A DNA stretch of 36,369 nt, from positions 18,003 through 54,371 of the forward strand of contig PLXG01000247.1 in assembly GCA_003153195.1 (NCBI GenBank), in the 5' to 3' direction. The notes under the pieces were generated by a model that had not been told where the DNA came from, searched no databases, and was given only the letters and a program-made list of their open reading frames with translations. Below are positions 1-36,369 of this stretch, piece after piece. The position numbers were made by a program, and so were the translations under genes. Position 1 is the first letter of the stretch. The number at the start of each line of letters is the position of its first letter. This DNA is from Myxococcales bacterium (GTDB taxonomy: Bacteria; Myxococcota_A; Polyangia; Palsa-1104).

Positions 1-1
1 A

Positions 2-427
2 GTACCGATGATCATGACCGCGCACGTGGTCTATCCGTCGGTGGATGAAAAGCCGGCCACGCTCTCGTCGCGCTGGCTCACTGACATTCTGCGCAAAGAA
101 ATTGGGTTCGACGGCGTGATCGTGTCGGACGACTTCGACATGAAGGCGTTGGCTGGGCGCTGGCCGGTGGAAGAGACCATCGTGCAGAGTCTATTGGCCG
201 GAGCGGATGCGTTTCTTTTGTGTCGCGATCCGGAGGTTCAGGCTCGCGCCGAAGCTGCGCTCGAAAGCGCGGCGGCGAAAGATGCCAAGGTTCGGGCGCG
301 CGTCGAAGAGAGCGCCGCACGGCTGGAACGATTTCGCCGTTCGCTGGTCGTGCCGCCGCCCGCAGGTGAGTGGCGCGCGCTTCCGCTCGACGCACACCAG
401 AGTCTCGCCGACCGATTTCGCGTCTAA
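2..427 (+). CDS. nagZ: Beta-N-acetylhexosaminidase, GH3 family (3' part only)
   Basis: The reading frame is open at the left edge of the window, so only the C-terminal ~141 residues are present. The visible part has the GH3 hexosaminidase signature: MTAHVVYP, then a PATLS segment, then GFDGVIVSDDFDMKA, in which the first Asp of SDD is the expected nucleophile. It is followed by the usual helical segment (LLAGADAFLLC). NagZ enzymes remove GlcNAc from GlcNAc-anhydroMurNAc-peptides during peptidoglycan recycling. The N-terminal part, including the KHFPGHG-type motif carrying the His general acid, lies outside the window. The stop codon (425-427) directly abuts the stop of the convergent gene with no spacer. 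Family assignment is firm; the exact substrate is inferred, since other GH3 exo-hexosaminidases look alike in this segment. Confidence 0.85.
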   Translation, partial: VPMIMTAHVVYPSVDEKPATLSSRWLTDILRKEIGFDGVIVSDDFDMKALAGRWPVEETIVQSLLAGADAFLLCRDPEVQARAEAALESAAAKDAKVRARVEESAARLERFRRSLVVPPPAGEWRALPLDAHQSLADRFRV

Positions 428-2596
428 CTACTTCCGTCGCAAGAGCAGCGCTTCGCCTAGCAGCAGCAGCAGCAGTGCGGCGCCGAGTGCGTGCCACAGC
501 TCGACCTTGCGTCGGGGCGTCTCCGCGCTCTTGGCCGAAGTGCCTTTGGTTTGTGCCAGCGCCGCCAACTTGTCGGCGGACAGTCGCGTGGGATCGGACT
601 CGGTGGGCTCGACGTTCACCGCAAAAGACAGTGCCGGCCGCGCCCTCACCACGCCATCCGATCCGGCCACCGAGACACGATAGAGTCCCGGTTCATCGGT
701 GGCACCGAAGCTCAAACGTTCGCGCCCCATCACGTGATCGCGATCGAACGAATGCTGTTTGCCGGACGGCATGGTCACTTCCACCCGCTGATCGCCTTTG
801 GACAGTGGAATCTCGTGCCGGTCGCCCACCGAGATCGCCGACTGACTGTCCTCCATCGGTGCATGCGCTAGGTAACGAACCACTTGACGCATGAGCGGCA
901 AGAACGCCGGCTGAATTGCCAAGTCGTTCCAGTCGCGATCAAGCGTCGAAGCGAAGATCATCACGCGACCGTCTCGCACTTTTTTCTCGATCAGTAGCGG
1001 CGCTCCGTTTTCCAAGCTCATGAGCGTCTGACGCTCGTCGGCCGCCGCCGGATTGGGGGGAACCGGACGAAATAGCGCGTAGCGGGCGAACCGTGCCGCC
1101 TTCAGGGTCTCTTCGCTCTCTGGTGTGTTGAACGGCTCCAGTACTGGATGTCGATGTTCGAACCGTTCCAATCGCTCGCCGCCTTCGAGGTGACGGGTGT
1201 CGTCGCCAACACGAACCGAATCGACGGCGCGAATGGTCTGCAGCGGTTGCGGCAGAAGTTCGCCCAACGTCTGATCGTAGACGTCGGCATCGACGTTGTC
1301 GCCGAGCGAAATGAAGAGCCCGCCTCCGTGGGTTACGAAATCCCGCAGCGGGGCGGCGCTCGGCGATTTGACGTTGCAAAGAAAGATCACGTCGAAATGC
1401 GAGAGCGCCTGCCTTTCGAGCTCGTCGGGCGTGATGGTGGTGAACTCCAGCTGCGCGCCGTCCTCTCCCGGCCGCAGCGCCGCCTCCAAATAGAAGAGCT
1501 CGTCGTCACGTCGGACTGTGCGCGGATCGCCGTCGACCAAAAGCACGCGCAGATTGCGCCCGATTTCGACTCGCGCATGTCTTCGATCGTCGCCGGGAAG
1601 CGCGTCCGGCTCGAGCTCCACCGAGACATCGTGTGCGCCAGTCTCGCTTTCGGCGGCGGCGGTGGCGGCACCGGCGGTTGTTTGCGAAGCGGCGGCGAAG
1701 CTGTGAAAGAAACGCTTGAGCGTCTTTTGTCGCGGCGGAACGTCGACGAAACCTTTGGCCACCGCGACGCCATCGGCGTGCAGCGTCACTGGAACTTCCT
1801 TGGCCGCCAGGTCGGAGAAATTGGCAACCTCGACGGTGATGCGCACTCCGCGCGGGCCGAGATGGCTGGCGGGCTCGACCTTCAGATCGGTGATGGCGCG
1901 ATTGCCGAGTGTGCTGCCATCGGTGACGTCCACCGGCACGATCTCGGGGCCGGCCCCGGGCGACCAGGGCAGATCGCTGGCGAATCCGTGCGCAGCCAGA
2001 TCGGAAACCAGATAGATGCGCCGATCGCTGCGTGTCGCGGTCTCGAGAATCTGCGCCGCCCTGCGCATGGCGGCGGTCAGATCGGTGGCGTGATAGGTAG
2101 GACCGACCTGCGCGATGGCGCGATCGAGTCGAGCCCGATCGGCGGTGAGATCGACGATGGGTGTGCCGCCTCCTCGCGATCCGAGGATGACTGCCGCTTC
2201 AGCCCCTCGCCCGAAGTTGCGAACGATCTGACGGGCTCGGGTTCGCGCTTCGGAGAGCAGCGGATGTCCGTCGTGCGTGAGCGACATGGAGAGCGAATCG
2301 TCGATGACGATCACCGCGCTCTGCGAGCCCATCACTTGGGCCGGCAATTTCGAGTCGGTTTCGAAAAACGGCTTCGACAAGATGAGAGGTACCGCGGCGA
2401 TGGCCGCCGCCCGCAGCGAGAGCAACAGAAAATGACGAATCCGGGTCCGCTGCGCCACGCGCCTCTCCGCGCGCCGCAACATTTCGATGGGACCGAAGCG
2501 CAGTACCTTGGCTCGCTGTTTTCCGATCAGATGGATGACCAGCGGCACCGCGAACAGGACGCAGAAGGCCGCGAACGCTGGACGCAGAAAGCTCAC
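428..2596 (-). CDS. BatA-like membrane protein with VWA domain
   Basis: 722 residues. The first ~80 residues have the BatA/aerotolerance N-terminal pattern: a membrane segment (residues 8-24), the LRFGPIEMLRR stretch, then a second hydrophobic segment (56-74). A von Willebrand A-like domain follows, with a complete MIDAS motif DDSLS at 99-103. Around residues 350-430 there is a glutamine-amidotransferase-like fold segment (VLLVDGDP; later GGGLFISLGD), as in many BatA-type proteins with DUF4159-like regions. A single helix and the basic tail LLLRRK close the protein (about 697-722). It is the last gene of a minus-strand run and overlaps the DUF58 gene by 4 bases. MoxR-VWA systems are thought to act as metal-dependent chaperone-like complexes at the membrane; the client is unknown here. 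The start ATG lies in the overlap and fits the membrane segment. Confidence 0.85.
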   Translation of the reverse strand: MSFLRPAFAAFCVLFAVPLVIHLIGKQRAKVLRFGPIEMLRRAERRVAQRTRIRHFLLLSLRAAAIAAVPLILSKPFFETDSKLPAQVMGSQSAVIVIDDSLSMSLTHDGHPLLSEARTRARQIVRNFGRGAEAAVILGSRGGGTPIVDLTADRARLDRAIAQVGPTYHATDLTAAMRRAAQILETATRSDRRIYLVSDLAAHGFASDLPWSPGAGPEIVPVDVTDGSTLGNRAITDLKVEPASHLGPRGVRITVEVANFSDLAAKEVPVTLHADGVAVAKGFVDVPPRQKTLKRFFHSFAAASQTTAGAATAAAESETGAHDVSVELEPDALPGDDRRHARVEIGRNLRVLLVDGDPRTVRRDDELFYLEAALRPGEDGAQLEFTTITPDELERQALSHFDVIFLCNVKSPSAAPLRDFVTHGGGLFISLGDNVDADVYDQTLGELLPQPLQTIRAVDSVRVGDDTRHLEGGERLERFEHRHPVLEPFNTPESEETLKAARFARYALFRPVPPNPAAADERQTLMSLENGAPLLIEKKVRDGRVMIFASTLDRDWNDLAIQPAFLPLMRQVVRYLAHAPMEDSQSAISVGDRHEIPLSKGDQRVEVTMPSGKQHSFDRDHVMGRERLSFGATDEPGLYRVSVAGSDGVVRARPALSFAVNVEPTESDPTRLSADKLAALAQTKGTSAKSAETPRRKVELWHALGAALLLLLLGEALLLRRK

Positions 2597-3501
2597 CTGA
2601 GCACTTGTCGCCAGGGACCGTTCAGAAATTCCAGCAGTACTTCCGATGGTGGGCGCGAAGTGTCCACTAGATGGTACTCGACGTCTCCCTCGGCCAGGCT
2701 CTGTCGGTGCCCTTCGATGAAGGCCGCCATCTCCTTCAAGTAAGCGCGTCGGACGTCGGCCGGGTCAGCCAAGATCTTGCCGTCTTCTTCCAGCGATTCG
2801 AACCAGGTCGAGCCGTCGAAGGGCAGGGTGAGCTCATCGTGGTCGAGTAGATGAAATACCACCACGTCGTGATTGCGCGCGCGCAGTCCGCGTAGAAGAT
2901 GTCGCACGTCGTCGGTGCCGCGGGTGGTGTTGGTAGTGAGCAAAAGGTCTGACATCACGACGATCAGCGATCGCCTTTGCGCGACTTCCGACAGGTAGCT
3001 CAGCGCCAGACCGAGATCGGTTTTTCCAGTCGCTTCGAGATCGCCAAAGGCTTCCAACAGGCTCGCCATGTGTCCACCCCGCGATCGCGGCGGAACGAAC
3101 GCGCGCAGTCGCTCGGCAAACGCCACCAGTCCCACCTGATCTTGCTGACGGAGCAGTAGGTAGGCGATGGCGCTCGACAGCGTGCGCGCGTACTCGAGCT
3201 TGGAGACGCCGCCTTTGTCGTTCTTGTACGACATCGAGCCGGAGGTGTCGCAGAGAAGATAGGTGCGAAGCTCGGTCTCCTCCTCGAAGCGTTTTACATA
3301 ATATTTGTCGAACTTGCCGTAGGCCTTCCAGTCGATGTGCTTGATCTCGTCGCCGGCGGTGTACTCTTTGTGCTCGGCGAACTCCACCGACGAGCCGTGG
3401 TGCGGCGAATGATGCAAACCGGCCAGTGCGCCTTCGACCACGGTGCGCGCCCGCACCTCGAGGTTTTCGATCTTGGCGAGGGTCGCGGGGTCGAGCATCA
3501 C
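2593..3501 (-). CDS. DUF58 protein (VWA-like, MoxR partner)
   Basis: 302 residues, soluble. The hallmark DUF58 stretch is present at residues 41-75 (FAEHKEYTAGDEIKHIDWKAYG and on to YYVKRFEEE). It leads into a VWA MIDAS motif DTSGSM (85-90), with a further acidic metal-site segment later (LIVVMSDLL). DUF58 proteins are encoded beside MoxR ATPases in many bacteria and are taken to bind clients or partner VWA proteins. The gene overlaps its upstream neighbour moxR by 4 bases (3498-3501) and the downstream BatA-like gene by 4 bases (2593-2596), so the three are very probably translationally coupled. The protein begins MM, and either Met is possible; the outer one gives the ATGA overlap. Confidence 0.9.
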   Translation of the reverse strand: MMLDPATLAKIENLEVRARTVVEGALAGLHHSPHHGSSVEFAEHKEYTAGDEIKHIDWKAYGKFDKYYVKRFEEETELRTYLLCDTSGSMSYKNDKGGVSKLEYARTLSSAIAYLLLRQQDQVGLVAFAERLRAFVPPRSRGGHMASLLEAFGDLEATGKTDLGLALSYLSEVAQRRSLIVVMSDLLLTTNTTRGTDDVRHLLRGLRARNHDVVVFHLLDHDELTLPFDGSTWFESLEEDGKILADPADVRRAYLKEMAAFIEGHRQSLAEGDVEYHLVDTSRPPSEVLLEFLNGPWRQVLR

Positions 3502-4532
3502 AGCGCTTGCGAGTCGAGGAGCTTTTCGATCAGCCGCGGCGTTTTGACGCCTTCGGCCTCTGCATGGAAGTTGGTGATGAGTCGGTGTTGCAACGTCGGC
3601 ACCGCCAGCGCGCGAACATCTTCCACGGATGCGGCCGGCCGACCTTCGAGGATCGCCTTCGCCTTGGCTCCGAGAATGAGGAACTGCGAGGCGCGCGGAC
3701 CGGCGCCAAATGAAAGATTGTCACGAATGAAATCGAGACCGGTGGTCGCGCCCTTGGCCGGTGGCCGGGTTGCGCGCACCAAATCGACGGCATATTTGAC
3801 GACATGATCGGCGGCCGGCACGCGCAGCACCAGGTCTTGCAGCGCCAAGATTCGCTCGGGCGAGAGCACTTTTTTCAGTATCGGCTTGAACGCTGAAGTG
3901 CCCTGCTTGACGATCTCGACCTCTTCTTCCGCCGACGGATAGCGCACATCAACTTGAAACATGAAGCGATCGAGCTGCGCTTCCGGCAGCGGATAGGTTC
4001 CTTCTTGCTCGATCGGATTTTGCGTGGCGAACACTAGAAACGGCGCCGGCAAAATATGCGTCTGTCCGCCTGCGCTCACCCGTTGCTCTTGCATCGCTTG
4101 CAAAAGCGCGGCTTGGGTCTTCGGTGGCGTGCGATTGATCTCGTCGGCCAAGACGATATTGGCGAACACCGGTCCGCGAATGAAACGAAACACGCGCCGG
4201 CCGCTGGCCTGATCCTCTTCCAGCACATCGGTGCCAGTGATGTCCGACGGCATCAAATCGGGCGTGAACTGAATGCGATTGAAGCTGAGGTTCAAGACCT
4301 CCGACAGCGTGGAGATGAGCAACGTCTTGGCCAGTCCCGGAACGCCCACGAACAGACAGTGTCCGCGCGCGAACAGCGCGATGAGGAGGTGGTCGATGAC
4401 CTCGTTCTGTCCAATGATTCGTTTGGCGACTTCGGCTTTGATCTCGACGCGTGCGCGCGCGATCTCGGCCACTGCATCGACATCCGAGCGAATTTCCGTG
4501 GGGAGCGAAGCGACTTCTCGATCTGCGGTCAC
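3498..4532 (-). CDS. moxR: MoxR family AAA+ ATPase
   Basis: 344 residues, the usual MoxR length. Walker A is GVPGLAKT (63-70), Walker B is VLADE (127-131) and sensor 1 is ATQN (169-172). The MoxR-specific stretch after it ([19 protein letters not shown]) and a C-terminal lid domain complete the fold. The start is a GTG at 4532; the preceding bases contain TAGGT but no strong Shine-Dalgarno. It is the first gene of the MoxR/DUF58/BatA-like set. MoxR ATPases couple ATP hydrolysis to VWA-domain partners, in established cases for metal insertion or protein-complex maturation. The adjacent DUF58 and BatA-like genes are the obvious partners. What the complex matures in this organism cannot be told from sequence. 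Confidence 0.92.
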
Positions 4533-4597
4533 CTACAGAGTGTGCCACAGCCGAGCCTGCAAGGCACGCGAGACAAAAGGCGTGGAAACGGTACGGA

Positions 4598-5410
4598 CTA
4601 GTTACAGTGGGAGCCGGTCTCACTGGCGTCAGCGCTGCAAGTTCCGTCGACGTCATCGCAGTTTTCGTAGAAGACGAAGCCGGCCTCATTGCATACCCAC
4701 CAGGTGTTGTCGTCGCCGCAAAATCCGGTTCCGTCGAGCGACTGGCAGTAATCGGCATTGTACTCCGAACAGGTGAGGTTCGTGTCATCGGTCGGCGTCA
4801 CGCTCGAGCTGCAGTCCATGGTCGAGCTCGAAGAAGAGTTGTTGTCGAAGGAGTCGTCGGCATTCGTGCAGCAATGCGCCTGATACAGGTAGCCGATGCA
4901 ATTGTAGCTGCAGTGACGAGCCTCGCCGCTCGAGTCGGCTTGGCCGCAATTGTCGGTGCCCAAGGTTCCGTCGCTGTAGCACCAAGCTGCCGACGAGGTG
5001 GTGTCGTCGCAGATGCCGTTATACCCTTCATCGAGGAAGTCGCTCGGACACAGCGGATCGCCGTCCGAATTGTAGGTGGGGGCGATCGATCCGCCGTCTA
5101 CGTTGGCGGTGCCCTTGCCCTTGGTGGCGTTGTCAACGATATCGAAGAGCAACTTGCCGAGCAGCTCGCCGCCGACTTCCGCGAGCGAATCGCCGCCGCT
5201 TTTGGCCGAAGCCATGTCGTTCTTGGGACGACCGCCATCGTGATGGACTGCGCCGTCCGGCACCGTGGTCACTTTGATCCCTAGATCATACGGCCCGTAG
5301 TTGATGGCTAAATCGGGCTTCTTGTTTTGGAAATTGCCGGGAGCCGCCATTTCGGCCGAACAAGCTGAAGCGGCCACCAGGATGAGCAGTGCGAGTTTGC
5401 GCATGTCCAT
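4598..5410 (-). CDS. Cys/Asp/Ser-rich secreted lipoprotein, function unknown
   Basis: About 270 residues from the ATG at 5410; a second ATG at 5404 and an upstream TTG at 5434 are alternatives, and none has a clear ribosome site. The N-terminus MDMRKLALLILVAASAC is a signal peptide ending in an imperfect lipobox (ASAC). The mature protein is low in basic residues and rich in Asp, Ser, Asn and Cys, with many spaced cysteines in the last ~170 residues (for example HCSYNCIGYLYQAHCC, YCQSLDGTGFCGD and a final SHCN), which suggests a disulphide-stabilised extracellular fold. I recognise no named family. It stands alone between the moxR set and the DUF4175/peptidase pair on the same strand. A pair of palindromes lies upstream, so it probably has its own promoter. 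Such Cys-rich lipoproteins are common in myxobacterial genomes (general knowledge). Confidence 0.7.
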   Translation of the reverse strand: MDMRKLALLILVAASACSAEMAAPGNFQNKKPDLAINYGPYDLGIKVTTVPDGAVHHDGGRPKNDMASAKSGGDSLAEVGGELLGKLLFDIVDNATKGKGTANVDGGSIAPTYNSDGDPLCPSDFLDEGYNGICDDTTSSAAWCYSDGTLGTDNCGQADSSGEARHCSYNCIGYLYQAHCCTNADDSFDNNSSSSSTMDCSSSVTPTDDTNLTCSEYNADYCQSLDGTGFCGDDNTWWVCNEAGFVFYENCDDVDGTCSADASETGSHCN

Positions 5411-5487
5411 CAACAGAGCGAGAATCGTTCCCAATAGCGCGGTAATAAAATCGAGTACTTATCGGCTATGTGGGGTCTCTTGTCCTG

Positions 5488-5520
5488 ACCGCTCGAGCGG
5501 TTATTGGGGGTAATTCCCCC
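5488..5520 (-). terminator. Pair of perfect hairpins between two minus-strand genes
   Basis: Two adjacent palindromes lie in the 114-base gap: ACCGCTCGAGCGGT at 5488-5501 (14-base perfect palindrome) and GGGGGTAATTCCCCC at 5506-5520 (5-bp stem, 5-base loop). They follow the stop of the peptidase-TPR gene (5525) on the minus strand and precede the Cys-rich lipoprotein. There is no long T-run, so a classical intrinsic terminator is not proven; they could also be an operator for the downstream gene. The string TAATTCCCC is repeated at 5511-5519 and 5526-5534. Confidence 0.45.
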
Positions 5521-5524
5521 GCGG

Positions 5525-7087
5525 CTAATTCCCCAGCTCGCGACAGGCGAGACCCTCCTGTTCGGCGCGGGCTTCGCCGCCCTGCCGAAAGATCTTTTCC
5601 AGCCCGCAATGCACTGCCGGATCGAAAGGATTGATGGCGTTTGCTGCGAGCAGGTACTCGACCGCCTTCTTGAGATCGCCGTTTTTGAGATAGGCCTCAC
5701 CCAAGGTGGCGTTCGGGCCGCTCAGCTCGGGATAGAGCGCCAGCGCGGGAATGGCCGCTTCGATCGCGCGCGCCGCATCGTCGAGCTCGAGATAGGTTCG
5801 CGCCAGCTTCGACGCGACGAGTGGATGTCCGACGCCGACGAGCGCCTGCGCCTTTTCGTACTCGCTCGCCGCCGCCCGCAATCGATGGCGCGCGCGCAGC
5901 ATTCCCCCGAGTCGCGCCAGCTTACGTGCCTTTTCCTCTTTGATCTGTCCGGCGTCTTCTTCGCCCTGCTTCTCGGCGTGTTTGAACTTGAGCTCAGTCG
6001 GTATGAGCCCGGGATGCGTCTTCAAATTTCGCCCGGCCAACCAAGTGCGCCAGTCATGTTGAAAATCTTCGAACGATCGCTTGGTCTCTTTCTCGATGGC
6101 CTGCGCGTCGCGCATGCCGGACTTCAGATCGGCGATGATCGCGCGCACGCCTTCCCAACCGATCTTCTCGTGCAAATATTCGATCGCGCTCTCGACCTCG
6201 GCAAAAGCCAGCGCCGCGTCCTCCTGCGACGGCAGCTTGGCCATCGACGGATACATTTCGGCGAAGGTGATGAAGTGTTTTTTCGCCAGCGCGCCGGCCA
6301 AAAGATTCTCCGCCGATGGTGGCATCGCGCCGCCTTCTGCATTTCGCCAACGCCGCTCTTCGTATTTCGCCAAACCTTCGTGGAGCCAGATCGGAACGGT
6401 GTTGAACGAAATGCGCGACACCACGAAGTGGGTGTATTCGTGGTTGAGCGTGTCGATCCAGGGATAGCCGGCCAAGAGCGCGCGCGGTGAGACGATCATC
6501 AATCGATTGAACTTGCAGAGCGCGATCGTCCCCGACGTCTCGATCTCTTGCAGCGTCAGCGTGGATACTTTCGCCAAATCGGAGATGTCACCGTAGATCT
6601 CGACGCGCACTGGCGAGCTCGGACGATCGTCAAAATCTCGGTTGAGCGCGTCGTACGCTTTGTCGAGCGCTTCGCCCGCGTAAGGGATGAGGAGCGCATC
6701 TTTTCCCGGTGCATAGTGAAAGATGAAATGGCCCTTGGGCGACGGTGTCGATACGAATCCGTGCGTAACCTCCGCGGTCGCCTGCGCCAGCGAGAGCATC
6801 TCCTTGACCTCGGCGCTGGCCCGCGGACTCTTCAGCTTGGGCAGGAGCTCGCGATATTCAGCGGCCGCTTCTTCGTACTGTCCCTGTTGAAACTTGATGG
6901 CGGCGGAGGCCATGGCGATGTCGGGATCGCTCGCCTTGGCTTTGCCCAGCGCGGAGAGCTCTTCGGCGGCCGCGTCGATCTGCCAGGCTTCGATCAATCG
7001 ATCCAATCGGTCCGACGCAGGTCGTGCCATCGCATGGTTCCCGTCCACAGCGCCCGCGAAGATCAGCAGAAGGAGGAGCTTTTTCAC
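5525..7087 (-). CDS. Secreted peptidase MA-like protease with TPR repeats
   Basis: 520 residues. A signal peptide (MKKLLLLLIFAGAVDGNHA) is followed by a short TPR-like helical region (about 25-105). A gluzincin metalloprotease domain comes next: HEYTH at 216-220 (two zinc His and the catalytic Glu) and LHEGLAKYEE about 15 residues later, where Glu237 is the expected third zinc ligand. The C-terminal ~150 residues are again TPR-like (LARTYLELDDAARAIEAA, then AYLKNGDLKKAVEYLLAANAINP). This domain order is typical of the peptidase MA family found in deltaproteobacteria. The gene overlaps the upstream DUF4175 gene by 4 bases, so the two are probably translated together and act in the periplasm. 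Substrate unknown. All expected catalytic residues appear intact. Confidence 0.82.
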   Translation of the reverse strand: MKKLLLLLIFAGAVDGNHAMARPASDRLDRLIEAWQIDAAAEELSALGKAKASDPDIAMASAAIKFQQGQYEEAAAEYRELLPKLKSPRASAEVKEMLSLAQATAEVTHGFVSTPSPKGHFIFHYAPGKDALLIPYAGEALDKAYDALNRDFDDRPSSPVRVEIYGDISDLAKVSTLTLQEIETSGTIALCKFNRLMIVSPRALLAGYPWIDTLNHEYTHFVVSRISFNTVPIWLHEGLAKYEERRWRNAEGGAMPPSAENLLAGALAKKHFITFAEMYPSMAKLPSQEDAALAFAEVESAIEYLHEKIGWEGVRAIIADLKSGMRDAQAIEKETKRSFEDFQHDWRTWLAGRNLKTHPGLIPTELKFKHAEKQGEEDAGQIKEEKARKLARLGGMLRARHRLRAAASEYEKAQALVGVGHPLVASKLARTYLELDDAARAIEAAIPALALYPELSGPNATLGEAYLKNGDLKKAVEYLLAANAINPFDPAVHCGLEKIFRQGGEARAEQEGLACRELGN

Positions 7088-10074
7088 TTCACCAGCTCCT
7101 CGTAGTAGCGCTTCACCTGCTCTTTGTATTCGCGCGGCGCCTGCCTTTTCATCGCTTCGAGCAGATCTTGGCGAAACTCCTTGGGTGCGCGAAACGCATC
7201 GGCGCCGGGAATTTTCACCGGCTCCTTGTCGAGGCCGGCCGAGCCCTGTTGCTCACGCGGCCGGCGCTCATGTTGCAGTTGGTCTTTCAGCTGCGAAAGC
7301 TTGTCGAGCGCTTGCGACTCTTCGCCCGAAGCGTCGCGCGCAGAGTGACCGCGCAGATGCTCCTCGGCGCGCTCCATGTGCCTTCCCGCCTCTTTGATTC
7401 CGTCGCCAAATCCGGGCGGCATTCCTTCCGGCTTGCTCAGATCTTGCGCGCGCTTTCGCGTGGCCTGCTGGCGCTTTTCCAGCTCGCTCAGCTTTTGTGC
7501 GCCCGCCTCGCCGAGACCACCGCCTTTGGGCACCATTTCTGCCATCTCCCGCTGCAGTTTGCGCGCCGTATTCTCGTCGCTCTCCATCTTGTCGTGCGCA
7601 CGACGCGAAGGGGCGCGGCTGTCGCGCTTGAGATCGGCCCCCAGCGACTTCATTCCGTCCGCCGCTTCGCTGGCCAAGGCGGCCGACTCCTCCAGATCGC
7701 TCTCTCCGAGCATGCGATCGAGATCCTCCAATTTTCGCTTGGTCTGCGCCGCTTCTTCCTGACTGAACGGCGACAGCAGGCCTTGCGGCTGCAGCTCTTC
7801 GATGTCTTTTTTCATCTTGGCCACTTCGGTGCGCGCCTTTTTGATCGCCGGCGCGATCTGATCGCGCAGCTGGTTCTGCGTGGCCTCGCGCGATGTCTGT
7901 CTGACACTTTCGGTTTCACCGCGAAGCTGCTCTTCGTCGTGAGTGAGATCGCGCAACTTCGATTCCGCGTCGGCCAGCGCCTTTTCTTCGCTGGAGAATC
8001 GCTCCTGCCGGTAGCCGCGTAGATCGTTTTCCATCGACGCCAGCATCTTGTCGAGCTGCGACGACATGCGATCGAGCTCGGCCATCGCCTTGTCGACGTC
8101 GCCTTTTTCCAGCAGGTCCTCGATGCTCTTCAGGCTCGAGTCGAGGTTGTTCTTGCCCATTGCGTCGCGATTCAAGAACTGATCGGGGATCTCCCCGATG
8201 GTGCGCGAGGCCTTCGACTTGAGCTCCGCCAGCTTCTGCGCCATCTCGCGCAGCTCGCGCGCGATCTGTTGTTTGATAGCCGGGTCGTGCGTCCGTTTGT
8301 ATTGTTCCACCAGGTTCTTCAGTCGATCACGCGCGCGCGCCATCTCATCGCCAACCTGCAGCATCTCCTCCAGCTGCTCGCGCCCGATCAGATCGTCGAG
8401 CGCGAGCACGTCTCGTTCCATCTCGGCGACGTGCTTCGGATTCATGCCCTCGACGCCCCGCACCGCCGAAGCGCGCAGCGGCCCTTTGTGTCTCTCCGCT
8501 GTCAGTGCGGCGATGGCGGTCTGCTCTTCACGGATCAGCTTGCTCAGTCGGCCGTGAATCTCGCCCAGCGTGGTTTGTAAGATCTTGCCGCCGGCGTGGT
8601 TGGTTTGTGCCTGGGCCACAGCCGCCAAAAATCCCTCTTCCTGATCGTGGATCTGCGAATAGTCCATGAAGATCCGTTCACCTTTGTCGTCGGTAGAACG
8701 CGCGGTCTCCAGGCGGTCAGCCAAGATCTTGAGCGCCTGCTCGATGAGCATCTGATGGGCGCCGATGGCCTCCTCCTGTCGCTTGTGCAGGCTGTCGAGC
8801 ACCAGATAAAACGTACGCGACACGCCCACGTTGGGACCGGAGACCACATCGTTGTCCTTCACCTCGAGGTGATAGGCGATGCGGGCGTTCGGTTCGAGCG
8901 ATCGACCGAGGAGCTCGCTGGTGTCCCACTCGAATTTCCCCGACGCATTGCGCGCGCTCGAATCATTTTCTGCGCGCCGCTGAATGATCTTTCGCGTCTC
9001 GGGACCTTCGCCGCTGCGAGTGACCAGCTCGATGTCGGACAGTCCGTAGTCGTCGTCGGCCGAAAACGCCAGCTCGACCGGTCTGCCGCCGTTTACTGCC
9101 AACATTTCGGCGGGCGCGAATAGATCGATGCGCGGCGCGCGATCGGGCTCGATGTCGATCGCGTGCGGCTCCGGCTCTTCGAGCTCGTCCAACACCACGC
9201 GATATCGTCCGCGCTTCTTGGCGGTGAATTCGACGTGAAGCATTCGTCCGGCTGAAGTGGTCTCCTCTCCCACGTCCAAGAGCTGCGTGTCGAATCCGGT
9301 CGCCGACTCTTCTTCGAAGATCAGCTTGGCCGGACCCGACACCAGCGCTCGGCCCTCGAAGCGAACCTTGGTTCCCGGCAGTGCCACCACGTGTCCCGAG
9401 CTGTCGGGAAAAAGACGCGGCGGGAGACGTGTGTAGGGCGGATAGGTCAGGGTGAGGCGCAGATCGCCGACGAGTGGCTCGCTGCTGACGCGCAGCCGAT
9501 CTTGCCACCGGGTCGAAAGTCGCAGCGCCGCGAAGCCACGTTTGATTCCATTCGGCCAGGCGATCGTCACCGCCAAGAAGAGGAGCGCGGTGGTCGCGGT
9601 CCGTGCGCAGACGCGTTTGACGGCTCGGTCAAAAGGCACCAACTGTTGCGGCTGAAGCGACAACACCCCGCTCGACACGCGCGTGCGCAAAACCGCCACC
9701 AGCTCGGTCGACAGTGCCGGATCCGCCTTGGCTCCTTCAATGGCCTGGTCGAGCTCCAGGCTGGAGAGCAGATCGCCGCCCACACCTGGCGCGCTCGCGC
9801 GAAGAAAGAGAGCGACCGATTCGTGGCTGTTCCAGCGACCTCGCTGCCATAGCGAGAACATCACCAATCCCAGCGGAACGGCGACGATGATAACGAGCGC
9901 GAGCGGCCGCCACAGGGCCCAGGGCACGAGCGCAGCAAATACAATGAGTGCGAGCGTCCCCAAAATAGCCCAGGGTGCGAACAGCCCCAGCGTTTCGAGC
10001 GCGCCTTTTCTGCGCAGTCGCGCCTGTAAGCTGCCAAGAAAGCTGTGAATGGTATTCGGGGCCACGCCCCTCAA
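7084..10074 (-). CDS. DUF4175 family membrane protein, long coiled-coil
   Basis: 996 residues from a TTG at 10074; a GTG at codon 4 (10065) is an alternative. Two hydrophobic helices at about 31-52 and 57-75 and a third near 155-171 anchor it in the inner membrane. A beta-rich periplasmic region follows (about 180-430), then a very long charged helical region (about 440-960) rich in Glu, Lys, Arg and Gln with heptad-like spacing. This matches DUF4175 proteins in layout and length. The C-terminus is ERYK-rich (EYKEQVKRYYEELVK). DUF4175 genes often lie beside MoxR/BatA-type or peptidase genes, as here. Function is not established; a structural or scaffolding role in the envelope is inference. 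The gene heads a two-gene unit with the protease and is divergent from the ECF sigma gene. Confidence 0.75.
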   Translation of the reverse strand: MRGVAPNTIHSFLGSLQARLRRKGALETLGLFAPWAILGTLALIVFAALVPWALWRPLALVIIVAVPLGLVMFSLWQRGRWNSHESVALFLRASAPGVGGDLLSSLELDQAIEGAKADPALSTELVAVLRTRVSSGVLSLQPQQLVPFDRAVKRVCARTATTALLFLAVTIAWPNGIKRGFAALRLSTRWQDRLRVSSEPLVGDLRLTLTYPPYTRLPPRLFPDSSGHVVALPGTKVRFEGRALVSGPAKLIFEEESATGFDTQLLDVGEETTSAGRMLHVEFTAKKRGRYRVVLDELEEPEPHAIDIEPDRAPRIDLFAPAEMLAVNGGRPVELAFSADDDYGLSDIELVTRSGEGPETRKIIQRRAENDSSARNASGKFEWDTSELLGRSLEPNARIAYHLEVKDNDVVSGPNVGVSRTFYLVLDSLHKRQEEAIGAHQMLIEQALKILADRLETARSTDDKGERIFMDYSQIHDQEEGFLAAVAQAQTNHAGGKILQTTLGEIHGRLSKLIREEQTAIAALTAERHKGPLRASAVRGVEGMNPKHVAEMERDVLALDDLIGREQLEEMLQVGDEMARARDRLKNLVEQYKRTHDPAIKQQIARELREMAQKLAELKSKASRTIGEIPDQFLNRDAMGKNNLDSSLKSIEDLLEKGDVDKAMAELDRMSSQLDKMLASMENDLRGYRQERFSSEEKALADAESKLRDLTHDEEQLRGETESVRQTSREATQNQLRDQIAPAIKKARTEVAKMKKDIEELQPQGLLSPFSQEEAAQTKRKLEDLDRMLGESDLEESAALASEAADGMKSLGADLKRDSRAPSRRAHDKMESDENTARKLQREMAEMVPKGGGLGEAGAQKLSELEKRQQATRKRAQDLSKPEGMPPGFGDGIKEAGRHMERAEEHLRGHSARDASGEESQALDKLSQLKDQLQHERRPREQQGSAGLDKEPVKIPGADAFRAPKEFRQDLLEAMKRQAPREYKEQVKRYYEELVK

Positions 10075-10139
10075 TTCTGGCCCCAGCTCTCCCGCCTATG
10101 CAAGCGCGACCTCGGATAACACACGATTTTTTCCTGGCT

Positions 10140-10167
10140 TTTACCTGTCGTTCGCTTTGAATATAAG
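10140..10167 (+). promoter_or_regulatory. Possible sigma-70-like promoter of the ECF sigma operon
   Basis: TTTACC at 10140-10145 and TATAAG at 10162-10167 are separated by 16 bases in the 147-base divergent gap. Transcription would begin near 10173, giving a leader of about 50 bases before the chosen GTG at 10222. The match to consensus is moderate. Confidence 0.4.
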
Positions 10168-10221
10168 GCGGTCACCCCCGTCTATGTGAGGGGCGAACGG
10201 GCTAAAGGGGACCTGGGATTC

Positions 10222-10812
10222 GTGGAGCCAGCCGAACGAAAGCTCGTCGACGATGCCCGTAGCGGCGACCCCGCGGCCTTTCGCGCCCTGGTGGAGCACT
10301 ATCAGCGTCGAGTTTACGCGGTAGCACTCGGCGTTTTGCATGATCCCGATGAGGCGCGTGACGTCAGCCAAGAGGCGTTCATTCGGGTCTATCGGAACTT
10401 AGATTCGTTTCAGGGTGATGCGCAGTTTTTTACATGGCTCTACAGGATTGTGATGAATCTCGCGATCGATCATTTGCGAAAGCGGCGCGGCGACCGAATC
10501 GAGTTCGACGATACGCTTGCGCCCTCCGAAGCAGCCGATCCGGGCGGCATCGTTCCGCGCCGACTCGGTTTCGATCCGGGGCGAGCGCTGCTCGACAAAG
10601 AGCTTCGCGCGCAGCTGCTCGAGGCTCTCAAGAAGCTCTCCGCGCCTCATCGCGCGGTGCTGATCATGCGCGAGGTCGAGGGACTTTCGTACCAAGAGAT
10701 GGCGGACGATCTCAAATGTTCGATCGGAACGGTGATGTCGCGACTGTTTCACGCCCGAAAGAAAATGCAGAGCTTGCTGCACGAAGCACGAAACATCGAT
10801 ACGGCCGCATGA
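10222..10812 (+). CDS. ECF-type RNA polymerase sigma factor (sigma-70 family)
   Basis: 196 residues from GTG 10222. Region 2 is clear: FRALVEHYQRRVYAVALGVL, DEARDVSQEAFIRVYRNLDSF, then FFTWLYRIVMNLAIDHLRKR. Region 4 is LLEALKKLSAPHRAVLIMRE followed by GLSYQEMADDLKCSIGTVMSRLFHARKKM, the helix-turn-helix that reads the -35 element. The linker between the regions is rather long (about 40 residues). I prefer GTG 10222 because AAAGGGGA at 10204-10211 sits 10 bases upstream; the longer frame from GTG 10186 has no ribosome site. The next gene, 13 bases on, encodes a membrane protein that looks like its anti-sigma factor. It is transcribed away from the DUF4175/peptidase unit, a natural but unproven regulatory target. 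Confidence 0.93.
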   Translation: MEPAERKLVDDARSGDPAAFRALVEHYQRRVYAVALGVLHDPDEARDVSQEAFIRVYRNLDSFQGDAQFFTWLYRIVMNLAIDHLRKRRGDRIEFDDTLAPSEAADPGGIVPRRLGFDPGRALLDKELRAQLLEALKKLSAPHRAVLIMREVEGLSYQEMADDLKCSIGTVMSRLFHARKKMQSLLHEARNIDTAA

Positions 10813-10825
10813 GTAGGAGAGAAAC

Positions 10826-11296
10826 ATGGAGTCAATGAAGCGAGAACTCGAGCTGCAACGATATTTCGACGGGGAAATGACGCCCGAGGAGCGAGCTCGT
10901 TTTGAAGCGGAGCTCACCAGCGAAGAGCGACAGTCTCTCGACGCGCTCGGTGAGATGCGCGGGCTCTTGCGCGACGCGCTTCATGCGCAGGCCGAAGGCG
11001 TAAATCTATGGCAGGGGATCGAAGGCGAGATCCAAAAAGGGCGGCCCGCCGATGACTTGGCCAAGGCGCGCGCCAAACGCCGCGGACTTGGCACGCGCAT
11101 GCTGGGCCTCGCCACCGCGGTGGCCGCCGCTGCCGCGTTCGTATTCATCTTTCAGTCTTCGCGCATTACGCCGTCGAATGAGTGTGACATTGAGAATTTC
11201 GAAGTAGAGGGAGCGTTTGCGACCGTGCTCAAATTGGCTGACACTCAGCATGGTGGCGATGCCACCACCACCGTCGTTTGGGCTCAGGAGGATTGA
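10826..11296 (+). CDS. Probable anti-sigma factor, single-pass membrane protein
   Basis: 156 residues, start ATG preceded by AGGAGAG. The N-terminal ~60 residues (LQRYFDGEMTPEERARFEAEL, followed by SEERQSLDALGEMRGLL) have the compact helical look of anti-sigma domains that clasp ECF sigma factors. The usual zinc motif (HxxxCxxC) is absent. A membrane helix lies at about 92-110, and a short outer tail with one Cys (120) and many Thr/Asp residues follows. Position directly after the sigma gene supports the role. The stop codon shares one base with the next start (TGATG), and AGGAGG for that gene lies in this coding region, so the two are coupled. Assignment rests mainly on context and topology. 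Confidence 0.75.
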   Translation: MESMKRELELQRYFDGEMTPEERARFEAELTSEERQSLDALGEMRGLLRDALHAQAEGVNLWQGIEGEIQKGRPADDLAKARAKRRGLGTRMLGLATAVAAAAAFVFIFQSSRITPSNECDIENFEVEGAFATVLKLADTQHGGDATTTVVWAQED

Positions 11297-11814
11297 TGAG
11301 GCGCTCGATTTTGACGGCAGTGGCGTTGACGACGCTGGTGGCAGGCACCGCGTACGCGGCTGATGGCGCGGTAAATTCCGCCGCCGAAGCGCAAGCGAAG
11401 GAAGATCAGAAGGACGACCTGCCGGCGAAATGTACGCTGCGTGAGATCCAGGCTTCGCACGACGAACCGGCCAACATCGATCCGCAGATCACACGACTGC
11501 GGCTCTATTTCGAAAAGGCGCCGTTCAACGCCTGGAAGCAATTTCATCTGCTGACCACCAAAGAATTCACACTGCAGGATGAGAAAAGTCAGAGCATCGA
11601 CTTGGCCAATGGACGCAAGGCCGAGGTCACCTACACCGATCATATGACGCGCGCAGACGGCAAACATCGGTTGAGGTTGCGGGTGCAGGTGACGCACGGA
11701 GAGAAGCGCGTGATGGACACCACCTTCGTTCTCGACGAAGGCGGAGTGATGTTGCAGGCGGTACAAGGAAAAACGCATCTTCTCGTGCTCGCGGTCAGCT
11801 GCGAAACTCACTAG
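11296..11814 (+). CDS. Small exported protein of the sigma operon, unknown function
   Basis: 172 residues from ATG 11296, chosen because AGGAGG (11286-11291) lies 4 bases upstream; a longer frame from 11278 is less likely. It has a signal peptide (MRRSILTAVALTTLVAGTAYAA). The mature part is a mixed alpha/beta sequence of about 150 residues with two cysteines (KCTLREI near the start and VSCETH at the very end) that could form a disulphide. No family recognised. It is the third gene of the sigma/anti-sigma unit, coupled to the anti-sigma gene by a one-base overlap. It may be a periplasmic sensor or target of that system, which is inference from position only. Confidence 0.7.
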   Translation: MRRSILTAVALTTLVAGTAYAADGAVNSAAEAQAKEDQKDDLPAKCTLREIQASHDEPANIDPQITRLRLYFEKAPFNAWKQFHLLTTKEFTLQDEKSQSIDLANGRKAEVTYTDHMTRADGKHRLRLRVQVTHGEKRVMDTTFVLDEGGVMLQAVQGKTHLLVLAVSCETH

Positions 11815-12102
11815 CAGGACGTGGAAAACTCCGGCCCGACGGCGGCTGTGCCGCCTTGGCGAACGACAATTGATGAGCGCACAACCCACCATGCTGGATA
11901 CCGAATTAGTCCAGCGCATCCGCCTCTTCGGCTCCTCGGCGCGGCTCGCTGCGCTTTCTCTCCCTTACGTACCAACCAGTATTCGCGGTGGTCGCACCTT
12001 GCGATCCGGCCAGCGGAGCTCGAACCGGCTCGGTCCGAATTTATGAGATGTGTTCCAGCTGAAGTGAGCGACTTCACAATCATCTGGTAGGATGCTCGGC
12101 GC
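11815..12102. other. 288-base intergenic region with one strong hairpin
   Basis: No convincing gene. GGCGGC-TGT-GCCGCC at 11841-11855 is a perfect 6-bp stem 26 bases after the stop at 11814 and may end the sigma operon, although only TT follows it. The short frame here (11821-12090) has the low-complexity Arg/Pro/Ala-rich look of chance translation in GC-rich DNA. TAGGAT at 12088-12093, just before GTG 12103, could serve as a ribosome site or as a -10 element for the next gene. Confidence 0.5.
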
Positions 12103-14283
12103 GTGAACCGGCGTCGGCTCATCATTGTTTTGATTCCGCTCATCGTGATCGCCGCTTTTCTGCTCGGACCGATCGGGCTGGGGCAGATGGCGCGGTCGCG
12201 GGTGATCGCCAAGATCGAGCGGCGCACCGGCCGGAGGGTTTCAGTCGGCGAGGTACGCGCGGGACTTTCTTCCATCGCGTTCGACAATATTTCGCTCGAC
12301 AGCGGCGATGCCAAGGCCAGTCCGCCCATCACCGTCAGCCGCATCACCGCGCACTACCGTTTGCTTCCGCTCCTAACCGGGCACATCGAGATCGATTGGC
12401 TGGAGATCGAGCAGCCGAAGATCGATCTCGTCCGCGGTGGCGATCGCGACAACGTCAGCACGCTCATCGAGAAGCTGCGTCAGCCGCGCGAATCGAGTGG
12501 CGAAGGAGGGCGTCTGCACATCGAGCACATTCGCGTGAAGAACGGAACCTTTGCCATCAACGACGAGAAGTATGGGACGGCCGAGACCCGTCGTTGGGAG
12601 CTCGACGGTGAGCCGACTGGTCACGCCGAGATCACCGTCGAAGATGCGACGCTCCAGCTGAAAGCGGGACCGCGCGCCAGCGCCAGACGGCTCAAGCTCT
12701 CCGGAAAGGTCTACGCGTTTCGCCCCGACGGGCTGCCCACCGTCGAAGTGGAGGGCGGGGTGGTAAAGCCGCTCAAGGAGTTGGCGCTATCCGGCATCGA
12801 AGGGCGGATCGGTCCCGATTCCAATGATCTCGACAACGCGCTCGTCGATCTGCACGGAAGCTACGGCGGATCGGAGAAGCCGCTGTGGAATGCCTCAGGG
12901 TGGTTTCATCCGGTCACTCGTCGCGGCGAGATCAAGCTGCGCATGAAGCGGTTCAAGCTCTCGCAGCTCGAGTCGGTGCTCAATCAAGGGTTGGCCAAGG
13001 TTATGAACGCGCGCGATGCGGAAGTGGACGCGCGGCTCGACGTGAGCTTCACCGATCCGATTGTCGACGTGAGTGCGGCCTTTCACTTGAGCGGGCTCAC
13101 CATCGGACATCCGATGCTAGGACCGATGCCGGTGGCCGATCTGGGATTCGACGCGCGCGCGCAGGCGCATGTCGATCTGAAAGAAAAGACACTCAAGGTG
13201 AACGAGGCGGTGATCGATTTTCGCAAGCTGCATGCATCGATCACCGGTGAAGTTGCCAACTTCAATAGCGCGCCGCGATTTTCGGCGGCCATCAAGATTG
13301 CGCCGCTGCCATGTCAGGCGGCGCTGGATGCGATTCCCTCGGAGCTCACGCCGATGCTTCAGGGATTCAAGCTGCAGGGAACTTTTTATACCGACCTGCA
13401 CGCCGGTGTGGACTTCGGCGATTTGGATGAGCCGGTCGATCTCGGTGGGCACGTCGGCATCGAAGGTTGCAAGGTTCTCGACGCTCCGCTCGACGTGAGC
13501 GCCAAACGTCTGCAGGAAACATTCGAGCAGACAGTGGAAACCGAACCCAACAAATGGCTGACCTTTATCGCCGGGCCGGAGAATCCGGAGTGGGTGCCGT
13601 TCACTGAAATTTCGCCGTACCTCATCAACTCGATCATGACCACCGAGGATTCAGGATTTTTCAAACATCACGGCTTCATTCCGTCGGAATTTCGCTCGGC
13701 GCTGCAGCAAAATCTGCAGAAGGGCTATTTCCGCTTGGGCGCGTCGTCGATCACCATGCAGATGGTGAAGAACGTGCTGCTCTCGCGCGAAAAAACGCTC
13801 TCGCGCAAGCTGCAGGAGCTCTTTCTCACCTGGTACATTGAGAAGAGCCTGCCCAAAGAGCGCATCATGGAGATCTATTTCAACGTGATCGAGTTCGGTC
13901 CCGGCATTTACGGAATCGGCCGCGCGGTGAAACACTATTTCGGCAAGACGCCGAAAGAGCTCGAGCCGCAAGAGGCGGCGTTCTTCTCCTCGATTTTGCC
14001 CAGCCCCAAGCGGCGCTACGTGCAGTACTGTCACGCCAGCGGACTTCTCGACGCGAAGTGGCAGGCCTACGTGAACCGAATCCTGAAACGCATTCATGAG
14101 CGCGGGCGAATCACGGACGAAGAGTTTGCCCACGCGATCGCCACGCCGGTGAAGTTCGATCGCGCCGAAGCGACGCCGGAAAAAGAGTGCATGGCGATGG
14201 TCAAGCGACTCACTACGCCGCTGCCCGGCGCTCCGGCCGGCGACGCGAACCAGCCGCCGCCTTCCGACGCGCCCGCCGAATAG
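12103..14283 (+). CDS. AsmA-like domain fused to a GT51 peptidoglycan glycosyltransferase
   Basis: 726 residues from GTG 12103. One N-terminal membrane helix (about 5-27) is followed by ~440 residues with AsmA/DUF748-like features: repeated beta-strand patterns such as ITVSRITAHYRLLPLLTG, IEIDWLEIEQPKIDLVRGGD and LHIEHIRVKNGTFAI. From about 485 a GT51 glycosyltransferase domain begins: TTEDSGFFKHHG (513-524, with the catalytic Glu515), GASSITMQMVKNVLLS (546-561), RKLQE, and ERIMEIYFNVIEFGPGIYGI. No transpeptidase domain follows, so it polymerises glycan strands from lipid II without cross-linking, as MtgA does. The tail is Pro/Ala-rich. Typical MtgA is ~240 residues, so the long N-terminal lipid-groove-like region is the unusual part. 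The gene stands alone between the sigma operon and the TPR gene. Confidence 0.85.
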   Translation: MNRRRLIIVLIPLIVIAAFLLGPIGLGQMARSRVIAKIERRTGRRVSVGEVRAGLSSIAFDNISLDSGDAKASPPITVSRITAHYRLLPLLTGHIEIDWLEIEQPKIDLVRGGDRDNVSTLIEKLRQPRESSGEGGRLHIEHIRVKNGTFAINDEKYGTAETRRWELDGEPTGHAEITVEDATLQLKAGPRASARRLKLSGKVYAFRPDGLPTVEVEGGVVKPLKELALSGIEGRIGPDSNDLDNALVDLHGSYGGSEKPLWNASGWFHPVTRRGEIKLRMKRFKLSQLESVLNQGLAKVMNARDAEVDARLDVSFTDPIVDVSAAFHLSGLTIGHPMLGPMPVADLGFDARAQAHVDLKEKTLKVNEAVIDFRKLHASITGEVANFNSAPRFSAAIKIAPLPCQAALDAIPSELTPMLQGFKLQGTFYTDLHAGVDFGDLDEPVDLGGHVGIEGCKVLDAPLDVSAKRLQETFEQTVETEPNKWLTFIAGPENPEWVPFTEISPYLINSIMTTEDSGFFKHHGFIPSEFRSALQQNLQKGYFRLGASSITMQMVKNVLLSREKTLSRKLQELFLTWYIEKSLPKERIMEIYFNVIEFGPGIYGIGRAVKHYFGKTPKELEPQEAAFFSSILPSPKRRYVQYCHASGLLDAKWQAYVNRILKRIHERGRITDEEFAHAIATPVKFDRAEATPEKECMAMVKRLTTPLPGAPAGDANQPPPSDAPAE

Positions 14284-14352
14284 TCCGTCAAAACCTCTAC
14301 CTCGTTGCAGTAGTCGGTCCGCCGCTTCGCAAGCCGGGCGCGAAAACAGCCG

Positions 14353-14381
14353 TTGACCACTTGTTACTATATATGTAACGT
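14353..14381 (+). promoter_or_regulatory. Promoter with embedded inverted repeat upstream of the HEAT/TPR gene
   Basis: TTGACC (14353-14358) and TAACGT (14376-14381) are 17 bases apart, the same arrangement as the ferredoxin promoter near 25.95 kb. The spacer and -10 are overlapped by GTTAC-TATATAT-GTAAC (14363-14379), a 5-bp inverted repeat around a 7-base AT centre that stands out in this GC-rich DNA. A repressor could bind there. Transcription would begin near 14388. Confidence 0.45.
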
Positions 14382-14417
14382 AGTGTATGCGGCAGCTAGG
14401 TCTGCCCGCGGGGGCTT

Positions 14418-15707
14418 ATGAAAGCGGCAAGAGGTGCTGCGATCTCTCGATCTCTCGAGCCTTTACGCGATGTTGTCGAATCGCTGTCGGAGGCTCGCGA
14501 TGGAGCGGTTCCCGAAGGCGCCGAACGTCAGCGACTGCTCAGGCGGGTGCGACGCGCGGGAGGCGCGGCACTTCCGACGCTGCTTCGCGGTCTCGCATCG
14601 ACCCACGAACCGGAAGCGACGCTGGCCTATTATCTTTTGTCGCATATCGGTGACGACCGATTGATCGGCCGGTTGGCATCGCTGCTCGAAAGCGCGGAGA
14701 CGCCCGATCGGGTCAAGGCGCGCGCGCTCGGCCTCTTGTCCGATCTCAAAGTGCCGGCGCCGACCGGAGTGCGGCTGAACGATCCCGAGAAGCTGCTGGC
14801 TGAAAGTGTCAACCAACTGCTCGAGACGCTCGAGGAGCCGGGCGAGCTGGCCGAAGCGGTGGATCTGATCCTCGAGCAGGTGCCCGAGCCGGAGATGGCC
14901 GCGTTCGCCAATGAGCTGGTCAAGCACGGAGGCGCCAAAGCGCGGCGACTGATTCAGGCGCTACTCAAGCGGGACGATCTGATGTCGGACACCCTCTCGG
15001 CACTGCGAAAACTCGATCGTCGCGAGCAGCGCACGCGCGTGGCCAGGACGGCTCAGAGCGCGCTCGAACGCGGACTGGAATATCTCGAAGCGGGTCGTCC
15101 GCGCGCGGCTCGACGGCGACTCGAGCGAGTCACCCAGAGTCAGCCGCGACTGGCTGAAGGACGCAGTGCGCTCGGAATTTGTCTCTTGCAGCTCGGCGAT
15201 TGCGATGGCGCGTTCGGCGAGCTCAGGGAGGCGGCGGCGCTTCAGCCGCACGAAGCGCTTCATCAGTGGAATCTCGCGGCCTGTGCGAAACAGGCGGAGC
15301 GAGTGGGTGGCGCCTACTTGGCGTTACGCGAATATCTGGCGCTCAAGGACGAAACCGAAGGCGCCGAAGAGCGTCGGGCGGAAGCGCGCGGATTTGTTCG
15401 ATCCTACGAGAAAATGCTGCAGGGAAATCATCCCGACGTGTCGTTGATCGACTATCTGCGTGGCGAAGAGCTGTTCGCTCGGGCCTATGCCGCGCTCGCC
15501 GAAGGACGTCCCGAGGACGCGGTACGCGGATTTCAATCCGTGATCGATCTGGTGCCGCGCCACTATCCTTCGTGGGGAAACTTAGGGACCGCCTACGCCG
15601 CCATCGGTCGCAAACGCGATGCGGTTCGCTGCTTTGAACAGGCGCTCGAGCTGAATCCAAAATATTCCGCTGCACTGAAGAACCTGGCCGAGCTGCAAAA
15701 TCGCTGA
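14418..15707 (+). CDS. HEAT/TPR repeat protein
   Basis: 429 residues, no signal peptide and no membrane segment, so probably cytoplasmic. The first ~200 residues are HEAT-like helical hairpins (LPTLLRGLASTHEPEATLAYYLLSHIGDD; RLASLLESAETPDRVKARALGLLSDL). Residues ~210-429 are TPR units (ALERGLEYLEAGRPRAARRRLERV; EGRSALGICLLQLGDCDGAFGELREAA; LFARAYAALAEGRPEDAVRGFQSV; WGNLGTAYAAIGRKRDAVRCFEQALELNPKYSAALKNLAEL). Such proteins are protein-protein interaction scaffolds. The start ATG follows GCGGGGGCTT, giving a plausible Shine-Dalgarno. No partner is evident, because the neighbours are a wall polymerase and a secreted CFI-box protein. Function unknown. Confidence 0.8.
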   Translation: MKAARGAAISRSLEPLRDVVESLSEARDGAVPEGAERQRLLRRVRRAGGAALPTLLRGLASTHEPEATLAYYLLSHIGDDRLIGRLASLLESAETPDRVKARALGLLSDLKVPAPTGVRLNDPEKLLAESVNQLLETLEEPGELAEAVDLILEQVPEPEMAAFANELVKHGGAKARRLIQALLKRDDLMSDTLSALRKLDRREQRTRVARTAQSALERGLEYLEAGRPRAARRRLERVTQSQPRLAEGRSALGICLLQLGDCDGAFGELREAAALQPHEALHQWNLAACAKQAERVGGAYLALREYLALKDETEGAEERRAEARGFVRSYEKMLQGNHPDVSLIDYLRGEELFARAYAALAEGRPEDAVRGFQSVIDLVPRHYPSWGNLGTAYAAIGRKRDAVRCFEQALELNPKYSAALKNLAELQNR

Positions 15708-15726
15708 CGCCGGGTACGCTGTCGCC

Positions 15727-15756
15727 TTGACGGCTCGTACACCCACACCGTAGCTT
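15727..15756 (+). promoter_or_regulatory. Promoter candidate of the CFI-box cassette, close to the start codon
   Basis: TTGACG (15727-15732) and TAGCTT (15751-15756) are 18 bases apart, and the -10 ends 8 bases before ATG 15765. There is no Shine-Dalgarno in the gap, so the transcript may be leaderless or nearly so. Confidence 0.4.
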
Positions 15757-15764
15757 ACTAATAG

Positions 15765-17492
15765 ATGAGACTCGGAGTGCTGCTGCTTTCGCTGCTGGGC
15801 GTAGCCGGAATCGCCCGGGCCGACTCCTCTTGCCGTTCCGTCGAGATCACTTTCAATCCCACGCCCAACTTGCAAGCGGTGGTGTGGGTGGAAGACTCGA
15901 ACGGAAATTACATCGACACCGTCTACATTACGCGGCTGACCGGCAGCTTAGGCTTGGCCAATCGGCCGGGGAATCATTTTTTCAAAAGCGATTTTCGTTT
16001 TCCCTACGGTCGGCGCGACATGGTGCTGCCGATCTGGGCGCATAAGCGAAACAAACAATATGGCTATGTCGTCATGGGCGGCCACTATGGAAATTCGATC
16101 GCCAGTTGCGCTGCGGCGGGAATCACCGGCAGCGACTGCGACGACGAGACCATCGGCTATCACTACAACGTGAGCTCGCCGGAGCCGTTTTACTGCTCCC
16201 CGCGCGGTGGCGTGAACATCATGGACGTCATGTCGTGCGCGTCGACCTTCTATGGATCGAAGGGCGCGTACGCGGTGTCGCCCGGCTACTCGCTTTATCC
16301 GCCGCGCGCCGATCTGACCTCGTTCGTCGACATGCACGATGGTGCCGAGGCGATGGCTTTTTCGATGGTGAACGATCTGACCGCGGTCTCGGGCGCGACT
16401 CCGCCGGGAAATGCGGTGCTCAATCCGGCCATCGTGTGGGTGCCGCCCGCCGACGGATCGTACGTGATGCGCGTGGAGATGAGCCTCGAGGGCGACTTCA
16501 ATGCCGACAACACTCATGCGTCGGTCAACGACGAGCATAGCGAGCTAAACGGTTACGGAAAACAATTCCTCGGCCAGGGATCGATCGTCTACTCGGTGCC
16601 GTTCACCGTCTCGGAGGCGCCCGACACGGAGACCAGCGCCAGCTACGAAGGATATGGCGACTGGGATGGTGCGACCGGAACACTTCATCTACCCGATCCG
16701 ACCATCACTGACTCGCCGGGCTCGGGCGCCGGACGTCTGCTCGACATCGTCGATGGTGGACAGACCTATCGCCTGAAGGTGAGCACCAACGACAACTGCG
16801 TCGCCTCGCCGACCGATGGCGGCACGACTTCGAACAGCGACGGCGGAACCGGCATCGGCATGGGTTGCGAGCCGCCCGGAATGCCGGCCTCATTCACGGT
16901 CACGCCGCACGCGACCTCGATCGATCTGTCGTTCGCGTCGGCTTCGTCGGGCCCGCCCACGCAGAGCTTCGACGTGCGCTATCTCGAGGCCACCGCCATC
17001 ACCGACGCCAATTTCTCTTCGGCCACGCCGTCATCGAACACCGCGCCGCCGCCGGGCACGCCGGGCTCGACGGTGAAGAGCCAAATTCTGGGACTGCGTC
17101 CGCAGGTCACCTACTATGTCGGCGTGCGGGCGTTTTCGAGCTGCAACGCGGGTTCGACGGTGGCGGTGCTCAAGGTGGTGACGCCGACGGCGCAGTTCGT
17201 GACCTTGCACGGATGTTTTATCGCCACCGCGGCATTCGGATCGTCGATGATGGCCGAGCTCGATGCGCTGCGCCGTTTGCGCGACCAACGATTGCTGAAC
17301 AACCCACTGGGAAAATTGGCGGTGGCGGTCTACTACGATGTGAGCCCACCTTTGGCCGCCGCGCTCTCGACGAGCGATCGAGGACGAGCGGTCGCTCGTG
17401 AATTGCTGGCGCCGCTGGTCGAGCTGGGACGAAGGCTCGCGCCCCTCCCAGCTGCGCGATCGGTCAGCGCAGTCCATTGCGTAGTCCATTGA
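15765..17492 (+). CDS. Secreted CFI-box C-terminal protein, copy 1
   Basis: 575 residues with a signal peptide (MRLGVLLLSLLGVAGIARA). The N-terminal ~320 residues form a module shared with the next gene (FxPxxxLQxxVWxEDxxGNxIDTxYxTRxTGxLGLANRPGN; PYGRRxMVLPxWAH; SxEPFYC; LYPPRADLT). A fibronectin-III-like domain follows (about 370-475: MPASFTVTPHATSIDLSF to PQVTYYVGVRAFSSC). The C-terminus has the CFI-box: GCFIATAAFGS with Cys484, then LRRLRDQRLL, then YYDVSPPLA. The CFI-box-CTERM pattern is known from many secreted bacterial proteins; its role (sorting or processing around the Cys) is not established. It is the first gene of a plus-strand cassette, 17 bases before copy 2. Confidence 0.8.
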   Translation: MRLGVLLLSLLGVAGIARADSSCRSVEITFNPTPNLQAVVWVEDSNGNYIDTVYITRLTGSLGLANRPGNHFFKSDFRFPYGRRDMVLPIWAHKRNKQYGYVVMGGHYGNSIASCAAAGITGSDCDDETIGYHYNVSSPEPFYCSPRGGVNIMDVMSCASTFYGSKGAYAVSPGYSLYPPRADLTSFVDMHDGAEAMAFSMVNDLTAVSGATPPGNAVLNPAIVWVPPADGSYVMRVEMSLEGDFNADNTHASVNDEHSELNGYGKQFLGQGSIVYSVPFTVSEAPDTETSASYEGYGDWDGATGTLHLPDPTITDSPGSGAGRLLDIVDGGQTYRLKVSTNDNCVASPTDGGTTSNSDGGTGIGMGCEPPGMPASFTVTPHATSIDLSFASASSGPPTQSFDVRYLEATAITDANFSSATPSSNTAPPPGTPGSTVKSQILGLRPQVTYYVGVRAFSSCNAGSTVAVLKVVTPTAQFVTLHGCFIATAAFGSSMMAELDALRRLRDQRLLNNPLGKLAVAVYYDVSPPLAAALSTSDRGRAVARELLAPLVELGRRLAPLPAARSVSAVHCVVH

Positions 17493-17509
17493 TCGATTCG
17501 CGCGTGAGG

Positions 17510-19132
17510 ATGGCGCGCGGAATTTTGGCACACGGAATGCTGCCGCTACTGGTCAGCTTGGCCGCATCGAGCGCGCTGGCCGATCAGCCCTGTCGAATCG
17601 TCGAAGTTTCGTTTACGCCCGCGTCGCGGCTTCAGATCGCCGTATGGGCGGAAGACCTATCGGGAAATTTCATCGACACCTTGTACGTCACGCGTGCAAC
17701 TGGCGCGCTCGGGTTGGCCAATCGTCCGGGCAACGGTGAGTTCAAATCGGCCTATCGCTGGCCCTATGGCCGTCGGGAGATGGTGCTTCCGGTTTGGGCG
17801 CATCGACACAATCATTCCTACGGCTATGTGACCATGGGCGGCGCGCGCGGCATCGACAAGACCGACAACTCCATCGGCTATCACGAGTCCTATTCGTCAT
17901 CGGAGCCGTTCTACTGTCCGCCGAGCTCCACCAAGCTGGACGCGGTGTCATGCGCCAGTCCGTTCACCGGATCGAAGGGCCTTTACCTGCCGGGCATGAG
18001 CTCGCTCTATCCGCCGCGCGCCGACTTGACCACCTTTGCCGACGAATATGATTCGGTCGACGCGCATCACTACGCCGCCGACAACGACATCGCCGCCATC
18101 TCGCAGGCCACGCCGCCCGGCGGTGCGCTGGTCGATCCGCCTATCACCTGGGCGATGCCCGACTCGGCTGCGAGCGGAACCTATCGCATCTTCGTCGAGG
18201 CCAGTCGCGAAGCCGACTTCAACTCTTCGCATCATTATCCTTCGTTTCCCGACGTCAATTCGGAGCTGCGCGGATTTGGATCGGACGCGCTCGGTCAGCC
18301 ATCGGTGGTCTACTCGGTTCCGGTGATGATCGATGGAACGGCCGACGAGGTCTCGACCGCCGATTGGGATGGCTACGGATCGTGGGATGGCTCGGACGGC
18401 AACCTCAATGTGCCCGACGGAACCATCAGCGAGCCGGCGAACTGCGACGCGCTATCGCAAAATTGCGGCGCCGGACGTCTGTCGCTCATCGATGGAGCGC
18501 GGCTGAAAGTGATCGCCGGCAGCTGCACCGGTTGTCAGACCGCACCTTCGCCGGGGGCGATGGCGGCCGATCCGCAGGATACCTCGGTCAAGTTGAGCTT
18601 CACCGCGCCGATGTCGAACGGGGTGCTCGACGCTGCCAGCCGATATGAGATTCGCTATCGTCCCGGCATGCCACTCGACGACGATTCGTTCGGCGAGGGA
18701 ATTCCGGCCGACACGCCGCCTTCACCGGGAACGCCGGGCACGGCGCAGTCGGTCACGCTCACCGGCCTCAAGCCAGAGACCATCTATTACATTGGCGTTC
18801 GCGCCATCAGCGTGTGCGGAAAGGCATCGCCGGCGCAGTTCGTCACCACCACCACGCAGAAGGCCAAGTTCGTGACGCTGAACGGCTGCTTCATCGCCAC
18901 TGCTGCTTTTGGCTCGGCAATGGTGGCCGAGCTTTCGACGCTCCGGCACCTTCGCGATCGGCATCTGCTCTCGAATCCAATGGGCAAGATGGCGGTGGCA
19001 ATCTACTACGCGATGTCGCCGCCGCTGGCGAACGCGATCTCGACGCACGAGATGCTCCGGTCGGGCGCGCGCGCGCTGCTGTCGCCGCTGGTCCAATTTT
19101 CTCGCGCACTGGAAAAATCTCCGTCGCGTTAG
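17510..19132 (+). CDS. Secreted CFI-box C-terminal protein, copy 2 (tandem paralogue)
   Basis: 540 residues from ATG 17510, with signal peptide MARGILAHGMLPLLVSLAASSALA; an upstream TTG at 17477 would overlap copy 1 and is less likely. GAGG directly before the ATG is poorly spaced, so an inner ATG (17537) cannot be excluded. It aligns with copy 1 along its whole length: VWAEDLSGNFIDTLYVTR, GLANRPGN, PYGRREMVLPVWAH, SSLYPPRADLT, a fibronectin-III-like domain (LKPETIYYIGVRAISVC), and the CFI-box GCFIATAAFGS with Cys460, LRHLRDRHLL and YYAMSPPLA. The shared module therefore arose by tandem duplication and has diverged. The central metal- or ligand-binding properties are unknown. It lies 58 bases upstream of the DUF4266 lipoprotein. 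Confidence 0.8.
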   Translation: MARGILAHGMLPLLVSLAASSALADQPCRIVEVSFTPASRLQIAVWAEDLSGNFIDTLYVTRATGALGLANRPGNGEFKSAYRWPYGRREMVLPVWAHRHNHSYGYVTMGGARGIDKTDNSIGYHESYSSSEPFYCPPSSTKLDAVSCASPFTGSKGLYLPGMSSLYPPRADLTTFADEYDSVDAHHYAADNDIAAISQATPPGGALVDPPITWAMPDSAASGTYRIFVEASREADFNSSHHYPSFPDVNSELRGFGSDALGQPSVVYSVPVMIDGTADEVSTADWDGYGSWDGSDGNLNVPDGTISEPANCDALSQNCGAGRLSLIDGARLKVIAGSCTGCQTAPSPGAMAADPQDTSVKLSFTAPMSNGVLDAASRYEIRYRPGMPLDDDSFGEGIPADTPPSPGTPGTAQSVTLTGLKPETIYYIGVRAISVCGKASPAQFVTTTTQKAKFVTLNGCFIATAAFGSAMVAELSTLRHLRDRHLLSNPMGKMAVAIYYAMSPPLANAISTHEMLRSGARALLSPLVQFSRALEKSPSR

Positions 19133-19190
19133 CAAAACTGTCCGCCTGTAAGGCTTGCGCCGCCGCCCCTTTTATCGGAACATTCTGCCG

Positions 19191-19400
19191 ATGAAAATGG
19201 CCGTCCTCTGTTTCGCGCTTGCGTCGGGGCTCTCTGGATGCGTTCGCGTCAAACCGTATCAACGCGAATATCTGTCGCAGCGCGCCATGGATGCGGCCGC
19301 TGAAAAGGTAGAAGATCGATTCAAGCAGCATTGGCAGGGATCGCGCGAGGGATCGGAAGGCGGATTCGGAAGCGCCGGCGGCGGATGCGGCTGTAACTAG
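19191..19400 (+). CDS. DUF4266-type small lipoprotein with GGGCGCN tail
   Basis: 69 residues from ATG 19191, with an alternative ATG two codons later. Signal peptide with lipobox LSGC (Cys17). The family pattern VRVKPYQREYLSQRAM follows immediately after the lipid Cys. A Gly/Ser-rich segment leads to a terminal GGGCGCN (63-69). DUF4266 proteins share this Cys-V-x-P-x-x-R-E-x-L start and a glycine-cysteine end. They are commonly encoded beside DUF3570 proteins, and often near an ApbE flavin transferase and a thioredoxin-like protein (my recollection of the family's neighbourhoods). The DUF3570 gene is next, but ApbE and thioredoxin are absent from this window. Its stop codon lies inside a 13-bp inverted repeat arm. 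The short length keeps confidence below that of the larger genes. Confidence 0.8.
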   Translation: MKMAVLCFALASGLSGCVRVKPYQREYLSQRAMDAAAEKVEDRFKQHWQGSREGSEGGFGSAGGGCGCN

Positions 19401-19461
19401 TACCTCGCCACAGAGAAAATGACGGGTTCAAAAGCAAAGGTTCGTCGGGGCGAGGTACTAG
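19397..19461. repeat. 13-bp perfect inverted repeat enclosing 39 bases
   Basis: CTAGTACCTCGCC at 19397-19409 is the exact reverse complement of GGCGAGGTACTAG at 19449-19461. The left arm covers the DUF4266 stop codon. The core CGAGGTACTA of the right arm recurs at 19589-19598, and CTAGTAC recurs at 19610-19616 inside the first codons of the DUF3570 gene. Confidence 0.8.
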
Positions 19462-19598
19462 CCGATCTAAGGGGACGTGCCGTCCCCCTCGTCGGGCACA
19501 GCCCGCCGAGCCTCCCCCCTTGCTCGCGGGTCGACTTCGACCCGACGGCGCCTTGGGCGCCTCGGCCAACCGATCAAAATCTTTGTGACGAGGTACTA
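19451..19598. repeat. Hairpin cluster flanked by 10-bp direct repeats CGAGGTACTA
   Basis: Between direct repeats at 19451-19460 and 19589-19598 lie four successive perfect hairpins. They are GGGGACG-TGC-CGTCCCC (19471-19487), CGGGC-ACA-GCCCG (19493-19505), CGGGTCGA-CT-TCGACCCG (19527-19544) and GGCGCC-TTG-GGCGCC (19547-19561). No gene fits here. It may be a REP/MITE-like element or an RNA structure that separates expression of the DUF4266 and DUF3570 genes. Confidence 0.65.
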
Positions 19599-19603
19599 AG
19601 GAA

Positions 19604-20773
19604 ATGCGACTAGTACTCTCCATCTTCCTTTTTGCGTCGCTGTTTTCGTCCGTCGCGTCGGCGGATGAGATCGTCTTTCGCGGCAACTATTGGCGCGATC
19701 GCAACACGCGCGTGATTCAGCCCGAGGCCGATCTGCAGAAAGAATTGCCGACGGGGACCATGGTCGGTGCGCACTACCTGCTCGACACCATCACCAGCGC
19801 ATCGGTGGCGGCGGGCGCGGTGCGCGATCAGCCGTTCACCGAGCTGCGCAACGAGGTCGGATTTCGCTTAGGTCAGCGCATCGGTCCGGCGACGCTGGTG
19901 GGGCGCTACTCCTATTCGTCGGAGTCCGATTATTGGGCGCACACCGCCGGGCTTTCGCTGCTGGTCGATCTGTTCCACAAGAACAGCACGCTCGGACTTT
20001 CCGCCACCTACGGCCACGACGATGTGGGCTTGCGCATGGACGCCAAGACCTTCAACCCCGTCGGCGGGTTGCAAACCATCCACTTCATTCTCTCCTGGTC
20101 GCAGGTGCTCACCACTAAACTGCTGCTGAATGTGAGCTATGAGCTCGGTGAGTCGGGGTTCGGCTCAGCGTCGAACGGCTACCAAAACAATCCCTATCGC
20201 ACGGTCAGCTTGGGTGGCACTCCGTCGCGCGAGACCACGCCCTTCGAGCGATTTCGTCAGGCGTTCAGCGCTGGGTTCAACTGGATCGTTCCCACTCGCG
20301 CGCAGCTGGTACCCTGGATTTCGTTTCGTCCGTCCTATCGCTTCTATTTCGACGACTGGGGATTGCGCTCACACGCTGCCGAATTGCGAATGTATTTTCC
20401 GGTCGGCGTGTTCGAGTTTCGTTTGACTGGTCGCTACTACCATCAGAATTCGGTCAGCTTTTGGAACGACGTCGACGGCACGCCCAGCTACAGCGGCAGC
20501 CACGGCAAATCATGCAGCACCTGCTATTTCACCAAATCGAGTCTGGGATTTTATACCTCGGATCCCAAGCTCGGCATTTTCTCCTCGGAGTTTCTCGATT
20601 TTCGCGTGCTCATTCATCTGACCGGACTGCGCCGATTCAACTCGCGCTTGGCTCACTATCTGAGCGCATCGTACATTGAGCTGTCTTACGGCCACTATTT
20701 CAACGATCGCTACGCGCACACCGCCTTTGGCGACGCCGATTTGGCCGGGCTCGCCTTCGCGTTTCCTCTCTGA
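19604..20773 (+). CDS. DUF3570 family protein, probable outer-membrane beta-barrel
   Basis: 389 residues with a signal peptide (MRLVLSIFLFASLFSSVASA). After it comes the family's opening VFRGNYWRDRNTRVIQPEADL. The rest is a succession of amphipathic strands with aromatic girdle residues (for example ATLVGRYSYSSESDYW, SLGFYTSDPKLG, YIELSYGHYFNDRY) and a C-terminal aromatic/hydrophobic end (AFAFPL), as expected for an outer-membrane barrel. A CSTC motif sits in a loop near residue 305. DUF3570 proteins are paired with DUF4266 lipoproteins in many genomes. Here the two are separated by 203 bases of repeat sequence. AAGGAA precedes the ATG. Barrel topology is inferred from strand pattern. Confidence 0.82.
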   Translation: MRLVLSIFLFASLFSSVASADEIVFRGNYWRDRNTRVIQPEADLQKELPTGTMVGAHYLLDTITSASVAAGAVRDQPFTELRNEVGFRLGQRIGPATLVGRYSYSSESDYWAHTAGLSLLVDLFHKNSTLGLSATYGHDDVGLRMDAKTFNPVGGLQTIHFILSWSQVLTTKLLLNVSYELGESGFGSASNGYQNNPYRTVSLGGTPSRETTPFERFRQAFSAGFNWIVPTRAQLVPWISFRPSYRFYFDDWGLRSHAAELRMYFPVGVFEFRLTGRYYHQNSVSFWNDVDGTPSYSGSHGKSCSTCYFTKSSLGFYTSDPKLGIFSSEFLDFRVLIHLTGLRRFNSRLAHYLSASYIELSYGHYFNDRYAHTAFGDADLAGLAFAFPL

Positions 20774-20803
20774 GACGCAATCGCGCTATGATGCGCGAAC
20801 ATC

Positions 20804-21514
20804 ATGCGTACCCATTTGGTGCTCGACATCGAGACTGTTCCCGACGCGGAGCTGTGGCATCCCGAAATTGAAGCGGGACAAGAGCGCCCCTTTCCACCGC
20901 TGCACGCGCATCGGCCCATCGTCATTGGCGTGCTGTGGCTCGACGAGAACTACGGATTTCGCCGCCTCGGAGTGATCGGTGAAAATAAAGACGAGCGTGG
21001 CATGCTGCTCGATTTTTCTTCGTTCGCCGACCAACATCGCCCGCACATCGTCACCTTCAACGGGCGCGGCTTCGATCTGCCGGTGATCGCGCTACGCTGT
21101 CTGCGCCAAGGCGTTCCGCTTAGCTTCATGTTCGCCGATCGCGATTATCGTTATCGCTTCAGCGACTCCGGCCACATCGATCTCTACGACTTCTTGTCCG
21201 ACCACGGCGCGGCGCGAGTCGGCTCGCTCGACGCATTGGCGCGGCTGATCGGCTTGCCGGGAAAAGTGGGCGTCGACGGCAGTCAGGTTGAAGGTCTCTA
21301 CAACGCCGGTCAGCTGGAGAGCATCAAGAACTACTGTCTCGCCGACGTGACTCAGACCGCCTTTCTGCTCTTGCGCTATCGACTGCTGCAAGGCGCGCTC
21401 GATCTGCCGAGCTACCAGCGCGCGGCGCTCGGGCTTTTCGATGCACTGTCTGCCGACGGGCGAGTGAATCCAGTGCTCGATCGAATCGATCGCAAGCGAC
21501 TCCTGCTCGAATAG
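20804..21514 (+). CDS. PolB-like 3'-5' exonuclease (DEDDy)
   Basis: 236 residues, cytoplasmic. The three exonuclease motifs are intact: ExoI VLDIETV (Asp8, Glu10), ExoII TFNGRGFDLPV (Asp91), and ExoIII YCLADV with Tyr177 and Asp181 (the YxxxD form). This matches the predicted PolB-like exonuclease family (PF10108-type), which has the proofreading fold without a polymerase. The substrate, DNA or RNA, cannot be read from sequence. TATGAT at 20787-20792 lies 11 bases before the ATG and could be a -10 element. The 3-methyladenine glycosylase gene begins 7 bases after the stop, so the two are probably co-transcribed; a link to base excision repair is inference. Confidence 0.85.
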   Translation: MRTHLVLDIETVPDAELWHPEIEAGQERPFPPLHAHRPIVIGVLWLDENYGFRRLGVIGENKDERGMLLDFSSFADQHRPHIVTFNGRGFDLPVIALRCLRQGVPLSFMFADRDYRYRFSDSGHIDLYDFLSDHGAARVGSLDALARLIGLPGKVGVDGSQVEGLYNAGQLESIKNYCLADVTQTAFLLLRYRLLQGALDLPSYQRAALGLFDALSADGRVNPVLDRIDRKRLLLE

Positions 21515-21521
21515 TCGTTCG

Positions 21522-22076
21522 ATGAAGCTCAAGCGATCGTTTTACGCGCGGCCCTGCCTGGAAGTGGCACGCGATCTGATCGGCAAACACCTCATCCATC
21601 GCCGCGGCGATCGACTCCTGGGCGGACGTATCGTCGAAGTCGAGGCTTACGTTCACGAAGAAGATCAAGCCTGCCACGCACGGTTCGGTCCGACGCCGCG
21701 CGCACTCACGCTCTACGGTGAGCCCGGCCACGCCTACGTATTTCTGATCTACGGAATGTACGACTGCTTCAACGTAGTGACCGAGCCCAAAGGCTCGCCG
21801 GCGGCCGTTTTGATCCGCGCGCTTGAGCCACAGGAGGACGTGGCGAAGCTAGGAAAAACCGACGGTCCCGGCAAACTCTGCCGTACCCTAGGAATCTCCC
21901 GCACCCACAACGGCCTAGATCTCACCGCCGATCTCATCTGGATCGAATCCCGTCGCGACAAGAGTCCCAAGGTCGTCACCACGCCAAGAATCGGCGTCGA
22001 CTACGCTGGCCGATGGGCAAGAAAGCCATGGCGCTTCCTAGACCCAAACAGTCCTTACGTCTCCAGACGAAAATAA
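21522..22076 (+). CDS. mpg: DNA-3-methyladenine glycosylase (AAG/MPG family)
   Basis: 184 residues, the normal size for the bacterial MPG/AAG family. It has RIVEVEAY, in which Glu41 matches the human catalytic Glu125 and Tyr43 the base-stacking Tyr127. His52 (QACHA) matches His136. The conserved YVFLIYGMYDCFNVV and GPGKLCRTLGI segments follow. The enzyme flips out and excises alkylated purines such as 3-methyladenine and hypoxanthine, leaving abasic sites (EC 3.2.2.21). It is immediately downstream of the exonuclease gene. The ATG at 21522 lacks a strong ribosome site and may depend on coupling to that gene. Confidence 0.93.
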   Translation: MKLKRSFYARPCLEVARDLIGKHLIHRRGDRLLGGRIVEVEAYVHEEDQACHARFGPTPRALTLYGEPGHAYVFLIYGMYDCFNVVTEPKGSPAAVLIRALEPQEDVAKLGKTDGPGKLCRTLGISRTHNGLDLTADLIWIESRRDKSPKVVTTPRIGVDYAGRWARKPWRFLDPNSPYVSRRK

Positions 22077-22175
22077 CGCGCAACTCCAGCGGCCACTCTG
22101 TGGAGCGCTCAGCCGGGTATTTTCGAGCACTTACCAATGGCAAGACATTGCAATACCTGGTCAAAGGAGGCTCCC

Positions 22176-22439
22176 ATGCGCACCGTTTTGGTTGGAATCA
22201 TCTTGGCGGCCGTGGCTAGCCCGTCTTTCGCTGGGCAACGACGGCGCGTTGAACACGAGCTCGAAAAGCGTCTCGACAAGGCCGGAATCGCGGCGACCGC
22301 GCCCAAGAAGAACGCGAGCTACTACAACGAAAAGCACGCGCTCATGGGCACTACGCGAATCGGAAAATATAAAGAGACGATTCTGATCGGCACGAAAAAA
22401 GCGATTCGTTCGGGCGATGAATCGTCGTCTGACGACTGA
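22176..22439 (+). CDS. Small exported basic protein, unknown
   Basis: 87 residues from ATG 22176, chosen for the strong AAAGGAGG at 22163-22170; a longer frame from 22137 has none. Signal peptide MRTVLVGIILAAVASPSFAG. The mature part is basic in its first half (QRRRVEHELEKRLDKAG) and ends in an acidic Ser/Asp tail (SGDESSSDD). No family recognised. Its TGA (22437-22439) and the TGA of the convergent lipoprotein (22440-22442 read on the minus strand) together form the palindrome TGATCA, so the two coding regions meet with no spacer. Confidence 0.65.
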   Translation: MRTVLVGIILAAVASPSFAGQRRRVEHELEKRLDKAGIAATAPKKNASYYNEKHALMGTTRIGKYKETILIGTKKAIRSGDESSSDD

Positions 22440-23357
22440 TCAGGGACAGGTGGGCGCAGGATCGGATTGCGCCGCGGTACCCGTCGCAGTCGCCTGAATG
22501 TCATCGATCGCGATTCCACTCGGCTTGTCCGCGAACGCAAATGCAAACCATTTAGCGGTTGCCGGAAACGCACCGGAGGCTCCATTGAAGACGACCCCTG
22601 CGGAATTGGCGAGCGCGGTGGTTGTCAGCCCTGAAAGCGACTTCCAGTCTTGGTCCGATGAAGTGGGCGCCATCGCGTAGAAGGTCCGCTCGCCGCTCAC
22701 ATCCCCTTCGATCGCGTCGAGGTCCGACCAGTAGAGTTGGATGGTTCCGAGTGCCGTGCTGTCGGTGACATAGATCGCGAGTGATTGAATATCTGCCGAT
22801 GGTACGTGGACAGCGATCGACGGCACGTCGCGTTTGGCGCACGATCCTGAGTCCACGCAGGATGGCTCGAAGGTGTAACTGGTGTCGAGCTTGCCATCGA
22901 TCATGTTGCCGGGGGCGTTATCGATCGCGCTGCCGCTCGACTGATAGCCCCAGAGCGCGAGACCGTCGACGATATTGGCGACGGCCGCAGTCGTGTGCGG
23001 CGAAAGCGTCGTGGAGAAGTCATAGGTTTGCGCCAGCGCTCGACCGCCGGAATCGATCGCGCGCAGGTGATACTTGGTGGCGCCGGTCTGCTGCAGCGGA
23101 ACGATGGCACAAAAGGTGCCATCCGAAATGTTCGACTCCACTCTCCCCGCACCATCGACATCGATGACGACGAGCGCACCCGAGGGGCCGCTGCCGGTCA
23201 CTTTGACTGCCGTTGCGTTACTCTCGGTGAGAGGCGCGGGGACCGCGAAGGCGTCGCCAGCTTGCGTCGTGTCACCTTGAATTGTGCTCTCGGCGGAGTT
23301 GCCTCCGCCAGAACAGCCACTCGCAGCGAGAAAGAGAGTGAGACAAATCGATCGCAT
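22440..23357 (-). CDS. Secreted lipoprotein, unknown function
   Basis: 305 residues with a clear lipoprotein signal (MRSICLTLFLAASGC, lipid Cys15) followed by a Gly/Ser/Asn-rich linker. The first ~110 mature residues are strand-rich (VKVTGSGPSGALVVIDVDGAGRVE). The remainder (about 130-295) has a discoidin-like flavour: IDGKLDTSYTFEPSC, then LAIYVTDSTALGTIQLYWSD, then WFAFAFADKPSGIAIDDIQAT, resembling carbohydrate- or surface-binding F5/8-type C modules. This is tentative. A run of G residues (GGGGGGGAAC) before the ATG can serve as the ribosome site. It lies downstream of a 454-base gap and is on the same strand as the propeller protein beyond it. Confidence 0.7.
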   Translation of the reverse strand: MRSICLTLFLAASGCSGGGNSAESTIQGDTTQAGDAFAVPAPLTESNATAVKVTGSGPSGALVVIDVDGAGRVESNISDGTFCAIVPLQQTGATKYHLRAIDSGGRALAQTYDFSTTLSPHTTAAVANIVDGLALWGYQSSGSAIDNAPGNMIDGKLDTSYTFEPSCVDSGSCAKRDVPSIAVHVPSADIQSLAIYVTDSTALGTIQLYWSDLDAIEGDVSGERTFYAMAPTSSDQDWKSLSGLTTTALANSAGVVFNGASGAFPATAKWFAFAFADKPSGIAIDDIQATATGTAAQSDPAPTCP

Positions 23358-23811
23358 GTTCCCCCCCGGGTTGTCCTACATGTATGTGCATGGGGTATGC
23401 CACGTCTTGCATGTATCAAACGAGCGGCTAAACGACAGAAATTCCTCGGCGAAGCTGTGTTTTCCCGTCGCCACGCGGGGGAGTGGACCCCACCTGCGCG
23501 ACAGCCTGTCGCGGTCAACGCGTTTGGCGCGCGCATTAAAAACTCAGCTAAACAGCAGCGCAAAGCCAAACGCATTCAGCGCGAGCGCGCCCGGAGCGAG
23601 GCGAGGAGCGCCGCTTCGCGCCCTCCGGTCGGACGCAAGCCGCGATCGGGCCGAATGGCGCATCATCCGGAGACCATCAATCAAGGAGCGCGCGACATTC
23701 GAGACCGAGCGTGGCGCACACCCGCAGCGCGGGAGGGAGCGTACGCACTTTGTACGTGACCGACCAAGCGAGGATGTACGCCGCGATCGGGCCGAATGGC
23801 GCGCGCGTTCT
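23358..23811. other. 454-base non-coding gap with repeats and hairpins
   Basis: No credible gene: open frames here are Arg/Ala-rich chance translations. It holds a 23-bp direct repeat (23639-23661 and 23780-23802), the hairpin CGCGAC-AGCCT-GTCGCG (23497-23513) and CGTAC-N7-GTACG (23740-23756). The right end follows the stop of the propeller gene; the left end must carry the promoter of the lipoprotein at 23357. Confidence 0.6.
23639..23802. repeat. 23-bp perfect direct repeat, 141-base period
   Basis: Copies at 23639-23661 and 23780-23802 begin GCCGCGATCGGGCC and end GAATGGCGC. The flanks are only loosely alike. Confidence 0.8.
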
Positions 23812-25869
23812 TTAGGGGATGCCGCAGACTGCTTCGCTGGTGCATACCCCCGCGCAACAGTTGTTGGGGGCGGCCGCGCAATTTTCTCCGTTGTTCAAGC
23901 AAGTCCCGCCGTCCATCGGCGTGGTGACCACTGTTTGCGTCCACTGTGCGGTGTGGTTGTGCGTGGTGTCGTCTTGAAATGGCAGCCAAAATGCCGGCAG
24001 AGATGGATCGGTCGACGGGATCTCCGCCTGATCGAGATTGACCGCCGCCATCCACAGCTGCGGCTGTTTGCAATTGGCGGGAAAGACCTGATGGTGCGGG
24101 CTACCGGGATCTTCGGCGCTGTCGGCGGGATAGCATTGCACCTGCGAGCCGAATGAATTTCGCACGCGCAGCCCGTAGTCGCGCGTCGACGAAAAGGTCA
24201 CCCACAGTAGCCGGTTCTTCTTATAGGTCTGAATGAACGGCGACCAGCGCGGCCAAGAGTTGGATAGGTCGCCGGTGCCGTTCAGGTTGGCGCAGTCCTC
24301 CGGCGTCGCGCCCGATTTGACCGACAGAATCATCACCCGCGCCTTTGGATTGGAGAACGAGTCTCCCTCCGCGACATCCATGGTGGTCGGCTTCGGAACG
24401 CGATCGAAGATGATGAAGGATCCATCGGGGGAGTAGCTTGGGTAGTAGTTGTTCTCTCCCGCCGATGTTACCAGCGCGACCGGATCGCCAAAGGCACCGC
24501 TGGCGTACGGGATGGAAAAGAGGCTGCCGCCGGAGAAATGGTCGTCGTCGTGATGATTTCCCCAAGCGATGTAGTCGGCGACCACGAACACCACATTTTT
24601 TCCGTCGGCCGACCAATCCGGTTGTGTCGGCCTCTTTCCCGACGGCGCGGCTACGATCTTGGCCGGCGTAGCACCCAAGCCGGTGTCTCCATCGAGCAGG
24701 TAAAAGTCGGTGGCGGGCGTGAGATCGCCGAGACCGTTCGACGACAGTGCCAGCGTGTGGTCGGGATTGAAGGTCTGAAATCCGGGCGGCAGATTGGCGA
24801 AGTTGTTGTTCTGAACGAACATCTTGGTCTCGACATCCATCAGATCCGAGTTCACATCGCTGTATTCATCGTCGGAGTCGTCATCGTCATGGTTCACGAA
24901 CATGCGCTTGCCGTCGCGCGACAGCGAATGGCAACCGAAGCAAGCGGCGCCATTGGCGTCGGTGGTGAGCTGCTCGGGCGGCAGCGTGTCGCCAAAGCTC
25001 TTGCGCCAGATGTGACCGCCGGTCCCGTTCGGCGTGATGGTCGACTTCCAATAATAGAGACCACCTACCAGGTCCTCTTCGGCGAAGGCGATGTTGACGC
25101 TGTTAGTCGATGCTTCGACGCAGGCGTCGTCGGGCGTGGCGCGCACCGAGACCTTGACCGAGTCGCCGCCGCGATTCGAATCGGCGATGAACTTCCAGAC
25201 GTTCTCGTCGAGCGTGACTTCGCAACCGCCAGTCATGTTGTTCTTGGTGTCGACCACTGGTGTCGCGCAGGCGGTGGTTACCCGCACGTCGGTGACCGCG
25301 TTTTGAAACGCGACTTCGAAATGTTTGTTTCCCGTGCCGGGGGAAAAGTGAACCGAGATCACGTTCATGTTCGGAGGGAGCAACGCTCCGTCGGACGGAT
25401 AGACGATGGTCGGCTGGGTCGCTACCGCTCCGCCACAAGTCATGGCGCTGTCACCGGGAAATGTCGGACAAGTCGAGCAATCGTCCGAGGGAAACGATCC
25501 CTTTGCGCGCACGTGGATGATTGCGTTGGCCGTCTGATCGAGGTAGGTCCCGCTCAGTGTTACGGTGCCGCCGTGCGTGCCGGCAGTGAACACGTTGTCA
25601 GACATCGTGCCTTCGTTCGGATCGGAGAGCGCGAAGCTGGAGGCCGACGTGACATCCTTGGCGCCCGATTTTTCCTGAACCGACACGGTGAATGCTTGCG
25701 TGGCAGGCGGCTGACCTTGCAACAGATCGAGGGTGACTTCGGCCGGCGTGATGGCGAGCCCGTTCGATCCCGGTCCCATGTCACCGCTGCCGGTGATGGT
25801 ACTGTGATTGCAGCTACAATCCCCGAGCGACGCGAATGCGAGAAGAAACCAATACCGACCAATGCGCAT
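23812..25869 (-). CDS. Secreted beta-propeller (PD40/TolB-like) protein with CxxCH haem motif
   Basis: 685 residues. The N-terminus is a signal peptide (RYWFLLAFASLGDCSC), possibly of a lipoprotein although the lipobox is imperfect. Residues ~35-125 resemble an Ig-like domain (ITPAEVTLDLLQGQPP). Around 300-325 is ACFGCHSLSRDGKRMF, where CFGCH (310-314) is a c-type haem attachment motif, followed directly by an acidic run (DDDDSDDEY) that could bind calcium. TolB-type propeller blades follow (QPDWSADGKNVVFV; YYPSYSPDGSFIIF). The C-terminus is a knottin-like tail, CLNNGENCAAAPNNCCAGVC and on to CGIP, a pattern seen in myxobacterial surface proteins. A minus-strand promoter candidate ends 6 bases before the ATG. 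Haem binding is inferred from the motif alone; no second haem site is seen. Confidence 0.78.
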   Translation of the reverse strand: MRIGRYWFLLAFASLGDCSCNHSTITGSGDMGPGSNGLAITPAEVTLDLLQGQPPATQAFTVSVQEKSGAKDVTSASSFALSDPNEGTMSDNVFTAGTHGGTVTLSGTYLDQTANAIIHVRAKGSFPSDDCSTCPTFPGDSAMTCGGAVATQPTIVYPSDGALLPPNMNVISVHFSPGTGNKHFEVAFQNAVTDVRVTTACATPVVDTKNNMTGGCEVTLDENVWKFIADSNRGGDSVKVSVRATPDDACVEASTNSVNIAFAEEDLVGGLYYWKSTITPNGTGGHIWRKSFGDTLPPEQLTTDANGAACFGCHSLSRDGKRMFVNHDDDDSDDEYSDVNSDLMDVETKMFVQNNNFANLPPGFQTFNPDHTLALSSNGLGDLTPATDFYLLDGDTGLGATPAKIVAAPSGKRPTQPDWSADGKNVVFVVADYIAWGNHHDDDHFSGGSLFSIPYASGAFGDPVALVTSAGENNYYPSYSPDGSFIIFDRVPKPTTMDVAEGDSFSNPKARVMILSVKSGATPEDCANLNGTGDLSNSWPRWSPFIQTYKKNRLLWVTFSSTRDYGLRVRNSFGSQVQCYPADSAEDPGSPHHQVFPANCKQPQLWMAAVNLDQAEIPSTDPSLPAFWLPFQDDTTHNHTAQWTQTVVTTPMDGGTCLNNGENCAAAPNNCCAGVCTSEAVCGIP

Positions 25870-25875
25870 GACCCG

Positions 25876-25905
25876 AGCTTACTCCTCCCAGCACGTCAGT
25901 CGCAA
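25876..25905 (-). promoter_or_regulatory. Promoter candidate of the propeller gene
   Basis: On the minus strand TTGCGA (25905-25900) and TAAGCT (25881-25876) are 18 bases apart, and the -10 ends 6 bases before ATG 25869. Read as a promoter it would give a leaderless mRNA. GGAGGAG also occurs in the spacer but is 13 bases from the ATG. Confidence 0.4.
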
Positions 25906-25951
25906 TTGTGCGACCTCTCCGATTTTCGTAGAGCGCTGTCGGGCGGGGAGT

Positions 25952-25980
25952 TTGACCTGTTGGCGGCTCGACGTTAACCT
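25952..25980 (+). promoter_or_regulatory. Promoter of the ferredoxin gene, leaderless spacing
   Basis: TTGACC (25952-25957) and TAACCT (25975-25980) are 17 bases apart, a good sigma-70 match, and the -10 ends 5 bases before GTG 25986. This spacing puts the transcript start at or next to the GTG and argues for that start over the upstream TTG (25980), which would fall inside the -10. Confidence 0.6.
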
Positions 25981-25985
25981 TGGGT

Positions 25986-26294
25986 GTGCCTAGGGTTACC
26001 TTTCTGCCTATCGATCAGATTGTCGAGTGCAACGACGGCGAGGCGATCTTCGACGTCGCCCGCAAAGCCGGCATTCCCATTCCCACCGCGTGTGTAGGCA
26101 AAGCGACCTGCGGACTTTGTCGCGTGAAGATCGTGAGCGGAGAGTCGTTTTTGACGCCGCTCAACCCGCAGGAGTCGAAGCACCTCGGCAACACCTATTT
26201 TATTACGAAGTTGAGACTTTCGTGCCAAGCGAAGGTGCAAGGGGGCGACGTGTCGGTGCAAGTTCCCGATATGCCGGCCCCAAAAAGGAAATAG
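25986..26294 (+). CDS. 2Fe-2S ferredoxin (adrenodoxin/Fdx-like spacing)
   Basis: 102 residues from GTG 25986. The cluster ligands are Cys36, Cys42 and Cys45 (CVGKATCGLC) and Cys80 (LRLSCQAKV), i.e. CX5CX2C and a distal Cys. This is the beta-grasp ferredoxin pattern of the ISC/adrenodoxin or chloroplast-like group, with the usual preceding segment (GEAIFDVARKAGIPIPTAC). It would carry single electrons to a partner enzyme. The neighbours downstream are an HxxHE duplicated protein and an SthA-type NAD(P) transhydrogenase, but no oxygenase or reductase is adjacent, so its partner is unknown. The GTG start is supported by the promoter position. Confidence 0.88.
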   Translation: MPRVTFLPIDQIVECNDGEAIFDVARKAGIPIPTACVGKATCGLCRVKIVSGESFLTPLNPQESKHLGNTYFITKLRLSCQAKVQGGDVSVQVPDMPAPKRK

Positions 26295-26349
26295 AATGTC
26301 GCGCCGATGTAGGCCTACATGCGCCTTTTCACTGTCGGTGCAAATGAGA

Positions 26350-26355
26350 TAAAAT
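26350..26355 (+). promoter_or_regulatory. -10 element TAAAAT, six bases before ATG 26362
   Basis: TAAAAT, with a weak -35 TTTCAC at 26327-26332 (17-base spacer). No Shine-Dalgarno lies between it and the ATG, which is consistent with a leaderless transcript. Confidence 0.35.
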
Positions 26356-26361
26356 CATTCC

Positions 26362-27021
26362 ATGCGCCGGCCGTACCTTGAACAGCTCCGTGAAGTCCTC
26401 GAGGTTCGCGCCTGCTTGGTAGACGGAGAGTGGATACGCAACCACCTCGACGTCGATTTCACCAATGGCGCCCACCACTATTCGCGACCTTATATTCCTT
26501 CGCTCGAAGTGTGGATCGATCGCGAAGCGCCCGGCTCGAATGAGCTCGAGTATTTGATCGAGCATCAACTGCACGAGCGCGAGCTCATGGAGCGTGGCGT
26601 CCATTATCTGCGCGCGCTCAGGATGGCCAACCATCGCGAACGACAGCAGCGCCGAAGCGTTCTCGATCCTAGGCTGGTGTCTGCCGCCGCCGCCGAACAG
26701 CGCGGTTACGTATTCCGGCGCGAGCTCGGCGAAGTCGACGGCGATCGGCTGATCCTGGTAAACGGCCGAGCAGTGCGCGATCTTTTCGATCTCAACTTCA
26801 CGCAGGGCGGGCATCACGCGCGCTATCGATTTATTCCCAGCCGGCAGATCTGGATCGACGACGCCGTGGTGGACAGCGAGCGCGAGTACGTCATCGCTCA
26901 CGAGGTGCACGAGCTGCACTTGATGCGGCAGGGCATGAAGTACTATCCCGCTCACGACCACGCGCTCGAGCTCGAGCGAAAGTTGCGGCGCCGGGAAACG
27001 CGTGCTCGCCGGCGCGCCTAG
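26362..27021 (+). CDS. Protein with two copies of an HxxHE-type domain, unknown function
   Basis: 219 residues, cytoplasmic. It consists of two homologous halves, about 20-98 and 133-211. Both carry DGxx.V/I followed by LDxxFTxGxHH, YIPS or FIPS with IWID or VWID, and a helix with HxxHE...LM..G..Y. Copy 2 has HEVHELHLM (His180, Glu181, His183, Glu184) and continues YYPAHDHALELE. Copy 1 has HQLHERELM (His68, Gln69, His71, Glu72) and lacks the downstream His. The pattern resembles small conserved bacterial and phage proteins with IPxxEIWID and HELHE segments (recalled, not searched) and could be a metal-binding or peptidase-like fold. Because copy 1 lost its Glu and downstream His, copy 2 is more likely to be the active one. 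The start has no clear ribosome site but has a -10 element six bases upstream. Confidence 0.8.
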   Translation: MRRPYLEQLREVLEVRACLVDGEWIRNHLDVDFTNGAHHYSRPYIPSLEVWIDREAPGSNELEYLIEHQLHERELMERGVHYLRALRMANHRERQQRRSVLDPRLVSAAAAEQRGYVFRRELGEVDGDRLILVNGRAVRDLFDLNFTQGGHHARYRFIPSRQIWIDDAVVDSEREYVIAHEVHELHLMRQGMKYYPAHDHALELERKLRRRETRARRRA

Positions 27022-27067
27022 GGTGTCCCTGATCCAACACCGCTCGTTTTCGCGCGCAGTTTTGCGA

Positions 27068-27073
27068 TAAACT
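27068..27073 (+). promoter_or_regulatory. -10 element TAAACT, six bases before ATG 27080
   Basis: TAAACT ends six bases before the sthA start and no Shine-Dalgarno intervenes. No good -35 is visible. Confidence 0.3.
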
Positions 27074-27079
27074 CACAAA

Positions 27080-28510
27080 ATGTACGACTATGACTGGCTG
27101 GTGATTGGGTCCGGCCCGGCGGGCGAGAAGGCGGCCACCCAAGCGGCCTATTTCGGAAAGCGCTGCGCGGTTGTCGAGCGAGCCGAAGAGGTCGGCGGCG
27201 CCTGCATCAACACTGGCACGCTGCCGTCGAAGACCTTGCGCGAGACCGCGCTCTATTTGTCGGGATTTCGACAGCGCGAGCTCTACGGAATCTCCTGCAA
27301 AGTGAGCGGCGATGTTTCGGTGCAAGAGCTCATGTGTCGCCAGCAGCCGGTGCTCGGCAGTCAGAAAGCACGCTGCCATTGGAATTTGAGCCGGCACAAC
27401 ATTCCGCTTCTGCGCGGCGACGCCACTTTTCTCGATGCGCATACGCTCGAGATCGTTCCTTCCGACGGAGCGCCCTATCGCGTGACGTCGGACGCGATCT
27501 TGATCGCCACTGGATCGTCGCCGTTTCGGCCCGAGTACGTTCCGTTCGAAGATCCCGAGATCGACGACTCCGATTCGATCTTGCACCTCGATTCGATTCC
27601 CAGATCGCTGGTGATCTTGGGCGGCGGCGTCATCGGCTGCGAGTACGCATCGATTTTTGCGTCGCTCGGCACACAGGTTACCATCGTCGAAGGTCGCGGC
27701 GAATTGCTCGGATTTCTCGACGGCGAAGTCTGCAAGATCTTGTCGACGCAGCTAGAGCGACTCGGTTGCACGCTGCTCATGCGCGCCGAAGTGGTTGAGG
27801 TGGCGCGAAAAAAAGGTGCGGTACACTGCCTGCTCAAAGATGGCCGCGATCTCGAGTGCGAGCGGTTGCTGTTCGCGGGAGGTCGCGCCGGAAATACGCG
27901 ATCGCTCGGGCTCGAACGGGTCGGCATCATCCCCGACGCGCGCGGCATTCTGAAAACTGACGGTCACTATCACGTGCTCGAACCGGCCGGTCAGCCGACT
28001 GCGGCGCGCATCTACGCGGCTGGCGACGTGATCGGATTTCCCGCACTCGCGTCGGTGGCGATGGAGCAGGGCCGAGTGGCGGCTTGTCATGCGTTCGACA
28101 TTCCCTTCAAGACCAAGGTCGCTTCGCAGTTTCCCTATGGTCTCTACACCATTCCCGAAGTGTCGATGATCGGCGAGACCGAAGAGTCGGCGCGCAAAAA
28201 GGGATTAGAGTTCGAAATTGGAAGGGCTTTCTACCGCGACAATGCCCGCGGCCAGATCATCGGTGACACCGAAGGCATGTTGAAAGTGCTGTTCACCGTG
28301 CCCGACAAGAAGGTCATCGGTGTGCACGTGGTAGGTGAGCGCGCCACCGAGCTCATTCACTTCGGAATGGCGACGCTCAAATACGGCGGCACCATCGACG
28401 ACTTCATCGACGAGGTGTTCAACTACCCGACGCTGGGCGAAATGTACAAGTACGCCGCCTACGACGGGCTCGGCCGCATGTCGCACAAGCGTGAAACCAC
28501 GCGCGCATGA
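27080..28510 (+). CDS. sthA: Soluble pyridine nucleotide transhydrogenase (SthA-type)
   Basis: 476 residues, the usual flavoprotein disulphide-reductase layout: FAD motif VIGSGPAGEKAA near the N-terminus, NAD(P) motif ILGGGVIGCEYASIFASLG at about 175-193, a second FAD segment (RIYAAGDVIGFPALASVAMEQGR), and a dimerisation domain ending VFNYPTLGEMYKYAAYDG. The redox-active site reads GACINTGTLPSK: Cys42 is present, but the second Cys of CxxxxC is Thr47. That rules out a working dihydrolipoamide dehydrogenase and matches SthA (E. coli has the same single-Cys arrangement). SthA equilibrates NADPH and NADH in the cytosol. The gene stands just before hemE but is separated by 29 bases. Confidence 0.9.
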   Translation: MYDYDWLVIGSGPAGEKAATQAAYFGKRCAVVERAEEVGGACINTGTLPSKTLRETALYLSGFRQRELYGISCKVSGDVSVQELMCRQQPVLGSQKARCHWNLSRHNIPLLRGDATFLDAHTLEIVPSDGAPYRVTSDAILIATGSSPFRPEYVPFEDPEIDDSDSILHLDSIPRSLVILGGGVIGCEYASIFASLGTQVTIVEGRGELLGFLDGEVCKILSTQLERLGCTLLMRAEVVEVARKKGAVHCLLKDGRDLECERLLFAGGRAGNTRSLGLERVGIIPDARGILKTDGHYHVLEPAGQPTAARIYAAGDVIGFPALASVAMEQGRVAACHAFDIPFKTKVASQFPYGLYTIPEVSMIGETEESARKKGLEFEIGRAFYRDNARGQIIGDTEGMLKVLFTVPDKKVIGVHVVGERATELIHFGMATLKYGGTIDDFIDEVFNYPTLGEMYKYAAYDGLGRMSHKRETTRA

Positions 28511-28526
28511 CGTGAACCTCTTGAGG

Positions 28527-28532
28527 TATACT
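28527..28532 (+). promoter_or_regulatory. -10 element TATACT of the hem operon, seven bases before ATG
   Basis: TATACT ends seven bases before the hemE start (28540). No convincing -35 is seen in the end of sthA. It could give a leaderless hem mRNA. Confidence 0.4.
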
Positions 28533-28539
28533 CGCGGGC

Positions 28540-29580
28540 ATGTCCCGCGCTGACCGCTTGCTTCGCGCAATTGCCGGCGAAACCGTCGATACGACACCTA
28601 TTTGGATCATGCGACAAGCGGGCCGCTACCTGCCTGAATACCGCGCCACGCGCGCCAAGGCGGGGAGCTTTCTCGATCTATGTAAGACGCCCGAGCTCGC
28701 CTGCGAGGTGACCATTCAGCCGGTCGATCGCATCGGGGTCGACGCGGCAATTTTGTTTTCGGACATTCTCATTCCGATCGAAAAGATGGGCGTGCCGCTC
28801 AGCTTTCCGGCCGAAGGTCCGCGACTCGAGCCGGTGCGCGATCGCGCGGGCATCGACGCGCTCAGAATTCCCGATGCCGACGCAGAGATGCCGTACGTGA
28901 TGGAGGCGATTCGTCTGGTCAGGCGCGCGCTCGATGGAAAAGTGCCGCTGATCGGATTTTCCGGCGCGCCCTTTACGCTGATGACCTACGTGGTCGAGGG
29001 GCAGACCTCCAAGCAGTTTGCCGAGACCAAGCGGCTCATGTTCACCGCGCCCGATGCCGCGCATGCGCTTTTGGCCAAATTGTCTGACACGGTGATCGCC
29101 TATTTGACCGCGCAGATTCGCGCCGGGGCGCAGGTGGTGCAGCTGTTCGACTCCTGGGTGGGACAGCTCGCGCCAGAAGATTTTCGCGTTTTCGCGCTTC
29201 CCTACGTGAAGAAGATCATCGCCGCGATCAAGCCGCTCGGCGTGCCCATCATCTATTTTGCCAACGATGGCGCAGCGCTGCTGCGCGACGCGGCCACCTG
29301 CGGAGCCGACGTGCTTGGCCTCGATTGGCGACTTCCGCTCGACGAAGCGCGTCGCATGACCGGCGATGCCATCACGCTGCAAGGAAATCTCGATCCCTGC
29401 GTGCTGTTTTCACCGGTAGCGGAGATCGAGCGTCGCGCGGCAGACATTTTGAGGCGCGCCGGCGATCGACTTCATGTGTTCAACCTCGGTCACGGAATTC
29501 TACCGCCGACGCCGCCCGAGCACGCACAGGCGCTGGTAGAGATCGTGCATCGCTTAGGAGCGCGCCCAGCCGCGAAATGA
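28540..29580 (+). CDS. hemE: Uroporphyrinogen decarboxylase
   Basis: 346 residues, the family's normal length. The signature WIMRQAGRYLPEYR (active-site Arg region) is near the N-terminus, followed by LCKTPELACEVTIQPVDRIGVDAAILFSDIL with the key Asp, and GFSGAPFTLMTY with the family's Gly/Thr-rich loop. The C-terminal FNLGHGILPPTPPE is also present. The enzyme removes four acetate carboxyl groups from uroporphyrinogen III to give coproporphyrinogen III (EC 4.1.1.37). Its stop overlaps the hemH start by 4 bases (29577-29580). It is the first of the hemEHY genes, an order also known in Bacillus subtilis. Confidence 0.96.
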   Translation: MSRADRLLRAIAGETVDTTPIWIMRQAGRYLPEYRATRAKAGSFLDLCKTPELACEVTIQPVDRIGVDAAILFSDILIPIEKMGVPLSFPAEGPRLEPVRDRAGIDALRIPDADAEMPYVMEAIRLVRRALDGKVPLIGFSGAPFTLMTYVVEGQTSKQFAETKRLMFTAPDAAHALLAKLSDTVIAYLTAQIRAGAQVVQLFDSWVGQLAPEDFRVFALPYVKKIIAAIKPLGVPIIYFANDGAALLRDAATCGADVLGLDWRLPLDEARRMTGDAITLQGNLDPCVLFSPVAEIERRAADILRRAGDRLHVFNLGHGILPPTPPEHAQALVEIVHRLGARPAAK

Positions 29581-30602
29581 ACACGCCTCCCTACGGCGTC
29601 GTTTTGCTCAACCTCGGGGGGCCCGATTCGCTCGAGGGAGTAGAGCCGTTTCTCTATAACCTATTTCGCGATCCCGATCTGATCCAGCTGCCGCTCGGTC
29701 TGTTCTGGCAAAAGCGTTTCGCCAAGCTGGTCTCTCGTCGGCGTGCGCAGACCGTGCGCGAATATTATCGGCTCATCGGTGGCAAGTCGCCGCTCAACGA
29801 GATCACGCACGCGCAGGCCAAAGCACTGGAGGCTCGGCTCAACCAAAAATCTCCCGAACAATTCCGCTGCTACGTGGCCATGCGCTACGCGCCGCCCTTT
29901 ACCGCCCAAGCCATCAAAGAGATGGCCAAAGACGGAATTCACACGGTGATCGCGCTGTCGCTCTATCCGCACTACACCACCGCCACCACCGGATCGTCGT
30001 TGTGGGAGCTGCGCAAGCAGCTGGCGGGAAAATCGCCGGCGCTCGGCGCAGTCGATCTGTTGGAAATCGACCGCTGGCCCGATGACGAAAAATATCTCGA
30101 CGCGCTGGCGTCGCAGGTGCGGCGCGGAATCGAGCAATTTCCCGTCGAGAAACAGGCCGGCGTGGAGCTGCTTTTTTCTGCGCACGGATTGCCGGAGACC
30201 TTCATTCGCAAAGGCGATCCTTACGTCGCCGATCTGGAGCGCACCATCGCCGGAGTGCTTTCGCGTCTTGGCGGACAGCATCCTTGGCGCCTCAGCTATC
30301 AAAGTCGCGCTGGTCGCGCGCGCTGGCTCGAGCCGGCCACCGATAGCGTGCTCAAGCTTTTGGCCCAGACCGGTCGCAAAGAGGTGTTGGCCATCCCGAT
30401 CTCGTTTGTCTCCGATCACATCGAGACGCTCTATGAGATCGATCTACTCTTTGGCGATGAGGCCAAGGCGCTCGGCCTCGATTTCCGTCGGGCACCGTCG
30501 CTCAACGACGATCCGCTCTTCATCGAGGCGCTGGCCGGACTGGTCGAGCGTAAGCTGACCGCGGCGAGATCGTCACCCGCTGCCGGAGAGACGCAAAAAT
30601 GA
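29577..30602 (+). CDS. hemH: Ferrochelatase
   Basis: 341 residues from the ATG at 29577, inside a longer open frame whose extra N-terminus (from 29325) is Arg-rich noise. It starts TPPYGVVLLNLGGPDSLEGVEPFLYNLF as ferrochelatases do. The metal-site His203 lies in SAHGLPETFI, and the second site includes FVSDHIETLYEID with Glu283. The enzyme inserts Fe(II) into protoporphyrin IX, or into coproporphyrin III in the coproporphyrin-dependent pathway. It overlaps hemE by 4 bases and hemY by 4 bases, so all three should be made in step. The choice between protoporphyrin and coproporphyrin as substrate cannot be fixed from motifs. Confidence 0.95.
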   Translation: MNTPPYGVVLLNLGGPDSLEGVEPFLYNLFRDPDLIQLPLGLFWQKRFAKLVSRRRAQTVREYYRLIGGKSPLNEITHAQAKALEARLNQKSPEQFRCYVAMRYAPPFTAQAIKEMAKDGIHTVIALSLYPHYTTATTGSSLWELRKQLAGKSPALGAVDLLEIDRWPDDEKYLDALASQVRRGIEQFPVEKQAGVELLFSAHGLPETFIRKGDPYVADLERTIAGVLSRLGGQHPWRLSYQSRAGRARWLEPATDSVLKLLAQTGRKEVLAIPISFVSDHIETLYEIDLLFGDEAKALGLDFRRAPSLNDDPLFIEALAGLVERKLTAARSSPAAGETQK

Positions 30603-31936
30603 GGTGGGTGGTGATCGGCGGCGGCATCGGCGGGCTGAGCGCGGCGCTCGAGCTGAGAGATCGCGGCCATCAGGTGACGATCCTCGAGAAACAAGCTAGA
30701 ACCGGCGGCAAGATCGGCACCGTTCGCGAAAATGGCTGGGAGGTCGAGCTGGGACCGGCCGGCGTCCTCGATAACGCTCCCGCCACGCAAGCGCTGTTCG
30801 CGCGACTCAAGCTCGAAGTGATTCCATCGGACGACAGCGCACGTCGAAGATTTCTGTTTCTCGACGGAAAACTCCGCCAAGTACCGTCTTCCCCACCCAC
30901 GCTGCTCACCAGTCGTACGCTCGGCATTCGCGACAAGTGGCGCATCTTTCGCGAGCCGTGGGCCAAGCCGCGCGGCAAAGAAGACGAGTCGATCGCCGAG
31001 TTCTGTCGTCGCCGCTTCGGTTCGCGACTGACCGAGCGATTCGTCGAGCCAGTAGTACAGGGCGTGTTTGCCGGCGACATCGAGAGGCTCTCCCTGCGCG
31101 CCTGCTTTCCACTGCTCAATCAACTCGAGGCCGAGCACGGCAGCGTGGTGCGTGGACTTTTGTCGAGCGAACGCACGCGATCTCCCACGGGTGAAAAGCG
31201 GCGTGCGCCCAAGCTGGTCACTTTGCGTGGCGGAATGGCGGCGCTCACCGACGCGCTGACGGTCGCGCTCGGCGCCGACGTGCAGACCAACATCGAAGTG
31301 AAGTCGCTGTCCCGAATCGCCGGCGAATGGGTGATTCGTACTGGCGCGAACGATCTGCGCACCCAGGGCTTGATTCTCGCGTTGCCGCCGTTCGAATCCG
31401 CGGCGCTGTTGCGCACCGTCGACAGAGAGATCGCCGATGCCTACGGCAAAATTCGCGAAGCTTCGATCGCCGCGGTGAGCCTCGGTTACCTGCGCGGCGA
31501 AGTGGCGCATCCGCTGAACGGCTTCGGCTTCTTGATTCCCAAGATCGAAGCCGAGCGACCACTCGGTGCCATCTGGATGACCAGCGCCTTTCCCGCCGCG
31601 GCGCTGGCACCGGCCGATCACACGCTACTGCGCTTCATGATCGGCGGCGATCGAGATCCCAGCGCGGCGCGACTTTCGGACGACGCGCTCATCGAGGCGG
31701 CCGTCTCGGCGGCGCATATCACCATGAACATCGACGCTCGACCTCGTTTTCGGCACGTGGTGCGCTACGCACGCGGGATTCCGCAATACGATGTCGGCCA
31801 TTCGGAGCGCGTCGCGCTCATCGAAGAGCGCGGCAAATCGATACATCTCTTTGGCGTGGGCGCGGCGCTTCGCGGAGTGAGCGTGAACGATCTGATTCGG
31901 GACGCAGGCGAGCTCTCGAAAAAAATCGGCGCATGA
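30599..31936 (+). CDS. hemY: Protoporphyrinogen/coproporphyrinogen oxidase, HemY type
   Basis: 445 residues, the usual HemY size. The FAD-binding Rossmann motif is WVVIGGGIGGLSAALELRDRGHQVTILEK, followed by TGGKIGT and the HemY-typical ELGPAGVLDNAPATQALF. The pattern VVQGVFAGDIERLSLRACFP and the closing HLFGVGAALRGVSVNDLI are also family-specific. It oxidises protoporphyrinogen IX (or coproporphyrinogen III) with O2. hemE-hemH-hemY is an arrangement established in Firmicutes. The gene overlaps hemH (30599-30602) and the transporter gene (31933-31936) by 4 bases each. The final segment ends SKKIGA. Confidence 0.93.
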   Translation: MRWVVIGGGIGGLSAALELRDRGHQVTILEKQARTGGKIGTVRENGWEVELGPAGVLDNAPATQALFARLKLEVIPSDDSARRRFLFLDGKLRQVPSSPPTLLTSRTLGIRDKWRIFREPWAKPRGKEDESIAEFCRRRFGSRLTERFVEPVVQGVFAGDIERLSLRACFPLLNQLEAEHGSVVRGLLSSERTRSPTGEKRRAPKLVTLRGGMAALTDALTVALGADVQTNIEVKSLSRIAGEWVIRTGANDLRTQGLILALPPFESAALLRTVDREIADAYGKIREASIAAVSLGYLRGEVAHPLNGFGFLIPKIEAERPLGAIWMTSAFPAAALAPADHTLLRFMIGGDRDPSAARLSDDALIEAAVSAAHITMNIDARPRFRHVVRYARGIPQYDVGHSERVALIEERGKSIHLFGVGAALRGVSVNDLIRDAGELSKKIGA

Positions 31937-34377
31937 TTCTTTCGCGCCTCGCTCATGAGGTGGTCCGCCGCCCAGTCCGCATCCTCCTGGTCGCGCTCAC
32001 GCTCTCGCTGGTGCTTTCGCCTATCGTCATTCTTCGTTTACGGCTCGACACCGACGTGATGGATCTGTTTCCGCAGCGCAGCGCTGAAGCGCAGGCGTTT
32101 GCCCGCTTCTCTCGCGCCTTCGTGGCCGATCAGGTGCTTTTGGTGTTGGTCGAGGGTGACGATGCTAGCCGGCTGACCGAGTTTGCCGACCGCTACGCCG
32201 CCGAGCTGCGTCGCTCGTCGCTGGTGGCCGATGTACGTCACAAGCTCTCCGCCGACTCTGCACGCTTTCTGCGCGACCACGCAATGCTTCTGCTCGATGA
32301 CGCCGAGCTCTCGGCGCTCAATGCGCGACTCGACGATGATTCACTTGCGCGTCAGGCGCGCCGGTTGCGCTCGCTGCTTTCCGCGCCGGGCGGATCTTCT
32401 CTCACGCCGGTTTTGACCGCCGATCCGCTGGAGCTCTTGCCGCTGGTCGGAAAGCGCCTCGGTCACGGACTCTCGGTCGACGCGACCAGTGGCTATTTTC
32501 GATCCAGCGACGGGCGTGCGTTGCTGCTCTATGTTCGGCCGGCGCAGAGTGCGTTCAGCATCGACTCCGATCGCGCGCTACTCGCCTACGCATCGGAATC
32601 GGCGCGAGCGCTGGGAGCGCAGGTCGGCTTGCCGTTCGGAAACGGTGCGGGAATTTCGGTCGCGTTCACCGGCGCGGTTGCCTATACGCTGGCCTATCGC
32701 GACTGGCTCCATCGCGACACCACACTTTCTACGGCGCTCTCCGGCATTTCGGTGCTGCTTCTGTTCGCCCTCTTCTTTCGTGCGATCCGAACGATTCCGC
32801 TGGTGGCGATTCCGCTGTTCGTCGGACTCTTGTGGACCGCCGGTGTCGCGGCGCTGATCTACGGCCGCATCAACGCCGTCTCGCTTTCGTTCGGAACCAT
32901 CTTGCTCTCGATCGGGATTGATCTTCCCATTCAGCTCTACAATCGACTGCGCGAAGAGCTGAGATCGCTCGAGCCGCTCGACGCGCTGGAAAAGACGGTT
33001 CGCGACCTGGGATCGCCTTCGATCGTCGCCACCCTCGGGCCGGCAGCGGTCTTTTTAGCCTGCGCGCTTTCGGATTATCGCGGACTGAAGGAGCTGGGCG
33101 TGCTGGCCGGGATCGGACTTTTGCTCAACCTGCTGGCGATGCTCACGGTGTTTCCCGCGCTCTTGGCGGTGCTACCCACTCGAGTTTGGAGCATCGCTTC
33201 GGCGATCGAATCGACCGATCGACCAACCAGAATCGAACGCATGGGTGATGCCATGGCGGCGCACCCGAAGAAGGTGCTGGCGCTGGTGGCCATCGCCTTC
33301 GTTTCTGCGATCTTCTGTGCCCGACATCTCGAGTTTGAGAGACGCCTGATCGCGATTCAGCCGCCGGCGATGGAGCCCGCGCAGGTCCAGGCCGAGGTAG
33401 AGCACCATTTCGGCGAGCAGAAAGACCTGGTGGTGGCGCTGGTCGATCAGCCCACCATCGAGTTGTCGCTCGAAGGATCCGATGGCTGGCGTCGTGAGGC
33501 CGAGGCACTCAGGGCGCAGGGCCTGTTGCAGAGCTACTCGTCGATCTCTTCGCTCTTTCCGTCGGAAAAAGCGCAGTCGATTCGTCGTGTGAAGTTGGAC
33601 GCGATGCACCTTGGCGATGTCTCCACCCGCTTCGGGCACGCGCTCGAGAGCGCAGGGTTTGATCTCGTCCCGTTCGCGCCGGCGCTCGAAAATCTGGCGC
33701 AACCTCCACCGCCCATCACTCTTTCGAATGCGGGTGAGCTCGACTTCCTGGTTCGATCTCACGTACAAAAATCGTTGGTCGCGACCTATCTCTATCCCGC
33801 GGTCGGTCATCGCAATGAGGCTCAAGCGGCGCTCGAGCACACTCAGCGCGACATCGGCGGCACCCTCACCGGCGGATCGTTTCTCGAGCGCGTCCTGCGC
33901 GCGATCGTCATCACCGACACCATCAAGGTCACCATCGCTTCGGTGCTGCTCGTCGGGGTGCTGCTGGCGCTCTTCTATCGAAGATGGCGACCGTGGTTGG
34001 CGGTGATGGCGCCGCTCGGATTTGCTTGGGCACTGTTCGCGGCGGTCCTGGCCAAATTGGGGATTCCTCTCAATCTCTTCAATCTGCTGGCCGTGCCGCT
34101 GGTGATTGGGTACGGAATCGACGACCACGTATTTTTGGTGCATCGCTACGAATCGGATCCCACGGTCACGCCGGGCCGAATGCTGGCCACCACCGGTCGC
34201 GCGATCATTCTCACTTCGCTTTCGACCATGGCGGGCTTTGCGGGTCTGGCGGTGGCGCGCTTCGATGGTCTGCGGGCGCTCGGAATTTCCGGTGCGATCG
34301 CAGTCGGCGTCTGTCTGCTTTCGGCGTTCGCGGTGCTGCCAGCGCTGCTGGCGATTTTGGGCAGGGACACCAAATAG
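31933..34377 (+). CDS. RND/MMPL superfamily exporter (HpnN-like), coupled to hemY
   Basis: 814 residues from ATG 31933. One N-terminal helix (about 15-34) and a large periplasmic region open the first half, followed by a helix group at about 255-415 (GISVLLLFALFFRAIRTIPLVAIPLFVGLL; LGVLAGIGLLLNLLAMLTVFPALLAVL). The second half repeats the pattern: one helix near 450, a periplasmic region, then the last helices (IKVTIASVLLVGVLLALFY; NLFNLLAVPLVIGYGIDDHVFLVHRY; ALGISGAIAVGVCLLSAFAVLPALLAIL). GYGIDDHVFLVHRY is the Asp-bearing helix typical of MMPL/RND proteins such as HpnN (hopanoid transport). The substrate is unknown. The 4-base overlap with hemY and the operon position make a haem- or tetrapyrrole-linked, or lipid, substrate a reasonable guess. 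Confidence 0.87.
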   Translation: MILSRLAHEVVRRPVRILLVALTLSLVLSPIVILRLRLDTDVMDLFPQRSAEAQAFARFSRAFVADQVLLVLVEGDDASRLTEFADRYAAELRRSSLVADVRHKLSADSARFLRDHAMLLLDDAELSALNARLDDDSLARQARRLRSLLSAPGGSSLTPVLTADPLELLPLVGKRLGHGLSVDATSGYFRSSDGRALLLYVRPAQSAFSIDSDRALLAYASESARALGAQVGLPFGNGAGISVAFTGAVAYTLAYRDWLHRDTTLSTALSGISVLLLFALFFRAIRTIPLVAIPLFVGLLWTAGVAALIYGRINAVSLSFGTILLSIGIDLPIQLYNRLREELRSLEPLDALEKTVRDLGSPSIVATLGPAAVFLACALSDYRGLKELGVLAGIGLLLNLLAMLTVFPALLAVLPTRVWSIASAIESTDRPTRIERMGDAMAAHPKKVLALVAIAFVSAIFCARHLEFERRLIAIQPPAMEPAQVQAEVEHHFGEQKDLVVALVDQPTIELSLEGSDGWRREAEALRAQGLLQSYSSISSLFPSEKAQSIRRVKLDAMHLGDVSTRFGHALESAGFDLVPFAPALENLAQPPPPITLSNAGELDFLVRSHVQKSLVATYLYPAVGHRNEAQAALEHTQRDIGGTLTGGSFLERVLRAIVITDTIKVTIASVLLVGVLLALFYRRWRPWLAVMAPLGFAWALFAAVLAKLGIPLNLFNLLAVPLVIGYGIDDHVFLVHRYESDPTVTPGRMLATTGRAIILTSLSTMAGFAGLAVARFDGLRALGISGAIAVGVCLLSAFAVLPALLAILGRDTK

Positions 34378-34402
34378 ACCACTAAAATCGCCATACTGGC
34401 CA

Positions 34403-34448
34403 CTCAACCGACCATCCAACCGCATCCTAACCGCAGGTAACGGTTGAG
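34403..34448. repeat. Nested AACCG inverted repeats upstream of the small exported protein gene
   Basis: CTCAACCG (34403-34410) pairs perfectly with CGGTTGAG (34441-34448). Inside the loop are two more AACCG copies (34418-34422, 34429-34433) that can each pair with the same CGGTT (34441-34445). These are alternative, mutually exclusive hairpins sharing one 3' arm, 26 to 71 bases after the RND stop. Confidence 0.7.
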
Positions 34449-34499
34449 CCATTTCAGGCACAGTGAGTGCAGTCACTTCCAGGTGAGGAGGATTTTATA

Positions 34500-34874
34500 A
34501 TGTCCAAGATGCTCGGATTTGCGCTCGCCGCTTCAATGATTTTTGGTTCGGTCGCGTTAGCAGGAAACAAAGTTCAGTCGAGCCCGCTCACACAAGCGAT
34601 CACGCGCAGCGCAAGTTCGTTCAAGGCGTACGAGGCGAGTCAGAAATATCCGATCGATCTCAAAGGTTCGCGCCTCAAGGTTCTGTCAGCGAACGGAAGC
34701 ACCGCCACGGCGCAGATCCAATCGTTTGGAAACATGCCTGGACCGGTCATGATGCCGCAGAAAAAAGGCTGGTACGGTCAGTTCAACGCCACGTTCAAGA
34801 AAGCGGCCGATGGATCGTGGGAGAAGCAGGGCAAGTGGAACGCCCTCATGTACGCACTCGACGCGCAGAAGTAG
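34500..34874 (+). CDS. Small exported protein, unknown
   Basis: 124 residues. ATG 34500 is preceded by GAGGAGGA (34485-34492) at a 7-base spacing, the best Shine-Dalgarno in the window. Signal peptide MSKMLGFALAASMIFGSVALAG. The mature ~100 residues contain an even spread of Lys, Ser and aromatics with no Cys. A LKGSRLKVLSANGSTATAQIQSFGNM stretch and QFNATFKKAADGSW suggest a small beta-rich domain. No family recognised. It follows the RND exporter at a distance of 122 bases containing nested inverted repeats, so it is probably transcribed separately, with a strong translation signal suggesting abundant product. Confidence 0.7.
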   Translation: MSKMLGFALAASMIFGSVALAGNKVQSSPLTQAITRSASSFKAYEASQKYPIDLKGSRLKVLSANGSTATAQIQSFGNMPGPVMMPQKKGWYGQFNATFKKAADGSWEKQGKWNALMYALDAQK

Positions 34875-34891
34875 CCAGCGTTCGTCGCTGG
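34875..34891. terminator. Bidirectional terminator-like hairpin between convergent genes
   Basis: CCAGCG-TTCGT-CGCTGG is a perfect 6-bp stem with a 5-base loop, starting one base after the stop at 34874. It is followed by TAGC-GAA-GCTA (34892-34902), which reaches the stop of the minus-strand ABC permease (34900). The gap is only 25 bases and no T-run follows. Confidence 0.45.
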
Positions 34892-34899
34892 TAGCGAAG

Positions 34900-36108
34900 C
34901 TACTCGTAGCGAAGCGCTTCGACCGGATCTAGGTTGGCCGCGCGCCTTGCGGGAATCACGCCCGAGACCACGCCGACCACTGCGGAAAATCCAATCGCCA
35001 CCGCCACGATCCAGCCACTCAGCTGAATCGGGAGTCCGGGAACGGCCCATCTGGCGATGGTGATGACCGCGCCTCCGGCCATGAGACCGAGCACTCCGCC
35101 TAAAAGCGCGATGGCGACTGCCTCGACGAGGAACTGCGCCATGATCGTTCCGCGGGTGGCGCCCACTGCGCGTCGGACGCCGATCTCTCGCGTTCGCTCG
35201 CGCACCGAAACCAGCATGATGTTGGCGATGCCGATGCCGCCCACCACCAGCGCGATCGATGCGATGGCGAGCAGCACCATGGTCATGGTGCCCATGATCT
35301 TGTTGAGCGTGCCGAGGATGTCATCCTGCGAGATGACGGTGAAGTCGATCTGATCGTTGTGACGCCGGCGAAGAATTTCGGTGACGTCGGCGATGGCGGC
35401 GCTCATGTCGGCCTTGTCACGCGCGCGGCCGATGAACTGGGTGAGCCCCTCGAGGCCGAACAGATCGAGCGCAGTAGTTTCCGGAATCATCACCAGATCG
35501 TCGAGATCGAAGCCGAGCGAATTGCCCTTGTGCTCCATGAGGCCGATGACGCGGAACTCGGCTTCGGCCACTTTGATTCGTTTGCCGAGTGGATTTTCTT
35601 CGCCGAAGAGCTCGGCCTGAATGGTACGACCGAGCACCACGTAACGCCGGTGCGCCTGCACGTCGTCGTCGGAAAAGAAGCGGCCTTGATCGACCTTGAG
35701 CTGGCGAATCTCCATGAACCGCTCGCCCACGCCGAAGATGTAGGTGTCGCGTCGCCGGCCGGCGTAACGAATGGAGCCGCCGCCGTTTACGATTCCGCTG
35801 ATAGCGTCGAGCGTGAACGCGCGCTTGGCCATCGCTTCTTCGTCTTCGCGCGTGAGCCGATGAGCGGTGCCCATCACCGGTGGACCGATTCCTTGCGTCT
35901 CGCGTTTGCCGGGTAGGATCTGAATCACGTTAGAGCCCAGCTGTGAAAAAGTGTCGGCCAAATATTGCCGCGCGCCCTCGCCGAGCGCGACCAAGAGGAT
36001 GACAGCGAACACGCCGATGATCACGCCCAGCGTGGTTAAAAATGCGCGCACCTTGGACGCACGAATGGTGTCGACCGCGCTCCACAAGAGCTCGAACAGA
36101 TCCATCAT
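34900..36108 (-). CDS. ABC transporter permease, MacB/FtsX family
   Basis: 402 residues from ATG 36108 (a second Met follows directly); the open frame continues 17 codons upstream but reads into the ATPase gene. Topology is MacB-like: one N-terminal helix (FLTTLGVIIGVFAVILLVALG), a ~230-residue periplasmic MacB_PCD domain (GSNVIQILPGKRE and on to VISQDDIL), then three C-terminal helices (MVLLAIASIALVVGGIGIANIML; ALLGGVLGLMAGGAVI; GWIVAVAIGFSAVVGVVSGVIP). GIANIMLVSVRERTREIGVRRAVGATR is the FtsX-type coupling-helix signature. The gene follows its ATPase partner by 16 bases. Such ABC3 systems move lipoproteins or peptides, or transmit mechanical force; the partner is not identifiable in the window. 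Confidence 0.9.
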   Translation of the reverse strand: MMDLFELLWSAVDTIRASKVRAFLTTLGVIIGVFAVILLVALGEGARQYLADTFSQLGSNVIQILPGKRETQGIGPPVMGTAHRLTREDEEAMAKRAFTLDAISGIVNGGGSIRYAGRRRDTYIFGVGERFMEIRQLKVDQGRFFSDDDVQAHRRYVVLGRTIQAELFGEENPLGKRIKVAEAEFRVIGLMEHKGNSLGFDLDDLVMIPETTALDLFGLEGLTQFIGRARDKADMSAAIADVTEILRRRHNDQIDFTVISQDDILGTLNKIMGTMTMVLLAIASIALVVGGIGIANIMLVSVRERTREIGVRRAVGATRGTIMAQFLVEAVAIALLGGVLGLMAGGAVITIARWAVPGLPIQLSGWIVAVAIGFSAVVGVVSGVIPARRAANLDPVEALRYE

Positions 36109-36124
36109 GCGCGCACACGGAGAA

Positions 36125-36369
36125 TCATGAGACGCGCTCGTCGGCGGCGATCTCGCCATCGATCAGTCGAACGCGACGGCGCGCACGATTGGCCAGGCCG
36201 GGATCATGCGTCACCAGGACCACCGTCATGCCACCGGCGTTCAGCTGCTCGAACAATTTTACGATTTCGGCGCCGGTCTTCTGATCGAGATTTCCGGTCG
36301 GCTCATCGGCGAGCAGTAGCGCGGGCTGATTGACCAGCGCGCGAGCGATGGCCACGCGCTGCCGCTGTC
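36125..36369 (-). CDS. ABC transporter ATP-binding protein (3' part only)
   Basis: The frame is open at the right edge, so only the last ~81 residues are present. They begin in the end of the ABC signature region ([15 protein letters not shown]), followed by Walker [13 protein letters not shown], then the H-loop [24 protein letters not shown]. The pattern is that of LolD/MacB ATP-binding subunits that serve FtsX-type permeases. Its stop (36125-36127) lies 16 bases before the permease start, so the two form one unit. Walker A and the Q-loop are outside the window. Confidence 0.9.

Follow-up and report, generated by a model that had tools for sequence, protein, structure and literature searches.

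DUF2271-related CFI-box proteins form a conserved cassette with DUF4266 and DUF3570 proteins in Polyangia

What joins two tandem CFI-box proteins to a DUF4266 lipoprotein and a DUF3570 protein? The question is raised by a four-gene locus in a stretch of 36,369 nucleotides (hereafter the window, meaning the whole of the DNA analysed) from a Myxococcales bacterium (GenBank assembly GCA_003153195.1, contig PLXG01000247.1; host genome assembly 71.7% complete). An initial annotation viewed the locus as an export or surface-display system in which the CFI-box proteins are the substrates and the DUF3570 protein is the outer-membrane component. It also named ApbE and thioredoxin as the customary partners of DUF4266/DUF3570 pairs, which is correct (Meheust et al. 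2021, eLife, PMC8238504), and proposed that CFI-box proteins take their place.

Results

Gene layout of the cassette

The open reading frames (ORFs) of CFI1, CFI2, DUF4266 and DUF3570 are all on the + strand, at the coordinates initially assigned to them, with intergenic gaps of 17 bp (CFI1-CFI2), 58 bp (CFI2-DUF4266) and 203 bp (DUF4266-DUF3570). Family matches agree with the description of a four-gene, same-strand set containing a tandem CFI-box pair. Both CFI tails match CFI_box_CTERM, NF041770 (74.1 and 84.2 bits; curated cut-off 40), the lipoprotein matches PF14086 (68.1 bits, E=1.3e-18; cut-off 27) and the last protein matches PF12094 (89.2 bits, E=3e-25; cut-off 25). As read from the sequence, CFI1, CFI2 and DUF3570 carry putative signal peptides and DUF4266 a lipobox, LSGC. 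The start of CFI2 was taken as the ATG at 17510; the ORF list gave a TTG at 17477. A scan for promoters and terminators returned chance-level matches only. The features of the cassette, with the evidence for each, are as follows.

15765..17492, +, CFI1, a secreted DUF2271-related, fn3 and CFI-box protein of 575 aa (ORF, NF041770, AF2)
15831..16781, +, DUF2271-related N-domain of CFI1 (alignment A1; PF10029 in relatives; hhalign)
16389..16400, +, SGAT, flavinylation-type tetrapeptide of CFI1 (aligns with DAVSGAT of DUF2271; motif rules of PMC12052999)
16914..17183, +, fn3 domain of CFI1 (fn3 matches in Foldseek of the CFI1 model)
17214..17420, +, CFI-box of CFI1 (NF041770; three helices in the AF2 model)
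17510..19132, +, CFI2, tandem paralogue of CFI1 (ORF, NF041770, ∼50% identity to CFI1)
17591..18511, +, DUF2271-related N-domain of CFI2 (A1; PF10029 at E=0.003, under the cut-off)
18101..18112, +, SQAT, degenerate motif of CFI2 (alignment)
18581..18856, +, fn3 domain of CFI2 (PF00041, 40.6 bits)
18887..19093, +, CFI-box of CFI2 (NF041770)
19191..19400, +, DUF4266 lipoprotein of 69 aa, lipobox LSGC (PF14086)
19386..19394, +, Cys-Gly-Cys in the CGCN-stop tail of DUF4266 (CGC in all listed DUF4266 tails)
19398..19598, +, MITE-like element between DUF4266 and DUF3570 (31-nt inverted repeat; further genomic copies)
19604..20773, +, DUF3570 protein, predicted 16-strand outer-membrane β-barrel (PF12094; AF2; Foldseek)
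19784..19804, +, DTITSAS of DUF3570, degenerate counterpart of flavinylation motif 1 and signature of the CFI-linked clade (alignment, tree)

The DUF4266 protein terminates in GGGCGCN, and its stop codon, TAG, is supplied by the MITE-like element, which is bounded by 31-nt imperfect inverted repeats (TAGTACCTCGCCACA.../...GTGACGAGGTACTA). The same genome (G000) holds a 95% full copy of this element on contig C307, partial copies on C312 and C337, and diverged cores at about 10 further places. A conserved CxC has been reported in DUF4266 (PMC8238504); among the 52 tails listed here CGC is present in all, with the ending CGCN in 51 and CGCQ in one. The initial annotation had ascribed a conserved cysteine near the C-terminus to three of the four proteins. 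This is true of DUF4266, with its CGCN-stop; the cysteines of the CFI proteins lie ∼90 residues from the end, and the description therefore suits DUF4266 better.

Elsewhere in the window, positions 12103-14283 encode an AsmA/DUF748-type N-terminal part fused to a peptidoglycan transglycosylase domain, and 27080-31936 holds a run of uroporphyrinogen decarboxylase, ferrochelatase and amine-oxidase-family (protoporphyrinogen-oxidase-like) genes adjoining a pyridine nucleotide-disulphide oxidoreductase.

Conservation of the neighbourhood

The initial annotation had offered the count of CFI-box genes near DUF4266/DUF3570 as a check, with lack of enrichment speaking against a single unit. In an order-of-magnitude test, 41 of the 150 CFI-box matches listed (33 of 99 genomes) were within 5 kb of DUF4266/DUF3570, compared with 0.3-0.8 expected from uniform placement of the listed DUF4266 matches. 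The genes are typically on the same strand, with 230-390 bp between CFI and DUF4266/DUF3570, and the CFI-DUF4266-DUF3570 unit occurs in at least seven families in co-directional or convergent layouts. In a tree of 46 DUF3570 proteins, all 17 that adjoin a CFI gene fall in a single clade (support 97/97; on one side of the branch in 100% of bootstrap trees). These observations are strong evidence that the association is conserved in Polyangia, and uphold the view that the genes form one unit.

Genes may also remain adjacent by ancestry, with no joint function. Such hitch-hiking would fit the window's own family, in which synteny extends to the TPR, PolB-exonuclease and MPG genes on the flanks. 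These flanks are not retained in distant families, however, and the unit persists in at least seven families while its other neighbours change. The two alternative layouts and the one dedicated DUF3570 clade also argue against hitch-hiking, which is largely refuted and considered very improbable.

The CFI proteins contain a DUF2271-related domain

CFI1 and CFI2 are ∼50% identical. In both, an N-terminal region of ∼320 residues is followed by an fn3 domain and then the CFI-box, an order found in almost all of 48 proteins from the neighbourhoods fetched. Relatives of the N-domain occur in 104 of the 241 genomes of the class. In a profile search of genome contigs with a nine-member N-domain alignment, contigs carrying CFI1 relatives belong, where named, to Polyangia/Myxococcales metagenome-assembled genomes, Kofleriaceae and Enhygromyxa. 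A close relative (locus L043, 3374-5026; identical to L118) has one CFI protein, which is split between two reading frames by a frameshift, decay or an assembly error.

The DUF2271 family profile, PF10029, was matched by 26 of the 29 CFI N-domain relatives in alignment A1 (best E=8.9e-8), with no competing family. Alignment of the CFI N-domain with same-class DUF2271 proteins (hhalign) gave 94% probability (E=1.3e-7); the aligned stretch spans 40 columns, with the flavinylation motif at its centre. As neither cassette protein reaches the PF10029 gathering cut-off of 27.3 (CFI1 gave no match, CFI2 17.7 bits), the domains are termed DUF2271-related and are not assigned to DUF2271 itself. Foldseek with the CFI1 model returned fn3 matches only. 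Sequence comparison thus indicates that the CFI N-domain is related to DUF2271, a family of ApbE flavinylation substrates; this kinship was missed by the initial annotation. Among 30 loci of this class with plain DUF2271, DUF4266 lies within 1.5 kb in 17 and DUF3570 within 1.5 kb in 13, showing that DUF2271, DUF4266 and DUF3570 travel together in Polyangia. CFI-DUF2271 proteins also occur in many genomes with no DUF3570 nearby, and a search of those loci for another conserved neighbour found none.

State of the flavinylation motifs

DUF2271 and DUF3570 proteins are experimentally established ApbE substrates, the DUF2271 target being the motif DAVSGAT (PMC8238504). Replacement of the motif Gly by Ala lowers flavinylation to about half, while Asp-to-Ala has little effect (PMC12052999). 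The aligned region reads TAVSGATPP in CFI1 and AAISQATPP in CFI2, so that [ST]GA[ST] is present in CFI1 (SGAT), where Thr replaces the Asp, and is lost from CFI2 (SQAT). Canonical DUF3570 proteins contain D-x-x-[ST]-GA-[ST] and one further site; the protein of the window displays DTITSAS at the first position and lacks the second, and so has neither of the two [ST]GA[ST] motifs by which DUF3570 substrates of ApbE are recognized. The CFI-linked DUF3570 clade as a whole is without the second motif. Its CFI-adjacent members comprise 15 with a readable first motif, all D-x-[IV]-TSAS, and two in which the region is missing. Among readable rows every one of the 15 adjacent proteins carries the variant, compared with 7 of the 26 that are not adjacent (Fisher 2.7e-6, a value that is no more than indicative because the rows are related).

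Applied to these proteins, the motif rules in PMC12052999 make CFI1 a plausible substrate, CFI2 an unlikely one and the DUF3570 proteins of the CFI-linked clade doubtful; FMN attachment is thus plausible, on its motif, for CFI1 alone among the proteins of the cassette. Flavinylation is not conserved across the CFI-DUF2271 family, [ST]GA[ST] being retained in 16 of 57 scorable domains and the motif Gly missing in 41, including CFI2. Taken with the TSAS clade and its missing second motif, this means that flavin cannot be the core function that is conserved, except if ApbE tolerates such variant motifs.

ApbE itself is encoded in the host genome, away from the cassette (two matches, best E=6e-82), and in 194 of the 241 genomes of the class. 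A profile search found no ApbE in 40 CFI or 20 DUF3570 neighbourhoods, and neither the window nor the CFI neighbourhoods contained ApbE, thioredoxin or DsbD. ApbE would therefore act in trans. The missing ApbE was considered as a special trait of the cassette and rejected, as other Polyangia DUF3570 genes likewise have no adjacent ApbE. The proposal that CFI-box proteins stand in for ApbE and thioredoxin does not hold, since ApbE is present in the genome, the clusters of this class are normally without it, and the main part of each CFI protein is kin to an ApbE substrate.

The decay of the flavin motifs makes a thiol- or metal-based variant a serious rival, even if a somewhat unlikely one. Here the module would be flavin-independent, working through cysteine chemistry (the DUF4266 CxC and the fn3/CFI-box cysteines) or metal binding, with the DUF2271 fold as scaffold. 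The loss of the Gly from most CFI-DUF2271 domains and from the entire CFI-linked DUF3570 clade is consistent with this explanation, as are the ubiquitous CGC tail of DUF4266, two cysteines, Cys440 and Cys464, that are invariant in the CFI protein alignment, and sister DUF3570 clusters that adjoin TlpA/DsbD. Conversely, the motif Thr and the Pro that follows it (T190 and P191) are invariant in A1, SGAT is kept by CFI1 and many relatives in its order, and the CFI clusters have no thioredoxin. Two other DUF4266-DUF3570 clusters of the host genome (L009 on contig C200 and L011 on contig C477) have TlpA/DsbD-like neighbours, and [ST]GA[ST] is absent from the DUF3570 proteins there too.

The DUF3570 barrel and the CFI-box

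The DUF3570 protein was modelled by AF2 as 16 strands (mean pLDDT 80), with Foldseek matches to OprD-type porins, OmpG, AlgE, BcsC and a polysaccharide secretin (TM about 0.4-0.6). Judged by the model, it is very probably an outer-membrane barrel, in keeping with the role initially given to it. The model places DTITSAS in the loop that follows strand 3; given a periplasmic N-terminus, this loop would point outward.

The CFI-box is modelled as a 69-residue domain of three helices. Both cassette proteins belong to CFI_box_CTERM, a family named merely for its tail, and the literature searched made no mention of the CFI-box. Like MYXO-CTERM and GlyGly-CTERM tags it is a C-terminal domain containing Cys or Gly-Cys in exported proteins; unlike these and the PEP tags, the boxes of CFI1 and CFI2 show no hydrophobic transmembrane segment with a basic tail, either on reading the sequence or in the AF2 model. 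The CFI-box may act as an anchor or docking domain.

If the locus were an export or surface-display system, DUF3570 would provide the channel or anchor, the CFI-box the export or retention signal, and DUF4266 an accessory lipoprotein. The predicted barrel, with exporters among its fold matches, is compatible with such a system, and the CFI-box is both conserved and C-terminal in proteins whose fn3 domains are frequent at cell surfaces. In addition, the gene for the third CFI protein of the genome is followed by an overlapping one for a 305-aa protein that is barrel-like by eye. The porins OprD and OmpG, however, match the DUF3570 model at least as well as the exporters do, CFI-box proteins occur in many genomes and at many loci with no DUF3570 nearby, the CFI-box, modelled as helical, does not look like a membrane-spanning tag in CFI1 or CFI2, and export leaves the DUF2271 relationship out of account. 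The claim that DUF3570 exports the CFI proteins thus gained no support, and export is judged unlikely. The third CFI protein (L012, 7457-9975, contig C7) has no DUF2271-related domain and, in its own case, ends in hydrophobic segments.

Discussion

The conserved association, the dedicated DUF3570 clade and the kinship with DUF2271 together suggest that the cassette represents a dedicated branch derived from the extracytosolic redox clusters of ApbE, DUF3570 and DUF4266, an electron-moving module of the envelope; it is an even call whether this explanation is the right one. In the proposed mechanism DUF3570 would form a β-barrel in the outer membrane, and the DUF4266 lipoprotein beside it would offer a Cys-x-Cys tail that is redox-active or binds metal. 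CFI1 and CFI2, each a secreted DUF2271-related domain followed by fn3 as a spacer and by the helical CFI-box, would partner barrel and lipoprotein at the envelope. The ApbE encoded elsewhere in the genome would probably place FMN on the Thr of SGAT in CFI1, the full motif having been lost from CFI2 and the barrel. The likely role would be electron transfer linking the periplasm with an acceptor, for example ferric iron or protein thiols; DUF2271 operons have been linked to iron (PMC12004947, PMC7190382).

Two known systems resemble the cassette. The DsbD/ApbE/thioredoxin-like/DUF4266/DUF3570 clusters of PMC8238504 similarly pair a CxC-containing DUF4266 with DUF3570 and include a domain of the flavinylation-substrate type, but the cassette lacks adjacent ApbE, thioredoxin and DsbD, its DUF3570 has no [ST]GA[ST], and it adds two DUF2271-fn3-CFI proteins. 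The ferric-reductase-type PepSY/ApbE/DUF2271/DUF4198 operons share with it a DUF2271-type domain and, in CFI1, SGAT. The cassette differs from them in its partners, DUF4266/DUF3570, with neither PepSY nor DUF4198 found, and in its DUF2271-related domain, which is larger and forms a fusion with fn3 and a CFI-box. The components are therefore known, while their combination with DUF2271-fn3-CFI proteins and a dedicated DUF3570 clade, not found in the literature searched, is a new variant.

A more specific proposal, put forward tentatively and regarded as rather doubtful, is that the secreted DUF2271-fn3-CFI protein uses its CFI-box to dock on the DUF4266/DUF3570 pair and passes electrons to the cell surface, in a dedicated outer-membrane module of Polyangia that began with flavin and is shifting to thiol or metal chemistry. 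If true, this would be the first function for the CFI-box, so far a named tail, as a docking domain. The cassette ties three functionally uncharacterized families (CFI-box, DUF4266 and DUF3570) to DUF2271 in one conserved unit, giving the CFI-box its first testable context. It also captures substrate families of the ApbE type losing their flavinylation motifs yet keeping their partners, and indicates the outer membrane as the site at which these systems may act.
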